Shown here: piece by piece, positions 1-64,000 of the stretch
Layout of the letters: each line of letters begins with the position of its first letter
Position numbering within the stretch: the stretch's first letter is position 1
Source of the DNA: Maribacter aquimaris
GTDB lineage: Bacteria > Bacteroidota > Bacteroidia > Flavobacteriales > Flavobacteriaceae
DNA length: 64,000 nt
Direction of reading: 5' to 3'
NCBI RefSeq assembly: GCF_014596745.1
Contig: NZ_JABTCF010000002.1
Location: 248,001 to 312,000, forward strand
Position numbers and translations under genes: made by a program
The notes under the pieces: generated by a model
What the model was told of the DNA's origin: nothing
Database searches by the model: none
Seen by the model: only the letters and a program-made list of their open reading frames with translations

Positions 1-1
1 C

Positions 2-295
2 AATGCCTCGGCATTGACGGTTAAGTCACCGACTATTCCAGGAGCAGGTCGTGAGCCAGCAGTAGTTGGTACGGCGTTTGCTATGAAAGTGGGTGATACG
101 TCAGATTTCATCAAAGGTGAAACCGGTGTTTATCTTATTTCAGTGACCAATAAAAAGGATGCCCCGAAATTGGATAACTATAGTACGTTTGCCAACGCGT
201 TGAAAAACTCAAATGCAGCAAGGGTAAATACAGCCGTATACAATGCGTTGAAAAATGTTTCGGACATAGAGGACAATAGGTCCATTTTCTACTAA
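2..295 (+). CDS. PpiD/SurA-like peptidyl-prolyl isomerase, C-terminal fragment
   Basis: The gene is cut by the window start, so only about 97 C-terminal residues are visible; the frame is open from base 2 and the TTG at 14 is not a true start. The end of the protein (NVSDIEDNRSIFY) and the segment with TAFAMKVGDTSDFIKGETGVYLI resemble the tail of flavobacterial PpiD/SurA-type periplasmic foldases, in which a parvulin domain precedes a helical tail. These proteins catalyse cis-trans prolyl isomerisation and chaperone outer-membrane proteins. The parvulin domain itself is outside the window, so the call rests on C-terminal similarity recalled from the family. A strong terminator follows directly. 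Confidence 0.7.
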   Translation, partial: NASALTVKSPTIPGAGREPAVVGTAFAMKVGDTSDFIKGETGVYLISVTNKKDAPKLDNYSTFANALKNSNAARVNTAVYNALKNVSDIEDNRSIFY

Positions 296-312
296 GAAAT
301 ACAGGTTTATAT

Positions 313-348
313 AAAAAAAGTCCCAACGAATTCGTTGGGACTTTTTTT
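313..348. terminator. Bidirectional Rho-independent terminator
   Basis: A perfect 22-nt palindrome (GTCCCAACGAA / TTCGTTGGGAC, 320-341) is flanked by seven A on the left and seven T on the right, so it can terminate from both strands. It serves the foldase gene on the plus strand and the GHMP kinase gene on the minus strand; the TAA stop of the latter (347-349) lies inside the T tract. Confidence 0.92.
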
Positions 349-1255
349 ATAATATCATTTCTGAATAGGGTACAATCGTATGATATCCCTTTTTGCTGAA
401 ATAGCGCATTAGGTTAGGGTCCCCAACGGCTAATATGAAGTCCCCTCCCCATGCTCCAAGGCTTTTTATGGCCCTAGGGTAATCTGGGAAAAGTTCGTGT
501 TTCACACTTGGTATTTGCAATATTCGGGAAATTACAGATTCGTGAAGATTCAAAAGGGTTTCAAAAGTCGTTATGTCGGTACACGCTACTATTTTGGAGG
601 TTAGGTCCCCGATAACCCTGACCAATTCTTTTTTATTGAACGTTTGATTTCTGTAATCCGATATGCCTTCCCTGCTGTTCTGTTTTTTATTGAGATAAAC
701 GAAGAACAGCTGCGTTTTGAAATCAGGATTGAAATCTACTTTTTCCACTATAGGGGAATCCCCGTCAAGTTGGTATGTTATGGGGGTGTCGTATTGTGCA
801 CATGCAATGTCATAACCGCTACCACCAAAAGTGTTTTTTAGTAAAGGGTAAGGATCTATATGGGCCCATTGGGCAATATTGTTGATTAAGGTCGAGGAGG
901 ACCCTAGGCCCCAGTCCTTTGGGAATGTCAGTTGGGTGGTTAGGCTAAAGCCTTTACCGGCAATTAAAAAGTCGGGGCATATATGCTTCGTTTCTACAAG
1001 GATTTCAAGTGCGGTTTTCGATATTTTGGCATCGGTCGATCCCATTTCTTCCATCGTTTCCGAATGAAATTCCGCCTTAAACCAAACTTTACCATCCTTA
1101 TCCAAACTTTTCCATGAAATGGTTTTTGTTTGGGTCGGCTCAACGGTAAGAACCTGACCATACTTGGTGGGTAGGGCCAAAGCCTTCGCCCCGTCAAGAA
1201 CGGCATATTCCCCGGTCAGCAATAATTTGCCATTACTGTAAAATTCTTGCCTCAT
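347..1255 (-). CDS. GYDIA family GHMP kinase (mevalonate-kinase-like)
   Basis: This 302-residue protein belongs to the GHMP small-molecule kinase superfamily. Visible motifs are GKLLLTGEYAVL (9-20), the phosphate-binding loop GLGSSSTLI (about 116-124) and GGSGYDIA (144-151), which names the flavobacterial family. It most likely phosphorylates mevalonate or a later mevalonate-pathway intermediate, because its start codon overlaps the stop of the HMG-CoA reductase gene by four bases (ATGA type), so the two are co-translated. The exact substrate has not been read from sequence; a phosphomevalonate kinase role is an alternative. The gene ends in a bidirectional terminator. Confidence 0.88.
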   Translation of the reverse strand: MRQEFYSNGKLLLTGEYAVLDGAKALALPTKYGQVLTVEPTQTKTISWKSLDKDGKVWFKAEFHSETMEEMGSTDAKISKTALEILVETKHICPDFLIAGKGFSLTTQLTFPKDWGLGSSSTLINNIAQWAHIDPYPLLKNTFGGSGYDIACAQYDTPITYQLDGDSPIVEKVDFNPDFKTQLFFVYLNKKQNSREGISDYRNQTFNKKELVRVIGDLTSKIVACTDITTFETLLNLHESVISRILQIPSVKHELFPDYPRAIKSLGAWGGDFILAVGDPNLMRYFSKKGYHTIVPYSEMIL

Positions 1256-2574
1256 GTATTGTTCCTTAACTTTTTGAAAGCGGCAACTACGGCGCTATGA
1301 CTGGCAGTGTGGTTTTTGAAATAATCTACGATCTTGTTTTTTTCTTGATCGGTCGCCCCAAGTTGGTTTAAAATATTCAATAAGTGCATTTTCATATGAC
1401 CCTCTTGAATGCCTGTGGTAACCAGGGAACTAACCGCTGCAAAGTTCTGTGCCAATCCGGCAACCGCGACGATTTGCATGAGTTCCTTGGCAGTGGGCTT
1501 TTGAAGTATTTCAAGTGCCAACCCTACCAAAGGATGAAGGTTGGTCAACCCACCGATAGTGCCTAAGGCCAATGGTATTTCTATCCAGAACTTAAAAACC
1601 CCGTTCTCCAGACTGGCATGGGTAAGGCTTTTGTAGGTGCCGTCTTTCGCCGCAAAGGAGTGGGCCCCTGCTTCCACGGCCCTAAAATCGTTTCCTGTGG
1701 CCAAAACCACGGCATCGATACCGTTCATAATGCCTTTATTGTGGGTAACCGCCCTGTGGGGCTCTACGTTGGCAATGTTTACGGCCCTGATCATTTTTTG
1801 GGCGAATTCCTCTGGGGATATGGTTTTGCTCAGTTGTAAGTCGTCAATAGCACAAGTCACCTCAGCCCGTACCAAGCAATTGGGGACGTAGTTCGAAAGT
1901 ATACTCATGATAATTTCAATCTGCTTTTCCGATTCGGTAAAAATCGGGGATGCCTTAGCTTGACTCGCTAAGGTGTCGGCAAATTGTTCCAAACAGGTGT
2001 TGATGAAATTGGCACCCATGGCATCCATGGTCTCAAAGGTGCAATGCAATTGGTAATAATCCTTGAGTTCGGAAGTTTTATTGCGTAGTTCGATATTGGT
2101 GATGCCCCCACCTCTTTTTTCCATATTGGATGTCAAGGTTTTGGTGTCTTCGATCAGTTTTGGTTTTACCTCATTGAAAAAGGCTTCCAAATGGGTAGGG
2201 TTCCCTGAATACATAAAATGTACTTGGCCCACTTTTTCGGTCCCGATAATCTCTGTTTTGAATCCGCCACGGTCTAGCCAAAACTTTGCAGCCTTACTAG
2301 CAGCGGCGACCACTGAGCTTTCCTCAATGGCCATGGGTATGGCGTACAGCGTGTCATTGATCAGGAAATTTGGGGCTATACCCAAGGGTAAATAATAGTT
2401 GGTAATCGTATTCTCTATGAACTCGTCGTGTAATTTTTGCAATTCTGAATCAATATTCCAGTATTGCTTCAGTAATTTTTTGGTTTTTTCAGGTTCATGT
2501 GTATATTGTTCGGCAACCCAGTCTATTTTTTGTTGTTTTGACAATTTAGAGAAGCCTAAAATAGGATCGGTCAT
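1252..2574 (-). CDS. Hydroxymethylglutaryl-CoA reductase, class II
   Basis: The 440-residue protein matches class II (degradative-type) HMG-CoA reductases, which interconvert HMG-CoA and mevalonate. Catalytic residues are identifiable by motif and spacing as Glu84 (PMAIEESSVVAAAS), Lys280 (HNKGIMNGIDA), Asp296 (ATGNDFRA) and His393 (EGHMKMH); the K-to-D and D-to-H distances match the Pseudomonas mevalonii enzyme closely. DAMGANFIN (184-192) is also conserved. Flavobacteria use the mevalonate route for isoprenoids, so here the enzyme should run in the biosynthetic direction. It is the first gene of a two-gene operon with the GHMP kinase. Confidence 0.95.
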   Translation of the reverse strand: MTDPILGFSKLSKQQKIDWVAEQYTHEPEKTKKLLKQYWNIDSELQKLHDEFIENTITNYYLPLGIAPNFLINDTLYAIPMAIEESSVVAAASKAAKFWLDRGGFKTEIIGTEKVGQVHFMYSGNPTHLEAFFNEVKPKLIEDTKTLTSNMEKRGGGITNIELRNKTSELKDYYQLHCTFETMDAMGANFINTCLEQFADTLASQAKASPIFTESEKQIEIIMSILSNYVPNCLVRAEVTCAIDDLQLSKTISPEEFAQKMIRAVNIANVEPHRAVTHNKGIMNGIDAVVLATGNDFRAVEAGAHSFAAKDGTYKSLTHASLENGVFKFWIEIPLALGTIGGLTNLHPLVGLALEILQKPTAKELMQIVAVAGLAQNFAAVSSLVTTGIQEGHMKMHLLNILNQLGATDQEKNKIVDYFKNHTASHSAVVAAFKKLRNNT

Positions 2575-2712
2575 GGTTAATTGGGTTTGTGGCTGTAAAG
2601 ATAGTCATTACACGGGTATTCATCGGATTCCTAAGAACCCCGAAAACCCGTAGCTTTTTGGCCTTAAAGTTTAATTAATTGTAAAATAATCACTAAACTT
2701 GACTGAATTTAA

Positions 2713-4899
2713 ATGGATATATTTACAAATATGAATAAACGCCATATGCTCTTGCTTTTAATGGTTGGTTTTGTGACCATTACATTTGGGCAAGGGAAGA
2801 AGAAAATCACCATTGAAGAAATTTATAGAGGGGCTTTTAGAACCAGTAGTATGGAAGAGCTCCGATCTATGGAAAACGGAGCGCAGTACACCTTACTGGA
2901 TTATGATCGATCTAGCAACGCTACGCGTATTGATAAATATGATTACCAGACCTTGGAAAAGGTTGAAACAATCGTAAGTTCTTCCGAAAGTGACCATGTC
3001 CCCGGTTTTAGCTCCTATGCTTTTAGTAAGGATGAAAAGAAGGTCCTATTGGCTACGGAACTCGAATCAATCTATAGGCGCTCTACCTTGGGTATATATT
3101 TTGTGTATGATATTGGTTCGAAGACTATAGTCAAGGTGTCGAACGCGAAAATCCAAGAACCGTTGCTTTCACCTGATGGCAGTAAAGTGGCCTATGTCAT
3201 GGCTAACAATATTTATATTTTTGATATAGCTGGCGGAACGACAAAACAAATCACTCAGGATGGCGTATTAAACAAAGTCATCAATGGCGTTACCGATTGG
3301 GTCTATGAAGAGGAATTTGCTTTTGTCAGGGCTTTTGCTTGGAATTCAAACGGTACTAAAATCGCATTTCTTCGCTTTGATGAGACTGATGTTCCTGAGT
3401 TTTCTATGGATGTATATGGACAGGACCTCTATCAGCAACAGTATGTCTTTAAATATCCTAAGGCAGGGGAGAACAATGCATTGGTTTCCCTACATATGTA
3501 CGATGTGAAATCTGGAAATACCTCTAAGGTCGATTTGGACGACCCGTATTATATTCCACGTATCAAATGGATGAACAATGCCGATGATTTAAGTGTAACC
3601 ACACTCAACCGTCATCAAGATCATTTGAAATTATATGCGGTGAATGCTAAGGATAATTCCGTTAATGTGCTTTTAGAGGAAAAGGACAAAGCCTATGTCG
3701 ATATCAATGATAATCTGACTTTTTTGGCCGATGATAGTTTTATCTGGACCAGTGAGCGGGATGGGTATAATCATTTGTACCTCTATGCTTCAGACGGTAA
3801 ACTGATGAATCAAATAACCAAAGGGGATTGGGAAGTGACCGATTACTATGGGTATGACCAGAATGAGGATAAGATCTATTACCAGTCCACAGAGAATGGA
3901 TCGATCAACCGGGGGGTATATAGTATTGGGAGCAATGGGAAAAAGAAAAAAGCACTGGCAGTGGAAACAGGAACGAATGCGGCATCCTTCAGTGCGGATT
4001 TCTCATATTTTATAAATACCTATTCCAGTGCGACAACGCCTTACCGATTTACCCTGCACAAGGCACTGACCGGTGATAAGTTGAAGGATATAAAGGACAA
4101 TCAGGTGCTTGCGGATATGCTCAAAGGGTATGATGCTTCCCCTAAGGAATTTTCAACCTTGACCATCAATGGCAATGATTTGAATATGTATATGATCAAA
4201 CCGTCGGATTTTGATGCTTCAAAAGAATATCCTTTATTGATGTACCAATATAGTGGTCCAGGCTCCCAAACGGTGGCCAATCGCTGGGGTGGTGCAAATG
4301 ATTATTGGCATCAAATGTTGGCTTCCGAAGGGTATATTATTGCCTGCGTCGATGGTAGGGGAACAGGTTTTAAAGGAAAGGATTTTAAGAAAGTCACCCA
4401 AAAAGAGCTAGGAAAATATGAGGTCGAGGATCAAATCGAGGCGGCTAAAAAACTTAGTGCACTATCTTATATCGATGAAGATCGTACAGGAATTTGGGGA
4501 TGGAGTTATGGAGGCTTTATGTCTACCAATTGTATTTTAAAGGGCAATGATGTCTTCGAGACGGCTATTGCCGTGGCTCCTGTTACGTCATGGCGGTTTT
4601 ATGATACCATTTATACAGAACGTTATATGCAGACTCCACAAGAGAATGCAAGCGGCTATGATGACAACTCTCCGTTCAACTATCCCGAATTATTAAAAGG
4701 TAACTTTCTTTTGGTACATGGCTCAGGGGATGATAACGTGCATGTGCAGAATACCATGCGAATGGTTGAAGCCTTGGTTCAAGCGAACAAACAGTTCGAT
4801 TGGGCGATTTACCCCGATAAAAACCATGGGATATATGGTGGGTATACCCGAATTCATCTATTTACAAAAATGACCAATTTCATTAAAGAAAATCTATAA
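2713..4899 (+). CDS. Dipeptidyl peptidase IV (S9 family peptidase)
   Basis: A 728-residue secreted prolyl dipeptidyl peptidase: an N-terminal eight-bladed beta-propeller (about 50-480) and a C-terminal alpha/beta hydrolase. The catalytic triad is Ser598 (GWSYGGF), Asp673 (HGSGDDNVH) and His705 (DKNHGIYGG), with the same Asp-His spacing as human DPP4; the double-Glu motif that holds the substrate N-terminus is DWVYEEEF (195-202). The protein removes X-Pro dipeptides from the periplasmic or surface face. The second ATG at 2731 gives a better signal peptide (MNKRHMLLLLMVGF) and may be the true start. Two peptide transporter genes follow 15 bases later, fitting a peptide-scavenging operon. Confidence 0.94.
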   Translation: MDIFTNMNKRHMLLLLMVGFVTITFGQGKKKITIEEIYRGAFRTSSMEELRSMENGAQYTLLDYDRSSNATRIDKYDYQTLEKVETIVSSSESDHVPGFSSYAFSKDEKKVLLATELESIYRRSTLGIYFVYDIGSKTIVKVSNAKIQEPLLSPDGSKVAYVMANNIYIFDIAGGTTKQITQDGVLNKVINGVTDWVYEEEFAFVRAFAWNSNGTKIAFLRFDETDVPEFSMDVYGQDLYQQQYVFKYPKAGENNALVSLHMYDVKSGNTSKVDLDDPYYIPRIKWMNNADDLSVTTLNRHQDHLKLYAVNAKDNSVNVLLEEKDKAYVDINDNLTFLADDSFIWTSERDGYNHLYLYASDGKLMNQITKGDWEVTDYYGYDQNEDKIYYQSTENGSINRGVYSIGSNGKKKKALAVETGTNAASFSADFSYFINTYSSATTPYRFTLHKALTGDKLKDIKDNQVLADMLKGYDASPKEFSTLTINGNDLNMYMIKPSDFDASKEYPLLMYQYSGPGSQTVANRWGGANDYWHQMLASEGYIIACVDGRGTGFKGKDFKKVTQKELGKYEVEDQIEAAKKLSALSYIDEDRTGIWGWSYGGFMSTNCILKGNDVFETAIAVAPVTSWRFYDTIYTERYMQTPQENASGYDDNSPFNYPELLKGNFLLVHGSGDDNVHVQNTMRMVEALVQANKQFDWAIYPDKNHGIYGGYTRIHLFTKMTNFIKENL

Positions 4900-4914
4900 C
4901 CAAATCAAAGATAT

Positions 4915-6282
4915 ATGGCAGTAATTGATAAACCAGCACATCAGAAGGAACTTTTTGGCCATCCAGTAGGGCTATATGTATTATTTTTCACTGAAATGTG
5001 GGAGCGATTCTCTTACTATGGTATGCGTGCCATATTGGTACTTTATTTGGTGACCCAGACAGCGGGTGATAATCCAGGATTGGGTTGGTCAAACAAGGAA
5101 GCCTTGGTGCTGTATGGCTGGTACACCATGCTGGTTTATGTTGCCTCGATACCCGGGGGTATCATTGCTGATAGACTGCTTGGTCAAAAAAAGGCGGTGA
5201 TTATAGGGGCTATTTTACTTGTTATAGGCCATAGTGTTTTGGCTATAGAACAAATGTGGGCGTTTTATACCGGTCTTGGTTTTATTATCGCGGGAGTAGG
5301 AATGTTGAAACCCAATATTTCCACAATGGTCGGTGGTCTTTATAAAAAAGGGGATATCCGTAGGGATAAAGGATTTACCATTTTCTATATCGGTATTAAT
5401 GTCGGCGCATTTCTATCCAGTTTGATTGTCGGATATGTTGGAGAGGTTTATGGATGGCATTATGGTTTTGGGCTGGCTGGTATTTGTATGCTATTTGGAC
5501 TTGTTCAGTTTATATATGGTCAACGGTTTCTTAAAGGTGTCGGTGGTTACTTGGGGCAATCCGAGAATCAGGAAGATCGGGATGCACTGAAAAGACCCTT
5601 GACCAAGATTGAAAGGGATAGGGTTATCGTTTTGATTCTTTCCTTTTTAATGGTTATTGTTTTCTTTGGTGCTTTTGAACAAGCAGGTGGACTAATGAAC
5701 ATCTATGCCAAGGATTATACCAATAGGATGTTATTTGGATGGGAAATACCTGCTTCATGGTTTCAATCTTTGAATGCCTTTTTTATAATCACCTTGGGTA
5801 CAGTCGTTGCGGGGTATTGGGCCAACCGTAAATTAAAGGGGAAAGAGGCTTCCTCACTTTTTAAAATGATCATGGGACTCATTATTATGGGTACGGGATT
5901 TTTATTTATGACCGCGGCTACGGCCGAATACCAAGGTTCGGGCTCATCGGCCATGTATTGGTTGGTTTTGGCATATCTTTTCCATACCGTTGGGGAATTG
6001 AGTCTTTCTCCGGTATCCCTGTCCTTTGTCACAAAATTGGCACCCGCCAAGTACGCATCCTTGATGATGGGGCTGTATTTTGCTACTACTGGACTAGGTA
6101 ATAAGGTGGCTGGTCTTTTAGGGGAATCGGCATCTGAGTTTGGTGAGTATACCGTTTTTACGGGTATCGCTATTTTCTGTATTCTATTTGGACTTCTGAT
6201 TTTAATATTCATTAAGAAATTAAAGGTCTTGACCCATGGCGCCGAGGACAATGAACATATAATAACCGCGGAAGAGGCTTAA
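4915..6282 (+). CDS. POT/PTR family peptide MFS transporter
   Basis: A 455-residue inner-membrane proton-coupled oligopeptide symporter with about 12-14 hydrophobic segments. The family signature ExxER (TEMWERFSYYG, Glu27-Arg31) is on the first helix, and FYIGINVGAFLSSLIVGY is the PTR2 signature on helix five. It imports di- and tripeptides using the proton gradient. It begins 15 bases after the dipeptidyl peptidase gene and precedes a paralogue, so dipeptides released by the peptidase are the likely substrate. It is shorter than its downstream paralogue because it lacks the large central insertion. Confidence 0.94.
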   Translation: MAVIDKPAHQKELFGHPVGLYVLFFTEMWERFSYYGMRAILVLYLVTQTAGDNPGLGWSNKEALVLYGWYTMLVYVASIPGGIIADRLLGQKKAVIIGAILLVIGHSVLAIEQMWAFYTGLGFIIAGVGMLKPNISTMVGGLYKKGDIRRDKGFTIFYIGINVGAFLSSLIVGYVGEVYGWHYGFGLAGICMLFGLVQFIYGQRFLKGVGGYLGQSENQEDRDALKRPLTKIERDRVIVLILSFLMVIVFFGAFEQAGGLMNIYAKDYTNRMLFGWEIPASWFQSLNAFFIITLGTVVAGYWANRKLKGKEASSLFKMIMGLIIMGTGFLFMTAATAEYQGSGSSAMYWLVLAYLFHTVGELSLSPVSLSFVTKLAPAKYASLMMGLYFATTGLGNKVAGLLGESASEFGEYTVFTGIAIFCILFGLLILIFIKKLKVLTHGAEDNEHIITAEEA

Positions 6283-6374
6283 AGTGCAGACCTGGAAGAT
6301 GGTAATAAGATGTGTTGTTTGCCAATGGTCTTTTATTATAGTAACAGCAAGGATAACTATATCGTAAATATGAA

Positions 6375-8171
6375 ATGATGAAATCAATGGACACCGATAT
6401 TGAAAATTTATTCAAGGATAAGGTTCTTGGGCATCCTGCAGGATTGTTCGTTCTTTTTTTTACTGAAATGTGGGAGCGTTTTTCATTCTATGGAATGCGT
6501 ATTTTGTTAGTGTTGTTTCTTACAGCCCCCATCGTTAGTGATAATCCCGGATGGGAATGGCCTCGGGAGCATGCCTTGGCACTGATAGGTACCTATGCTT
6601 CCTTGTTATATTTGACACCCATTGTTGGAGGTTATGTAGCCGACAAACTTACCGGATATCGTATTGCCGTGGTTATCGGCTGTACGATTATGACCCTGGG
6701 ACATGCCTCCATGGCCTTGGAAACAACCGCGACTTTTTATTTGGGTCTGGCCTTATTGATTATTGGTACAGGGTTTTTTAAACCGAACATTACGTCTATT
6801 ATCTCTGAAATGTACAAGGGGAAGGAATCCAAGAAAGATGGGGCCTATACGATTTTCTATATGGGGGTTAATGCAGGTGCTTTTTTCGGAATGATGCTTT
6901 GTGGTTATTTGGCTGAGAACATTGGATGGTCTTGGGGCTTTGGCCTTGCGGGTATATTCATGTTTTTCGGTATGCTCCAGTTTCTATTGGCAAAAGATCT
7001 ATTCGGTAACGTTGGTGCCAAACCTTCAAAAAAATATGAGGTTGAACTTCCACAGAATATCAACGAGGAAAGTCCGGCTTTGGCAGTGGAAGATAGTGTC
7101 GACGAAAAATTGAATCCGTTCACTCTCTTTGATTATATATTAATCGGGGTATCCGCTATTGGTGGATTATTGTATTTGTTCAATGACCCATTGGCCAAAA
7201 TCGAGGATATAAATTTGATTCCATTCACCATGGGAGGATTGGACGGGTCTTCTGTTGTTATTTTGACCGCCCTTGTGCTGTTTTTGGTACTCTTGGTTTC
7301 TCGGGTATCCAGATATATCCCCATTGTTCGGGATCGGATTATCGCAGTGGCCATATTTGGCCTGTTTACCGTTTTCTTCTTTGCTGCTTTTGAACAGTCC
7401 CTAGGGTCTATGACTTTGTTTGCAAGGGATTATACAAACCGGGACCTGGTAGGTTCTTCCGCTATGATATTCAAGGTAATCGATGGGCTATTGACGACGG
7501 TGCCCTTGATGATCATCACCTGGGTACTATTCCTGTTGTTTAAAAAGACATATTCGAGAATCGGACTTTCCAATATTATTTTAGGATTGGCCTTTGTTGG
7601 GATATGGATTTTGGTCATTTATAGATTGATGGATAAATTTTCCCAGGAAGGCCACCAAATAGATGCTTCGTGGTTCGGGATTTTAAACTCCTTTTTCATT
7701 ATAACGCTGGCGCCGATGTTTTCACGTTGGTGGGAAAGTAAGTACAACCCCAGTGCCGCTATGAAATATGGAATGGGATTGATTTTACTTGGATTGGGTT
7801 TTGGGATTTTAGCCTACGGTACCATGGGAATTCCACAAGGAGCGAAAACGGCCTCGGTAAGCATGATATTTTTAATATTGGCGTATTTGTTGCATACCAT
7901 GGGAGAGTTGTGCCTGTCCCCGGTCGGGTTATCCTATCTTAGTAAATTAGTACCGCCAAGAATGATCGGATTCATGTTCGGTATTTGGTATTTGGCCATT
8001 GCCATTGGGCAAAAAGCAGCAGGGACCATGGGAGGTATGATCGATAAGATTTCGGAAGAATACTCCCTGAGTATTTTCTTTTTGATATTTACCCTTGTTC
8101 CTATCGGGGTCGGATTTATATCCATCTTATTGAATCCAGTGCTTAAAAGGTTGATGCACGGCGTACGCTGA
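6375..8171 (+). CDS. POT/PTR family peptide MFS transporter, long form
   Basis: The 598-residue paralogue of the preceding transporter. ExxER is present (TEMWERFSFYG, Glu31-Arg35) and FYMGVNAGAFFGMM is the PTR2 signature. A hydrophilic loop rich in acidic residues (about 222-250) and extra hydrophobic segments before the second half account for the added length, as in other bacteroidotal POT proteins with two inserted helices. Several ATG codons are possible (6375, 6378, 6387) and no ribosome-binding site decides between them. It probably shares the upstream operon and ends only two bases from the convergent comEC stop. Confidence 0.93.
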   Translation: MMKSMDTDIENLFKDKVLGHPAGLFVLFFTEMWERFSFYGMRILLVLFLTAPIVSDNPGWEWPREHALALIGTYASLLYLTPIVGGYVADKLTGYRIAVVIGCTIMTLGHASMALETTATFYLGLALLIIGTGFFKPNITSIISEMYKGKESKKDGAYTIFYMGVNAGAFFGMMLCGYLAENIGWSWGFGLAGIFMFFGMLQFLLAKDLFGNVGAKPSKKYEVELPQNINEESPALAVEDSVDEKLNPFTLFDYILIGVSAIGGLLYLFNDPLAKIEDINLIPFTMGGLDGSSVVILTALVLFLVLLVSRVSRYIPIVRDRIIAVAIFGLFTVFFFAAFEQSLGSMTLFARDYTNRDLVGSSAMIFKVIDGLLTTVPLMIITWVLFLLFKKTYSRIGLSNIILGLAFVGIWILVIYRLMDKFSQEGHQIDASWFGILNSFFIITLAPMFSRWWESKYNPSAAMKYGMGLILLGLGFGILAYGTMGIPQGAKTASVSMIFLILAYLLHTMGELCLSPVGLSYLSKLVPPRMIGFMFGIWYLAIAIGQKAAGTMGGMIDKISEEYSLSIFFLIFTLVPIGVGFISILLNPVLKRLMHGVR

Positions 8172-8173
8172 TT

Positions 8174-10207
8174 TTAAAAGGATTGGTCTAGATCCAATTC
8201 AAAACAACCCTGTTCCCCAGTATAGTGGATGGGTAGTTTTCGTTGTGCACAAGTGGCTTTCCATCGATTTATATAGCTACGGTAATTACTTCCATCGGCA
8301 ATCACGGCCTTGGGTTGTAGGGTGTCAATGAGCCTCTCAAGATTTATTTTTGGGGATTGGGTCAACAACACATAATCGGGTTGCTTGTCCAATTGGGGAA
8401 ATACACCCAAACTATCGATTATAAGGAACTTTCCATTCTTCAGGTTGAAGGTATTTACGATTGGTTGAAAGTTTATAGCCGCGATATTTTCCCCTACCTT
8501 ATAATCGGTGACGATTTTTGCCGACGAAAGACTGTCCGTTGTATAAACGGTGAGATGTTCCCCAAAACGATGCATCACTATCGAATTCGTTGTTTGATGG
8601 GCCACCAAAAGTTGTTCCTTACGCTGGGTTTGGTGTTGCTTGTACATAGGCCAAATCTGTAAGGGGATAATACAAACAAGAACGGCACATAGTTTTCGGT
8701 AGGTGTATTGGTGCAAGAGCCAAATCAATGCAATTAAAAAGGCATAGGTCAAAACCAGTTGTACCAAATCAAAAGAAATATTCCGAAAAATAAAAGCCTC
8801 TTGTTGGGCTACCCAATCGATAACCGTGTTCATTAATCGAATCATAGTATTGTACAGGGTTATTAATTGGTCCGGCGCCAGGTCCATGAGCACCAAGGCA
8901 ATTACGATTATCCCCATGCCCAATATCAATCCTAGGAAAGGTACGATCAGGATATTGGATAGAAAGAAAAGCCCTGGAAATTGATGGAAGTAATACAGGC
9001 TGATGGGTAATACCCCGAGTTGGGCGGCAATACTGACAGAAAGCAATTGCCATATTTTCTTCGTCAACCAATGCTTGGGGCGCCATATTTTTTGTAAAAG
9101 GGGATATACCCATACAATTGCCAATACGGCGGCATAACTCATCTGAAAGCCAACATGGAACAAAAGTAGGGGGTTAATGACCAAGAGGATGAAAAACATG
9201 GATAAGGCAAGGATGTTGAACGTATTGCTCGGTCTGTTCAAGTAGAGGGCATATGCTACAAAAGAGAACATGGTTACCGCCCTGATCACTGATGCCGATA
9301 AACCGGCCAAAAAAGCAAAACCCCATAAAAGCACAACAATGACAAAGAGTTTTAATTCTTTTCCCTTTCGAAGTAGTTCCAGCGGTCGAAGAAGAAACTC
9401 CAAGAACAACAGGAGTATTCCGATATGCAGGCCAGAGACGGCCAGTATATGAACGGCACCCGCATTTTTATAAGCGTTATAGGTACTTTCCGATATATCA
9501 TTTCTTTGACCTAAAAATAGGGCTTGGATAATTCCATATTCATCCTTTCCAAAATTAGCCTGTTTAAGTTTGGTGCTGATGGTATTCCTCAAGGTGGTTA
9601 TACCCCCTAAAAAGGTCTTTTTCGGATGCTTTAATACGAACGAATTGTAGGGTCCCGTTTTTAATTGATGGTAGATTCCCTGTAGCTCCATGTAATTTTT
9701 ATAATCGAATTGATGTGGGTTCAAGGATGGGGTTATTTCCTCTTTTTTTGCCAGGACAACAAGTTCATCGTCTACGTTCATGGACTTTAGGGTTGAGTCT
9801 CTCGGTACAGTTAAGAGTATCTTTCCTGATACTTTGGTTGAATTCAATTCCAGTACGTCGGCAACAAATCGTTCTGAAAAAGACGAAGGGGCGAGTACTT
9901 GGGTCACCTTTAATTTCCATGTTTCTTCTTTAGGATCATGGACATTCGAATAATGATGAACGTCGTTTTTGGGTTGGGCAATACCAATGATAAACACCCC
10001 AAGACATAAGGTTGTTATAGCAGCGAATAGTCCGAAGACCGGTTTTTTGGGGTTCTTTTTCCCAAAAAACAGGAAACCAAGGATGGTAAGGGACAATAGG
10101 GTTAAGGTTAGGGGAAGTGAAACCCCCAAATCAAAAAAATAGCCAGTTGTAATCCCTAAGACCAAAAGCAGTGTCAGCTTTATAGGGATAAATTGCAACA
10201 GTTTCAT
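8174..10207 (-). CDS. comEC: ComEC/Rec2 family competence protein
   Basis: A 677-residue inner-membrane protein with N-terminal helices and an OB-like DUF4131 region (about 25-190), then the Competence membrane domain carrying AGAVHILAVSGLHIGILL (about 247-264), the family hallmark. ComEC forms the channel that passes single-stranded DNA into the cytoplasm during transformation. The C-terminal region (about 535-677) occupies the place of the beta-lactamase-like nuclease domain, but its HxHxDH metal motif is not visible; the equivalent strand reads YVLLTQSPKIN. It starts two bases after the NlpC/P60 gene, in the minus-strand envelope cluster. Confidence 0.92.
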   Translation of the reverse strand: MKLLQFIPIKLTLLLVLGITTGYFFDLGVSLPLTLTLLSLTILGFLFFGKKNPKKPVFGLFAAITTLCLGVFIIGIAQPKNDVHHYSNVHDPKEETWKLKVTQVLAPSSFSERFVADVLELNSTKVSGKILLTVPRDSTLKSMNVDDELVVLAKKEEITPSLNPHQFDYKNYMELQGIYHQLKTGPYNSFVLKHPKKTFLGGITTLRNTISTKLKQANFGKDEYGIIQALFLGQRNDISESTYNAYKNAGAVHILAVSGLHIGILLLFLEFLLRPLELLRKGKELKLFVIVVLLWGFAFLAGLSASVIRAVTMFSFVAYALYLNRPSNTFNILALSMFFILLVINPLLLFHVGFQMSYAAVLAIVWVYPLLQKIWRPKHWLTKKIWQLLSVSIAAQLGVLPISLYYFHQFPGLFFLSNILIVPFLGLILGMGIIVIALVLMDLAPDQLITLYNTMIRLMNTVIDWVAQQEAFIFRNISFDLVQLVLTYAFLIALIWLLHQYTYRKLCAVLVCIIPLQIWPMYKQHQTQRKEQLLVAHQTTNSIVMHRFGEHLTVYTTDSLSSAKIVTDYKVGENIAAINFQPIVNTFNLKNGKFLIIDSLGVFPQLDKQPDYVLLTQSPKINLERLIDTLQPKAVIADGSNYRSYINRWKATCAQRKLPIHYTGEQGCFELDLDQSF

Positions 10208-10209
10208 TC

Positions 10210-10767
10210 TTATAGCACCCTAGTTGCTTTTACGAAAGCATAATTCCAATATCCTTCACGCAGTGAGGAAACAATGACCCCTCGTGAGGTTGAGGCATGT
10301 ATAAATTTGATATCGTCATTATCAACAGCGACTACCAAGCCTACATGGTTTATTTTTTTTGCCTTGCGGGAGGTTTTAAAGAAGAGGAGGTCTCCTTTTT
10401 CAACTTGGTTTACCCGTATTCGTTTTCCTTGGTTGGCCATGGCTGAGGAAACCCTGGGAAGGGCTACATCGTTTTTCTTGAAGGCGACATAAAGAAGTCC
10501 GGAACAATCCATACCTTTTTTGGTCGTACCGCCATATTTGTAACGTACCCCCGAAAAAGTCAGGGCTGTATTGATGATCCTATTGACCTTGGATTCGGAT
10601 GAATGGTTTTCGGAGGCTTTGGTCAGGTTGTTATCCGCTTCAGACGAGGTGATTTCGGGAGAGGCTTCAACGGTGATTTTGCGCTCCCTGGAATAGGTGG
10701 TCTTTTTTTTGGCAACACAGCTGCTTAAAAAAAGAAGGAGTACAATAAAGGGTGATAATCTTTTCAT
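10210..10767 (-). CDS. NlpC/P60 (C40) family cell-wall peptidase, lipoprotein
   Basis: A 185-residue protein with a lipoprotein signal peptide (lipobox LSSC, Cys17) and a C-terminal NlpC/P60 domain (about 60-185). The catalytic residues appear as Cys88 (GMDCSGL), His141 (INHVGLV) and His157 (FIHAST). Such enzymes cleave gamma-D-Glu-diaminopimelate or related peptidoglycan stem bonds, here from the outer-membrane inner leaflet. A charged, low-complexity linker (about 20-60) separates the anchor from the domain. It lies between lpxB and comEC on the same strand with very short gaps, consistent with co-transcription. Confidence 0.92.
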   Translation of the reverse strand: MKRLSPFIVLLLFLSSCVAKKKTTYSRERKITVEASPEITSSEADNNLTKASENHSSESKVNRIINTALTFSGVRYKYGGTTKKGMDCSGLLYVAFKKNDVALPRVSSAMANQGKRIRVNQVEKGDLLFFKTSRKAKKINHVGLVVAVDNDDIKFIHASTSRGVIVSSLREGYWNYAFVKATRVL

Positions 10768-10800
10768 TCGGGGTAGGAAAATGGTCTATGAATCCCAAAT

Positions 10801-11913
10801 TTAAGCATTTTCTACAATTAGCTGGGCTACTTTACTGCTGGCGCCCCTACCACCCAACTTTTGTTCCAATTGGTCATAGGCTTTCAATTGGTCTTCACGG
10901 CTACTGCCTTCCAATATTTTGGCAAGCTCGTTTTTCAGGTTTTTGGTTGTCAGGTCATCTTGGATCAGTTCCCTAACGATTTCCTTATCCATAATCAGGT
11001 TTACCAAGGAAATATACTCTAGGGTAATGATGCGTTTCGCGATTTGATAAGATATCCAATTGGCCTTATAGCAAACGACCTGTGGTACTTTAAACAATGC
11101 GGTTTCCAAGGTTGCCGTACCGCTGGTGACCAATGCGGCATAGGATGCACTCAAAAGGGCATAGGTCTTATTGGAAACAAAACCTACATTGGTATTTTTT
11201 AAAAATGGGGCATAAAACTCGTTATCCAAACTTGGGGCCCCTGCGATAACAAAGTAATAATCGGGAAAATCGTCGGTTACCGAAAGCATGGTCATAAGCA
11301 TTTTTTTGACTTCCTGTTTACGACTACCCGGTAGCAGGGCGATGATGGGTTTGTCGTTATCAAGCTTATTCACTTCCCTAAATGACTTTTCGTCTATTTC
11401 ACTTCGATTTTCGATGGCATCGATTAAGGGGTGGCCTACAAAATGGACGGGAAAGTCATGTTTTTTTTCATAGAAATCCTTTTCGAAAGGAAGAATTACA
11501 TACATCGCATCGATGTTCTTTTTTATTTTATGGATCCGTCCTTCCCTTGAAGCCCAAATTTGGGGCGATATATAATAATTGGTGCTGAAACCCTGTTGTT
11601 TTGCCCATTCGGCAATGCGAAGGTTAAATCCGGAATAATCGATGAAAATGATGATGTCGGGGTTAAAGGTGGTAATGTCGTTTTTACAGAATTTGATGTT
11701 GGCAAAGATAGCGCCCAAGTTCATAATGACTTCAATAAATCCCATAAAGGCCATTTCCTTATAGTGCTTCACCAAAGTGCCACCGGCAGCTTCCATAAGA
11801 TCGCCACCCCAACATCTAATTTGGGCATCGGGATCTTTATGTTTCAATGCCTTGATCAAATTGGATCCATGAAGATCTCCGGATGCTTCCCCTGCGATGA
11901 TATAGTATTTCAT
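10801..11913 (-). CDS. lpxB: Lipid-A-disaccharide synthase
   Basis: A 370-residue GT19 glycosyltransferase that joins UDP-2,3-diacylglucosamine and lipid X to form the lipid A disaccharide at the inner membrane. The start at 11913 gives the characteristic N-terminus MKYYIIAGEASGDLHG; the open frame extends 17 codons upstream but this would overlap the neighbouring gene and is not conserved-looking. Further family motifs are FIDYSGFNLR, YYISPQIWAS, GHPLID, ALLPGSRKQEV and SGTATLE. The small membrane-protein gene stops two bases before the start, so the two are probably translationally coupled. Its presence shows the organism makes canonical lipid A. Confidence 0.96.
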   Translation of the reverse strand: MKYYIIAGEASGDLHGSNLIKALKHKDPDAQIRCWGGDLMEAAGGTLVKHYKEMAFMGFIEVIMNLGAIFANIKFCKNDITTFNPDIIIFIDYSGFNLRIAEWAKQQGFSTNYYISPQIWASREGRIHKIKKNIDAMYVILPFEKDFYEKKHDFPVHFVGHPLIDAIENRSEIDEKSFREVNKLDNDKPIIALLPGSRKQEVKKMLMTMLSVTDDFPDYYFVIAGAPSLDNEFYAPFLKNTNVGFVSNKTYALLSASYAALVTSGTATLETALFKVPQVVCYKANWISYQIAKRIITLEYISLVNLIMDKEIVRELIQDDLTTKNLKNELAKILEGSSREDQLKAYDQLEQKLGGRGASSKVAQLIVENA

Positions 11914-11914
11914 A

Positions 11915-12199
11915 TTAAAATACTTTGTAATAAAGAATGACCATTGCAGTAAGCAAAGTGGCAATTAAAACCCCTTTGGCACGTTGGTCCCTCCGTATTT
12001 TCAAAAATCCAAAAAAGGCTACCAGGTTCAGGATCGCACCAAGTGCCAACAGACTTCCCACATGTCCTTGTTTAATGGCGGCTTCAAAGGTTTCGGTAAT
12101 ACTGAAGTCAGAAAACAATACGATATAGGCTAAAGTGCCTATGGTATTGGCGATAAGGCCTATTATAAAGCCGATAATAATTTCTTTTTTAGTGTTCAT
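11915..12199 (-). CDS. Small three-helix membrane protein of unknown function
   Basis: A 94-residue protein with three predicted membrane segments (about 7-28, 47-65 and 74-92) and a short basic loop (KIRRDQRAKG) before the last. I do not recognise a functional family. Its stop lies one base from the lpxB start and it sits between surE and lpxB, an arrangement I recall from other Flavobacteriaceae, so it is likely real and co-transcribed with lpxB. An accessory role at the inner membrane is possible but not shown by the sequence. Confidence 0.75.
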   Translation of the reverse strand: MNTKKEIIIGFIIGLIANTIGTLAYIVLFSDFSITETFEAAIKQGHVGSLLALGAILNLVAFFGFLKIRRDQRAKGVLIATLLTAMVILYYKVF

Positions 12200-12313
12200 G
12201 GTTCAAATTTCAAGTACAAATTCAAGATTTGTCCAAATAGTTTTTTTCAATTGTACGAGTATGCCAAAATACAAAATACCTTTTACTCAAAAAGTACGTC
12301 CTGGAGGAAACAA

Positions 12314-13087
12314 TTAAAGGTCCCAACCATTCAGTTCCTGTATGGCATGATGCGCCGTTAGGTCGAATTGGGTGGGAACGATGGATATATAATCATTTGC
12401 CAAAGCCCATTCGTCGGTGTCTTCCCCTTTGTCGAGAAGTTCAAATTCACCGGTAAGCCAATAATATTCCTTACCCCTGGGGTTTGTTCGTTTGTCAAAT
12501 TTTTCTTTCCAGTTTGCCCGGGCCTGTCGGCATATTTTTATTCCTTTTGGCAGTCTTCGGTCTATTTTGGGTATGTTCACATTGAGAACCACACCTTTGG
12601 GAATTTTGTTTTTAAGGGCCCCGTTAACGATGCTTATGATAGCTTCCTTGGCCGATTCAAAATCGGCATCCCAGGAATAGTCGCATAAGGAAAATCCAAT
12701 GGCCGGGACCCCTTCGATACCGGCTTCGATGGCAGCACTCATAGTTCCCGAGTAAATAACGTTGATCGATGCATTCGAACCATGGTTTATACCACTGATG
12801 CAAATGTCGGGTTTACGGTCCAAAATTTCCTGAAGGGCAAGTTTTACACAATCAGCGGGTGTGCCACTGCAGCTGTATTCGACCAGGGCGCCATCGGTTT
12901 GGTCTATATCTGCCTTTGAGGAATACAAGGTATTGTCGACGGTAATGGCATGTCCCATGCCGGATTGCGGACTGTCAGGTGCGACAACAACGACCTCCCC
13001 GATTTCAGACATAAAACGTATCAAAGCCCGCAGTCCTGGGGCGGTAATACCATCGTCATTGGTCACAAGGATAAGGGGTTTTTCCAT
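12314..13087 (-). CDS. surE: 5'/3'-nucleotidase SurE
   Basis: A 257-residue survival protein E: a metal-dependent phosphatase acting on nucleoside 5'- and 3'-monophosphates. The chosen start gives MEKPLILVTNDDGITAPG, whose adjacent Asp-Asp binds the metal; the 17-codon upstream extension is not typical. Conserved elements VVAPDSPQSGMGHAIT, CSGTPADCVKLAL and ISGINHGSNASINVIYSGT are all visible. It diverges from the carboxy-terminal protease gene with about 200 bases between them. The gap to the downstream small membrane protein (114 bases) contains no clear terminator, so partial read-through into lpxB is possible. Confidence 0.95.
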   Translation of the reverse strand: MEKPLILVTNDDGITAPGLRALIRFMSEIGEVVVVAPDSPQSGMGHAITVDNTLYSSKADIDQTDGALVEYSCSGTPADCVKLALQEILDRKPDICISGINHGSNASINVIYSGTMSAAIEAGIEGVPAIGFSLCDYSWDADFESAKEAIISIVNGALKNKIPKGVVLNVNIPKIDRRLPKGIKICRQARANWKEKFDKRTNPRGKEYYWLTGEFELLDKGEDTDEWALANDYISIVPTQFDLTAHHAIQELNGWDL

Positions 13088-13291
13088 ATCACATACTTTA
13101 TTAGGTAAAAATACGTTTAAAAAAACAGAAGTTCCCAAATGGTGTTTAACAAAAATTTAATGTCACGGACTTAAGTGCTGGCACGGTTTTTTCAGTATAT
13201 TAGGGAATCTGATTGACCCATTCGCAGGTTAATGTGGAATCTAAAAATTTAGAAAAAGAAAAGGTTATTAATAAATAACAAAGAATATTTT

Positions 13292-15487
13292 ATGAGAAGG
13301 AACTTGGCCTATGCCCTAACCGTGATGCTTGTTGCAGTCGCATCTTGCAGTTTCACCAATAAATCCTATGAGTTTGAGGGTGATGACAAGGATAAATTGT
13401 TGTTGGACCTGATTACGTATGTTTTGGAAAAAGGGCATTACGAACCCAAACAGATCGATGATGATTTTTCGGTGAATGTATTTGAGGATTTTATCGATGT
13501 CCTTGATCCTACAAAAAGATACTTCTTACAGAGTGATATCATGGATTTTGAAAAGTATAAATTTCAAATCGATGATCAAATCAACAATACCGACATCACT
13601 TTCTTTAACGTGGTCTACAACCGGCTCATAGAACGGATGAACGATGCAAAATTAATCTACAAGGAAGTATTGGATGTTCCTTTTGATTATTCCGTTGAGG
13701 AAAGCATTAGTATAAAATATGAGGACGAACCTTTTGCCGCTTCCAGGGAGGAGCTTAAGGAACGATGGAGAAAACAATTGAAGTATGCTACCTTAGGTAC
13801 CTATGACTCTAAACTGACCCAATCTGCAAAACAGCCAAAGATTTCCAAAAAGGTAAAAAACGAACAGGTTGAAACGACCGTAGAGCATCCTGGTATTTCA
13901 GACGAGGAATTGGGGAAGGCACTAACACCGGAAGAAGCGGAAAAAGAAGCAAGGGAGACAACAAAGAAAACCTTGGATGAGTTTTTTGATTTTATCGATG
14001 ATTTGGAACGTAAGGATTGGTTTGTACAATATATCAATACCATTGTTGATGAATTTGACCCCCACACCTATTATTTTGCTCCTGAGGATAAGGAAAAGTT
14101 TGATGTGAGCATGTCGGGTAAATTTGAGGGTATCGGAGCGCGATTGCAAAAGAAACCCGAAGGGGCCAAGATCGTGGAAATCATTTCGGGTGGACCGGTT
14201 TGGAGAGACCAGCGTATGGAAGTTGGTGATGAGATCATCCGGGTAGGCCAAGATGGTAATGATCCTGTAGACATTGTAGGCATGCGATTGGATGATGCCA
14301 TTAAATTGATCAAAGGCCCAGAAGGTACCGTAGTTGATTTAACAGTACGGAAAGTCGATGGTTCGATCGAGGTCATTTCTTTGACAAGGGATGTGGTTGA
14401 ATTGGAGGAATCCTATGCCAAATCTGCCAGTATCATAAAAGGGGACCAAAAATTCGGTCTTATCGATCTTCCTAAATTTTATGTCGATTTCAATGATTAT
14501 TCTGAACGGAATGCAGCGACCGATGTAGCCAAGGAGGTTGATCGTTTAAAGGAGGAAGGCGTTGAGGGATTGATTCTTGATTTACGTGATAATGGAGGTG
14601 GTTCATTGAAAACAGTTGTTGAAATGGCCGGATTGTTCATTAAGGATGGTCCGATAGTACAAGTGCGGTCCAATGGAAAAGGCAAGGATGTTTATGACGA
14701 CAAGGATGAGCGCATTCAATGGGACGGACCTTTAGTGATCTTGGTCAATGAGTTATCAGCTTCGGCTTCCGAAATTTTGGCAGCTGCCATGCAGGATTAT
14801 AAACGGGCCATAGTTATTGGTAGTAAGCAGACCTTTGGTAAAGGAACGGTCCAAAATGTGATTCCTTTGGAAAATATTGTACGAAGCAATGAGCATGGCG
14901 ATTTAGGGGCCATAAAGTTAACGACCCAGAAGTTTTATAGGATCAATGGTGGCTCTACCCAGTTGGAAGGCGTGAAAAGTGATGTTGTAGTACCGGATAA
15001 GTATAGCTATATCGATTTGGGTGAAAGGGATCAATCGAATCCATTGAAATGGGATAAGATCACCCCAGCGGAGTATAAAATATGGAACGGGTATATCGAT
15101 TATGAGCAAACCATAGCCAACAGTGAAAAGCGGATGGCAGCAAACCCTCAAATAAAATTAATCGAGGAAAATGCCAAATGGATCAAAGATCAACAGGATG
15201 AAAATCTTATTTCATTGAACTATGATGTTTATAAAGAAGAAGAGACTAAAGACAAGAAAAAATCCGATTACTTTAAATCATTGACCGAATACGATTCTAA
15301 ATTGACTTTTGGATCATTGAAGTATGAGGAGGAATTGTTTACCAAAGATGAGGACTTAAGGGAGAAGAGAGACCGTTGGCACAAGAATTTAGCCAAGGAC
15401 GTTTATGTGGAAGAGGCCGTGAATGTATTGCAAGACCTTAAGGGCAATAACCTGAAGCATGCCAAATTGGCTAGTGTGAAGGGGTAG
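13292..15487 (+). CDS. Carboxy-terminal processing protease (S41, Prc/Tsp type)
   Basis: A 731-residue periplasmic serine protease with an N-terminal signal that looks like a lipoprotein signal (VAVASC, Cys19). A helical N-terminal domain, a PDZ domain (about 275-355, around GKFEGIGARL and VGDEIIRVGQ) and the S41 catalytic core follow. The Ser-Lys dyad is Ser491 (LSASASEIL) and Lys517 (TFGKGTVQ), matching E. coli Prc. The C-terminal helical DUF3340-like region is present (about 560-700). Prc-type enzymes degrade or trim envelope proteins from the C-terminus. An acidic linker rich in Glu and Lys lies around 185-225. A strong terminator ends the transcript. Confidence 0.94.
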   Translation: MRRNLAYALTVMLVAVASCSFTNKSYEFEGDDKDKLLLDLITYVLEKGHYEPKQIDDDFSVNVFEDFIDVLDPTKRYFLQSDIMDFEKYKFQIDDQINNTDITFFNVVYNRLIERMNDAKLIYKEVLDVPFDYSVEESISIKYEDEPFAASREELKERWRKQLKYATLGTYDSKLTQSAKQPKISKKVKNEQVETTVEHPGISDEELGKALTPEEAEKEARETTKKTLDEFFDFIDDLERKDWFVQYINTIVDEFDPHTYYFAPEDKEKFDVSMSGKFEGIGARLQKKPEGAKIVEIISGGPVWRDQRMEVGDEIIRVGQDGNDPVDIVGMRLDDAIKLIKGPEGTVVDLTVRKVDGSIEVISLTRDVVELEESYAKSASIIKGDQKFGLIDLPKFYVDFNDYSERNAATDVAKEVDRLKEEGVEGLILDLRDNGGGSLKTVVEMAGLFIKDGPIVQVRSNGKGKDVYDDKDERIQWDGPLVILVNELSASASEILAAAMQDYKRAIVIGSKQTFGKGTVQNVIPLENIVRSNEHGDLGAIKLTTQKFYRINGGSTQLEGVKSDVVVPDKYSYIDLGERDQSNPLKWDKITPAEYKIWNGYIDYEQTIANSEKRMAANPQIKLIEENAKWIKDQQDENLISLNYDVYKEEETKDKKKSDYFKSLTEYDSKLTFGSLKYEEELFTKDEDLREKRDRWHKNLAKDVYVEEAVNVLQDLKGNNLKHAKLASVKG

Positions 15488-15513
15488 AAAGCTTAATAAA
15501 TACTATTGTTTAT

Positions 15514-15544
15514 AAACCCTGACCGTTAGCGTCAGGGTTTTTTT
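15514..15544 (+). terminator. Rho-independent terminator after the S41 protease gene
   Basis: A perfect 10-bp stem (AAACCCTGAC, 514-523, with GTCAGGGTTT, 531-540) and a seven-base loop are followed by a T run, 27 bases after the stop codon. It separates the protease gene from the repeat island. Confidence 0.92.
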
Positions 15545-15693
15545 GTGCTCTTGATTATCGTAGAAATACGGTATGCCCTACCTCGTCCATCCTACAATGG
15601 GATATATCTATTTTTCGCGCCACGAATAACTTGTATGAATGTTTTTTGGGGAGTAGTGGAAGGTTGTTGTATCAAGAGTTGCTATAAATAAAA
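15545..15693. other. Gene-free spacer before the repeat island
   Basis: About 150 bases between the terminator and the first repeat core. Short open frames occur but none has a recognisable product, start signal or domain. I see no promoter matching the Bacteroidota consensus and no convincing hairpin. Confidence 0.5.
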
Positions 15694-16226
15694 TGTCAGG
15701 TCGAGCGCAGTCGAGAACTAATAAAAAGATATAAGGATAGACAATGTAAGTTCGAGTGCAATGGGGAACCCGTCAAAATGATAGAATTGGCCTGTCAGGT
15801 CGAGCGCAGTGGTGAACTTGTCATAATGATAGAATTAGCTTGTCAGGTCGAGCGCAGTCGAGACCTCATTCATAAAGAAAGGGCCGATCAATTATCAAAT
15901 CTAGCGCAGTCGAGAACTAATAAAAAGATATAAGGATAGACAATGTAAGGTCAAGCGCAGATGGGAACTCGTTTAGGTAATAGAAGAACCGGACTGTCAG
16001 TACGAGCGCAGTGGTGAACTTGTTAGAATGATAGAATTAGCCTGTCAGTTCGAGCGCAGTCGAGACCTCATTCATAAAGTAAGAAGAACCGATCAATTAT
16101 CAAATCTAGCGCAGTCGAGAACTAATTTAAAAGATATAAGGATAGACAATGTAAGTTCGAGTGCAGATGGGAACCCGTCAAGATGATAGAGGAACCGGAC
16201 TTTCAGTACGAGCGCAGTCGAGAACC
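15694..16226 (+). repeat. Higher-order tandem repeat, block 1 (about 200-bp units)
   Basis: Imperfect tandem array. The reference position of the unit, TGTCAG(G/T)TCGAGCGCAG followed by TCGAGACC, is at 15841 and 16043 (period 202), preceded by a partial unit from 15694 and followed by one ending at 16226. Each unit holds four related subunits about 50 bp apart: GGTCGAGCGCAGTCGAGACC, CTAGCGCAGTCGAGAAC, TTCGAGTGCAGATGGGAAC and GTCGAGCGCAGTGGTGAAC. About 11 cores can be counted. The inter-core stretches also recur every fourth core, for example GATATAAGGATAGACAATGT. No open reading frame runs through the block. Confidence 0.93.
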
Positions 16227-16239
16227 AAAAACCTATTAG

Positions 16240-16365
16240 GTTTATATACTGGAATGCAAAAACGGCCTACGGTACACGGGTAGTACCAACTACTTGGGCA
16301 GAGGTTTCGATGAACATCAGTTCGAGAGTAAGAAGACCTGTTTCACCTTAAAGTGTAAACCTTGA
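16240..16365 (+). pseudogene. GIY-YIG nuclease relic (N-terminal part only)
   Basis: A 41-codon open stretch reads VYILECKNGLRYTGSTNYL and continues GRGFDEHQFESKK to a TGA at 16363-16365. This matches the GIY-YIG core pattern (YIL.C..G..YTG.T..L..R...H) of UvrC/Slx1-type single-domain nucleases. The usual start residues are missing (a TAG lies directly upstream at 16237) and the C-terminal half with the catalytic Glu is absent, so it cannot encode a full enzyme. Repeat cores in opposite orientations lie on its two sides (about 16204-16226 and 16368-16394). Identification is by eye from motif pattern. Confidence 0.62.
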
Positions 16366-16367
16366 TG

Positions 16368-16394
16368 GAGGTCTCGACTGCGCTCGACCTGACA
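16368..16394 (-). repeat. Inverted copy of the repeat core (left arm of a 27-bp perfect inverted repeat)
   Basis: This is the only copy of the core on the opposite strand inside the island. Its reverse complement is identical over 27 bases to 16852-16878, which opens repeat block 2. The two arms bracket 457 bases that contain the cas2 relic. It also forms an imperfect inverted pair with the last core of block 1, bracketing the GIY-YIG relic. Confidence 0.93.
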
Positions 16395-16495
16395 AACGAA
16401 GACTTATGGTGATGTGAAGGACACTTACGCAGTTGTAATGACAAATGAAAAGATTTTGGTATTCCCATTTTTGTGATTATGCCGAGAGCAATAAG

Positions 16496-16842
16496 ATGGA
16501 TACAAACCGATTTAGCCGTATAAACCAGTATAGAAGTATGTGGGTACTTTATTGTTTGATTTACCGACAGAAACACGAACCGATCGTAAGATAGCGACAC
16601 GATTCCGGAAAAATCTATTGGATGTTGGATTTACGATGTTCCAATTTAGTATATACCTACGTTTTTGCCCTAGTCGCGAAAATGCCGGGGTACATATAAA
16701 AGGAACGAAATCCAACCTGCCAATAAAAAGCAAGCTCTGCATTATGCAGATTACCGACAAGCAATTTGGGATGATCGAATTGTTCCACGGTCAGAAAGAA
16801 GCAGCATCCGAAACCCCTACCCAACAATTGGAACTTTTTTAG
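16496..16842 (+). pseudogene. cas2: CRISPR-associated endonuclease Cas2, apparently frameshifted
   Basis: The frame from the GTG at 16540 encodes a Cas2 of the type II (Bacteroidota) kind: LLFDLPTETRTDRKIATRF, then LLDVGFTMFQFSIYLRFCPS, RENAGVHIKGTK, MQITDKQFGMIELFHGQ and the typical end PTQQLELF. The expected N-terminus of this family is present just upstream in another frame from ATG 16496 (MDTNRFSRINQYRSMWVL). The frames join at about 16549, where restoring one base would give the usual MWVLVLFDLPTET. So one base seems to have been lost, or the sequence has an error; use of the GTG start would yield a 100-residue protein missing part of strand beta-1. No cas1, cas9 or CRISPR array accompanies it. 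Repeat block 2 begins ten bases after the stop. Confidence 0.85.
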
Positions 16843-16851
16843 CATACAGAA

Positions 16852-17590
16852 TGTCAGGTCGAGCGCAGTCGAGACCTCATTCATAAAGAAAGGGCCGATC
16901 AATTATCAAATCTAGCGCAGTCGAGAACTAATTAAAAGATATAAGGATAGACAATGTAGGTTCGAGTGCAGATGGGAACTCGTCAAAATGATAGAATTAG
17001 CCTGTCAGGTCGAGCGCAGTGGTGAATTTGTCATAATGATAGAATTAGCTTGTCAGGTCGAGCGCAGTCGAGACCTCATTCATAAAGAAAAGGCCGATCA
17101 ATTATCAAATCTAGCGCAGTCGAGAACTAATTAAAAGATATAAGGATAGACAATGTAGGTTCGAGTGCAGATGGGAACTCGTCAAAATGATAGAATTAGC
17201 CTGTCAGGTCGAGCGCAGTGGTGAACTTGTTAGAATGATAGAATTAGCCTGTCAGTTCGAGCGCAGTCGAGACCTCATTCATAAAGTAAGAAGAACCGAT
17301 CAATTATCAAATCTAGCGCAGTCGAGAACTAATAAAAAGATATAAGGATAGACAATGTAAGTTCGAGTGCAGATGGGGACCCGTCAAGATGATAGAGGAA
17401 CCGGACTGTCAGTACGAGCGCAGTGGTGAACTTGTTAGAATGATAGAATTAGCCTGTCAGGTCGAGCGCAGTCGAGACCTCATTCATAAGAAAGAAGAAC
17501 CGATCAATTATCAAATCTAGCGCAGTCGAGACCTCAATCGTAAAGAAAGAATCAATTAGGTGTCAGGTCGAGCGCATTCGAGACCTTGAT
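16852..17590 (+). repeat. Higher-order tandem repeat, block 2 (about 199-bp units)
   Basis: Continuation of the block 1 repeat family. Unit reference positions are 16852, 17051, 17250 and 17455 (periods 199, 199 and 205), with a last degenerate core ending near 17590. About 15 cores at 46-57-base spacing are visible. Units differ by point changes such as GGTCGAG/GTTCGAG, AAGAAAGGGCCG/AAGTAAGAAGAACCG and TCATAATG/TTAGAATG, and the same variants appear in block 1, so the blocks have exchanged or duplicated units. The first 27 bases form the right arm of the inverted repeat around cas2. Confidence 0.93.
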
Positions 17591-17675
17591 AAGGGCTTTT
17601 ATATTTCTGCAACATCCTCTAAAAATTAGGATACCAGCTTATTATGTCGGGGTGTCCCTGTGAACTATCCTTAAT

Positions 17676-17694
17676 CCTTCGACTGCGCTCAGGG
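17676..17694. repeat. Single dispersed repeat copy, CCTTCGACTGCGCTCAGGG
   Basis: A 19-base imperfect palindrome related to the reverse complement of the array core (shared TCGACTGCGCTC). Elements of this kind are, from memory, common between genes in Bacteroidota; here one lies about 85 bases past the tandem array in the opposite orientation to it. Confidence 0.7.
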
Positions 17695-17744
17695 CTTGAA
17701 TTAAAGAACGGACATCGAAGTTCCAAATAAGGAAGTTGGAAATA

Positions 17745-17765
17745 ATATAGCGTGTTACGCTATAT
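17745..17765. promoter_or_regulatory. Palindrome ATATAGCGT-GTT-ACGCTATAT
   Basis: A perfect inverted repeat of 9 bp with a three-base centre, AT-rich and lacking a T tract, so it looks like an operator rather than a terminator. I recall similar TAGCG/CGCTA palindromes ahead of higBA-type toxin-antitoxin genes; no such intact gene follows. Confidence 0.45.
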
Positions 17766-17885
17766 TTAGTAAAGCAACGAAGAAAACCTTGAGGTAGAAC
17801 GTATCCAAAACAATTCACGGCGGGTCATTGCTATGCGCCATATTTTTATGCTTCATGGTTAGGAAGGACCTTTTATAGGAGGGCT

Positions 17886-17928
17886 AAAAAAATAAGATGC
17901 CCCGATTTTTAAAAAGCGAGGCATCTTA
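17886..17928 (-). terminator. Rho-independent terminator of the sugar porter gene
   Basis: Stem TAAGATGCC (893-901) pairs with GGCATCTTA (920-928), with inner partial pairing, and on the minus strand is followed by a run of seven T (complement of 886-892). It lies 44 bases beyond the stop codon of the transporter gene. Confidence 0.88.
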
Positions 17929-17971
17929 AACATGATTTATGCACTATATGAAATAGACATGGCACAAGTGT

Positions 17972-19423
17972 TTATTTCTTAGCAAATAAGGCTTCCATTT
18001 CTTCCAATGTCTTGCCTTTGGTTTCAGGGATGTATTTATAGACAAACACAATAATGATTATGATAAAGAAAGAAAACAGGAAGTAGGGAAGGGCATTGTT
18101 CCAAGTACCTCCGTTCATGATCAAGCCATTCGACTCGCTTTCAACCACTATAGGGAACGTCTGTGATACAAAATAGTTGGCCAACCACTGTACGGCCACG
18201 GCTACAGCCATAGCTGTACTCCGTATTTTGTTGGGGAACATTTCAGACAATAACACCCAAACAATAGGGCCCATAGACATGGCGAACGAACCTATGAAAA
18301 TCAGAACACCGATCAAACTGATAATACCTTCATTGGTAGATATGGTTGGCAGGCCAGCAGAATTCACGCCGGCATAATCACTGAAATAAAGTGTAAAGCC
18401 CATCAATAAAAACCCGATAAGCATTCCAAAACCTCCAATGATCAATAGTGGTTTTCTACCTAGTTTATCCACAGTGAACATGGCGACAAACGTAAAGATA
18501 AGATTTACGGAGGCCAATAAGATCTGTTGTAAAAGAACATCATCCTGTCCAAAACCAAGGGCCTGCTCAAATATATCGGCCCCATAATACAGTACTGCAT
18601 TGATTCCGGTAAATTGTTGCAACGCCGATAATACCGTACCGATAATCACAATAGGAAGCATGGTTTTATTGAAGATGGATGCTTTTGCCTTCGTGCTTTC
18701 CGCTTTTATGGAATCTTTGATCGCTTTTATTTCCTTTACCGCTATTTCTTCACCGTGTATTCTGGTCAATATGTTTTCGGCTTCTTCCTCTTTTCCTTTG
18801 ATCATTAACCAACGTGGACTTTTAGGTACGAAAAACAAGAGCCCCAAGAAGATACCTGCTGGTATCATTTCTGACCAGAACATGTTACGCCATCCAAAGG
18901 CTATATTCTCACTTTCGCTCAATTCGGAACCAATAAAATAAGTAACCAAAAAGACCACAAAGAAACCAATGACCACTGCAAGTTGATAGAAGGTAACCAA
19001 AATACCCCTGTTTTTTGCCGGGGCAATCTCTGCTATGTACATTGGGGCGTTCATTGAGGCGATACCTATGGCAATACCCCCGATGAGTCTAAAAATGACC
19101 AATAAGGTGGTCGATTCCGGTAATATGCTGGGTAATCCTGATCCCCACGCTGAAATAAAAAATAGAACAGCTGAAATAATCAAGGAATTCTTACGACCAA
19201 TAGCCTTACTGATAAGTCCTGCCGAAGCCGCCCCTGCCAAAGCTCCTAATAGGGCGCTACTAACAATAAAGCCTTTTAAGGCTCCGGTAAGTTCGAAATA
19301 TTTTGAAAAATAGAACTGGGTGCCATTGATGACCCCTGTATCATAACCAAATAATAACCCGCCCAGGGTTATTACAAGGGTGATAAAATAAATGTTGATT
19401 TTTGCGGTAGATGTTTTACCCAT
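17972..19423 (-). CDS. Sugar porter family MFS transporter
   Basis: A 483-residue, 12-helix major facilitator of the sugar porter family (XylE/GlcP/GalP-like), which imports a hexose or pentose with protons. Family signatures are GGLLFGYDTGVINGT in helix 1, GRKNSL after helix 2, RLIGGIAIGIASMNAP..IAEIAP, PKSPRWLM after helix 6, QQFTGINAVLYYG in helix 7, VDKLGRKPL and PETKGKTLEEME at the C-terminus. The QQxxGIN motif binds the sugar. The gene stands alone, ending in its own terminator beside the repeat island, so no neighbour suggests the sugar. Confidence 0.95.
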   Translation of the reverse strand: MGKTSTAKINIYFITLVITLGGLLFGYDTGVINGTQFYFSKYFELTGALKGFIVSSALLGALAGAASAGLISKAIGRKNSLIISAVLFFISAWGSGLPSILPESTTLLVIFRLIGGIAIGIASMNAPMYIAEIAPAKNRGILVTFYQLAVVIGFFVVFLVTYFIGSELSESENIAFGWRNMFWSEMIPAGIFLGLLFFVPKSPRWLMIKGKEEEAENILTRIHGEEIAVKEIKAIKDSIKAESTKAKASIFNKTMLPIVIIGTVLSALQQFTGINAVLYYGADIFEQALGFGQDDVLLQQILLASVNLIFTFVAMFTVDKLGRKPLLIIGGFGMLIGFLLMGFTLYFSDYAGVNSAGLPTISTNEGIISLIGVLIFIGSFAMSMGPIVWVLLSEMFPNKIRSTAMAVAVAVQWLANYFVSQTFPIVVESESNGLIMNGGTWNNALPYFLFSFFIIIIIVFVYKYIPETKGKTLEEMEALFAKK

Positions 19424-19926
19424 GGTTGTTTTGGTTTTAATTAGTTTAATCTTTGACTGCTGCTACGACCTAAAACATTAAGGACATCAGTCCCAATGAG
19501 GTCCATGATATTTGCCAAATTATAATTCGTAGAGCACCCAGTCGAGGTTTGGTTTACCTAATGTCTTGTTTTGATTTAGGGTATAAATCGCATAAAACAT
19601 TGGTATGTCAAATATAGTTTTTTGTTCTGTAAATGACCTCCGTATTTCTTTAAATTTTATAACTAAAACGTAGGATTCCGTGGTTTAGGAAGAGCTATTT
19701 TTTCCGTTCTAAGAAATATGGGGAATTACGTTTAAAGGAGTGAGGTTTAAAAACGATGGATTGTAGTATACCATCTTAATGGGGAGCTGTCCGCCGTATA
19801 AAATAGGGGCGATTGAGAAGTTTTTAATGGTGTTGGGGCGTCTATTGCCAGACGGCCGACGCAAGTAGCACGGGCTTAAGGTCAAACCACCGAATATACA
19901 GCTTCCATTCGTTCTGGAATGTCGTC
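19424..19926. other. Gene-free 503-bp intergenic region
   Basis: It lies between the start of the sugar porter gene and the stop of msrB, both on the minus strand. It should carry the sugar porter promoter; a TATATTTG box is visible on the minus strand near 19607-19614 but without a well-placed upstream TTG. Short open frames show no recognisable protein. No repeat core, tRNA or convincing terminator was seen. Confidence 0.55.
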
Positions 19927-20388
19927 CTAATCGATATCCGCTTCCTTGGTGTTTAGAACAAGGGATTCGGAATTGACACAATAGCGTAAGCCACTCGGTT
20001 CTGGACCGTCAGGGAATACATGGCCCAAATGTGCGTCACAGGTGTTGCACATTACTTCGACCCTGATCATGCCAAACGAGCTGTCTTTTTTGTATTGGAT
20101 CGCGTTTTCCTTATATGGCTGTGTAAAACTGGGCCAGCCAGTGCCGGACTCAAATTTTATGGTAGAGTCGAATAAGGGGGTGCCGCAGCAGGCGCAATTG
20201 TATTTTCCAGCTTCGTGTATGGCGCAAAGTGCTCCTGAATGGGGAGATTCCGTGCCCTTTTTACGGGTAATCCTATATTGGTCGGGAGTAAGGGTTTCAC
20301 GCCATTCGGTATCGGTCTTTTCGACCCTGCGATCTGGTTTTGGGTTTCCTTTGACCGTAAAATTGATGATATCTTTCCAGGTGAGCAT
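19927..20388 (-). CDS. msrB: Peptide-methionine (R)-S-oxide reductase
   Basis: A 153-residue MsrB, which reduces R-methionine sulfoxide in proteins. The zinc site is Cys65/Cys68 (CACCG) and Cys114/Cys117 (CNTC), the substrate pocket motif is SGTGWPSF (81-88), the catalytic cysteine is Cys137 (RYCVNS), and Cys55 (GALC) is the likely resolving cysteine. There is no signal peptide, so it acts in the cytoplasm. It is not fused to MsrA. A nuclease gene diverges from it across about 156 bases. Confidence 0.95.
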   Translation of the reverse strand: MLTWKDIINFTVKGNPKPDRRVEKTDTEWRETLTPDQYRITRKKGTESPHSGALCAIHEAGKYNCACCGTPLFDSTIKFESGTGWPSFTQPYKENAIQYKKDSSFGMIRVEVMCNTCDAHLGHVFPDGPEPSGLRYCVNSESLVLNTKEADID

Positions 20389-20510
20389 AGCTTATTTTCC
20401 TTTCTTTAATGGTTCGTATCTATTTCCTTTTGCAAATTAAGGATTGAATACAACTTCGTGAAGTTCCATGGTTAGTCTTTTTCCTGAATATAACCTTACA
20501 GGATTAAAGG

Positions 20511-20540
20511 TTGGGGCTTTGCTAAATTAATTTAAATTTG
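20511..20540 (+). promoter_or_regulatory. Candidate Bacteroidota promoter of the nuclease gene
   Basis: TTG at 20511-20513, 19 bases, then TAAATTTG at 20533-20540, matching the TTG-N(17-23)-TAnnTTTG consensus. The GTG start at 20545 would lie at or next to the transcription start, implying a leaderless or nearly leaderless message. Confidence 0.55.
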
Positions 20541-20544
20541 CCAA

Positions 20545-21357
20545 GTGAGTCGAGCCTTGAACAATAAAAATCTTTATGCGATATTAATTGCACTATGTGT
20601 CATTGGCTTTTGGCTGTTCGATAATTTTTATACACCGGATACCTATTCGACGTCTTCGGATGACGGACTGGAAACGGAAATACCATCCTATTTTTTGCCG
20701 AGTTCGTCAACGGGTGATGTAGTGGCACACGATCATTTTATGTTGTCTTATAATGAACCTTTTGAGCAGGCCGAATGGGTGGCCTATATGCTCAAAAAGA
20801 GTCATCTTACCTATGACGATAGAAAACGACCTTATTTTATCGAAGATCCTAAAGTGAAAACCAAATCTGCCGATTGGCGTAATTATAAAGGGTCAGGATA
20901 TGACAGGGGCCATTTATGCCCTGCTGGCGATCGTCGTTTTTCCGAATATGCCTATAATGAGACTTTTTACACGAGTAATATAAGTCCACAGGACCGGGAT
21001 TTCAATTCCGGGGTTTGGAATAAGCTTGAAATGCAGGTCAGACGCTGGGCAAAACAGTATGGCGAACTTTTTGTGGTCACTGGAGGTGTTCTTGAGGATG
21101 GTCTTGATCAGATTGGGGAAGAGGATGTTGATGTGCCTGATTATTACTATAAGATCATAGCAAGGGGAAACGACAAGGATCTTAAGGTTATCGCCTTTTT
21201 GTTGCCCAACCGGGAAAGTTCCAAACCAATACAACATTTTATTGTTTCGGTAGACCAAATTGAAAAGTTGACAGGTATTGATTTTTTCGAAAAACTATCC
21301 GATAGGGAAGAGACAACCCTGGAAGCCAAATCAACGAGGTCTGGGTGGAAGTTTTAA
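20545..21357 (+). CDS. DNA/RNA non-specific endonuclease, membrane-anchored
   Basis: A 270-residue NUC1/Serratia-type beta-beta-alpha-metal nuclease. The catalytic motif is DRGHLCPAGDR with His123 as general base; the metal-binding Asn is expected in TFYTSNISPQDRDFN. One N-terminal hydrophobic segment (about 11-26) anchors or exports it, so it acts in the envelope, probably scavenging nucleic acid. GTG is used as start; the next in-frame ATG would remove the membrane segment. Its stop overlaps that of convergent rodA by four bases. Confidence 0.9.
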   Translation: MSRALNNKNLYAILIALCVIGFWLFDNFYTPDTYSTSSDDGLETEIPSYFLPSSSTGDVVAHDHFMLSYNEPFEQAEWVAYMLKKSHLTYDDRKRPYFIEDPKVKTKSADWRNYKGSGYDRGHLCPAGDRRFSEYAYNETFYTSNISPQDRDFNSGVWNKLEMQVRRWAKQYGELFVVTGGVLEDGLDQIGEEDVDVPDYYYKIIARGNDKDLKVIAFLLPNRESSKPIQHFIVSVDQIEKLTGIDFFEKLSDREETTLEAKSTRSGWKF

Positions 21358-22637
21358 ATGCCTTCCTTCAGTCTGTTCGAATCCAGTTTTAGGAAGATGA
21401 ACAACAAGATGGTAAAAAAGAGTAAGCCAGAGCCTCCATAACTAAAAAATGGCAGCGGTATACCAATGGTAGGCAAAACACCGATCACCATTCCGATATT
21501 GATGAAATAGTGGATGAATAAAATGGAAATTACGCCGTAGCCGTACATACGGGCGAAAGGGTTTTTCTGTCTTTCTGCCAAATACACCAATCGTAAAAAT
21601 AGGATGGTAAATAGAAGTATCACCGTTGCGGTACCGATAAACCCCCATTCCTCACCTACCGTACTGAAAATATAGTCGGTATGTTGTTCCGGTACGAAAT
21701 CGCCTTTGGTACGGGTGCCTTCCAAAAATCCTTTACCAAAAAAGCCTCCGGATTCAATGGCTTTTTCAGATTGATACGTATTGTATCCGATGGTTTTTCG
21801 TATTTGATCGAGCTTTTTAGGGTCTTTTTCCAAACGAAGCCAAAGTCCGAAACGGTCTCTATGCCGTTGCTCGAAAACGTTGTTGAAAACAAAGTTAACC
21901 GAGAGTGAGAATAGTATGGTTGCCGCAATAATTATAGTCAATGGGAAAACAGGGATTTTGAATGTTTTCTTTTTCAACAGAAAGAATAGCGCAATAACCA
22001 AGCCTAGGAAAATGACGATCCATATGGTTCCAAACATCAATGTTGTGATGAAAACCAAGATAGTCAGTAGGCCAATGACCAAATAATAAAGCGGTAGGCC
22101 CTCCCTAAAAATAACGAACATTAACGCGAAAAAAACCAATGCGCTCCCAGGGTCTGGTTGGGGAATGATCAATAGTGCGGGCAATAGGATGATGCCGACG
22201 GCAAATATCTGGTCCTTTTTCCTTTTGATATCGGTCTGAATGTCACTCAAGTACTTCGCTAAGGCCAAGGCCGTCGCTACTTTGGCAATCTCTGAAGGTT
22301 GTAAATTGAAAAAACCTAGATTATACCATGAGGTGGCACCGGCTATCGTCTTGCCAAAAACAAACAATCCAAGCAGCAATGCCATGGAGATGACATAAAA
22401 TAAGCTGGAGAACCGTTCGAAAAAATTCGCCTCAAGCGCCAAAATAATAATTATGGTTACGATGCTGACCCCAAAAAAGAATAATTGCTTGCCGTGGAGG
22501 GAAGCAAAATTAATAATGGAAGGGTCGGTATCGGTAAAGGTGCTCGAATAGATATTTATCCAGCCGATCCCCACCAAGGCGACATAGATGATAATGGAAA
22601 GCCAATCGAGACGTTTTAGAATACTTTTACCAGACAT
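21354..22637 (-). CDS. rodA: Peptidoglycan glycosyltransferase RodA
   Basis: A 427-residue SEDS family polytopic membrane protein that polymerises lipid II into glycan strands for the elongasome. Motifs include FFNLQPSEIAKVATALALAKYL, PQPDPGSALVF and, near the end, IGIPLPFFSYGGSGLL, all typical of RodA/FtsW. Its start overlaps the end of the PBP2 gene by 11 bases, the standard mreBCD-pbp2-rodA order. RodA supplies glycosyltransferase and PBP2 transpeptidase activity in one complex. Confidence 0.96.
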   Translation of the reverse strand: MSGKSILKRLDWLSIIIYVALVGIGWINIYSSTFTDTDPSIINFASLHGKQLFFFGVSIVTIIIILALEANFFERFSSLFYVISMALLLGLFVFGKTIAGATSWYNLGFFNLQPSEIAKVATALALAKYLSDIQTDIKRKKDQIFAVGIILLPALLIIPQPDPGSALVFFALMFVIFREGLPLYYLVIGLLTILVFITTLMFGTIWIVIFLGLVIALFFLLKKKTFKIPVFPLTIIIAATILFSLSVNFVFNNVFEQRHRDRFGLWLRLEKDPKKLDQIRKTIGYNTYQSEKAIESGGFFGKGFLEGTRTKGDFVPEQHTDYIFSTVGEEWGFIGTATVILLFTILFLRLVYLAERQKNPFARMYGYGVISILFIHYFINIGMVIGVLPTIGIPLPFFSYGGSGLLFFTILLFIFLKLDSNRLKEGI

Positions 22638-24495
22638 ATTCGTTTATCTTAAACTCTTCGCCACTGTACGGTTTAGCGTATTCGTGATCTAAGGTTTTTT
22701 CTAGCATTCTTTTTTCCATGTCTTTTCGGGTAATTTCCCCCTTAATGTATTTTTCGATCATCAATGATGCGATATGCCCTGCGTAACGTGAACCGTAATA
22801 TCCATTTTCAATGTACACGGCTATAGCTATTTTTGGGTTGTTTACGGGTGCGAAGGCAACGAAGAGCGAATGGTCGGTCAATTGGGTCTTGACTCCATCA
22901 ATAATCGTGTAGTTCTCAACGGTTCCCGTCTTGCCCGCGATTTCTATATCGGGTATCTGCAACCACCTTGCGGTACCTTTGTGGTAGACATCGGCCATAC
23001 CTTCGATTACAGGTTCAAAATGCTTCCGATCAATGGTAGTATGCTTCATTTCCGTAAATCTGGGTATCGTAATATCCTTTCCGTTGACCTTTTTTAGAAT
23101 GTGTGGTGTATAATAATACCCGCGATTTGCTATGGCAGCCGTCATATTGGCCAATTGGATGGGAGTTACCGCAATTTCCCCTTGACCAATGGAATTGGAT
23201 ATGATATAGGAAGAACTCCATCGATTGTCCCCATACCATTTGTCGTAATATTCTTTTGAAGGAATACGACCAGGTCTGCCTGTATGCAAATCCGATCCCA
23301 AGTAACCACCAAGGCCAAAACTGCGCATGTGTTTTTCCCAAACATCCATGGCTTCGTCCGTAGTATCGAATTTATCATATATTTTTCTGAATGCCCCGGC
23401 AAAATAGGCGTTGCAGGATTTGTATATACCCACGTGCAAATCGCGAAGCCCTCCACCACAGTGGCATCCACGTTTTGTTTTGCCTACATAAAAACCGTGA
23501 TAACACATTATTTTAGTATCCGGTGTTATGGCACCTTCCTGTAATGCAATCAATGCATTTAGGGTTTTAAAGGGTGAACCGGGGGAAGGTTCTGCCAAAA
23601 GGGTACGGTCCCAAGTAGGATTGGCTATGGAGTCGTTATAGAGTTTCGTGTAATTTTTTGATCGTTTTCTTCCTACCAAAAGTGAAGGGTCATAGGTAGG
23701 TCCGGAAATCATTGACAGGATTTCACCCGATGAAGGTTCTATGGCAACGATACCGCCACGTTTACCATGCATCAACAATTCCCCGTATTCCTGAAGGTTC
23801 TTATCTATGGTGATACTTATTTCCTTTCCTTGTTCAGGAGGAGTGTCCAAGGCACCATCCTTATACGGTCCAATATCCCTATTGAATCGGTCCTTTTGAA
23901 TGTATTGCACGCCTTTTTTTCCTCGTAGGGTGTCTTCATAGGTTTTTTCAACCCCGGTCCTTCCTTTTAATTCCCCTTGGACATAATAGGGGTTCTCGGC
24001 CAAATCCCGCTCATTGACCTCACTAATATAACCTAAAACGTTGGCGGCACTTTTCGTGTCATAATAGCGGAGTGATCTTTTTTGTATGTAAAAGCCCTCA
24101 AAATGACGCATTTTTTCTTGAAGTTTCGCGTAATCTTCTTTTGACAGTTGGGGGACCAATACCGACGGAAGTCTAGGGGAGTAGACCCTGGCTTTTTTAA
24201 GCTTTTTGATAAAGGTATCCTTGTCCAAGCCAATAAGATTGCAGAACATCAAAGTATCTAGGGGTTTAACCTCCCTAGGAATGACCATTACATCGTAAGC
24301 CGGGTCATTACCTACCAATAATTTGCCATTACGATCATAAATGTATCCTCTTTCGGGATAGTCGTAAATAGCCTTTATGGCAGGATCTTCCAAAACCTGG
24401 TCAGGGGAAAAACTGAATATCTGTAAGTAAGACAACCTACCGATAAAAACAATTCCAATAATCAGGATAATAGATGATAGAAGAATCTTCTTCAT
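22627..24495 (-). CDS. mrdA: Penicillin-binding protein 2 (elongasome transpeptidase)
   Basis: A 622-residue class B PBP with one N-terminal membrane helix (about 5-24), a dimerisation domain and a transpeptidase domain. Active-site motifs are SPFK with Ser307 (EPSPGSPFKTL), SNS in place of SxN (YIISNSIGQGE) and KTGT (AGKTGTVEN). The segment CYHGFYVGKTKRGCHCGGG within the transpeptidase domain is cysteine- and histidine-rich, a feature I recall from other bacteroidotal PBP2 proteins that could bind metal. It crosslinks peptidoglycan during side-wall elongation. It lies 70 bases after mreD and overlaps rodA. Confidence 0.95.
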   Translation of the reverse strand: MKKILLSSIILIIGIVFIGRLSYLQIFSFSPDQVLEDPAIKAIYDYPERGYIYDRNGKLLVGNDPAYDVMVIPREVKPLDTLMFCNLIGLDKDTFIKKLKKARVYSPRLPSVLVPQLSKEDYAKLQEKMRHFEGFYIQKRSLRYYDTKSAANVLGYISEVNERDLAENPYYVQGELKGRTGVEKTYEDTLRGKKGVQYIQKDRFNRDIGPYKDGALDTPPEQGKEISITIDKNLQEYGELLMHGKRGGIVAIEPSSGEILSMISGPTYDPSLLVGRKRSKNYTKLYNDSIANPTWDRTLLAEPSPGSPFKTLNALIALQEGAITPDTKIMCYHGFYVGKTKRGCHCGGGLRDLHVGIYKSCNAYFAGAFRKIYDKFDTTDEAMDVWEKHMRSFGLGGYLGSDLHTGRPGRIPSKEYYDKWYGDNRWSSSYIISNSIGQGEIAVTPIQLANMTAAIANRGYYYTPHILKKVNGKDITIPRFTEMKHTTIDRKHFEPVIEGMADVYHKGTARWLQIPDIEIAGKTGTVENYTIIDGVKTQLTDHSLFVAFAPVNNPKIAIAVYIENGYYGSRYAGHIASLMIEKYIKGEITRKDMEKRMLEKTLDHEYAKPYSGEEFKINEYVW

Positions 24496-24565
24496 TGAAG
24501 ATAATGATTTTTAAGCTTAAGGAAATCAATCCTATTTTATATTCGACAAATAGTTATAAAACACC

Positions 24566-25072
24566 TTATTCCTTTTTCACACTGAATAAAGTACTGAACA
24601 ATAAACACAAAATTAGTGAGGCAAGGCCATTAGACAATACTTTTTTCACAATTAACAACAAATTGGCAATGCTGAAAATCTCCATTGAAAAGTAAACCGA
24701 ATGGTGTACCAGTATTAATAACGCCAAAAATGTAAATTGTTGTGCCTTAGTAGTGTTACTTAATTTAAAACTTTGAAATTCATAATTTATGCCGAATACA
24801 AAGCGCATTATGGCAGGCCGTAAATAGGCAATGGTAGTGGTTGCGGCCGCATGTATGGCCATTGTGTCTGAAAGGAAATCTACAGAAAGTCCCAAAAGAA
24901 AGCTCAACCCAATGAAAACGGCCCTTTTTTCCTTGATAGGGTACCAATATAAGAACATGATATAGACCATGGGGTTGATAAACCCAAAAAAGTTGAGTCT
25001 ATTGAACACCAATACCTGTACTAGGACTAGTAATATGAAGCGTATTATATTTATGGGAATACCTCTATTCAT
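24566..25072 (-). CDS. mreD: Rod shape-determining protein MreD
   Basis: A 168-residue inner-membrane protein with five to six hydrophobic segments, recognised mainly by position and by NRLNFFGFINPMVYIMFLYW near the N-terminus, the usual bacteroidotal MreD opening. It links MreB filaments to the periplasmic wall synthesis complex. The start overlaps the end of mreC by eight bases, indicating coupling. Confidence 0.92.
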   Translation of the reverse strand: MNRGIPINIIRFILLVLVQVLVFNRLNFFGFINPMVYIMFLYWYPIKEKRAVFIGLSFLLGLSVDFLSDTMAIHAAATTTIAYLRPAIMRFVFGINYEFQSFKLSNTTKAQQFTFLALLILVHHSVYFSMEIFSIANLLLIVKKVLSNGLASLILCLLFSTLFSVKKE

Positions 25073-25877
25073 TGCTTGTGGCTTCTTCCAAATCCAGGAT
25101 TTCCTTTCGGTCTAAATTTTTGATGATATATACATTTTTGATATTGGTCATGTCATTGAAGAGGTTTACATCTATTTTGTAAAAGCTCTTGGAAATGTCG
25201 AGATCGAATTTTTTAATGGTACCAATAGGAATGTTTTCAGGGAAAATACTGCTCATGGCTCCCGTAACGATGGTGTCGCCAATGTTCAAGGGTACCAAAC
25301 GGGGAATATCTATCAATTGCACCGTGTTATAGGTTTTGGTGTCCCAAATCAAAGAACCAAAATGATTGGTGTTCTTTATTTTGGCATTGATATTCGATTT
25401 TGTATTGAGTATGCTTTGGACAGTAGCGAATTTATTGGAAGTATTTTCCACGATACCAAGGATTCCCAAATCGGTGATGACACCCATGTCCTGGCTAATA
25501 CTATCGTTTTCGCCCCGATTTATGGTAATATAGTTTCTGGGGTCGGCATAACTATTTTTGATTACCTGTCCGGAAATCACCGTGTATCTTAAGCTGGAAT
25601 CGACTTCCACACTGGGCGATGTGGTTGTATTGAATAGCTTATTGCGCAATCTTTCGTTTTCCTTAAGCAAACGTTCATTTTCATCATCCAAGTCAAAATA
25701 GGTATTGAAACTATGGGAGAAGCCGTAAATATTCCCCGCTACCCAGCTAGAGGAATTAAAGAATCGTGATTGATGGTATGAATGCGATTGAATCGTGAAG
25801 GCCAAGGAGATAATCATCAATAAGATATAAAGAAGTAAATTCTTATATCGAATAATAAAATTGATAATCTGCTGCAT
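25065..25877 (-). CDS. mreC: Rod shape-determining protein MreC
   Basis: A 270-residue bitopic membrane protein: short cytoplasmic end, one helix (about 12-28), a coiled coil (about 62-80, LLKENERLRNKL) and a periplasmic double beta-barrel. ITINRGENDSISQDMGVI and NTKSNINAKIKNTNHFGSL are typical of the barrel. MreC organises PBP2 and RodA. It lies 76 bases after mreB and overlaps mreD. Confidence 0.95.
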   Translation of the reverse strand: MQQIINFIIRYKNLLLYILLMIISLAFTIQSHSYHQSRFFNSSSWVAGNIYGFSHSFNTYFDLDDENERLLKENERLRNKLFNTTTSPSVEVDSSLRYTVISGQVIKNSYADPRNYITINRGENDSISQDMGVITDLGILGIVENTSNKFATVQSILNTKSNINAKIKNTNHFGSLIWDTKTYNTVQLIDIPRLVPLNIGDTIVTGAMSSIFPENIPIGTIKKFDLDISKSFYKIDVNLFNDMTNIKNVYIIKNLDRKEILDLEEATSNE

Positions 25878-25953
25878 TCACTTTTATTGATTTAGTACCT
25901 CGGTCGAAAATCTTGATAATGAGCCGTACGGTCTACCTGCTAGTCATTGAATT

Positions 25954-26982
25954 TTATTTGATTAAGATACTCTTGTATCGCTCCAAATTTTTCAAGGCTA
26001 TTCCGGTACCCCGAACAACGGCACGCAATGGGTCTTCGGCAATGTAGACGGGAAGATCTGTTTTTTGCGAGAGTCTTCGATCCAACCCGCGCAACATAGA
26101 TCCACCACCTGCAAGGTAAATACCGGTATTGTATATATCCGCGGCCAATTCCGGTGGGGTTTGCGATAATGTTTCCATTACGGCATCCTCAACCCTTAGA
26201 ATCGACTTGTCCAATGCTTTGGCGATTTCCCTATAGGATATCTGCACCTGCTTTGGTTTTCCGGTAAGAAGATCGCGCCCTTGTACTGATTTTTCATCAG
26301 GTGGGGTTTGGAGGTCTTCGGTAGCCGAGCCTATTTCTATTTTAATGGCTTCCGCAGTGGCTTCCCCAACATAGAGGTTGTGCTGCGTACGCATATAATA
26401 AATGATGTCATTGGTAAATACGTCACCCGCAATTTTTACCGATTTGTCACAGACAATACCCCCTAAGGCGATTACTGCGATTTCGGTGGTACCACCACCT
26501 ATATCAACAATCATGTTTCCTTTGGGTTGCATGATATCCAAACCGATACCTATGGCCGCAGCCATGGGCTCATGTATTAAGTACACCTCTTTGCCATTTA
26601 CGCGTTCCGCAGATTCCTTTACCGCCCGCATTTCAACTTCTGTAATACCGGAAGGAATACATATAACCAATCTTAGTGCTGGGGGAAACCATTTTTTCTT
26701 TAAGGCAGGGATGTTCTTTATAAACATCATCAGCATTTTTTCAGATGCATCAAAATCCGCAATAACCCCATCTTTCAATGGTCTAATGGTCTTAATGTTC
26801 TCGTGTGTTTTTCCCTGCATCAGGTTGGCTTCCTTGCCAACGGCGATGATCTTCCCAGAAATACGGTCTCTGGCAACGATTGACGGACTGTCTACAACGA
26901 CTTTGTCCGCATGAATGATGAGGGTATTTGCCGTACCTAGGTCAATGGCAATTTCCTCGGTTAAGAAATCAAAAAATCCCAT
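25954..26982 (-). CDS. mreB: Rod shape-determining protein MreB
   Basis: A 342-residue bacterial actin. Nucleotide-binding motifs are IDLGTANTLI (phosphate 1), MIVDIGGGTTEIAVIALGGIV (phosphate 2) and GIYLAGGGSMLRGLD (adenosine). The amphipathic membrane-binding N-terminus is MGFFDFL. MreB filaments direct lateral wall growth. It is the first gene of the elongasome operon, and a TACTTTTG promoter box lies between it and the purH stop. Confidence 0.97.
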   Translation of the reverse strand: MGFFDFLTEEIAIDLGTANTLIIHADKVVVDSPSIVARDRISGKIIAVGKEANLMQGKTHENIKTIRPLKDGVIADFDASEKMLMMFIKNIPALKKKWFPPALRLVICIPSGITEVEMRAVKESAERVNGKEVYLIHEPMAAAIGIGLDIMQPKGNMIVDIGGGTTEIAVIALGGIVCDKSVKIAGDVFTNDIIYYMRTQHNLYVGEATAEAIKIEIGSATEDLQTPPDEKSVQGRDLLTGKPKQVQISYREIAKALDKSILRVEDAVMETLSQTPPELAADIYNTGIYLAGGGSMLRGLDRRLSQKTDLPVYIAEDPLRAVVRGTGIALKNLERYKSILIK

Positions 26983-27023
26983 TTTAAGTTATTTGGTTTC
27001 GGTTAAAAGGTGCATTTCATCGA

Positions 27024-27031
27024 CAAAAGTA
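27024..27031 (-). promoter_or_regulatory. Candidate -7 box of the mreB operon promoter
   Basis: On the minus strand this reads TACTTTTG, a match to TAnnTTTG, about 42 bases ahead of the mreB start and just past the purH stop. No TTG is found at the usual upstream distance, so the call is tentative. Confidence 0.4.
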
Positions 27032-27037
27032 ATGAAA

Positions 27038-28567
27038 TTAATGCTTAAAATGACGTGTGCCTGTCATTACCATAGCAATATTATTCTCATTACAATAATC
27101 GATACTCAATTGGTCCTTAATAGAACCTCCTGGCTGTATAACGCTTGTAATGCCACTTTTATGCGCAATTTCCACACAATCGGGAAAAGGGAAAAATGCG
27201 TCACTGGCCATAACCGCTCCGTCTAAATCGAAATTGAACGATTTTGCTTTGTGTATCGCCTGGTTTAAGGCGTCTACACGCGATGTTTGACCTGTTCCAC
27301 TCGCGCACAGTTGTTTGTTCTTGGCAAGTACAATAGTATTCGATTTCGTATGCTTACATAATTTTGAAGCGAAAATCAGGTCCTCGATCTCGCGATCTGT
27401 CGGTGCATTGTTGGTTACCTTGGATAAATCTGCCACAGTATCTGTCTTGTGGTCCTTTTCCTGGAGTAGCATACCGTTCAAACATGTTCTTATAAGCATG
27501 TCTGGCATTTCGACCTCATTCTGGATCAAGATGATCCTGTTTTTCTTGCCTTTCAATATTTCAAGGGCATCATCGGCGTAGCTTGGTGCTATTACCACCT
27601 CGCAGAATAGTTTGTGTATTTCCTCGGCAGTTGCTTTGTCAATTTCCTTATTGCTGATAAGGACCCCGCCAAAAGCGGAAACAGGATCTCCTGCCAAAGC
27701 ATCTACATAGGCTTGGTGCAAGGTGTCCCTCATTGCCAGGCCACATGCGTTGTTGTGTTTTAGAATAGCGAAAGTGGGACCGTCATTTTTAAATTCGTTC
27801 ATCAGGTTTACGGCCGCATCAACATCCAGAAGGTTGTTGTATGAAAGCTCTTTACCGTGAAGCTTCTCGAACATGGCATCGAAATCACCAAAGAAGAATC
27901 CTTTTTGATGTGGGTTTTCACCATAGCGAAGAACTTTTCCTTGGGTCTCGCTAACCTTTAAGGCCGCTATTTCGTGGTCTGTATTGAAATAATTGAAGAT
28001 TGCCGAATCGTAATGCGAAGAAACGTTGAAGGATTTCGTGGCAAAGCGTCTTCGGTCTTCAAGGGTGGTTGATCCATTTCCTTTGGTGATCAGTTCCAAT
28101 ACTTCGGCGTAATCCTCCATTGAGGAAACACAAAGTACATCCTTGAAGTTCTTTGCCGCCGCACGGATCAGTGAAATGCCACCTATATCTATTTTTTCAA
28201 TGATATCTTGTTCTGAGGCACCACTCGCTACAGTTTTTTCAAAAGGATAAAGATCAACGATGACAATATCCAATTGTGGGATTTCAAATTCTTCCAATTG
28301 GGCAAGGTCGCCCTCGTTGTCCTGCCTGTTCAGGATTCCTCCAAAAACTTTAGGGTGAAGGGTTTTTACCCTGCCCCCAAGAATGGAAGGGTAACTGGTT
28401 ACCTCTTCAACCGGGACAACATCTATACCCAGGTCCTTGATAAATTTTTCAGTACCACCAGTGGAATAGATGGTAATACCAAGTTCGTCGAATTTTTTTA
28501 CGATAGGTTCAAGTCCGTCTTTATGAAAAACTGAAATTAAGGCCGAGGTCGCTTTTTTGGTGCTCAT
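27038..28567 (-). CDS. purH: Bifunctional AICAR transformylase / IMP cyclohydrolase
   Basis: A 509-residue enzyme for the last two steps of IMP synthesis. The N-terminal MGS-like IMP cyclohydrolase domain covers about 1-190 (ALISVFHKDGLEPIVKKF, STGGTEKFI, ILGGRVKTLHPKVFGGIL). The C-terminal transformylase domain includes LRYGENPHQKG, LKHNNACG (catalytic Lys-His) and PFPDCVEIAHKSGITSVIQPGGS. Its own promoter is visible upstream. The neighbouring mreB operon is on the same strand but seems to have a separate promoter. Confidence 0.97.
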   Translation of the reverse strand: MSTKKATSALISVFHKDGLEPIVKKFDELGITIYSTGGTEKFIKDLGIDVVPVEEVTSYPSILGGRVKTLHPKVFGGILNRQDNEGDLAQLEEFEIPQLDIVIVDLYPFEKTVASGASEQDIIEKIDIGGISLIRAAAKNFKDVLCVSSMEDYAEVLELITKGNGSTTLEDRRRFATKSFNVSSHYDSAIFNYFNTDHEIAALKVSETQGKVLRYGENPHQKGFFFGDFDAMFEKLHGKELSYNNLLDVDAAVNLMNEFKNDGPTFAILKHNNACGLAMRDTLHQAYVDALAGDPVSAFGGVLISNKEIDKATAEEIHKLFCEVVIAPSYADDALEILKGKKNRIILIQNEVEMPDMLIRTCLNGMLLQEKDHKTDTVADLSKVTNNAPTDREIEDLIFASKLCKHTKSNTIVLAKNKQLCASGTGQTSRVDALNQAIHKAKSFNFDLDGAVMASDAFFPFPDCVEIAHKSGITSVIQPGGSIKDQLSIDYCNENNIAMVMTGTRHFKH

Positions 28568-28601
28568 TTTTGTGTTGCTGGGATTAAGTTTCTAAAGCAC
28601 A

Positions 28602-28628
28602 CAAAAGTAATTTTTTTGAAGCGAACAA
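28602..28628 (-). promoter_or_regulatory. Candidate promoter of purH
   Basis: On the minus strand: TTG (complement of 28626-28628), 16 bases, then TACTTTTG (complement of 28602-28609). This is close to the Bacteroidota TTG-N(17-23)-TAnnTTTG pattern and lies about 35 bases before the purH start. Confidence 0.5.
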
Positions 28629-28794
28629 ATGCCGCAGGTTATCAACAAAACCACGAAAGTTTTAACCAAAATTATATTAGGGGGTCGTAAACGGATATTT
28701 TTTGAAGGTAAATTGCCTTTTTCTTGCAGGAGTAGCAACAAGGTCATCCGAAAACAGAATACCTCATTGTGCTAGACCTGGAATGAAACTTCCT

Positions 28795-29247
28795 TTAAAG
28801 GATCTTGGCGATTTCCGCATTAATATATTCCAGCAATTCCTCGTCCTTCTCGGTAAATGGATCGGCTGTGTTCGAATCAATATCAATTTGCCCTATGTTT
28901 TTACCATTTACAAATAAAGGGACTACGATTTCAGCTCTAACAGTAATGCTACAGGCAATATAATTGTCCTGTGCCTGCACATCGGGAACCACAAAGTTTT
29001 GATCGCTTACGGCTACTTGTCCACAGATACCCTTTCCGAAAGGTATTATGGTATGGTCAGTGGGTGCCCCGGCATAGGGCCCAAGTTTCAGTTCTTCCTT
29101 ATCGCCATTCTTAAAATAAAACCCTACCCAATCGTAATGGGTGACACTTTCTTTTAAAAAGTCACAGATGGCTTGCATGCGTTCCTCTGTACTAGCGGTT
29201 GAATCGGAAAGCAGGGTGTTTATCTTCGGCTGTAGGTCTTTCAGCAT
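28795..29247 (-). CDS. GAF domain protein, free-methionine-(R)-sulfoxide-reductase-like
   Basis: A single 150-residue GAF domain resembling MsrC/YebR, which reduces free methionine R-sulfoxide. Family landmarks are YDWVGFYF, IPFGKGICGQVA and VPDVQAQDNYIACS followed by EIVVPLF. Of the three redox cysteines known in E. coli fRMsr (84, 94, 118), the equivalents of 94 (Cys75) and 118 (Cys99, catalytic) are present at the same 24-residue spacing, but the position of 84 falls near His65. It may therefore work with two cysteines or be a non-catalytic GAF protein. It stands alone on the minus strand. Confidence 0.82.
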   Translation of the reverse strand: MLKDLQPKINTLLSDSTASTEERMQAICDFLKESVTHYDWVGFYFKNGDKEELKLGPYAGAPTDHTIIPFGKGICGQVAVSDQNFVVPDVQAQDNYIACSITVRAEIVVPLFVNGKNIGQIDIDSNTADPFTEKDEELLEYINAEIAKIL

Positions 29248-29379
29248 ATCAAAATTTTCGGCTAAGATATTAAAATGTACTCTTTATTCGGTTGGATGTC
29301 TTAATCGTTTAATCCCAAAAAAAGCGTTAATTATCCAAAGGGCAAGTCATGCTGTTTCAATAATTTGTAATTTTGCAGG

Positions 29380-29793
29380 GTGAAAGCTATCGCATTTAAA
29401 ATAACGGCAGTATCAATGGCGCTCTTGCTTTTGGCTACTACTACCTCTTGGAAGGTGGAGAAGCACTTTTGTATGGGGCATTTGGTCGATATGGCTTTTT
29501 TTGTTGATGCCCAGGATTGTGGTATGGACATGGTTTCGGAGTCCGATTCGGTGGCTACGATAGATAAAGAATCTTGTTGTGACGATGAGGTGATTGCCAT
29601 TGAAGGCCAAAATGATGTAAGGCCTTCTTTTAATGATATTGATGTAGAACAGCAACCGTTCTTGGTTGCCTATACCTATACGTATCTTGGGTTATTTGAA
29701 CCTATAGCGGTTAAAAATATTCCGCACAAACAATATATTCCCCCCAAAATTGTCAAGGATTTCCAGTTGCTTGGCGATGTCTTCCTGATTTGA
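29380..29793 (+). CDS. HYC_CC_PP family small exported protein
   Basis: A 137-residue protein with a signal peptide (hydrophobic 5-20) and the features that name this bacteroidotal family: an HFC motif (VEKHFCMG), an adjacent cysteine pair (KESCCDDE) and a PP near the end (YIPPKIVKDFQLLGDVFLI). Several Met, Cys and Asp residues could bind a metal. It starts with GTG at 29380, five bases after a TAATTTTG box, and immediately precedes the copper-handling genes. A role in copper or other metal handling is inferred from this context only. Confidence 0.75.
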   Translation: MKAIAFKITAVSMALLLLATTTSWKVEKHFCMGHLVDMAFFVDAQDCGMDMVSESDSVATIDKESCCDDEVIAIEGQNDVRPSFNDIDVEQQPFLVAYTYTYLGLFEPIAVKNIPHKQYIPPKIVKDFQLLGDVFLI

Positions 29794-29844
29794 TTCATTT
29801 TTAGTTTTTTTCTTATCACTCTTTTAGGGGTGTTTCGATGTATG

Positions 29845-29856
29845 TATATCGATATA
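29845..29856. promoter_or_regulatory. Palindrome TATATCGATATA upstream of the HMA-AraC gene
   Basis: A perfect 12-bp palindrome about 34 bases before the start of the regulator gene. It could be an operator for autoregulation, although AraC proteins usually bind direct repeats. Confidence 0.35.
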
Positions 29857-29889
29857 TTCCTATAATTTTCAATAAGCTTAAACCATAAA

Positions 29890-30456
29890 ATGAAAACAGT
29901 ATTTCATATTAAGAATATGGTCTGTGACCGTTGTAAGATGATCGTTTCCCAGTCGTTGGAAGAACTCGGTGCTACATGTGTCGATGTAGAACTCGGTACG
30001 GTAACCGTGGCATCCGAAACAATACCCGATTACGAAACAATGCGTCAGGTATTGGAAAGTAAAGGTTTTGAGCTTATTGCCGATAAGAATGAAATTATCG
30101 TAGAAAGGATAAAAACGAATCTCATCGATTTTGTCGACCCCGAAAAACATGTAAAGGAAAGGAATGTCTCTGCCTTTTTATCAAAGGCATTGAATCGGGA
30201 TTATTCCCTGTTAAGCAAGCTTTTTAGCAAAACCCAAGGTATTTCCATAGAGAAATATGTTATCCATCTAAAAATAGAAAAGGTCAAGGAATTCATTCAG
30301 ATGAATAATTTGGGTTTTTCTGAGGTAGCCTATACAATGGGTTATAAAAGTAGCAGTCATTTGGCGCGACAATTTAAGATGGTAACCGGTTTGTCGATGT
30401 CTGAATACAAAAATTTGCAGGAATGGGGGCGTAAGTCCTTAGACCAAATTGTATAA
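29890..30456 (+). CDS. AraC family regulator with N-terminal HMA-like domain
   Basis: A 188-residue fusion. Residues 1-70 resemble a heavy-metal-associated domain with a CxxC site (KNMVCDRCKMIV) shared with copper chaperones. Residues about 95-180 form the two helix-turn-helix motifs of an AraC DNA-binding domain (SLLSKLFSKTQGISIEKYV; FSEVAYTMGYKSSSHLARQF). The simplest model is a direct cuprous-ion sensor controlling the downstream copper ATPase, receptor and chaperone genes. The metal-binding domain replaces the usual ligand-binding cupin. A 73-base gap with a promoter-like sequence separates it from copA. Confidence 0.9.
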   Translation: MKTVFHIKNMVCDRCKMIVSQSLEELGATCVDVELGTVTVASETIPDYETMRQVLESKGFELIADKNEIIVERIKTNLIDFVDPEKHVKERNVSAFLSKALNRDYSLLSKLFSKTQGISIEKYVIHLKIEKVKEFIQMNNLGFSEVAYTMGYKSSSHLARQFKMVTGLSMSEYKNLQEWGRKSLDQIV

Positions 30457-30470
30457 GTCTTAACCATAAC

Positions 30471-30506
30471 TTGTCAAATATTCACGAGTGTTGTATTGTA
30501 ATTTTG
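30471..30506 (+). promoter_or_regulatory. Candidate promoter of the copper ATPase gene
   Basis: TAATTTTG at 30499-30506 matches TAnnTTTG; the nearest good TTG (30471-30473) is 25 bases upstream, slightly longer than usual, which could suit an activated promoter. The ATG follows 24 bases later. Confidence 0.4.
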
Positions 30507-30529
30507 CAAAGTACAAAAAGTAGATACCA

Positions 30530-33019
30530 ATGAAACATACCTATCATATTCACGGAATGAGCTGTAACGGTTGTCGGGCCCATGTTGAGCAAACCTTGGC
30601 AGGGGTCAAGGGTGTGACCCATGTTGTGGTCTACTTGGAAAAAGCCGAGGCTGTTATAGCGTCTGAAAAGGAAATCTCCTTAAAAACATTGCAAGAAGCA
30701 ATGGAAAAAGATGGTGGGCATTATTCCATCCATGAGCAAGGTGACCACCATCATGAAGTAAAAAAAGCGGAAAAGCAGGTCAATGGCAATGGTGTTTTTT
30801 ATTGCCCAATGCATTGCGAGGGGGAAAAGACCTATGACAAACCCGGCGATTGTCCTGTATGCGGAATGGATTTGGTAGAGGAAGTAAGTGCTGTAAGTAC
30901 CCATCAAAAGTATACGTGTCCCATGCATCCGGAAATTGTACATGACGAACCTGGGGATTGCCCCATTTGTGGTATGGATCTGGTGCCAAAACAGGTAGAT
31001 GTATCGGCTGAGGATAAGAGTTACAACAGGCTTTTGGGCAAGTTTAAGATTGCAGTCGCCTTTACCCTGCCGATTTTTATCATCGCCATGTGGGGAATGT
31101 TGCCCAATAACCCCCTTCATGATCTGTTACGTGTGAAGTATTGGAACTGGATTCAATTCGTACTGTCACTACCCGTGGTTTTTTATGCAACGTGGATGTT
31201 CTTTGAACGTGCTTATCGTTCGGTAAAAACATGGAACCTCAATATGTTCACGCTAATTGGCATTGGTGCCGGGGTAGCATGGTTGTTCAGTGTATTCGCC
31301 ATATTGGTGCCGGACTTTTTCCCGAGTCAGTTTAAAACGGATGGAGGTACGGTGCATGTATATTTTGAGGCTAGTACGGTTATACTGACTTTGGTGCTCT
31401 TTGGGCAGATGTTGGAGGCACGGGCACATAGTAAGACCAATTCCGCTGTTAAGGAGCTTTTGAAATTGGCACCCAACACGGCTATACGAATCACGGATGG
31501 AAAGGAAGAAACCATTGCAATAGATCAAATTTCAAAAGGGGATTTATTGCGTGTTAAACCGGGGGACAAAATCCCTGTGGATGGTGTTATCTCTGAAGGG
31601 GAAAGTGCGGTTGATGAATCCATGATTACCGGTGAGCCTGTTCCTGTTCGAAAAGTGGAGGGCGATAACGTAAGCTCGGGTACCATAAACGGTAAAGGTT
31701 CTTTTGTGCTGAAGGCTGAAAAGGTGGGTTCGGAAACGTTGTTGTCGCAAATTATTGATATGGTGAACAAGGCAAGCCGAAGTCAGGCCCCAATCCAAAA
31801 ATTGGCGGATAAGATCTCCGGTTATTTTGTGCCCACCGTGGTTTTCGTTTCCGTGGTCACTTTTATCGTTTGGGTCTTTTTTGGTCCTGAACCTGCCTAT
31901 GTGTATGCCTTGGTCAATGCGATTGCGGTTTTGATCATCGCTTGCCCATGTGCCTTGGGACTGGCTACGCCAATGTCCGTTATGGTAGGTGTGGGTAAAG
32001 GCGCGCAATCGGGGGTCTTGATAAGGAACGCCGAGGCATTGGAGCGCATGGACAAAATAGATACACTGATAATTGATAAAACAGGTACCATTACCGAGGG
32101 AAAACCATCGGTTGAAAAAGTTGGCACCGTGGCTGGTTTCGATTTACAAAAAGTGGTACAATACATAGTTTCATTGAACCAATATAGCGAACACCCCTTG
32201 GCCGATGCGATCGTCAAATACGGGAAGTCCCAAAATGTCGGGCTCCTAAAGGTGTCCGATTTCAACGCTGTTGCGGGCAAAGGGGTTACTGGTGAAATCG
32301 GGGGCGATTCCGTCACCTTGGGTAATGGTAGGCTTATGGCTGATGCGAAGGTCAGTATTCCCGATACTTTGCAATCGGATGTTGCATCCTGTCAAAAACA
32401 AGGAAAAACGGTTTCGTATTTGGCAATTGGTAAAAAGGCCGTCGGTTTTGTTGCCATAGGGGATAAAATAAAGGAAACAAGCAAAAAGGCGATTCAAGAA
32501 TTGCAGCGATCAGGTATTGCGGTGATTATGCTAACAGGAGATAACCATGATACGGCGAAGGCTGTGGCCAACGAATTACAGTTGACCGATTTTAAGGCCG
32601 AAATGCTGCCACAAGATAAACTTGCCGTGGTATCGCAATTGCAGGCCGAAGGTAAAAAGGTCGCCGTTGCCGGCGATGGCATAAATGATGCGCCTGCATT
32701 GGCAAAAAGTGATGTGGGCATTGCGATGGGGACAGGAACCGACGTAGCGATTGAAAGCGCTTCGATTACCTTGGTAAAAGGGGACTTGCACGGTATTGTA
32801 AAGGCATATAGGTTGAGTAATTCGGTAATGCGGAATATAAAACAGAATCTATTTTTCGCATTGATTTATAATACTATTGGTATACCCGTTGCGGCCGGAG
32901 TCTTATTTCCATTTTTTGGAATACTACTGTCACCCATGATCGCTGCCTTGGCCATGAGTTTTAGTTCGGTGTCCGTAATTGCTAATGCATTGCGTTTACG
33001 TACCGTAAAAATTGATTAA
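30530..33019 (+). CDS. copA: Copper-translocating P1B-type ATPase
   Basis: An 829-residue heavy-metal ATPase. Order of domains: HMA domain with CxxC ([11 protein letters not shown], 8-18); two tandem heavy-metal-binding HMBD motifs ([17 protein letters not shown] and [17 protein letters not shown], about 86-165); eight membrane helices with the CPC ion motif ([13 protein letters not shown]); TGE actuator motif (MITGEPVP); DKTGT phosphorylation site; SEHPLADAI nucleotide motif; and [10 protein letters not shown]. It expels monovalent copper (or silver) from the cytoplasm. It is followed 20 bases later by a TonB receptor gene, so metal traffic across both membranes is encoded together. Confidence 0.95.
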
Positions 33020-33039
33020 AAAAGTTAATAAAGAAACAA

Positions 33040-35283
33040 ATGAATAAATATATCGTAGTAATGGTTTCCGCACTTATGCCTTGGCTGGCTTTCTCTCAAG
33101 AGAAAGTGGAAGGAATGGTCATGGAGGTAAGTGAAGGGAATAAACATTTGGGATTGTCCGGGGCCAATGTGTATTGGATGGATTCCCAAATAGGAACAAT
33201 GACCAATGACGATGGCCTGTTCTCCATTCCATATAAAAAGGAATATAATAAATTGATTATAAGTTATGTAGGTTATGAATCGGATACATTGACGGTAAAT
33301 TCACCTAAAACGATACATCATACCTTAAAGGCTTTGAATGCGTTGGATGAGGTTGTGGTACATAAGAAACGGGATGCCATACAGAAAACATTCTACAGTG
33401 CCCAAAATGTGGTAACGGTGAATAGTGCTGAATTGTTAAAGGCAGCTTGTTGTAACCTTTCGGAAAGTTTTGAGACCAATCCGGCCATCGATGTCAATTT
33501 CTCCGATGCCCTAACAGGGACCAAACAGATACAGATGTTGGGTTTAACGAGTCCATATTTATTGATAACCCAAGAGAATATTCCCATGGTTCGGGGTGCC
33601 TCACAGGCTTTCGGATTAACATTTACCCCAGGTACCTGGGTCGAGAGTATACAAATTACCAAAGGGGCAGGAAGTGTCGTCAATGGTTATGAAAGTATTT
33701 CGGGCCAGATCAATACCGAGTTGGTAAAACCGCTAACCGATAAGGCCGTTTTTGTCAACGGATACGGGAATCAAAATGGGCGGTATGAATTGAATACCCA
33801 TTTCAATAAAAAACTGACCGAGAAATGGAGTTCGGGCTTGTACATCCATGCGAACCGAAGGGATGAAAAAGAAGATAACAATGGGGATGGATTCCTGGAT
33901 GCGCCTTTGGCGAACCAAATCAATGTGATGAACCGCTGGCAATACCAAAATCCCGAGACCGGATGGGTGAGTTTTATCAATGTCCGTTTTTTAAAGGATG
34001 AAAAGCAGGTAGGACAAACCGATTTCGATCCCTTTACGGATAAGTTCACAACCAACGCATGGGGAGGTGAGGTTGATACCAGAAGGTTCGATTCTTCGGT
34101 GAAGTTAGGCTATGTTTTTCCTGAATTGCCGTATCAGAGCCTCGGTATCCAGGGCTCTTATAGCATGCATAAACAAGATTCGTACTATGGTTTCAATCAA
34201 TACAATATTGATCATGAAAGTATCTATTCTAATTTTATCTTCAACTCGATTATCGGTGATACGCAGAACAAGTTCAAGACAGGATTTACCTTTGCGTATG
34301 ATGGATACAATGAGTTGGTAAATGTGGATAATTACGTACGCCATGATAATTCGGTAGGTGCCTTTTTTGAATATAGTTATGATAATCTGGATAAAGTAAG
34401 TTTAACCGCCGGATTAAGGGTCGATAACCACAACCGTCTAGGTACCTTTGTAACCCCTAGATTCCATATTCGATACACGCCTTGGGAATTGGGTAGTTTA
34501 AGGGGGTCTTTTGGAAGGGGTCGGAGAGCGGCCAATATCTTTGCCGAAAACCAACAGATATTCGCTTCCTCAAGACAAATAAATTTGATAGGGGCCAATG
34601 GGGGAAGTATTTATGGTTTTGAGCCTGAGGATGCTTGGAATTACGGGGTTAGTTTTCTTCAAGGCTTTCTTCTGTTCGAACGCAAGGGGAATGTCACCGT
34701 TGATTATTACAGAACCGATTTCAAAAACCAGATCGTTGTCGATTACGAAAACCCCAATGAAGTGGCATTTTATAATTTGGATGGAAAAAGCGTGGCCAAT
34801 AGTTTTCAGTTCGAGGTGAATTATGAAGTAGTGAAGAATCTCGATTTTAGAACGGCATATAAATATTATGACGTACAAACCGATTTTAGAACAGGTCGTT
34901 TACAGAAGCCTTTACAGGCCAAACATCGGTTTTTCGCGAATCTGGGCTATGAAACGACAGCAAGGGAAAATGGTTCACAATGGCGTTTTGATTATACCCT
35001 GCATACCTTGGGGGAACAGCGCTTGCCGAGTACCGAAAGTAATCCGGAACAATATCGATTAGGGGATTATTCCAAGCCCTATAGCTTAATGAATGCACAG
35101 ATTACGAAAGTATTCAATACTAATTTTGAGGTATATATCGGAGGTGAAAACTTATCGAATTACACTCAAGATAATCCTGTCTTAGGGGCTGATGATCCTT
35201 TTGGCGCAAATTTTGATACCAGTATCGTATATGCCCCCATTATGGGAAGGATGTTTTATGGAGGATTTAGATTTAAACTATGA
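33040..35283 (+). CDS. TonB-dependent receptor with carboxypeptidase-like N-domain
   Basis: A 747-residue outer-membrane protein: signal peptide (MNKYIVVMVSALMPWLAFSQ), a carboxypeptidase-regulatory-like beta-sandwich (about 21-100, GLSGANVYWMDSQIGTMTNDDGLF), a plug (about 110-235, with an unusual AACCNLSESF) and a 22-strand barrel ending in aromatic MFYGGFRFKL. It is probably an energised metal or metallophore transporter, because it lies between copA and a secreted HMA protein. The Cys-Cys in the plug could contact copper. The transported compound is not known. Confidence 0.9.
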   Translation: MNKYIVVMVSALMPWLAFSQEKVEGMVMEVSEGNKHLGLSGANVYWMDSQIGTMTNDDGLFSIPYKKEYNKLIISYVGYESDTLTVNSPKTIHHTLKALNALDEVVVHKKRDAIQKTFYSAQNVVTVNSAELLKAACCNLSESFETNPAIDVNFSDALTGTKQIQMLGLTSPYLLITQENIPMVRGASQAFGLTFTPGTWVESIQITKGAGSVVNGYESISGQINTELVKPLTDKAVFVNGYGNQNGRYELNTHFNKKLTEKWSSGLYIHANRRDEKEDNNGDGFLDAPLANQINVMNRWQYQNPETGWVSFINVRFLKDEKQVGQTDFDPFTDKFTTNAWGGEVDTRRFDSSVKLGYVFPELPYQSLGIQGSYSMHKQDSYYGFNQYNIDHESIYSNFIFNSIIGDTQNKFKTGFTFAYDGYNELVNVDNYVRHDNSVGAFFEYSYDNLDKVSLTAGLRVDNHNRLGTFVTPRFHIRYTPWELGSLRGSFGRGRRAANIFAENQQIFASSRQINLIGANGGSIYGFEPEDAWNYGVSFLQGFLLFERKGNVTVDYYRTDFKNQIVVDYENPNEVAFYNLDGKSVANSFQFEVNYEVVKNLDFRTAYKYYDVQTDFRTGRLQKPLQAKHRFFANLGYETTARENGSQWRFDYTLHTLGEQRLPSTESNPEQYRLGDYSKPYSLMNAQITKVFNTNFEVYIGGENLSNYTQDNPVLGADDPFGANFDTSIVYAPIMGRMFYGGFRFKL

Positions 35284-35300
35284 TAATTAACCAATAAAAG

Positions 35301-35657
35301 ATGAAAAGAACAATTTTAACAATAATGATGATGGTCGTAACCGTCGTAACGTTTGCACAAGAGAAGAACAAAAAAATGACCATGGAGGTCGATGGCAAAT
35401 GTGTAATGTGTAAAACCCGCATTGAAAAGGCGGCTTTGGGTGTAAAAGGGGTTAAATATGCTTCTTGGGACATACCGTCGCATCAATTGTCGCTCATTAT
35501 TGATGAGCGTAAGACAGATCCAATGAAAATAAAATCCGCTATAGTGGCAGTAGGTCATGACACCAAGGAGTTGAAAGCCACGGAGGAAGACTATAACTCT
35601 GTGCACCCGTGTTGTAAGTATAGGGATGATGATACCGATGATAGTGATGCACACTGA
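35301..35657 (+). CDS. Secreted heavy-metal-associated (HMA) domain protein
   Basis: A 118-residue exported protein with a signal peptide (to about VVTFAQ, 19) and one HMA domain whose metal site is CVMC (DGKCVMCKTRIEKAALG). The tail has a second cysteine pair and many Asp and His residues (HPCCKYRDDDTDDSDAH). It is likely a periplasmic copper chaperone or buffer serving the receptor and ATPase encoded upstream, 17 bases away. A terminator follows about 90 bases after the stop. Confidence 0.88.
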   Translation: MKRTILTIMMMVVTVVTFAQEKNKKMTMEVDGKCVMCKTRIEKAALGVKGVKYASWDIPSHQLSLIIDERKTDPMKIKSAIVAVGHDTKELKATEEDYNSVHPCCKYRDDDTDDSDAH

Positions 35658-35745
35658 TTTGTAATGGTGGGTAGAAGTAGTGAACCCCTTTCCAAAATGA
35701 AGTAGGGGAGGTACTTTTTTGGCAGAAACCTTAATATATGGATAC

Positions 35746-35776
35746 AACCATCTTTTTGGTAAAAGATGGTTTTTTT
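35746..35776 (+). terminator. Rho-independent terminator of the copper operon
   Basis: AACCATCTTT (746-755) pairs with AAAGATGGTT (762-771), six-base loop, followed by a T run to 776. Confidence 0.88.
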
Positions 35777-35803
35777 ATGTGTAAAAAATAGGGGTATGAA
35801 ACG

Positions 35804-35841
35804 AAAAAAGCCCCATTGGGGGATTCCCAATGGAGCTTTTT
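35804..35841. terminator. Bidirectional terminator between the copper operon and groEL
   Basis: AAAAAAGCCCCATTGGG pairs with CCCAATGGAGCTTTTTT with one mismatch. A runs on the left and T runs on the right allow use from both strands; it lies 32 bases beyond the groEL stop. Confidence 0.87.
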
Positions 35842-35873
35842 AAAAAAGTATTAGTGTTTTGTATGCCTAAGGC

Positions 35874-37520
<1,647 letters not shown>

Positions 37521-37612
37521 TTAAAATTTTAAATTCCAATAGCGAAATCCCAGTTGGCAATAAAGATTGCTTTTTTGGAATTTGCGATTTATTCAGTTGG
37601 AATTTACGTTAA

Positions 37613-37891
37613 TTAAATAATTGCTAAAATGTCACTTTCCCTCATCATCAGGTAATCGGTACCTTCTAATTTCAACTCAGTGCCAGCATATTTACCATAA
37701 AGAACGGTATCCCCAATCTTTACAGTAATTTGCTCATCCTTTGTTCCGGGACCAACTGCAACTACTTTTCCTTTTTGAGGTTTTTCTTTAGCGGTATCTG
37801 GAATATAAATACCGGAAGCGGTTTTGGTTTCTGCTGCCATTGGCTCGATTAAAACTCGGTCTGCCAATGGTTTAATGTTAACTTTAGCCAT
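37613..37891 (-). CDS. groES: Co-chaperonin GroES
   Basis: A 92-residue chaperonin 10 that caps GroEL. Typical N-terminus [12 protein letters not shown], mobile loop [19 protein letters not shown] and C-terminal [14 protein letters not shown]. It is first in the groES-groEL operon, with the secG terminator upstream separating it from the envelope operon. Confidence 0.98.
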
Positions 37892-37976
37892 ATTTATTAT
37901 TTTAAGTTGATTTTTATAACTGAATGTTATAGTCAGAAATTATGCCATTTCTTGAAAACTGACATATTGTAAAACA

Positions 37977-38010
37977 AAAATGCCAGCTTGTCATTCAAGC
38001 TGGCATTTTT
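37977..38010 (-). terminator. Rho-independent terminator after secG
   Basis: AAAATGCCAGCTTG and CAAGCTGGCATTTT form a perfect 14-bp stem with a five-base loop, flanked by A and T runs. It lies 22 bases past the secG stop and could work in both directions. Confidence 0.9.
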
Positions 38011-38032
38011 TATGTTTTAAGAAACGGATAGC

Positions 38033-38392
38033 TTAAAGACTATCTGAAGTATTATTGGTACTTGTAGGAGCAGCTGGTACTTCTTCGGGTACCGTTTCTG
38101 GAACGGTCTCCTCGATATCGCTACCTTGGAGAAGTTTAGATTCCGAATCGCTGTAGTTTCCCTTAAGTGCTATGTTGGAAGCCAAAATCAAGACAATCAG
38201 TAATGCGGAAAGAATCCATGTACTTTTATCCAAAAAGTCCCCTGTTTTCTTGACACCACCAACGACTTGGCTGCCTCCACCTCCAAAAGAGGAAGATAAT
38301 CCGCCTCCTTTTGGGTTTTGAACCATAATCACTAACACCAATAGAAAGCAAACTGCGATGATAAGAATCAAAAATATTGTAAATGTGCTCAT
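38033..38392 (-). CDS. secG: Preprotein translocase subunit SecG
   Basis: A 119-residue SecG with two membrane helices (about 4-22 and 56-75) and the family loop VQNPKGGGLSSSFGGG between them. The C-terminal tail is acidic, rich in Glu, Val and Pro, and lies beyond the second helix. SecG assists protein movement through SecYEG. It is the last gene of the miaB-regulator-lptE-TPR-secG operon. Confidence 0.96.
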   Translation of the reverse strand: MSTFTIFLILIIAVCFLLVLVIMVQNPKGGGLSSSFGGGGSQVVGGVKKTGDFLDKSTWILSALLIVLILASNIALKGNYSDSESKLLQGSDIEETVPETVPEEVPAAPTSTNNTSDSL

Positions 38393-38397
38393 CAGTA

Positions 38398-39345
38398 CTA
38401 TGTATTTTCTTGTTGTATTTTTTCTGCCGCTTTAATACGGTCTGCAAAGAAACCACTTTTTTCTGGATATTTCAAACTTAAAATCTTGTAAGCTTGAATG
38501 GCTTTCTTATACTTTTTCTGTTCCAAGTAAACCTTGGCCAAAGTTTCGGTCATCAATTCGTTTTTATCCAATTTCAAGGATTCTGTGATGTCGATTTTCT
38601 TGGCGGTCTTTGGGGTTGGTGATATCTTGGGATTGTTTTCGATGAACTTGTCTATAAGTTCGAACTTTTTCTTTTTTAGGACTTCTTTTTCCAACTGGAA
38701 ATCAATATCCCCATCGTTGGGTTCTTGGGGTGCGGTTTTGGCTGGTTTCCCTTCTTCCTTGGGTTGGCGTTCAATGGTCTTTACAGTGGCCAATTGCAAC
38801 CATTCACTGAAGGAATGTTTCTCTTTCTGTGTAAAAGGCAAAGGTTTTCCTATTTCAAGTTCTTTTTCGGCAATTTCCTTTTGCTCCTTTATGACCTTAT
38901 CAATTTTAGGGTCTTTTGATTTAAAAAGTTTTGGATCCAGAATTTGGTCCGCATCCTTAAGGTCTTGTGGTAGGGGTTTGTCCGTGGATTTTACTATCAA
39001 CGGTATTTTGTCCTCCGTAGGCTCATTTTTTATTTCGGCTTCCGTATCCTCTTGCCCTACGCTGGGGGTTTTACCGGATATCGTATCCGCTATCGTGTTT
39101 TGCAAGAAATCCTTGGAGGTGATGAAATCGAACAGAATGTCGCGATCTGTGGTGTAGGCGGCAGTCTTCTTAAGGGCGTTGTTGTATTTGAAACTGTTGA
39201 GGTTCCGAAGCCCCTTTAAATGGAGCGCCCTGGCCGCTTGGAAATAAGGGTATTCTTTCAATACGTCCTCTAACTGTTTGGTCTGTATTGGGGTAACGAC
39301 CTTTTCAGGGTTTTGTAATAGATATGTAAAATCCTGTACGTTCAT
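38398..39345 (-). CDS. TPR-like protein, function unknown
   Basis: A 315-residue hydrophilic protein with an N-terminal helical part (FTYLLQNPEKV; YPYFQAARALHLKGLRNL), a long charged middle rich in Lys, Glu and Pro (about 95-235), and a C-terminal tetratricopeptide-like repeat (LAKVYLEQKKYKKAIQAYKIL). No signal peptide or membrane segment. I recall it as conserved in Flavobacteriaceae beside lptE and secG; a scaffold role in envelope biogenesis is plausible but unproven. The start of secG follows five bases later. Confidence 0.8.
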   Translation of the reverse strand: MNVQDFTYLLQNPEKVVTPIQTKQLEDVLKEYPYFQAARALHLKGLRNLNSFKYNNALKKTAAYTTDRDILFDFITSKDFLQNTIADTISGKTPSVGQEDTEAEIKNEPTEDKIPLIVKSTDKPLPQDLKDADQILDPKLFKSKDPKIDKVIKEQKEIAEKELEIGKPLPFTQKEKHSFSEWLQLATVKTIERQPKEEGKPAKTAPQEPNDGDIDFQLEKEVLKKKKFELIDKFIENNPKISPTPKTAKKIDITESLKLDKNELMTETLAKVYLEQKKYKKAIQAYKILSLKYPEKSGFFADRIKAAEKIQQENT

Positions 39346-39420
39346 TGTTTTATATCAATAGCAGAGCCTTTTATATATATTCCGATTGGAGTCGGGGTGC
39401 TTTATCCTCAAACCGTGCAA

Positions 39421-39942
39421 TTACCAATCTGCAAGGGACTCATTGAAAATATCTTGGGTAATCCGTTCAAAAATAATCTCATGTGCTTCCGATTTAACGG
39501 ATGATAATTGAGCATCGGCATCATAGTCATAGAAAAACGAAAAGCGTTTTTCAAAATCGGCATCTTCCTTTGTTTTATTGTAAAAGCGCACATTGACTGC
39601 AATCGACAACCGGTTTTGTGCAGCGGTTTGTTGGGCGGTCGCACTCATAGGTGAGATTCGGTATTCTACAATTTCCCCTTCGTACAATAGATCGGCATTG
39701 TTGTTATTTACCAAATCCAAACTCGTTTGGTTTAGAATCCTGTCCTGCAACGCCAAGGTAAATTCCCTGTCCATACCCGGTTCAAAGGTAGAACCCGGAC
39801 TTTGGGTCGCATAGTTTTGAAAATAGTTCACTTGAAAAGTAGAGGCCGTACCCACATCGCCTCCAGTAAAATTATATATGCCACATCCCATCATTGGGAT
39901 ACAAATGACAACCAACAATATTATTTTTTTGAAGTCCTTCAT
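39421..39942 (-). CDS. lptE: LptE-like outer-membrane LPS assembly lipoprotein
   Basis: A 173-residue lipoprotein with a lipobox at MMGC (Cys20) followed by GIYNFTGGDV, the typical start of bacteroidotal LptE. The rest is an alpha/beta domain (FQVNYFQNYA; ERITQDIFNESLADW at the end). LptE plugs the LptD barrel that inserts lipopolysaccharide in the outer membrane. It begins two bases after the sigma-54-type regulator gene, so the two are probably co-expressed. Confidence 0.92.
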   Translation of the reverse strand: MKDFKKIILLVVICIPMMGCGIYNFTGGDVGTASTFQVNYFQNYATQSPGSTFEPGMDREFTLALQDRILNQTSLDLVNNNNADLLYEGEIVEYRISPMSATAQQTAAQNRLSIAVNVRFYNKTKEDADFEKRFSFFYDYDADAQLSSVKSEAHEIIFERITQDIFNESLADW

Positions 39943-39944
39943 GC

Positions 39945-41219
39945 TTACAGGTCGTATTGTTTTATTTTACGGTAAAGCGTACGTTCTGAAATGCCCAGTT
40001 CTGCAGCTGCGGCTTTTCGTTTGCCCTTGTTCCTTTCCAATGATTTCTTGATCAATTCCACTTCCTTTTCCTGTAAAGATAGGGTTTCTTCCTCTTCTAT
40101 CTCCTCTGCGAAATGGTACTTGTCTTCCACAGGGGGCGGGTCATAACTTTGTTGTTCAACCATGGGTTCCGGAAGCCGTAGGACCTCCATGGTTTCGTTT
40201 TCCTGCTCTTCGTAATCCTCATCACTATTTGAACCGTAGATTTTCTGGATCAGGCCTTCATTCTCTTTCTGCACCTTTTGGGTGTCTTTGTTCTTCAGTA
40301 ATTCCAAGGTCAATTTTTTCAAATCGGTAAGGTCTCCCTTCATATCGAATAAAACCTTGTACAGTATTTCCCGTTCGTTGCTAAAATCACTACCGCTCTT
40401 ACTTTGTCCCACTACAGCGGGTAAACTGGAGTTTCCTGTATTGGGTAGGTAACTGTTTAAGGTATTGGCTGAGATGATTCTTTCCCCTTCCAATACGGAT
40501 ATCTGTTCTGCGATGTTCCGCAATTGTCGAATATTCCCAGGCCAGCGATATTTGAATAGTAATTGTACGGCGTTATCCTCTAATCGAATGGTAGGCATTT
40601 TATATTTTTGTCCAAAATCGGAAGCAAATTTCCGAAATAATAAATGAATGTCTTCCTTGCGTTCACGAAGGGGGGGGATGTTGATTTCGACCGTACTCAA
40701 TCGATAATATAAGTCCTCCCTGAATTTTTCCTTTTGAATAGCCTTGATCATATCCATGTTGGTGGCTGCAACAATACGAACATCGGTTTTTTGTACCTGG
40801 GAAGATCCCACTTTCAGGAATTCCCCATTTTCGAGTACCCTTAAAAGTCGAACTTGTGTCGTCAATGGTAGTTCCCCGACTTCATCCAAAAAGATCGTGC
40901 CCCCATCGGCAACCTCGAAATATCCGCTTCGGGTGGAGGTTGCTCCAGTAAACGACCCTTTCTCATGGCCAAAAAGCTCACTATCAATAGTTCCTTCAGG
41001 AATCGCACCACAGTTTACCGCGATGTATTTTGCGTGTTTTCGGTGTGACAGGGAGTGAATGATCTTTGGGATCGATTCCTTTCCTACCCCACTTTCCCCA
41101 GTGACCAGGACAGAAATATCGGTGGGGGCAACCTGTATGGCTTTCTCTAGGGCCCGGTTGAGTTTGGGGTCGTTCCCAATGATTTCGAAACGTTGTTTTA
41201 TTGCTTGTACACCTTCCAT
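39945..41219 (-). CDS. Sigma-54 interaction domain regulator with Fis-type HTH
   Basis: A 424-residue AAA+ enhancer-binding-type activator. It starts almost directly with the ATPase domain (about 12-240): Walker A GESGVGKES (41-49), the sigma-54 contact loop GSFTGA (88-93, Ser for the usual Ala), Walker B GGTIFLDEVGEL and an R-finger region. There is no receiver, PAS or GAF sensor domain. A long acidic linker (about 290-380) precedes a Fis-type helix-turn-helix (ELGISERTLYRKIKQYDL, 407-424). It probably activates sigma-54 promoters and is embedded with lptE and secG, suggesting an envelope-linked regulon. Confidence 0.92.
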   Translation of the reverse strand: MEGVQAIKQRFEIIGNDPKLNRALEKAIQVAPTDISVLVTGESGVGKESIPKIIHSLSHRKHAKYIAVNCGAIPEGTIDSELFGHEKGSFTGATSTRSGYFEVADGGTIFLDEVGELPLTTQVRLLRVLENGEFLKVGSSQVQKTDVRIVAATNMDMIKAIQKEKFREDLYYRLSTVEINIPPLRERKEDIHLLFRKFASDFGQKYKMPTIRLEDNAVQLLFKYRWPGNIRQLRNIAEQISVLEGERIISANTLNSYLPNTGNSSLPAVVGQSKSGSDFSNEREILYKVLFDMKGDLTDLKKLTLELLKNKDTQKVQKENEGLIQKIYGSNSDEDYEEQENETMEVLRLPEPMVEQQSYDPPPVEDKYHFAEEIEEEETLSLQEKEVELIKKSLERNKGKRKAAAAELGISERTLYRKIKQYDL

Positions 41220-41243
41220 ATTATTCCTGTGAATTCAAGTATA

Positions 41244-42689
41244 TTATTTATTTTCACTAAGACCTACAGCTTCGCCGATTAGTGTGGCAGAGGTACAGTC
41301 ATTGATCTTGACATTTACAAAATCCCCCAGCTTGTAATTTTCTTTGGGAAAAACAGCAACCACGTTCTGTGAGTTACGACCCCTCCACATGCTGTCATCC
41401 TTCTTAGAGGTGCCTTCGATCAAGATTTCCTGGATCTTGCCTACATGCCTCTTTGTTCTCAACATGCAATGTTCCCGCTGTAGGGCAATGATTTCTGAAA
41501 GCCTGCGCTGTTTTACTTCATTGGGCACATCATCCTTCATTTTTCGGGCGGCCATGGTACCTGGGCGTTCTGAATACGAGTACATATAGCCGTAATCGTA
41601 CTTGACATAATCGAGGACGGCCAAGGTGGCTTGTTGGTCTTCTTCAGTCTCGGTAGGAAAACCGGAAATCATGTCATGGGACAAGGCGATATCTGGAATG
41701 ATCTTTTTAATATCGTCAATCAGCGCAAAATAATCTTCAATCGTATGTAAGCGATTCATCTCCTTTAAGATTCGATTGCTCCCGCTTTGTACAGGCAAAT
41801 GAATGTGGTTGCAGATATTCCGATGCTTTGCCATAGTCTTTATAACATCTAGATTCATGTCCTGTGGGTTCGAGGTTGAAAACCGAATACGCATTCCAGG
41901 TTGTGCCAAGGCGACCATTTCCAAAAGATTGGAAAAATCAACCGCGGTCGCAATTTGCATTTCAGAAGCCTTAGTAAAATCTTTTTTGAGTCCACCACCA
42001 TACCACAGGTAACTATCGACGTTCTGTCCGAGTAAGGTTATTTCCTTATAGCCCTTATTCCATAGATCATTGACCTCGTCGATTATCGATTGGGGGTCTC
42101 TACTGCGTTCACGCCCTCTGGTAAAAGGTACAACGCAAAACGTGCACATATTATCACAGCCCCTGGTAATCGATACAAAAGCACTTACCCCATTGGAGTT
42201 TAGTCTTACCGGGGAAATGTCACCATAGGTTTCGTCTTTTGAAAGAACAACATTGACAGCATCGCGACCCTCATCGATTTCTTGGATGAGGTTTGGCAGG
42301 TCTTTATAGGCATCAGGGCCTACGACCATATCGACGATCTTTTCCTCTTCGAGCAATTTGCTTTTGAGACGCTCGGCCATACAGCCTAAAACACCTACTT
42401 TCAAATGGGGTCTGTCCTTTTTTATGGCGTTGAATTTCTCGAGCCGTTTTCGTACAGTGGCTTCGGCCTTTTCCCGAATTGAGCAAGTGTTCACCAATAC
42501 CAAATCGGCAAGTTCCAATTCATTGGTGGTATTGAATCCTTCATTGGCCAAGATCGAGGCCACGATTTCACTATCTGAAAAATTCATAGCGCACCCGTAA
42601 CTCTCTATATATAGATTCCTTGTGTTTTTTTTATCCTTTTTTAGGGAGAGGGCATCCCCCTGAATTGATTCATCAATGATTTTCTCCAT
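41244..42689 (-). CDS. miaB: tRNA-2-methylthio-N6-dimethylallyladenosine synthase
   Basis: A 481-residue radical-SAM methylthiotransferase modifying A37 of tRNAs reading UNN codons. The N-terminal UPF0004 domain has three cluster-ligand cysteines (YGCAMNFSDSE, VNTCSIREKAE, LGCMAERLK); the radical SAM site is CDNMCTFC; the C-terminal TRAM domain is about 415-475. It heads the minus-strand operon and has a well-formed promoter. Confidence 0.97.
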   Translation of the reverse strand: MEKIIDESIQGDALSLKKDKKNTRNLYIESYGCAMNFSDSEIVASILANEGFNTTNELELADLVLVNTCSIREKAEATVRKRLEKFNAIKKDRPHLKVGVLGCMAERLKSKLLEEEKIVDMVVGPDAYKDLPNLIQEIDEGRDAVNVVLSKDETYGDISPVRLNSNGVSAFVSITRGCDNMCTFCVVPFTRGRERSRDPQSIIDEVNDLWNKGYKEITLLGQNVDSYLWYGGGLKKDFTKASEMQIATAVDFSNLLEMVALAQPGMRIRFSTSNPQDMNLDVIKTMAKHRNICNHIHLPVQSGSNRILKEMNRLHTIEDYFALIDDIKKIIPDIALSHDMISGFPTETEEDQQATLAVLDYVKYDYGYMYSYSERPGTMAARKMKDDVPNEVKQRRLSEIIALQREHCMLRTKRHVGKIQEILIEGTSKKDDSMWRGRNSQNVVAVFPKENYKLGDFVNVKINDCTSATLIGEAVGLSENK

Positions 42690-42720
42690 ATATTCACCCC
42701 TAGCTTAATAATGGGGGCAG

Positions 42721-42752
42721 CAAAGATAGTGCTTATTCCAATTTAATGACAA
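42721..42752 (-). promoter_or_regulatory. Promoter of the miaB operon
   Basis: On the minus strand: TTG (complement of 42750-42752), 21 bases, then TATCTTTG (complement of 42721-42728). This fits the Bacteroidota consensus and lies about 32 bases before the miaB start. Confidence 0.6.
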
Positions 42753-42822
42753 TATGACAGTATATTTTAGTACTAATTTAGGTTTTCAATCGTTTAAACC
42801 ACTGCTTTAAATTGAAGTAACC

Positions 42823-43551
42823 ATGAATTTTACAACATTGTCAAATACAATTAGGGAAAGTAATCCGTTGGATTTTGGTTCCATATTCAGTAAATCCATA
42901 GAACTGTTCAAAAATGTCTGGTTACAGGGATTTATAGTGGTTATACTTACCTTTGTAACCATTGTCCCTTTCTATGTTTTGGTTTATGTTCCGTTATTGA
43001 TTGCCGGGATATCAGATCCTGAAATGTTGAAAAGTGAACAGGTGCCCCCGGTGCTTTTAGTATCCATGGTGGTGTTGGTGCCTTTAATGCTTTTAGGTAT
43101 CATGACAGTAAGTCTTTTGCTGAATGCGGCATTCTTGCGTATTTGTAGGAATAAAGATTTGAACTTGGTGCATACCGACAATTACTTTTACTACTTTAAG
43201 AAATCATACGCTTTAAAAGCATTGCTTCTTTCCTTGATTATGTTGGGCTTGATCTCATTGGGGATGTTGACCTGTGGCTTGGGGATTTTTTACTTGATAG
43301 TGCCCATCTCATTAATGCCGGCATTCTTGGCCTTTGATGGGGAGTTGACGGCCATGGAGATCGTGAAATCAAGTTTTTCACTTGGCAACAAAAATTGGTT
43401 GGTGATCTTTGGGTTGATCATCATCATGGGGTTGGTCGCCGAATTAGGGATTTTACTCTGTTTTGTTGGGGTTTTCTTTACGGCTATGTTAGCCAAGATC
43501 CCTGTTTATTTTATGTATAAGGATGCTATTGGGTTTTCTTCAGAACCCTGA
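42823..43551 (+). CDS. Polytopic membrane protein of unknown function
   Basis: A 242-residue protein with five to six hydrophobic segments (about 35-60, 75-105, 130-155, 158-172, 195-230). It recalls the YciC/DUF975-type membrane proteins that tile repeated helices around a Phe-Lys-Ser motif (FSKSIELFKNVW at 23-34), but I cannot name a family with confidence. It diverges from miaB and is followed by a separate lipoprotein gene. No catalytic motif is visible. Confidence 0.72.
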   Translation: MNFTTLSNTIRESNPLDFGSIFSKSIELFKNVWLQGFIVVILTFVTIVPFYVLVYVPLLIAGISDPEMLKSEQVPPVLLVSMVVLVPLMLLGIMTVSLLLNAAFLRICRNKDLNLVHTDNYFYYFKKSYALKALLLSLIMLGLISLGMLTCGLGIFYLIVPISLMPAFLAFDGELTAMEIVKSSFSLGNKNWLVIFGLIIIMGLVAELGILLCFVGVFFTAMLAKIPVYFMYKDAIGFSSEP

Positions 43552-43709
43552 TTTTTTAGTCCCAAGTTTTTTTACGCAACGCTAGGGCGTAGATTGTATC
43601 TAATGGATATAACCATAAAATGATTGTGAAATGGCCAAAATGAATCCCTATGTCTTGTAGGGTCTTTGTTTTTGCGTTATAGCTGATCTTTTTTACTAAA
43701 AATTTTCCC

Positions 43710-44954
43710 ATGAAAAAGAATTTTTTGCTACTTCTGTTTGTAGTCTCATTGGGCTTAGTGTCTTGTGAAAAATCCGATGACGGAAAATATGCCGATTATT
43801 TGGTGGCCAAACCCTTGACCATAAGTAAGTCTGAATTTAAGAATAGTGTTGCTATCGTAGCTCCAGCGCCTATAAAGGAATCAGGGAAAATCTATACCTA
43901 TAAGGATTATATTTTTGTGAATGACAAATATCGGGGCGTACATGTTATTGATAATAGTGATCCGTCTGCCCCAAAAAAGATCTCGTTTATTAAAATTGCG
44001 GGTAACGTGGATATCTCGATAAAGGATGGGTATCTATATGCCGATAGTCTTATGGATTTGGTGGTTCTCGATATTTCGGATATCACCCAGATCAAAATAG
44101 TCACACGTTTGGATAATGTACTTCGGGACAACGTGGTATGGCCCGCAGCTGATTTTTATGAATATGATGGTTTGGATTATGAAAATGAGGTTTTGTTGGG
44201 TTGGGAAACGGTGACCGAACGAAGGCTGGTCACGGAATTTGAGGAAAGATTCACCGTGGATGGGGGATTTTTTACGAATGCCGAAGCCGTCAACGATGCC
44301 TCGGTAGGACAAGGAGGGTCATTGGCCCGTTTTAAGATCGTAGGGGATTATCTCTATGCCGTTGATAGCCATACGATCAATGTTTTCAATATACAGGACT
44401 TGGAAGACCCTCAAGACCTGGAAGACGTTTATGCCGGTTTTGATATTGAGACTATTTTCAATCGGGATCAGTATTTGTTTTTGGGAAGCATGCGCGGAAT
44501 GTATATCTATGACATATCCTCCCCGGCCACACCGACTTTCGTTTCTGAGTTTCAGCATGGCACTGCCTGTGATCCCGTGGTGGTCGATGGGAATTATGCC
44601 TTTGTGACCTTGCGGGGTGGTAATCGGTGTGGGGCAACCGAAAGTGGACTTTTCATCGTTGATATCTCTGATATTGCCAATCCTGAATTAACGATTAGCT
44701 ATTCTCTGGATGGTCCCTATGGTCTTGGTGTTAAGGGAGATAAGCTGTTTGTTTGTGATGGTGAATCCGGATTAAAGGTATACGATAAGTCCAATGTTGA
44801 GGATTTGATAAGCTTGAATCATTTTAAGGATATTAATACCTTCGATGTCATTCCATTGGAGAATTCGTTGCTTATGGTAGGAGAGGATATGCTATATCAA
44901 TATGAATATCTAGAGGATGATATTAAATTGATCAGTACCTTGGAATTGGATTGA
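43710..44954 (+). CDS. LVIVD-repeat lipoprotein (beta-propeller)
   Basis: A 414-residue lipoprotein (lipobox LVSC, Cys19) made of repeated LVIVD-like strands such as GVHVIDNSDPSAPKKI, LVVLDISDITQIKI, MYIYDISSPATPTFV and LFIVDISDIANPELTI. These predict a beta-propeller displayed on the outer membrane or in the periplasm. LVIVD proteins are frequent in Bacteroidota but their function is poorly known; adhesion or substrate binding is possible. It has no operon partner: topA starts 120 bases downstream. Confidence 0.88.
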   Translation: MKKNFLLLLFVVSLGLVSCEKSDDGKYADYLVAKPLTISKSEFKNSVAIVAPAPIKESGKIYTYKDYIFVNDKYRGVHVIDNSDPSAPKKISFIKIAGNVDISIKDGYLYADSLMDLVVLDISDITQIKIVTRLDNVLRDNVVWPAADFYEYDGLDYENEVLLGWETVTERRLVTEFEERFTVDGGFFTNAEAVNDASVGQGGSLARFKIVGDYLYAVDSHTINVFNIQDLEDPQDLEDVYAGFDIETIFNRDQYLFLGSMRGMYIYDISSPATPTFVSEFQHGTACDPVVVDGNYAFVTLRGGNRCGATESGLFIVDISDIANPELTISYSLDGPYGLGVKGDKLFVCDGESGLKVYDKSNVEDLISLNHFKDINTFDVIPLENSLLMVGEDMLYQYEYLEDDIKLISTLELD

Positions 44955-45047
44955 AAATTGAATTGTTTATACATTTAAAAGCCCAGTAAATCCCATGATT
45001 TTTTAGTACATATATATAAGGTAGCGGCTCTAATTAAAAAAATCAAC

Positions 45048-45055
45048 TACTTTTG
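45048..45055 (+). promoter_or_regulatory. Candidate -7 box ahead of topA
   Basis: TACTTTTG lies 19 bases before the topA start and matches TAnnTTTG; no TTG is seen at the usual upstream spacing. Confidence 0.4.
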
Positions 45056-45074
45056 TGTCACGAAAAATCGATGA

Positions 45075-47576
45075 ATGGCAAAGAATTTAGTTATTGTAGA
45101 GTCGCCGGCAAAGGCAAAGACCATAGAAAAATTTTTAGGTAAGGATTTTAAGGTAGAGTCAAGTTTTGGACATATTGCCGATTTACCTTCAAAGGAATTG
45201 GGTGTTGATGTTGACAATGGTTTTAAACCCAAGTATATAGTCGATAAGGAAAAGAAGGCCCTTGTAAAAAAACTAAAGGATTTAGCGAAAAAAGCCGAGA
45301 CCATCTGGTTGGCGAGTGATGAGGACCGGGAGGGGGAAGCCATATCATGGCATCTTTCCGAGACGCTGGAATTGGATAAGAGCAAGACGAAAAGGATTGT
45401 TTTCAATTCAATCACCAAATCAGCGATACAGAAGGCCATTGAGAATCCAAGGGAGATAAATTACAATCTAGTGAACGCCCAACAGGCCAGAAGGGTGTTG
45501 GATCGTTTGGTAGGGTATCAGTTATCCCCGGTACTTTGGAAAAAAATAAAACCAGGACTCTCAGCAGGTCGTGTGCAGTCGGTCGCTGTGCGATTGATTG
45601 TAGAGCGCGAACGTGATATAGAGGCATTTACCCCAACAGCTTCTTTCAAGATCTCTGCTGAGTTTAAAACGGAAAGTGGTAGTGTGTTTACCGCTAAATT
45701 GGGAAAAACGTTTGCGACCAAGAAAGAAGCTGAGGCCTTTTTAAAGAAAAATATCGAAGCAGGTTATTCCATTGGAAACTTGGATAAGAAGCCTGCTAAA
45801 AAATCGCCATCAGCGCCATTTACCACATCGACCTTGCAGCAGGAAGCTGCGCGGAAACTCTATTTCTCGGTAGGTAGGACCATGCAGGTAGCACAACGTT
45901 TGTATGAGGCAGGACTTATCACCTACATGAGAACGGATAGTGTCAACCTTTCCGGGGAGGCGATTACTGCGGTAAAAGATGCTATTGTGGATAATTATGG
46001 GGAGGAATATAGCACCGTAAGGAACTTTAAGGGGAAGACCAAAGGGGCACAAGAGGCTCACGAGGCCATTCGACCTACGGATATGACAAGACAATCCCCT
46101 TCGTTGGAGCGGGATCAATCCAAGTTGTACGATTTGATTTGGAAAAGGACCATTGCGTCGCAAATGAGTGATGCCCAATTGGAACGTACCAATGTAAAAA
46201 TAAAGGCTACTACACATAACGAGGAATTCACGGCGAATGGTGAGATAATCAAGTTCGATGGTTTTCTGAAAGTATATATGGAAGGGCTCGATGACGAGGA
46301 TATCTCCGAAGAGCAAGAGGGAATGTTGCCTCCAATGAAAGTGGGCGATACGCTGTATAATAATTTTATTACAGCCACTGAACGCTTCACCAGGCCTCCA
46401 TATAGGTTTACCGAAGCTACCTTGGTTAAAAAGCTTGAGGAACTTGGAATAGGAAGACCTTCTACCTATGCGCCAACCATATCAACCATCCAGAATAGAG
46501 GATATGTTGAAAAAGGCACTGTGGATGGTGTCGAAAGAAAATATATCCAATTTGTCCTTAAGGCAGGTGCGGTAAAAGAAAAGGAAATGGTCGAGACCGT
46601 TGGGTCCGATAAAGGTAAAATGGTGCCAACCGATATAGGAATGATCGTCAATGATTTCCTAGTCAATCATTTTTCGAATATCCTGGATTATAACTTTACA
46701 GCGAAGGTTGAAGAGGATTTTGATGGAATCGCACACGGTGAGGAGGATTGGCAAAAAGTGATGAATGATTTCTACAAGGATTTCCATCCTACGGTTCTCG
46801 ATGTTGAGGAAAATGCCGATAGGGCCAGTGGAGAAAGGGTTTTAGGTAAGGATCCAAAGACAGGTAAACAAGTCTCGGTTCGTTTGGGAAGATTCGGACC
46901 TATGGTGCAGATAGGTACCGTTGATGATGAGGAGAAACCACAATTTGCGAGTTTGGCCCCAGACCAATCCTTGAATACGATAACATTTGAAGAGGCGATG
47001 GATCTGTTTAAACTCCCTAGGAAGCTGGGTGATTTCGAAGGTGAGGAAATTGAAGCCAATGTAGGTCGTTTTGGTCCCTATGTGAAATTTGGTAAAAAGT
47101 TCGTTTCACTGGCCAAGGGTGAAAGTGCCATGGATATTTCCTTGGATCGGGCCATAGAGCTGATCAAGGAAAAACAGAAAGCCGATGCACCGATTGCATC
47201 CTATGAGGATAAGGATGTGGTTAAAGGGGTTGGGCGTTTTGGGCCGTTTATCAAATGGGATGGTATGTTCATCAACGTAAACAAGAAATATGATTTTGAT
47301 AATCTTAACCAAGCTGATATAGAGGAGTTGATCGAAGCCAAAAAGCAAAAGGAAATCGATAAGCTCATACAGGAATGGCCCGAAGAGGGAATCCGTATTG
47401 AAAAGGCTAGATGGGGAAGACATAATATATTAAAAGGAAAAGTAAAGGTTGAACTGGCAAAAACCGTTGATGCGGCAAAGATGTCCTTGGAAGAAGCAAA
47501 GGCATTGATTGAAAAGAAATCCCCTAAACGAAAAACAAAGGCGAAACCTAAAGCAAAACCTAAAGCTAAAAAATAA
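45075..47576 (+). CDS. topA: DNA topoisomerase I (type IA)
   Basis: An 833-residue enzyme that relaxes negative supercoils. TOPRIM domain at the N-terminus (VIVESPAKAKTIEKFLG; LASDEDREGEAISWHL), and the catalytic tyrosine Tyr284 in LITYMRTDS. Instead of four-cysteine zinc fingers, the C-terminal third has cysteine-free repeats (VGRFGPYVKFGKKF; VGRFGPFIKWDG). A lysine/alanine/proline-rich tail (KAKPKAKPKAKK) may bind DNA or RNA non-specifically. The arginase-like gene starts two bases after the stop. Confidence 0.97.
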   Translation: MAKNLVIVESPAKAKTIEKFLGKDFKVESSFGHIADLPSKELGVDVDNGFKPKYIVDKEKKALVKKLKDLAKKAETIWLASDEDREGEAISWHLSETLELDKSKTKRIVFNSITKSAIQKAIENPREINYNLVNAQQARRVLDRLVGYQLSPVLWKKIKPGLSAGRVQSVAVRLIVERERDIEAFTPTASFKISAEFKTESGSVFTAKLGKTFATKKEAEAFLKKNIEAGYSIGNLDKKPAKKSPSAPFTTSTLQQEAARKLYFSVGRTMQVAQRLYEAGLITYMRTDSVNLSGEAITAVKDAIVDNYGEEYSTVRNFKGKTKGAQEAHEAIRPTDMTRQSPSLERDQSKLYDLIWKRTIASQMSDAQLERTNVKIKATTHNEEFTANGEIIKFDGFLKVYMEGLDDEDISEEQEGMLPPMKVGDTLYNNFITATERFTRPPYRFTEATLVKKLEELGIGRPSTYAPTISTIQNRGYVEKGTVDGVERKYIQFVLKAGAVKEKEMVETVGSDKGKMVPTDIGMIVNDFLVNHFSNILDYNFTAKVEEDFDGIAHGEEDWQKVMNDFYKDFHPTVLDVEENADRASGERVLGKDPKTGKQVSVRLGRFGPMVQIGTVDDEEKPQFASLAPDQSLNTITFEEAMDLFKLPRKLGDFEGEEIEANVGRFGPYVKFGKKFVSLAKGESAMDISLDRAIELIKEKQKADAPIASYEDKDVVKGVGRFGPFIKWDGMFINVNKKYDFDNLNQADIEELIEAKKQKEIDKLIQEWPEEGIRIEKARWGRHNILKGKVKVELAKTVDAAKMSLEEAKALIEKKSPKRKTKAKPKAKPKAKK

Positions 47577-47578
47577 GT

Positions 47579-48736
47579 ATGGCATTTGATTTTTTGGTTC
47601 CTGTAGAAGATAGGGTATTGGCCCATTCCGAATTACTGCCCCCACAGGCGCTTGGAAGACATATTTACCCCCATACCAAGAAGGAAGGCCTACCTGTTCT
47701 TGCGAATGCGACCATCGCCATCCTGGGCGTTAAGGAGTCTCGTAATGCCTTCGAGAAAAAAACGGAGAAATTAGATGTTTCCGCGATTAGGATACAATTG
47801 TACAAGTTATTGTTGGGCAATTGGAATTCAACCATAGTCGATATGGGTGATATAGAGGAAGGTGAAACCGTTGATGACACTTATTTCGTCGTAAAGGAAA
47901 TAGTGGCCGGCTTGCTTGAAGAGAGTATTATCCCCGTTATTTTAGGAGCGACCCAAGATATCACCTATCCCGCATATCGTGCTTTTGACGGTATAAAGGA
48001 TATGGTCAATTTAGTGGCTATCGATAGCCGTTTTGATTTTGGGATGGAAGATGAACTGATATCTTCCCATTCCTATATGAGTAAGATTATTACGGATAAG
48101 CCCAATAATCTTTTTAATTTCTCGAATTTAGGATATCAGAGTTATTTTAATGCCCAAGAAGAGAAAGATCTAATGGATCGTCTTTTTTTTGATGCCTATA
48201 GGTTGGGTGAATTAATAAACGATATTTCCCTGGCAGAACCTGTTTTGCGTAATGCACACATGGTGAGCTTGGATACGCGGTCTATTAAATCGAGTGAAAT
48301 AGGGGTATCTCCCAATTTTTCACCCAATGGTTTTGACGGTCGTGAAATTTGTGCCATTGCAAGATATGCAGGGTTAAGTGATAAGGTCAGTATCTTTGGT
48401 ATCTATGAAATGGAGAATATTGACCAATCATGCCAATTATTGGCACAGATCATATGGTACTTCATAGAAGGGGTGAATTTTAGGATCGAGGAATCCCCTT
48501 ATTCAAGAACAGACGATTTTACAAAGTATACCGTACCAACCGATACTGAGCAGTTGGTCTATTATAAGAGCCATCTTACCGAAAGATGGTGGGTAGAGGT
48601 ACCTTCAATTTTGACTTCACATACTAAAGGCAATTCGGTTGCGTTATTACCTTGCACCGAACAGGACTATTTTGATGCATGCAACGAGATTATTCCTGAA
48701 AGGTGGTTTAAGGCTTATAGAAAAGGCTTTAACTGA
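47579..48736 (+). CDS. Arginase/formimidoylglutamase-fold protein with altered metal site
   Basis: A 385-residue ureohydrolase-fold protein, usually labelled formimidoylglutamase in Flavobacteria. Compared with canonical motifs, GGxH(D/S) reads GATQD (His to Gln126), DAHxD reads DSRFD (Asp149 and Asp153 kept, His to Arg151) and SxDxD reads SLDTR (Asp232 kept, second Asp to Arg234). Three of the six binuclear manganese ligands are thus changed, so arginase-type hydrolysis is unlikely. It lies between topA and gldK (119-base gap), an arrangement I recall from other gliding flavobacteria, so a non-enzymatic or altered role near type IX secretion is conceivable. Confidence 0.82.
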   Translation: MAFDFLVPVEDRVLAHSELLPPQALGRHIYPHTKKEGLPVLANATIAILGVKESRNAFEKKTEKLDVSAIRIQLYKLLLGNWNSTIVDMGDIEEGETVDDTYFVVKEIVAGLLEESIIPVILGATQDITYPAYRAFDGIKDMVNLVAIDSRFDFGMEDELISSHSYMSKIITDKPNNLFNFSNLGYQSYFNAQEEKDLMDRLFFDAYRLGELINDISLAEPVLRNAHMVSLDTRSIKSSEIGVSPNFSPNGFDGREICAIARYAGLSDKVSIFGIYEMENIDQSCQLLAQIIWYFIEGVNFRIEESPYSRTDDFTKYTVPTDTEQLVYYKSHLTERWWVEVPSILTSHTKGNSVALLPCTEQDYFDACNEIIPERWFKAYRKGFN

Positions 48737-48855
48737 TTAAAAAAAAGTAGACGATAATTGTATAACATACAATAATTTACCCAAAACGTAGTTTTAGAGA
48801 GTAGAATAATAATTGTGTTTGCATTTATAACCTTAATCGAAATTTAACCTAAAGT

Positions 48856-50211
48856 ATGAAGAAGCTATTGTTATCATCTATAGCATTTGTTTTTTTACTC
48901 ACCAGTTGTGGGTCCAAAACAAAAGGAGAGCTAGTCGGCGTCCAGGGTAAGAAGTGGTACCCGGAAAAACCTTATGGAATGGAATTAATCCCACGCGGAT
49001 CTTTCATCATGGGTAAAAGTGAGGAAGACCAAGCCAAACTTCTCAATGCACCCACCAAAACTGTTACCGTACGGTCTTTCTATATGGATGACACTGAAAT
49101 CACGAATAGTGAGTATCGTCAATTTGTAGAATGGGTCAAAGATTCTATTGCAAGAACGAGGTTGGCTATTTTGGCCGATGAGTTGGGGCTAGGACCTGAA
49201 GATGGCGGTATTGGTGATTATGCATTCAAGGATGCGGATACCACCAAGGCATCAGTGTATGACAAATATATGTTGGACAACTACTCAGGAATGGGTGAAA
49301 CAGGTTATGAGGGTCGTGCACTCAATAAGGACACGGATCTGGTCTGGGACACTTCGGAATATCCTGATGAATATTATACCGAGGTAATGGATTCGTTGTA
49401 CATTTCTGAAGATGAGTCATACAATGGTCAGAGGACCATTGATGTTACTACATTGAAGTACAAGTATAGTTGGATGGATATAGAGGCTGCTGCCCGTTCT
49501 AGAAACGGTAAGAGAAAAGACTTTATAAAACATGAAGAGTTGGAAATCTATCCAGATACCACGGTTTGGATCAGGGATTTTGAATACTCCTACAACGAGC
49601 CAATGCACAACGATTATTTTTGGCACGATGCCTATAGTGAGTACCCAGTTGTCGGTATTTCCTGGAAGCAAGCCAAGGCTTTCTGTAATTGGAGGACCAA
49701 GTTCAAAAATGATGACCAGAAAAGTAAAGGCAAACAATTCGTGAATAAATTTAGATTGCCAACCGAGGCCGAATGGGAATATGCCGCAAGAGGTGGTATC
49801 GAAGGAGGTACTTATCCTTGGGGTGGTCCTTATGTTATTAGTGATACAGGTTGCTTTATGGCAAACTTTAAACCGCAACGTGGCGATTATGCCGCTGACC
49901 AAGCACTATACACTGTAGAGGCCAAATCATATGAGCCCAACGATTTTAACCTGTACAATATGGCAGGTAATGTTTCGGAATGGACGAATTCAAGTTATGA
50001 TCCCAGTTCTTATGAATTTGTATCTACCATGAATCCCAATGGAGGTGACGAACAAAATGCCCGAAAGGTAATCAGGGGAGGTTCCTGGAAAGATGTTGCC
50101 TATTTCTTGCAAGTCAGTACAAGGGATTATGAATATGCCGATTCCGCCCGTAGTTATGTAGGGTTTAGAACAGTACAGGATTACATGGGTGAGGAAGATT
50201 CAACACAATGA
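48856..50211 (+). CDS. gldK: Gliding motility/type IX secretion lipoprotein GldK
   Basis: A 451-residue lipoprotein (lipobox LTSC, Cys19) with a formylglycine-generating-enzyme-like (SUMF1) fold: GMELIPRGSFIMGKS, FYMDDTEITNSEYRQFVEW, FRLPTEAEWEYAARGG, YNMAGNVSEWTNSSYDP and VIRGGSWKDVAYFL. GldK forms, with GldN, the periplasmic ring beneath the outer membrane in the type IX secretion machine. It is first of gldKLMN, all on the plus strand. It is longer than catalytic FGE enzymes because of an insertion at about 100-210. Confidence 0.97.
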   Translation: MKKLLLSSIAFVFLLTSCGSKTKGELVGVQGKKWYPEKPYGMELIPRGSFIMGKSEEDQAKLLNAPTKTVTVRSFYMDDTEITNSEYRQFVEWVKDSIARTRLAILADELGLGPEDGGIGDYAFKDADTTKASVYDKYMLDNYSGMGETGYEGRALNKDTDLVWDTSEYPDEYYTEVMDSLYISEDESYNGQRTIDVTTLKYKYSWMDIEAAARSRNGKRKDFIKHEELEIYPDTTVWIRDFEYSYNEPMHNDYFWHDAYSEYPVVGISWKQAKAFCNWRTKFKNDDQKSKGKQFVNKFRLPTEAEWEYAARGGIEGGTYPWGGPYVISDTGCFMANFKPQRGDYAADQALYTVEAKSYEPNDFNLYNMAGNVSEWTNSSYDPSSYEFVSTMNPNGGDEQNARKVIRGGSWKDVAYFLQVSTRDYEYADSARSYVGFRTVQDYMGEEDSTQ

Positions 50212-50327
50212 TAGCATAATATACATTATAAATACATCCCGGTTCCCCATTTATAAGGGATAGGAAAAAAAATCAAACCTTAACCAAATACTTATTATTA
50301 ACATAAACTAAAATTAAATTTAAAATT

Positions 50328-50981
50328 ATGGCACAGTCAAAATCAACAAAAAAATTATTTAACATGGCTTACGGGCTTGGAGCATCGGTAGTGATTATTG
50401 GTGCATTGTTCAAGATCCTTCACTGGGAGTTCGGTCCTTTGACAGGTGGACTTTTATTGGCGGTAGGTCTTATTACGGAAGCATTGATCTTTGCTATTAG
50501 TGCATTCGAACCAGTAGATGACGAATACGATTGGTCATTGGTATATCCAGAATTAGCTGGTGGAATGACCAGTGGTGGTATGAAAAATGAACTTACAGAG
50601 ATCAAGGAAACTGAAACTTCCCTGTCCAAAAAATTGGATAACTTATTGGAAGAGGCCGGTATCGATGCCAGTCTTATGGAAAGCTTAGGTTCTAGTATCA
50701 AGAATTTTGAAGGTGCAGCAAAAGGTATCGCCCCTACTATGGATGCCATGGAATCTACCAAAAAATATTCTGATGAAATGGTACAAGCTGCCTCTCAAAT
50801 GGAATCTTTGAACAGTTTGTATAAAGTACAATTAGAGAGTGCTAGCCGACAAGCAAGTGTCAACGAGGAAGTAGTGCAAAATGCAAGTGCACTCAAAGAT
50901 CAAATGGAATCTTTAGCCACTAACCTATCTTCTTTGAACGGAGTATACGGTGGTATGTTAACTGCAATGAATAGAAACTAA
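50328..50981 (+). CDS. gldL: Type IX secretion motor protein GldL
   Basis: A 217-residue inner-membrane protein with two N-terminal helices (about 13-30 and 36-59, containing IGALFKILHWEFGPLTGG with the buried Glu used in proton-driven rotation), then a cytoplasmic coiled-coil region (about 85-217) rich in Ser, Met and Ala heptads. GldL and GldM form the rotary motor that powers secretion and gliding. It starts 116 bases after gldK, a gap that might hold its own promoter. Confidence 0.97.
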   Translation: MAQSKSTKKLFNMAYGLGASVVIIGALFKILHWEFGPLTGGLLLAVGLITEALIFAISAFEPVDDEYDWSLVYPELAGGMTSGGMKNELTEIKETETSLSKKLDNLLEEAGIDASLMESLGSSIKNFEGAAKGIAPTMDAMESTKKYSDEMVQAASQMESLNSLYKVQLESASRQASVNEEVVQNASALKDQMESLATNLSSLNGVYGGMLTAMNRN

Positions 50982-51036
50982 TTAGAACGTTAGTCCAAAC
51001 CCAAATCAATTAATCATTAATACCTAATTAGAAAAA

Positions 51037-52593
51037 ATGGCAGGAGGTAAACAAACACCACGTCAGAAGATGATCAACCTAATGTACTTGATCTTCATCG
51101 CGATGTTGGCCTTAAATATGAGTAAAGAAGTTTTAGCTGCATTCGGAATTATGAATGAAAAGCTAGAGGCTTCTAATGAAAAGACGACCGAAAGTAATGA
51201 AGCTTTCTTGGGAAGTCTTGAAACCAAAGCATCCGAGGATGCTAAGAAATATGGCGAATTATATCAGAATGCCCAGAAAATCAAGTCCATGTCCCAAGAG
51301 TATTATGACTACTTGGAAGGTCTTAAGAAAGGCATGATGGAAAAAGTGGAAGACCCAAAGGATTATGCCCGTATGGACAATTCCGATTTCTTGGATCAAA
51401 AGTTTTTCCAAGGTGATAACTTGGCCGCAGATGGTAAGGAGTTCATGAAACGGATTACCGATTATCGTGAGCAAGTTGCCGCAATGGTTCCTGCTACATT
51501 GAAAGAGTCTGTAATGACCCGTTTTAAAACAGGAAACGAAGAAGGTAAGGTTAAGGCTAAGGATGGCATGCAAGATTGGATCAATTACCACTATGAAGGT
51601 TATCCTTTGGTAGCTTCCCTTGCTAAACTTACATCGCTACAAGCTGATGTTAAGGCCACGGAAGAGGCTGCTTTAAAATCAATGTTGGAAGGGGAGTTGA
51701 CCAGCCAAGTTTCATTGAAGAATTTCGCAACCGCACTTGCTGCAAGTAAATCAGCTTTCTATGCTGGTGAAAAGTATGATGGTAAGATCATTATCAGTAA
51801 GACCGATAAATCATCAACACCTGTTAGGGCCGAATTGACCCTGGATGGCAGAAAACTTTCAGAAGGTAAGGATTACGCTTTGGAAGCAGGTGGAATCAAA
51901 ATGTTGATTGGTGCAGGTTCTGCCGGTGATCATGAAATCAAAGGTATTATGTACTTTATGCAGGATGGAGAGGAAATACCTGTTGAGGTTAAGAACAGTT
52001 TTGCAACGATTAGTAAACCTAATGCTGCACTGATTGCCGCCGATAAGATGAACGTTGTTTATCGTGGTGTTGCCAACCCAATGTCTATCTCAATTCCAGG
52101 TATACCCAATAACAAAGTAAATGCTTCTGCCCCAGGTTTGAAATCAGTAGGTGGTAGTAAGTATGTGATGAATCCAGGTACCGGTAGAACGGTTACGATC
52201 ACGGCTTCAGGTAAATTGCCTGATGGTCAAACGGTAGCTTCCAAGTCTGAATTCAGGATCAAGGATATTCCAAGACCAGCTGGTGCGATCAGAGGTGAGA
52301 CCGGTAGTGCAAAAATGCCAAGGAAGAACTTGGAAATAGCTACTGTTGGTGCTTTGTTGGAAGATTTTGATTTTGACTTGAACCTTAAGGTAAGTGGATT
52401 TAAATTCAAAGTTCCTGGTCAACCAACCGTTAGTGTTAATGGTAACAAACTAGACTCTAGGGCCAAATCAGCCTTGAAAAGAGCCAAACGTGGTGATGCT
52501 GTTCAGATATTCGATGTAAACGCTTATATCACGAACAATAAGAGCTACAAACTTAAAAAGGTATCTCCAGTTGTTGTTGAGATAACAAACTAA
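51037..52593 (+). CDS. gldM: Type IX secretion motor protein GldM
   Basis: A 518-residue protein with one N-terminal membrane helix (MINLMYLIFIAMLALNMSKEV, about 12-32) packed inside the GldL pentamer and a long periplasmic part of four domains (helical D1 to about 220, then Ig-like D2-D4). GldM carries torque across the periplasm to GldK/GldN. It lies 55 bases after gldL. Confidence 0.97.
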   Translation: MAGGKQTPRQKMINLMYLIFIAMLALNMSKEVLAAFGIMNEKLEASNEKTTESNEAFLGSLETKASEDAKKYGELYQNAQKIKSMSQEYYDYLEGLKKGMMEKVEDPKDYARMDNSDFLDQKFFQGDNLAADGKEFMKRITDYREQVAAMVPATLKESVMTRFKTGNEEGKVKAKDGMQDWINYHYEGYPLVASLAKLTSLQADVKATEEAALKSMLEGELTSQVSLKNFATALAASKSAFYAGEKYDGKIIISKTDKSSTPVRAELTLDGRKLSEGKDYALEAGGIKMLIGAGSAGDHEIKGIMYFMQDGEEIPVEVKNSFATISKPNAALIAADKMNVVYRGVANPMSISIPGIPNNKVNASAPGLKSVGGSKYVMNPGTGRTVTITASGKLPDGQTVASKSEFRIKDIPRPAGAIRGETGSAKMPRKNLEIATVGALLEDFDFDLNLKVSGFKFKVPGQPTVSVNGNKLDSRAKSALKRAKRGDAVQIFDVNAYITNNKSYKLKKVSPVVVEITN

Positions 52594-52620
52594 TAAGTAG
52601 TATTATTTAAATTATATTTT

Positions 52621-53523
52621 ATGAATTGGAAGAATGTTTTATTAATCGGAGCCGTTAGTTTACTGCCCGCATCTATCATGGCCCAGGCAAACATATTGAA
52701 TGCCAAAAAGCCAGAGCAGATAGGGGTAAGGACTGAAGCACAGAAAGCTCTAGACAATGATGCTCCTCTAGAGTATGGTTATGTGGATGATAGGGATATC
52801 CTTTGGTCCAAAACCGTATGGGAGACCATTGATTTGGACGAGCGTGTCAACTTTCCTCTATACTATCCTGTCGACACCATTGATATAGGTTCCGATAGAA
52901 GGTCCTTATATGATGTACTTATCAAGAACATCAAGAATGGGAATTTAGAGGATGTATATGTAGATTCTTATTTTACTGAAAAAAGAAAGTTCAGTGATTT
53001 GGCTGCTACGTTACGTAAAGTGGATACCACCGATATGGGATACGAACAGATAAATGCAGGGGAGGAATTATCGCCTGAGTTTATCAACCAGCGGGATTTG
53101 ACTGCCGCGGATATAGAAGAGTATCGTATAAAAGGTATGTGGTATTTCGATAAGCGCCAGGGAGAATTAAAATACCGTTTGTTAGGTATAGCCCCGGTCG
53201 CGCCGGATGTTAACTTCATCGATGATGAAACCATGGACCCGTCAGACGCAAAGGTTGAGCTTTTCTGGGTATGGTACCCAAGTGCAAGACATATCCTGCA
53301 CGACGCAAAAGTCTTTAACCAGCGCAACTCGGCGCAACCAATAACATATGATATGTTGTTGAATTCCAGAAGGTTCAATGGGGTTATTTATCGTGAAGAC
53401 AATGTTCATGGTGACCGTAAGGTCAACGACTACATTGCCGATAATGCCTTGTTCCAACTCTTGGAGGCTAAACGAATCAAAGAGGCCATTAGGGATAGGG
53501 AACAGGATATGTGGGCCTATTAA
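52621..53523 (+). CDS. gldN: Gliding motility protein GldN
   Basis: A 300-residue periplasmic protein with a signal peptide (cleavage likely after IMAQ, about 22). Typical segments are DDRDILWSKTVWETIDLDERVNFPLYYP, SLYDVLIKNIKNG, and VELFWVWYPSARHILHDAKVFN. It forms the ring with GldK. It lies 27 bases after gldM and ends in a strong terminator. Confidence 0.97.
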   Translation: MNWKNVLLIGAVSLLPASIMAQANILNAKKPEQIGVRTEAQKALDNDAPLEYGYVDDRDILWSKTVWETIDLDERVNFPLYYPVDTIDIGSDRRSLYDVLIKNIKNGNLEDVYVDSYFTEKRKFSDLAATLRKVDTTDMGYEQINAGEELSPEFINQRDLTAADIEEYRIKGMWYFDKRQGELKYRLLGIAPVAPDVNFIDDETMDPSDAKVELFWVWYPSARHILHDAKVFNQRNSAQPITYDMLLNSRRFNGVIYREDNVHGDRKVNDYIADNALFQLLEAKRIKEAIRDREQDMWAY

Positions 53524-53555
53524 ACATGGTTTATTCCAATTCAATCCATAAAATA

Positions 53556-53585
53556 AAAACCCTGGCGATTTCGTCAGGGTTTTTT
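53556..53585 (+). terminator. Rho-independent terminator of the gldKLMN operon
   Basis: AAAACCCTGGCGA pairs with TCGTCAGGGTTTT (one G-U pair), three-base loop, followed by T residues. Confidence 0.9.
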
Positions 53586-53632
53586 GTTTGCAGGAAGTAC
53601 GTATACTTTCATAGATTGTATAATTTTACACC

Positions 53633-54694
53633 ATGATAGATTATTTGGTTGTTGGACTAGGATTGGCAGGTGTTTCATTTTGTGAACAGTTAGAGGTTCA
53701 TAAGAAGGATTATAAGGTTATTACCGATAATTCCCAAACGTCATCCCTTGTTGCCGGGGGATTGTACAATCCAGTTATTCTTAAGCGGTTCACCTTAGCG
53801 TGGAATGCTGATACCCAACTTGAGAAGGCAATACCTTTTTATAAGGGTCTAGAAAGAAAATTGGGAACACGGTTGGATTATAAGATTTCCATTTTAAGGA
53901 AATTCGCCTCGATAGCGGAACAGAATCTTTGGTTCGAAGCTGCGGATAAAAAAGGACTCGATAAGTTTCTCGATACAACCCTCATAAAAAATAATGACAG
54001 ATCCATCGATGCGCCTTTTGGTTTTGGCAAGGTGTTGCATACGGGAAGAATAGATGTAAAGGCCTTGATAGGGGCATACCAAAATGATCTTGTTGAAAAA
54101 GGAAGGCTATTGCAGGAAGCTTTCGATTTCAATGCTTTGCAAATCCATAATGGATATGTGGAATATAAATCCATTAAAGCCCGTAAAATTGTTTTTGCCA
54201 CGGGTTTCGGATTAAAATCAAACCCTTATTTCAAATACCTTCCATTACAGGGTAGTAAAGGGGAGCTCTTGACGATAAAAGCCCCGGATATAAAAACGCG
54301 GGACATCATAAAATCCTCGGTTTTCATCATCCCTATGGGTAACGGCCTATATCGGGTCGGGGCAACCTATGAAAGATTGGACAAATCCAATATCCCAACA
54401 GATGGGGCCAAGAACGAACTATTATCAAAATTGCACACTTTTTTAAAATGCGATTATGAAATCGTGGATCATGTGGCGGGTATTCGGCCTACCGTAAGCG
54501 ATAGGAGGCCCTTGGTGGGGGCACATCCAGAATACGACCAAATGTATGTGCTGAACGGGTTTGGGTCACGTGGGGTTTTAATTGCGCCAACAGTGTCCGC
54601 GCAACTTTTTGATTATATAGAGAGAGGGGAGGCGCTCCCAACGGAAATAGATGTGTTGCGGTTTATAAAAAAGTATACTCCTAAGGTTTCTTAA
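53633..54694 (+). CDS. FAD-dependent oxidoreductase (DAO family)
   Basis: A 353-residue flavoenzyme of the D-amino-acid-oxidase/glycine-oxidase superfamily. The FAD-binding motif VGLGLAGVSFCEQL begins at residue 6, ARKIVFATGFG is the second dinucleotide motif, and GIRPTVSDRRPLVGAHP plus LNGFGSRGVLIAP are the C-terminal FAD contacts. The substrate is not evident; an amine or amino acid is likely. The 3' end overlaps the convergent DUF983 gene by 14 bases. Confidence 0.88.
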   Translation: MIDYLVVGLGLAGVSFCEQLEVHKKDYKVITDNSQTSSLVAGGLYNPVILKRFTLAWNADTQLEKAIPFYKGLERKLGTRLDYKISILRKFASIAEQNLWFEAADKKGLDKFLDTTLIKNNDRSIDAPFGFGKVLHTGRIDVKALIGAYQNDLVEKGRLLQEAFDFNALQIHNGYVEYKSIKARKIVFATGFGLKSNPYFKYLPLQGSKGELLTIKAPDIKTRDIIKSSVFIIPMGNGLYRVGATYERLDKSNIPTDGAKNELLSKLHTFLKCDYEIVDHVAGIRPTVSDRRPLVGAHPEYDQMYVLNGFGSRGVLIAPTVSAQLFDYIERGEALPTEIDVLRFIKKYTPKVS

Positions 54695-55073
54695 TGGCAT
54701 TGGGATCATAATGAATGAAAAAGTTGATCCAAATATTTCTTGATAATCGTACGATTACCGGTAAAAAAACGATCATTGTAACTACAATGGCGATAAAAGA
54801 GGTGACCAGTGAAGTGCCTATGAACAAATAAGAGATTACAAAGGCCGCTACTGCAAAGGCGATACCTACACCATAACTAACATACATGGCACCATAAAAG
54901 AAGGAAGGCTCGATCTTGTATTTGGTATTGCAATGTGAACAGCGCTCATGCATTTTGAACAATTTACCCAATTTATAAGGGTTTTTTTCCAAATACATAC
55001 TTTCACTCTGGCATTTGGGGCAAGTTCCTGTTAAAATGCTGTAGAGTTTGTTTCCTTTTTTTAACATTTGCAA
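54681..55073 (-). CDS. DUF983 family zinc-ribbon membrane protein
   Basis: A 130-residue protein with an N-terminal zinc ribbon (CPKC at about 19-22 and CSHC at about 45-48) and two membrane helices (about 65-84 and 88-108), ending in a soluble tail. DUF983 proteins are common in Bacteroidota and Alphaproteobacteria but have no assigned function. The gene stands alone between two plus-strand genes. Confidence 0.9.
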   Translation of the reverse strand: MQMLKKGNKLYSILTGTCPKCQSESMYLEKNPYKLGKLFKMHERCSHCNTKYKIEPSFFYGAMYVSYGVGIAFAVAAFVISYLFIGTSLVTSFIAIVVTMIVFLPVIVRLSRNIWINFFIHYDPNAIKKP

Positions 55074-55131
55074 AAGTTTCAGCGAAAATACAGTTTTTGT
55101 ATTTTTTTAAACGTAACCTAGGTCACAAATT

Positions 55132-57048
55132 ATGCTAAACATACATAACCTGTCAGTTTCTTTTGGTGGTGAATACTTATTTGAGGAAATCTCATTCAGG
55201 CTAAATGCTGGTGACCGCGTGGGCCTTATTGGAAAAAATGGGGCAGGGAAATCCACACTCTTAAAATTACTGTCAAAAGACATGCCTATTGATTCGGGCA
55301 CTATTGCTACCGAGAAGAATTTGAAAATAGGTTTTCTTCGGCAGGATATCGATTTTAAACAGGGTAGAACGGTTTTGGAGGAAGCCTATCATGCTTTTGA
55401 GGAAATCAAGTCCTTGGAGGTGAAACTCGAGGATGTCAATCAACAACTCGCCGAGCGTACCGATTATGAGAGTGAAGGGTATCATCAATTAATGGTGGAT
55501 CTTAATGATTTTACACATCTATATGAAATCCTTGGGGGATACAATTATCAAGGGGATACCGAAAAAATATTGCTAGGGCTGGGCTTTAGGCGGGAGGATT
55601 TCGATAAAAAGACCGAAACCTTCTCCGGAGGTTGGCGAATGCGTATCGAATTGGCCAAATTATTACTCCAGAGTAATGACGTTTTATTGTTGGATGAGCC
55701 TACCAACCACTTGGATATCGAGTCCATTATATGGTTGGAACAATTTTTGACCAATTATCCAGGGGCAGTTGTCATAGTATCGCATGATAAGATGTTTTTA
55801 GACAATGTGACCAATAGAACCATTGAGATATCCTTAGGGCGTATTTATGATTATAACAAGCCCTATAGCGAATTTCTAAAATTGCGTGATGAGATGAAAG
55901 GGCAACAACTCAATGCCCAAAAGAATCAAGAAAAGGAAATACAGCAGGCAGAACGTCTTATTGAAAAATTTCGGGCCAAGTCAACAAAGGCCTCAATGGC
56001 GCAATCCTTGATCAAGAAGTTGGATAAGATGGATAGGATCGAGGTCGATCAAGACGATAATGCCGTTATGAACTTGCGCTTCCCGATTTCGATTACACCG
56101 GGTAAGGTGGTTGCTGAAATAGAAGGGCTATCTAAAAGATATGGCGACAATCTTGTACTGAATAATATTGATCTACTCCTTGAACGCGATAGTAAAACCG
56201 CCTTCGTAGGCCAAAACGGACAAGGAAAGTCAACCTTGGCCAAAATTATGGTCGGTGAATTGGAGTATGCGGGTAAATGCAAGTTGGGCCATAATGTGCA
56301 GATCGGCTACTTTGCCCAGAACCAGGCAGAATATCTCGATGGTCGCAAAACGGTTTTGGATACGATGATCGATTCCGCAAATGAAACCAATAGAAGTAAG
56401 GTTCGCGATATTCTTGGATCATTCCTTTTCAGGGGAGAAGAGGTAGATAAATATGTTAGGGTCCTTTCCGGAGGGGAACGCAATAGACTTGCGTTGGCAA
56501 AAATGCTCCTACAACCCTTTAATGTGTTGGTTATGGATGAACCGACCAACCACTTGGATATTCAATCCAAGAATGTGCTTAAAAAAGCCCTACAGAGCTT
56601 TGAGGGTACCTTGATACTTGTATCCCACGACCGGGATTTTCTTCAGGGACTGACCAATAAGGTCTATGAATTCCGTGATAGGAAGATCAAGGAGTATTTG
56701 GGTGATATTGATTTTTATCTTGAACAACGTAAGGTTGATGACTTCAGGGCCATAGAAAAGGAGAAGAGTGAGCCCGTAAAGAAAACCAAAACAGAAAAAC
56801 CGTCCAATACCTATCAAGATCAGAAAAAAATAAAGTCGTTGAAGAATAGACTTAGCTCCGTGGAAACTAAAATCTCCGACCTTGAGAAAGAACTGAAGAA
56901 AATTGACCATGATCTTTTGATGAACTATGATTCAACAATAGCAAAACCCAATTTCTTCGATGAATACCAAGGAAAGAAAAAAGACTTGGAAAAGTTTATG
57001 GAACAATGGACGGAAATCACCTTGGAGTTGGAAAAATACGGTCAGTGA
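55132..57048 (+). CDS. ABC-F family ATPase (Uup-like)
   Basis: A 638-residue protein with two ABC modules and no membrane domain. Module 1: Walker A GKNGAGKST (about 35-43), signature FSGGWRMRIELAKLL, Walker B LLLDEPTNHLD. Module 2: GQNGQGKST, signature LSGGERNRLALAKML, Walker B LVMDEPTNHLD. A linker between them and a C-terminal coiled coil (about 565-638) resemble Uup. ABC-F proteins act on the ribosome or on DNA repair intermediates rather than in transport. Confidence 0.95.
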   Translation: MLNIHNLSVSFGGEYLFEEISFRLNAGDRVGLIGKNGAGKSTLLKLLSKDMPIDSGTIATEKNLKIGFLRQDIDFKQGRTVLEEAYHAFEEIKSLEVKLEDVNQQLAERTDYESEGYHQLMVDLNDFTHLYEILGGYNYQGDTEKILLGLGFRREDFDKKTETFSGGWRMRIELAKLLLQSNDVLLLDEPTNHLDIESIIWLEQFLTNYPGAVVIVSHDKMFLDNVTNRTIEISLGRIYDYNKPYSEFLKLRDEMKGQQLNAQKNQEKEIQQAERLIEKFRAKSTKASMAQSLIKKLDKMDRIEVDQDDNAVMNLRFPISITPGKVVAEIEGLSKRYGDNLVLNNIDLLLERDSKTAFVGQNGQGKSTLAKIMVGELEYAGKCKLGHNVQIGYFAQNQAEYLDGRKTVLDTMIDSANETNRSKVRDILGSFLFRGEEVDKYVRVLSGGERNRLALAKMLLQPFNVLVMDEPTNHLDIQSKNVLKKALQSFEGTLILVSHDRDFLQGLTNKVYEFRDRKIKEYLGDIDFYLEQRKVDDFRAIEKEKSEPVKKTKTEKPSNTYQDQKKIKSLKNRLSSVETKISDLEKELKKIDHDLLMNYDSTIAKPNFFDEYQGKKKDLEKFMEQWTEITLELEKYGQ

Positions 57049-57130
57049 TCTCAAAATAACTTTGTTATAATTTCCTACACCACACATAATCCGACTTTCA
57101 CAACATTATAGGGCCGTTTAGCGATAAAAG

Positions 57131-57162
57131 TTGCAATGTAACAGTTATTCGTTTTACTTTTG
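57131..57162 (+). promoter_or_regulatory. Promoter of the LRR protein gene
   Basis: TTG at 57131-57133, 21 bases, then TACTTTTG at 57155-57162, matching the Bacteroidota consensus. The ATG lies 58 bases past the box. Confidence 0.6.
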
Positions 57163-57219
57163 TAGGGTAATTCTTAAGTTACGGCTAATATAATTGTTTC
57201 TAATTAATTGATTTGCAAT

Positions 57220-58098
57220 ATGAAAAGGATTTTATGTTTGGTTTTGACCGCTATTATTTGCAGTAATGCCGTACAAGCTGAAATTTCTGGAGATGAAAAG
57301 CAAGCCTTGGTGGATTTCTATAATAGCACCAATGGGGAAGCATGGAAAGTCACTTGGGATTTGAACGCTTCCTATGATACATGGCACGGGGTTCAGGTTG
57401 TAAATGACCATGTCGTCGCGATTGATTTGTTTCATAATAATCTATCAGGTTCCTTACCTAATAGTATAGGCAAATTGGCTCGTCTTGAAAAATTGAATTT
57501 GGCTTTTAATTCTATATCAGGAACACTGCCTACAAGTTTGGGCCTACTGAAGAATCTTAAGGTTTTAAAACTGGAGATGAACCGTATCAAGGGGACTTTG
57601 CCCAATACGATAGGCATGATGTCCGAGCTTGAGGAGTTTTCAATTTTCAATAATTTTATTTCAGGAAGTATACCCGAAGCTATTGGCGGCCTTAAGAAAT
57701 TAAAGGTCCTGAACCTCTCAAGCAATAATTTAAAAGGGGCCATTCCCAAATCCTTGGGTGATTTGACCAAATTGGAAAGTCTTGGGCTTTTTGAAAATGG
57801 CTTGGAAGGTAAGATTCCCAATGAAATGGGGAACTTGAAAGAATTAAAGGAACTGGTATTGGCCAATAATCAATTGGGAGGAGAAATACCTGAAGAATTT
57901 GGACAATTGGCAAGTTTGGAAATATTCCAGATACAAAATAATAATTTCAATTCCTTTGAGAATATAGGAATGATGGATACAAGAGGTTTGCTAGTCTTTG
58001 ATTACGATAAGGACGATTCCCAATTGGATTTTAAAGACATTAACTTTAGCAAAACTAGGATGGCAGACACAAAGTTTGAGGATGATGTTGAAGAGTAG
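57220..58098 (+). CDS. Secreted leucine-rich repeat protein
   Basis: A 292-residue exported protein with a signal peptide (MKRILCLVLTAIICSNAVQA) and about seven to eight plant-type leucine-rich repeats of 23-24 residues, pattern LxxLxxLxLxxNxxxGxIPxxxGxL (GSLPNSIGKL, GTLPTSLGLL, GTLPNTIGMM, GSIPEAIGGL, GAIPKSLGDL, GKIPNEMGNL, GEIPEEFGQL). The ATG at 57220 is preferred over the TTG four codons upstream. The acidic C-terminus shows no type IX sorting domain, so the protein may be periplasmic. Such repeats mediate protein binding; the partner is unknown. Confidence 0.9.
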   Translation: MKRILCLVLTAIICSNAVQAEISGDEKQALVDFYNSTNGEAWKVTWDLNASYDTWHGVQVVNDHVVAIDLFHNNLSGSLPNSIGKLARLEKLNLAFNSISGTLPTSLGLLKNLKVLKLEMNRIKGTLPNTIGMMSELEEFSIFNNFISGSIPEAIGGLKKLKVLNLSSNNLKGAIPKSLGDLTKLESLGLFENGLEGKIPNEMGNLKELKELVLANNQLGGEIPEEFGQLASLEIFQIQNNNFNSFENIGMMDTRGLLVFDYDKDDSQLDFKDINFSKTRMADTKFEDDVEE

Positions 58099-58130
58099 TT
58101 AGTGATTCATAGTTTTAGTTAGTTTGGTTA

Positions 58131-58156
58131 AAAGGGATGCAAGAGCATCCCTTTTT
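58131..58156 (+). terminator. Rho-independent terminator after the LRR gene
   Basis: AAAGGGATGC and GCATCCCTTT form a perfect 10-bp stem with an AAGA loop, followed by T residues. Confidence 0.9.
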
Positions 58157-58223
58157 GTTTTTTCACAGGATTTATTCGTAAAAAATATCGATAAAAAAAA
58201 TGATATTATGATAATTTTAACAA

Positions 58224-58241
58224 TGGTTGCACCTGCAACCA
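58224..58241. promoter_or_regulatory. Palindromic operator candidate for the MarR regulator
   Basis: TGGTTGCA-CC-TGCAACCA is an 8-bp perfect inverted repeat with a two-base centre, 27 bases before the marR start. Size, symmetry and place are those of a MarR dimer site, so the efflux operon is probably autoregulated here. Confidence 0.65.
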
Positions 58242-58267
58242 ATAGTGATTTTCATTAGCTTCGCCCC

Positions 58268-58729
58268 GTGCAATCCAAGGAAGTATATATCGATTTCGAA
58301 AATTCAATAATCCCTTGGTTGGGAATGACCTCTAAGTTTGTTGATCATTATTTGCATTTACTCCTTGTCCAACATGGTTTGACCCTTAGTAAGGAGCAGG
58401 TTGTTGTTCTTAAAAGATTGCATGATCACGATGGGGACGGCCTCAATCAAAATGAACTTGCATATCTTACCAATAGGGATAAATCGTCTTTGGCTCGTTT
58501 GCTTTCCAACATGGAAAAGAAAAGGTTTATCGCCAGAAAACAAAACAAAGAGGACAAACGGATCAACCGGGTTTTTTTGACCGATGAGGGGAGAGCGGTT
58601 TTTATAAAAGCGAAGATGGCTATAAAAGAGCTCATTCGAGCCATGGAAGAAGGGATAACGGAAGAAGAGAAAAAACAATTGATCAAACTATTGAAAAAAG
58701 TACAAGTTAATTATAAGAAGGAAATATAG
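58268..58729 (+). CDS. MarR family transcriptional regulator
   Basis: A 153-residue winged-helix regulator: dimerisation helices at both ends and the DNA-binding part at about 55-105 (LNQNELAYLTNRDKSSLARLLSNMEKKRFI, wing RKQNKEDKRINRVFLT). It starts with GTG; no ATG is available nearby upstream. It is the first gene of the RND efflux operon (17-base gap to the adaptor) and likely represses it through the palindrome upstream. Confidence 0.93.
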   Translation: MQSKEVYIDFENSIIPWLGMTSKFVDHYLHLLLVQHGLTLSKEQVVVLKRLHDHDGDGLNQNELAYLTNRDKSSLARLLSNMEKKRFIARKQNKEDKRINRVFLTDEGRAVFIKAKMAIKELIRAMEEGITEEEKKQLIKLLKKVQVNYKKEI

Positions 58730-58746
58730 TACAATAACCGAACCGT

Positions 58747-59892
58747 ATGAGAAAATCAATTTTAAGCATTTTGGGTGTTCTGATTATTGTGGCATCTGTT
58801 TTTGTCGCGAAAATGATCATTGATAGTAAAAGCAATGCTCGCCCCAAAGCTGAAAAAATAGTGAAGACCGTCTTTGCTGAAAAAGTCAAAAATGGCAAAG
58901 TACCCATTGTAGTGCCAGCCAATGGTAATTTAAAAGCGAAGAACCGCTTGGAGCTATATGCTGAGGTACAGGGGGTATTTCGAGGTGGAAACAAATTATT
59001 CCGTCCTGGACAAAAATACAGTAAGGGGGAAAGCATCATTCGAATAGATGCATCGGAATATAAGGCAAATGTGCAATCGGCCAAAAGTAACCTGTATAAT
59101 GAGCTTACTTCGATTATGCCTGACCTGCGATTGGATTATCCTGAAATATTTCCGAAGTGGCAAGCCTATCTTAGTGGTTTCAATATGGAAGAAACCACTC
59201 CAAAGCTACCTGAAATGACAAGCGAGAAGGAGAAGTTCTTTATTTCGGGCAGGGGTATTTTGACAACTTATTACAATGTGAAGAATTTAGAACAACGACT
59301 CTCAAAATATAGGATTTCCGCTCCTTTCAATGGCATCCTTACCGATGCCTTGGTGACCGAGGGTACACTCATTCGTTCGGGTCAGAAACTAGGGGAGTTT
59401 ATAAATACCGATGTCTATGAGTTGGAGGTATCCATCAGTAAGAAATTTAGTGATTTACTTAGGGTAGGTGAGCAGGTAGTGCTTACCAATCTTGATAAGG
59501 TAAATACCTATCAGGGTAAGGTCGCACGGATCAATGGCAGTGTTGATCAAGCGACCCAAACCATAAAAGCATATATAGAGGTTCGTGATAGTAATCTTAG
59601 GGAAGGTATGTATTTGGAAGCCAATCTAGATGCCAAGGAAGAAGCCAATGCGATTGAAATTGATCGAAACCTGTTATTGGAGAACAATCGCATCTTTGTG
59701 GTTCGCGATTCCATTCTCGATATGATCGATGTGGAACCCGTATATTTTTCGAATAAAAAGGTTGTGTTGAAGAACGTGCCTGACGGAACGACCATTTTAA
59801 GTAAACCCGTAATAGGGGCTTATACCGGAATGTTGGTCAAACAATATCAAGAAAGCGAAGTAGGGAAGTCATCTAATCCAACGAACGAATGA
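58747..59892 (+). CDS. RND efflux periplasmic adaptor (HlyD/AcrA family)
   Basis: A 381-residue membrane fusion protein with an N-terminal anchor (about 5-23), a split biotinyl-lipoyl domain (LELYAEVQGVFRGG and ISAPFNGILTDALVTEGTLI), a short helical hairpin, and a beta-barrel with ARINGSVDQATQTIKAYIEV. It bridges the pump and the TolC-like channel. Its stop overlaps the pump start by four bases. Confidence 0.94.
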   Translation: MRKSILSILGVLIIVASVFVAKMIIDSKSNARPKAEKIVKTVFAEKVKNGKVPIVVPANGNLKAKNRLELYAEVQGVFRGGNKLFRPGQKYSKGESIIRIDASEYKANVQSAKSNLYNELTSIMPDLRLDYPEIFPKWQAYLSGFNMEETTPKLPEMTSEKEKFFISGRGILTTYYNVKNLEQRLSKYRISAPFNGILTDALVTEGTLIRSGQKLGEFINTDVYELEVSISKKFSDLLRVGEQVVLTNLDKVNTYQGKVARINGSVDQATQTIKAYIEVRDSNLREGMYLEANLDAKEEANAIEIDRNLLLENNRIFVVRDSILDMIDVEPVYFSNKKVVLKNVPDGTTILSKPVIGAYTGMLVKQYQESEVGKSSNPTNE

Positions 59893-62800
59893 GAAATATT
59901 ATTTCCTATTTCATTAAGTACCATGTTGCGGTACATGTTTTTATTTTCGCTGTGGCGATTTTTGGGGTTTTGGGCGCCCTTTCCATGAAATCCTCGTTTT
60001 TTCCACTTTCCGATTCCAAGAATATATCAATCAATATTACGTATCCGGGAGCCTCGCCCCAAGAAGTAGAGGAAGGTATCGTACTTAAGATCGAAGATAA
60101 CCTAAAAGGTTTGGAGGGTGTTGATCGGGTAACATCGACCTCACGTGAAAATAGTGGAAATATAAATGTCGAGATCGAAATGGGACGCGACATAGATTTT
60201 ATGTTGTTGCAAGTCAAGAATGCCGTAGACCGGGTGCCGACCTTTCCAACAGGAATGGAACCACTGATCGTTTCCAAATTGGAGGCCGTTCGGCAAACCA
60301 TAAATTTTGCGATTAGTGGAGAGAACATTCCATTGGCAACCTTAAAGCAGATAGGGAGGCAAATAGAGAATGATATTCGGGCTATCGACGGAATTTCACA
60401 GATTACCATTTCAGGATATCCCGAAGAGGAAATTGAAATTGCGGTAAACGAGAATAACCTGTTGGCGTATAACCTGTCCTTCAATGAGGTAGCACTGGCC
60501 GTAGGGAATGCCAATATCCTTGTTACAGGGGGGAATATAAAAACGAATGCGGAAGAGTATTTGATACGGGCCAATAATAGATCTTATTATGGCAATGAGT
60601 TTTCCAATATCATCGTGCGGGCAGACCCCAACGGGCAAACAATTCGTCTGAAGGATGTAGCCGTTATTCGTGATCGGTTTTCTGAAACCCCGAATGCGAC
60701 CTATTTCAATGGTAACATGGCCATCAATACCACCATTACCAGTACCAATACAGAAGATTTACTGAGTTCTGCCGAAAAGGTCAAGGAGTATGTTTCGAGT
60801 TTTAACGAGGAACATAACAATGTGCGTTTGGATGTGGTGAGTGACCAATCCAAGACATTGAACCAACGGACACAGTTACTTACTGAGAACGCCATAATGG
60901 GAATGATTTTGGTACTGTTGTTCCTTTCACTTTTTTTAAATACCAGACTGGCATTTTGGGTGGCTTTTGGCTTGCCGATTTCCTTTTTGGGAATGTTCAT
61001 CTTTGCTGGTTTTTTCGATGTGACCATCAATGTGCTTTCATTGTTTGGGATGATCATCGTTATCGGTATCCTGGTCGATGATGGAATTGTTATAGCGGAG
61101 AACATCTATCAACATTATGAAAGGGGTAAATCGCCTTTGGATGCGGCCATTGACGGCACAATGGAGGTTATTCCTCCTATTGTTTCCGCGATTATAACTA
61201 CCGTACTGGCATTTTCCATTTTCTTGTTTCTTGATGGTAGGATCGGGGATTTTTTCAGTGAGGTTTCCGTCATCGTGATCCTAACCCTTTTGGTTTCATT
61301 GATCGAGGCATTGATTATCCTGCCTGCCCATTTGGCCCATTCAAAAGCCTTACAACCTGTTGATGATTCGGAAAAAACAGGATTGGCAAAAGCTTTTGTA
61401 CGCCTCAGGGGCATAAATCGGGCCGGGGATTGGTTTATGAAATGGATGCGGGATGAAATGTACAGTCCGACACTTAGGTTTGTGATGCGACATAAGTTGT
61501 TTTCTTTCGGGATTTTTGCCATGCTTTTGATGCTGACATTGGGTTCTATGGGCGGTGGTATCATAAGAACCTCTTTCTTTCCACGTGTTGCCAGTGATAG
61601 GGTACAAGTTGAATTATTGATGCCTAATGGTACCAATGAAAAAGTAACCGATTCCATTATTTCATTGATTGAGGATAAAGCAAAAATCGTAAATCAGGAA
61701 TTGACCGAAAAATATTTAAAGGGTACCGGAAAGGAACTCTATGAAAATGTTATAAAGAATATTGGACCGGGATCATCTGCCGCAACACTTACGTTAAATC
61801 TTTTGCCCGGTGAGGAACGACCCGATGAAGTTATTTCGGATATGGTCACCAACCGCTTAAGGGAATTGGTAGGTCCGGTAATCGGTGTTGAAAGTTTGAT
61901 CTATGGCTCTGGAGGTAATTTTGGGGGAAGTCCGGTTTCGGTGTCACTACTCGGTAATAATATTCAAGAATTAAAAGCCGCGAAAGAAGAACTGAAAACG
62001 GCTATGTTGAACAATTCCGCCTTAAAGGATATTGAGGATAACGATCCTGCGGGGATCAAGGAAATACGGTTGGAACTCAAAGAAAATGCCTATTTGCTGG
62101 GCTTGGACCTAAGAACGGTCATGACCCAGGTTAGGGCTGGTTTTTTTGGTGCTCAGGCCCAACGCTTTCAACGGGGGCAGGATGAAATTCGGGTATGGGT
62201 GCGTTATGACCGCGAAAACCGTTCTTCCATTACCGATTTGGATGAAATGCGCATACAGACCCCATCGGGAAATCGAGTGCCCTTAAAGGAAATTGCCGAT
62301 TATACCATTGAAAGGGGTGATGTAGCCATAAACCGTTTGGAAGGTAGGCGTGAAATTCAAATATCAGCAGACCTAAAAGACGAGAAGGTTACAAGTGCTA
62401 CCGATGTTATGGCAGAAATAAAGGCGGATATTATGCCCGCAATACAATCTAAATACCCCACGGTGACACCTTCTTATGAGGGGCAGAATAGGGAGGCGAA
62501 TAAGATGTTGAAATCATTGAAGGTAGTGGGTGTCGCTGTTTTACTCTTAATCTATATCACCATTGCCTTTACCTTTAGAAGTTTTAGTCAGCCTTTAATG
62601 TTGATATTGTTGGTGCCTTTTAGTATTACCGCAGTAGGATGGGGGCATTGGATCCACGGATTTCCGGTGAACTTTCTCTCTATGTTGGGTATTATCGCCT
62701 TGGTAGGGATTATGGTGAATGACGGACTGGTACTTATAGGGAAGTTCAATGCCAACCTAAGGGATGGTATGCATTTTGACGAGGCGTTGATTGAAGCGGG

Positions 62801-63137
62801 AAGGTCTAGGTTTAGGGCTATTTTTCTAACCTCGGTAACTACTATTGCAGGTCTGGCTCCCTTACTTTTAGAGAAAAGTAGGCAGGCACAGTTTCTAAAG
62901 CCAATGGCCATTTCCATTGCTTATGGTATTGCCTTTGCCACCATCCTGACCTTATTGATGTTACCAATATTCCTTTCGTTCAGTAATAAGATCAAGGTGG
63001 GGACGAAATGGTTGAAGACCGGTAATAAAGTCACAAAGGAGGAGGTCGAAAGAGCGCTAAAAGAGCAAAAAGAAGAGGCCCATTTAAGTGGGGGACTTTC
63101 AAAAGGCCATGAAGTAACGAATACAGACAATGATTAA
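59889..63137 (+). CDS. RND family efflux permease
   Basis: A 1082-residue inner-membrane pump of the AcrB/MdtC superfamily with twelve helices and two large periplasmic loops. Motifs include ITYPGASPQEVEEGI in the first porter subdomain, the proton-relay pair in GILVDDGIVIAENI (helix 4), and GIIALVGIMVNDGLVLIGKFN in helix 10. The C-terminal cytoplasmic tail is charged. Together with the adaptor and the downstream TolC-like channel it forms a tripartite exporter; the substrates cannot be read from sequence. Confidence 0.95.
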   Translation: MRNIISYFIKYHVAVHVFIFAVAIFGVLGALSMKSSFFPLSDSKNISINITYPGASPQEVEEGIVLKIEDNLKGLEGVDRVTSTSRENSGNINVEIEMGRDIDFMLLQVKNAVDRVPTFPTGMEPLIVSKLEAVRQTINFAISGENIPLATLKQIGRQIENDIRAIDGISQITISGYPEEEIEIAVNENNLLAYNLSFNEVALAVGNANILVTGGNIKTNAEEYLIRANNRSYYGNEFSNIIVRADPNGQTIRLKDVAVIRDRFSETPNATYFNGNMAINTTITSTNTEDLLSSAEKVKEYVSSFNEEHNNVRLDVVSDQSKTLNQRTQLLTENAIMGMILVLLFLSLFLNTRLAFWVAFGLPISFLGMFIFAGFFDVTINVLSLFGMIIVIGILVDDGIVIAENIYQHYERGKSPLDAAIDGTMEVIPPIVSAIITTVLAFSIFLFLDGRIGDFFSEVSVIVILTLLVSLIEALIILPAHLAHSKALQPVDDSEKTGLAKAFVRLRGINRAGDWFMKWMRDEMYSPTLRFVMRHKLFSFGIFAMLLMLTLGSMGGGIIRTSFFPRVASDRVQVELLMPNGTNEKVTDSIISLIEDKAKIVNQELTEKYLKGTGKELYENVIKNIGPGSSAATLTLNLLPGEERPDEVISDMVTNRLRELVGPVIGVESLIYGSGGNFGGSPVSVSLLGNNIQELKAAKEELKTAMLNNSALKDIEDNDPAGIKEIRLELKENAYLLGLDLRTVMTQVRAGFFGAQAQRFQRGQDEIRVWVRYDRENRSSITDLDEMRIQTPSGNRVPLKEIADYTIERGDVAINRLEGRREIQISADLKDEKVTSATDVMAEIKADIMPAIQSKYPTVTPSYEGQNREANKMLKSLKVVGVAVLLLIYITIAFTFRSFSQPLMLILLVPFSITAVGWGHWIHGFPVNFLSMLGIIALVGIMVNDGLVLIGKFNANLRDGMHFDEALIEAGRSRFRAIFLTSVTTIAGLAPLLLEKSRQAQFLKPMAISIAYGIAFATILTLLMLPIFLSFSNKIKVGTKWLKTGNKVTKEEVERALKEQKEEAHLSGGLSKGHEVTNTDND

Positions 63138-63207
63138 GTGCTTTATGATATATAAAGAATCGGAACGCATGTACAAGAAACTTCAATCAATACAGAAGTC
63201 GAATATA

Positions 63208-64000
63208 ATGAGAAATAAAACTGCTTTTTTAATGGTGGTTCTTGGTCTACTTGGAGTATGTGCCCAGGCACAGGAAAAAAAGTTGAGCAAGGAAGAAGCC
63301 ATTACCCTCGCCTTGGAGAACAATTACGGTATTAACGTAGCCAAAAACGAGGTTGAGGTTGCAGGGAACAATAAAGGCATATTGAATTCCGGTTATTTGC
63401 CAACACTTACGGGTACCGCCGGGGCCAATTATGGTCGGGACGATTCCGTTATTGAGTTTCCAGGCCAGTTCAATGAGGATGGGAGTCCAAGGGGGGATGT
63501 TGAACTCGATAAGGCGGAAGCCCAATCCTATTCCTCCGCCTTAACGGCCAGATATACTTTGTTCGATGGTCTAGGACGATTTTACAATTATAAAAAATTG
63601 AAGGAACAATATCAATTGACCGAACTACAGGCCAGGGAAACCATAGAAAATACTATAGTACAATTGTTCAGTGTTTACTATGAAATCGCGAGGCTTACTG
63701 AAAATGAATATGTATTGGGGAAAACGCTCAATATATCCAAGGATCGGTATAAGAGAGCGCAATATGCCTTCGAATACGGTCAGAGTACCAAATTGGATGT
63801 TCTTAATGCCCAAGTGGATATTACCAATGATAGTATAAATGTGTTGAATACACGGCAAGAATTGTCCAATGCTAAACGGGACCTTAATGTGCTCTTGAGC
63901 CAAGATCTTAATATGCTTTATACTGTAGATACCTTGGTTACTTTTATACCGAAGATTAAATTGGAAGCGTTTGTTGAACAGGCAAAAATCAATAACGTTT
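63208..64000 (+). CDS. TolC family outer-membrane channel, 5' part
   Basis: The gene runs off the window end; about 264 codons are visible. The chosen ATG gives a signal peptide (MRNKTAFLMVVLGLLGVCAQAQ); an in-frame ATG at 63130 overlapping the pump stop would add 26 residues and hide the signal. The mature part starts KLSKEEAITLALENNYG and has the coiled helices of TolC (YSSALTARYTLFDGLGRF; AFEYGQSTKLDVLNAQVDI). It completes the tripartite efflux system. Whether the 3' half is intact is unknown. Confidence 0.92.
   Translation, partial: MRNKTAFLMVVLGLLGVCAQAQEKKLSKEEAITLALENNYGINVAKNEVEVAGNNKGILNSGYLPTLTGTAGANYGRDDSVIEFPGQFNEDGSPRGDVELDKAEAQSYSSALTARYTLFDGLGRFYNYKKLKEQYQLTELQARETIENTIVQLFSVYYEIARLTENEYVLGKTLNISKDRYKRAQYAFEYGQSTKLDVLNAQVDITNDSINVLNTRQELSNAKRDLNVLLSQDLNMLYTVDTLVTFIPKIKLEAFVEQAKINNV

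Follow-up and report, generated by a model that had tools for sequence, protein, structure and literature searches.

A decayed GIY-YIG nuclease gene between inverted TGTC-tagged cores in Maribacter aquimaris, and a candidate partner for a class of bacterial palindromic repeats

The window locus and its congeners

The window analyzed here, a 64,000-nucleotide stretch of the Maribacter aquimaris genome, contains at positions 15694–17586 an array of about 20 plus-strand and degenerate copies of a short palindromic repeat (hereafter, the core), arranged in higher-order units of ~200 bp around an element that consists of a core, a fragment of a nuclease gene and an inverted core. The gene fragment is a plus-strand frame (+1) of 41 codons at 16240–16362 (VYILECKNGLRYTGSTNYLGRGFDEHQFESKKTCFTLKCKP) that is preceded by TAG (16237–16239), followed by TGA (16363–16365) and contains no start codon. 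A first-pass annotation, made from the letters alone, had considered this fragment to be GIY-YIG-like and proposed its comparison to a GIY-YIG profile. That comparison supports the assignment, as the fragment matches Pfam PF01541 at 24.8 bits (E 2.7e-5; curated cut-off 22.6), and the same relic was found independently when the whole genome was searched with PF01541 (contig C12, 264234–264353). The upstream core (16201–16226, plus strand) reads TTTCAGTACGAGCGCAGTCGAGAACC, that is, TTTC-A-GTAC-GAGCGCAGTCGA-GAAC-C, in which both tag and stem have decayed, TTTC being a decayed TGTC. The downstream core (16369–16394) is on the minus strand a perfect TGTCAGGTCGAGCGCAGTCGAGACCT (TGTC-A-GGTC-GAGCGCAGTCGA-GACC-T) and is the sole inverted core of the array. 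The annotation's placement of the fragment between a core and its inverted copy is confirmed.

Alignment of the relic with an intact gene on contig C5 of the same genome and with the corresponding copy in a sister species (G299) revealed that it retains the 5′ half of the gene and the terminal bases adjoining the inverted core, and that the middle and C-terminal part are gone, including the part with the catalytic glutamate. As the 3′ end beside the inverted core survives, and as the sister-species copy is full-length yet frameshifted, the window copy, which represents the N-terminal half of the gene, is an internally deleted relic and more than a truncated one.

Downstream of the element are a frameshifted cas2 relic (16496–16842, plus strand; PF09827, 47.5 bits in the 16540–16839 frame) and a single degenerate CRISPR repeat (17657–17709), which are the remains of a type II-C CRISPR-Cas locus. 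Within this repeat, between CCTGTGAACTATCCTTAA and AATTAAAGAAC, there is a tagless minus-strand core, CAAGCCCTGAGCGCAGTCGAAGGA (17675–17698), and the last CRISPR repeat of one congener, G297, has extra bases at the corresponding place.

The ctp peptidase gene (13292–15487) is a common anchor upstream of the site in congeners. Downstream of it, G297 has cas9-cas1-cas2 and a CRISPR array with no core, and G298 has cas9, cas1, three cores, a broken GIY-YIG gene, an inverted core, cas2, two cores and an array; the CRISPR repeats of both arrays (L258 and L259) are 46–47 bp. The sister species G299 has kept cores, the full-length frameshifted GIY-YIG gene, cas2 and further cores, and neither cas9 nor cas1 was found in its corresponding interval. 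The order in the window is that of G299, with a shortened GIY-YIG gene, a frameshift in cas2 and amplified cores. Nine other matching congeners have no core within roughly 1.5 kb beyond ctp, a reading distance that the cores of G298 exceed. The simplest reading, which was made from gene order with no dated tree, is that an ancestor acquired one unit between cas1 and cas2, after which the CRISPR locus decayed. In the lineage of the window the unit would have entered a type II-C locus between these two genes, cas9 and cas1 would have been lost, the nuclease and cas2 would have decayed and the cores amplified, with an intact partner gene remaining on contig C5. No target duplication was definable at the window locus, where the junctions are too diverged. 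There were also no clean or usable empty-site junctions at three core pairs elsewhere (on C12, at C1:635.7k and in G296), because the C12 pair lies inside a larger ~190-bp repeat and the C1 pair lies in a diverged segment.

Sequence, structure and dispersal of the core

The core motif obtained from 319 distinct copies is TGTC-N-stem-GAGCGNAGTCGA-stem′, with a stem of 4 bp and a TGTC tag conserved at 90–96% per base. The stem covaries among these copies (GGTC/GACC, 150; CCTC/GAGG, 50; GTTC/GAAC, 14; CCCC/GGGG, 9; and further pairs) and the next position outside it does not. The M. aquimaris genome (4.86 Mb) contains 81 exact copies of the 16-mer TCGAGCGCAGTCGAGA and 83 matches to the tagged core pattern, vs. 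none when that pattern is read backwards; these counts and reversed controls rule out a chance motif. When folded as DNA, single cores were no more stable than their shuffles, leading us to reject a strong hairpin formed by the core on its own, and the structural case consequently rests on the covariation.

Among the dispersed copies in genomes of the genus, tag-outward pairs are frequent, each made of two cores and roughly 60–80 bp long in total. For the 64 cores located >1 kb from a GIY-YIG gene we counted 12 head-to-head, 2 tail-to-tail and 3 tandem neighbor pairs, and 32 single cores. In the genome of M. aquimaris itself the cores gather in arrays at a few places. A head-to-head pair is also found inside the ~190-bp repeat mentioned above, at C12:161200–162400 (L218), on contigs C27 and C13 and on contig C6 of G299; this larger repeat is absent at the orthologous site in several congeners.

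The features of the core are reminiscent of the CGTC-tagged REPs, a group of dispersed repeats, present in Bacteroidetes, that have an unpaired end tag (CGTC, often TGTC) and a covarying stem, form predominantly head-to-head dimers and are rarely found in large clusters (Di Nocera et al., 2013; PMC3733652). The flavobacterial core shares with them an unpaired tag at one end, the covarying stem, the dispersed copies and the occurrence of head-to-head pairs, its tag-outward pairs being comparable to both the dimers of CGTC REPs and REPINs. However, the published families have stems of 8–9 bp, loops of 4–5 nt and a CCA tail (PMC3733652), whereas in the core an outer stem of 4 covarying base pairs encloses the fixed GAGCGNAGTCGA, an inner part of 12 nt, and there is no CCA tail; the core is therefore placed outside these families. 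Unlike in CGTC REPs, large clusters are also prominent.

Linkage of the core to one subfamily of GIY-YIG genes

The first-pass annotation had raised the possibility that the core flanks related GIY-YIG genes more often than other genes. We addressed this with 80 GIY-YIG relatives, nearly all from Flavobacteriaceae, which were fetched with their flanks by protein alone, so that cores had no part in their selection. A gene was counted as bracketed if a plus core lay ≤120 bp upstream of it and an inverted core lay either at its end or ≤120 bp downstream; the controls were 991 other ORFs >500 bp away. Bracketing was found for 55 of the 80 GIY-YIG genes vs. 2 of the 991 other ORFs (Fisher p 7e-70), supporting the proposed association, and 218 of the 299 cores in these 1.49 Mb were within 300 bp of a GIY-YIG gene. 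Upstream, the core often ends at a distance of 7–20 bp from the start codon; downstream, it often touches the stop codon. Such positions, and the fact that gene-adjacent hairpins commonly act in RNA, would be consistent with the cores serving the GIY-YIG gene as terminators or as hairpins for mRNA stability. We consider this highly improbable, since one of the two cores is upstream of the start codon, the unpaired TGTC tag is conserved while the predicted folding is weak, core copies are dispersed without the gene, and an Rfam scan of 15400–18000 in the window matched no family.

The search of the M. aquimaris genome with PF01541 identified 15 places, the best match being an intact gene of ~100 codons at C5:6660–6956 (66.5 bits) that is preceded by the core TGTCCGGTCGAGCGCAGTCGAGACC and followed by an inverted core; five shortened gene copies, each with a core, lie beside it. 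Seven stretches of 10–20 kb around GIY-YIG loci of other subfamilies in the same genome contained no core at ≤2 mismatches. An association of the core with any GIY-YIG gene was accordingly rejected, and the association is specific to one subfamily. At one locus of another subfamily (L017, 9650–10460; C12:239.6–240.5 kb) there are two near-identical tandem GIY-YIG genes beside a tRNA-like sequence, with no cores nearby.

Profile matches place the intact protein in the GIY-YIG fold. Its closest solved structures by sequence profile are the UPF0213-type GIY-YIG proteins PDB 1zg2 (E 1.6e-14) and 1ywl (E 1.5e-12), which were deposited as hypothetical proteins under entry names with no repeat partner, and neither NCBIfam nor PADLOC produced a match to it. 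Residues Y7, Y17, R27, H31 and E65 are invariant in 29 intact family members; a tyrosine pair, an arginine and a glutamate are the catalytic residues of the GIY-YIG superfamily. Comparable pairs of related intact genes had dN/dS values of 0.03–0.16, from which we conclude that purifying selection has maintained the nuclease. The 80 genes occupy 25 contexts, four of which are conserved and hold 55 of the loci, and as the genes are in several conserved contexts, hopping of the gene must be infrequent. Its inheritance thus appears mainly vertical with occasional new sites, and the same is said of RAYT genes.

The identity of the core also follows the gene. The variable loop base agrees between the two cores of an element in 49 of 57 cases (shuffled mean, 39.7), a value reached in none of 10,000 shuffles when genomes are treated as independent. 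We surveyed 296 Bacteroidota genomes, again taken as independent, with a close GIY-YIG relative defined by E<1e-25 and the tables counted by hand. At least three cores were present in 24 of the 36 genomes with a close relative vs. 17 of the 260 others; within the family of M. aquimaris the corresponding counts were 18 of 18 vs. 6 of 12. Several GIY-YIG genomes that lack the main core use a loop variant, GAGCTTGTCGA, which was first noticed in flanks and then counted everywhere. Cores of this type bracket the GIY-YIG genes of G012 (C2:513954, plus; 514299, minus) and G099 (C32:136564, plus; 136965, minus), so different lineages of the gene have different core types. With either loop type counted, and the genomes still taken as independent, the numbers are 28 of 36 vs. 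26 of 260 (p 2e-17). Some core-rich genomes have no close GIY-YIG relative; in one of these, G002, there are 191 cores and a close partner was not detected.

A hand-written generic GIY-YIG probe was used in a tblastn search of plasmid records, a biased sample, and matched loci in Neisseria, Azospirillum, Sinorhizobium, Shinella, Novosphingobium, Sphingobium, Aeromonas and others. In a strict scan, tag-outward CGTC hairpins bracket 9 of the 15 loci fetched from these biased records. Counting CGTC, TGTC and CCTC hairpins together, 13.7 kb of sequence close to the genes contained 36, 80 kb of more distant sequence contained 39 and the full set of reversed sequences contained 6. The bracketing repeats are CGTC-tagged REPs of the classical type in Neisseria, Azospirillum, Shinella, Sphingobium and others, and loci of S. 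meliloti, Planktothrix and Spirosoma are also bracketed, as judged by eye, by CCTC or TGTC variants. At the proteobacterial loci the repeats agree with the CGTC REPs that Di Nocera et al. described (2013; PMC3733652). An arrangement with the gene enclosed by repeats is thus shared by dozens of related bacteria and extends to other phyla. In Azospirillum lipoferum (L167, 2983–3276; annotated) the GIY-YIG unit is placed between sufB and sufC, and a reading of the flanks puts it there in Shinella PSBB067 (L175, about 3001–3267) as well, so that two different alphaproteobacteria have it at this site.

It might be argued that GIY-YIG genes of this kind merely reside in intergenic DNA that is rich in repeats, or at hot spots for insertion, and have no functional link to the core, and the clustering of cores in arrays at few places of the M. 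aquimaris genome is in keeping with this. We nevertheless find it very unlikely: the bracketing cores are oriented and sit near the gene ends, other genes almost never have them, one GIY-YIG subfamily shows the pattern and others in the same genome do not, each change of core variant accompanies a change in gene lineage, and the layout is met again in other phyla.

A possible role for the nuclease in spread of the repeats

We favor, as the probable explanation, that the window site is a decayed minimal element in which a GIY-YIG gene is flanked by a core and an inverted core whose TGTC tags both point outward, and that the enzyme of such elements acts on the core and spreads it. The GIY-YIG protein would recognize the core's tagged hairpin, most likely in a single-stranded or extruded state (on the lagging strand, in repair or during DNA uptake), and would nick at the tag or beside it. 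Repair of these nicks could then duplicate, invert and tandemly expand cores, and occasionally either an entire core-gene-core unit or just a small core-spacer-core pair might be copied elsewhere. The GIY-YIG gene would in this way be for TGTC/CGTC-tagged palindromes what RAYT is for GTAG-tagged REPs. The comparison with REPs and RAYTs had been made in the first-pass annotation, and its anatomical part stands: as in RAYT/REPtron and REPIN systems, tagged hairpins bracket a mostly vertical nuclease gene, and small paired, tag-outward non-coding copies occur elsewhere. The resemblance does not extend to the tag and hairpin, which differ, or to the enzyme, which is a GIY-YIG protein and not an HUH tyrosine transposase of the IS200/IS605 group.

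A different role is suggested by Ssn, a Neisseria GIY-YIG nuclease that is said (Chenal, Veyrier and colleagues, about 2025) to cut single-stranded DNA at dispersed NTS repeats and to affect transformation. Like Ssn as it is reported, the protein considered here is a small single-domain GIY-YIG protein whose cognate sequence is repeated throughout the genome, and the Neisseria GIY-YIG locus that we fetched is likewise bracketed by CGTC repeats; the flavobacterial core sequence, TGTC-N-stem-GAGCGNAGTCGA-stem′, is unlike that of Ssn. The protein could therefore be a sequence-specific single-strand nuclease that serves the cell, for example by gating transforming DNA, with the dispersed cores as its sites and their spread due to ordinary duplication and recombination. 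The purifying selection on the genes and their location mostly at conserved places agree with such a host function without mobility. By itself, however, it leaves unexplained why inverted tag-outward cores enclose the gene in many lineages, and why the unit is inserted in a CRISPR locus or between sufB and sufC, and we judge it rather unlikely. If Ssn acts as reported, the pairing of enzyme and repeat as such is already known. Our own argument concerns the enclosure by inverted tag-outward cores, the insertion history and the mobility, and its additions would then be the core of flavobacteria, the statistics on bracketing, the co-variation of the loop, a connection to the question of the CGTC REPs, and the history of insertion and decay.

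Among the papers searched, none connects GIY-YIG proteins with REPs. CGTC REPs are widespread short bacterial repeats that "apparently lack a dedicated transposase," with no associated transposase gene found, and the 2013 survey left their mobilizer open (Di Nocera et al., 2013; PMC3733652). Judging from the sequences compared, the GIY-YIG enzymes are strong candidates for the partner of this large class of palindromic repeats. It is possible, and we propose it tentatively, that single-domain GIY-YIG nucleases are dedicated mobilizers of TGTC/CGTC palindromes in Bacteroidota, Proteobacteria and perhaps Cyanobacteria, with the core-gene-core unit as the autonomous form and the head-to-head core pairs as the non-autonomous form. 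As the nuclease gene is tightly linked and conserved, the question of the mobilizer can be tested at the bench with a defined substrate and enzyme. The comparison suggests that the REP way of life may have arisen with at least two unrelated nucleases, the HUH RAYT and GIY-YIG enzymes; if true, mobilization by the latter would amount to a class of REP transposition that relies on neither an HUH nor a DDE enzyme.

Two further loci have unusual arrangements. On contig C5 (L016, 6500–8650) the five truncated GIY-YIG copies form an array in which several are fused to the 5′ end of the neighboring tex-like gene, apparently at a shared AAAAAGG, an arrangement that looks like amplification via short homologies. 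In G016 (L161) a GIY-YIG gene is flanked by a core variant in which a large inner hairpin replaces the loop (TGTCACCCTGAG...TCGAAGG).
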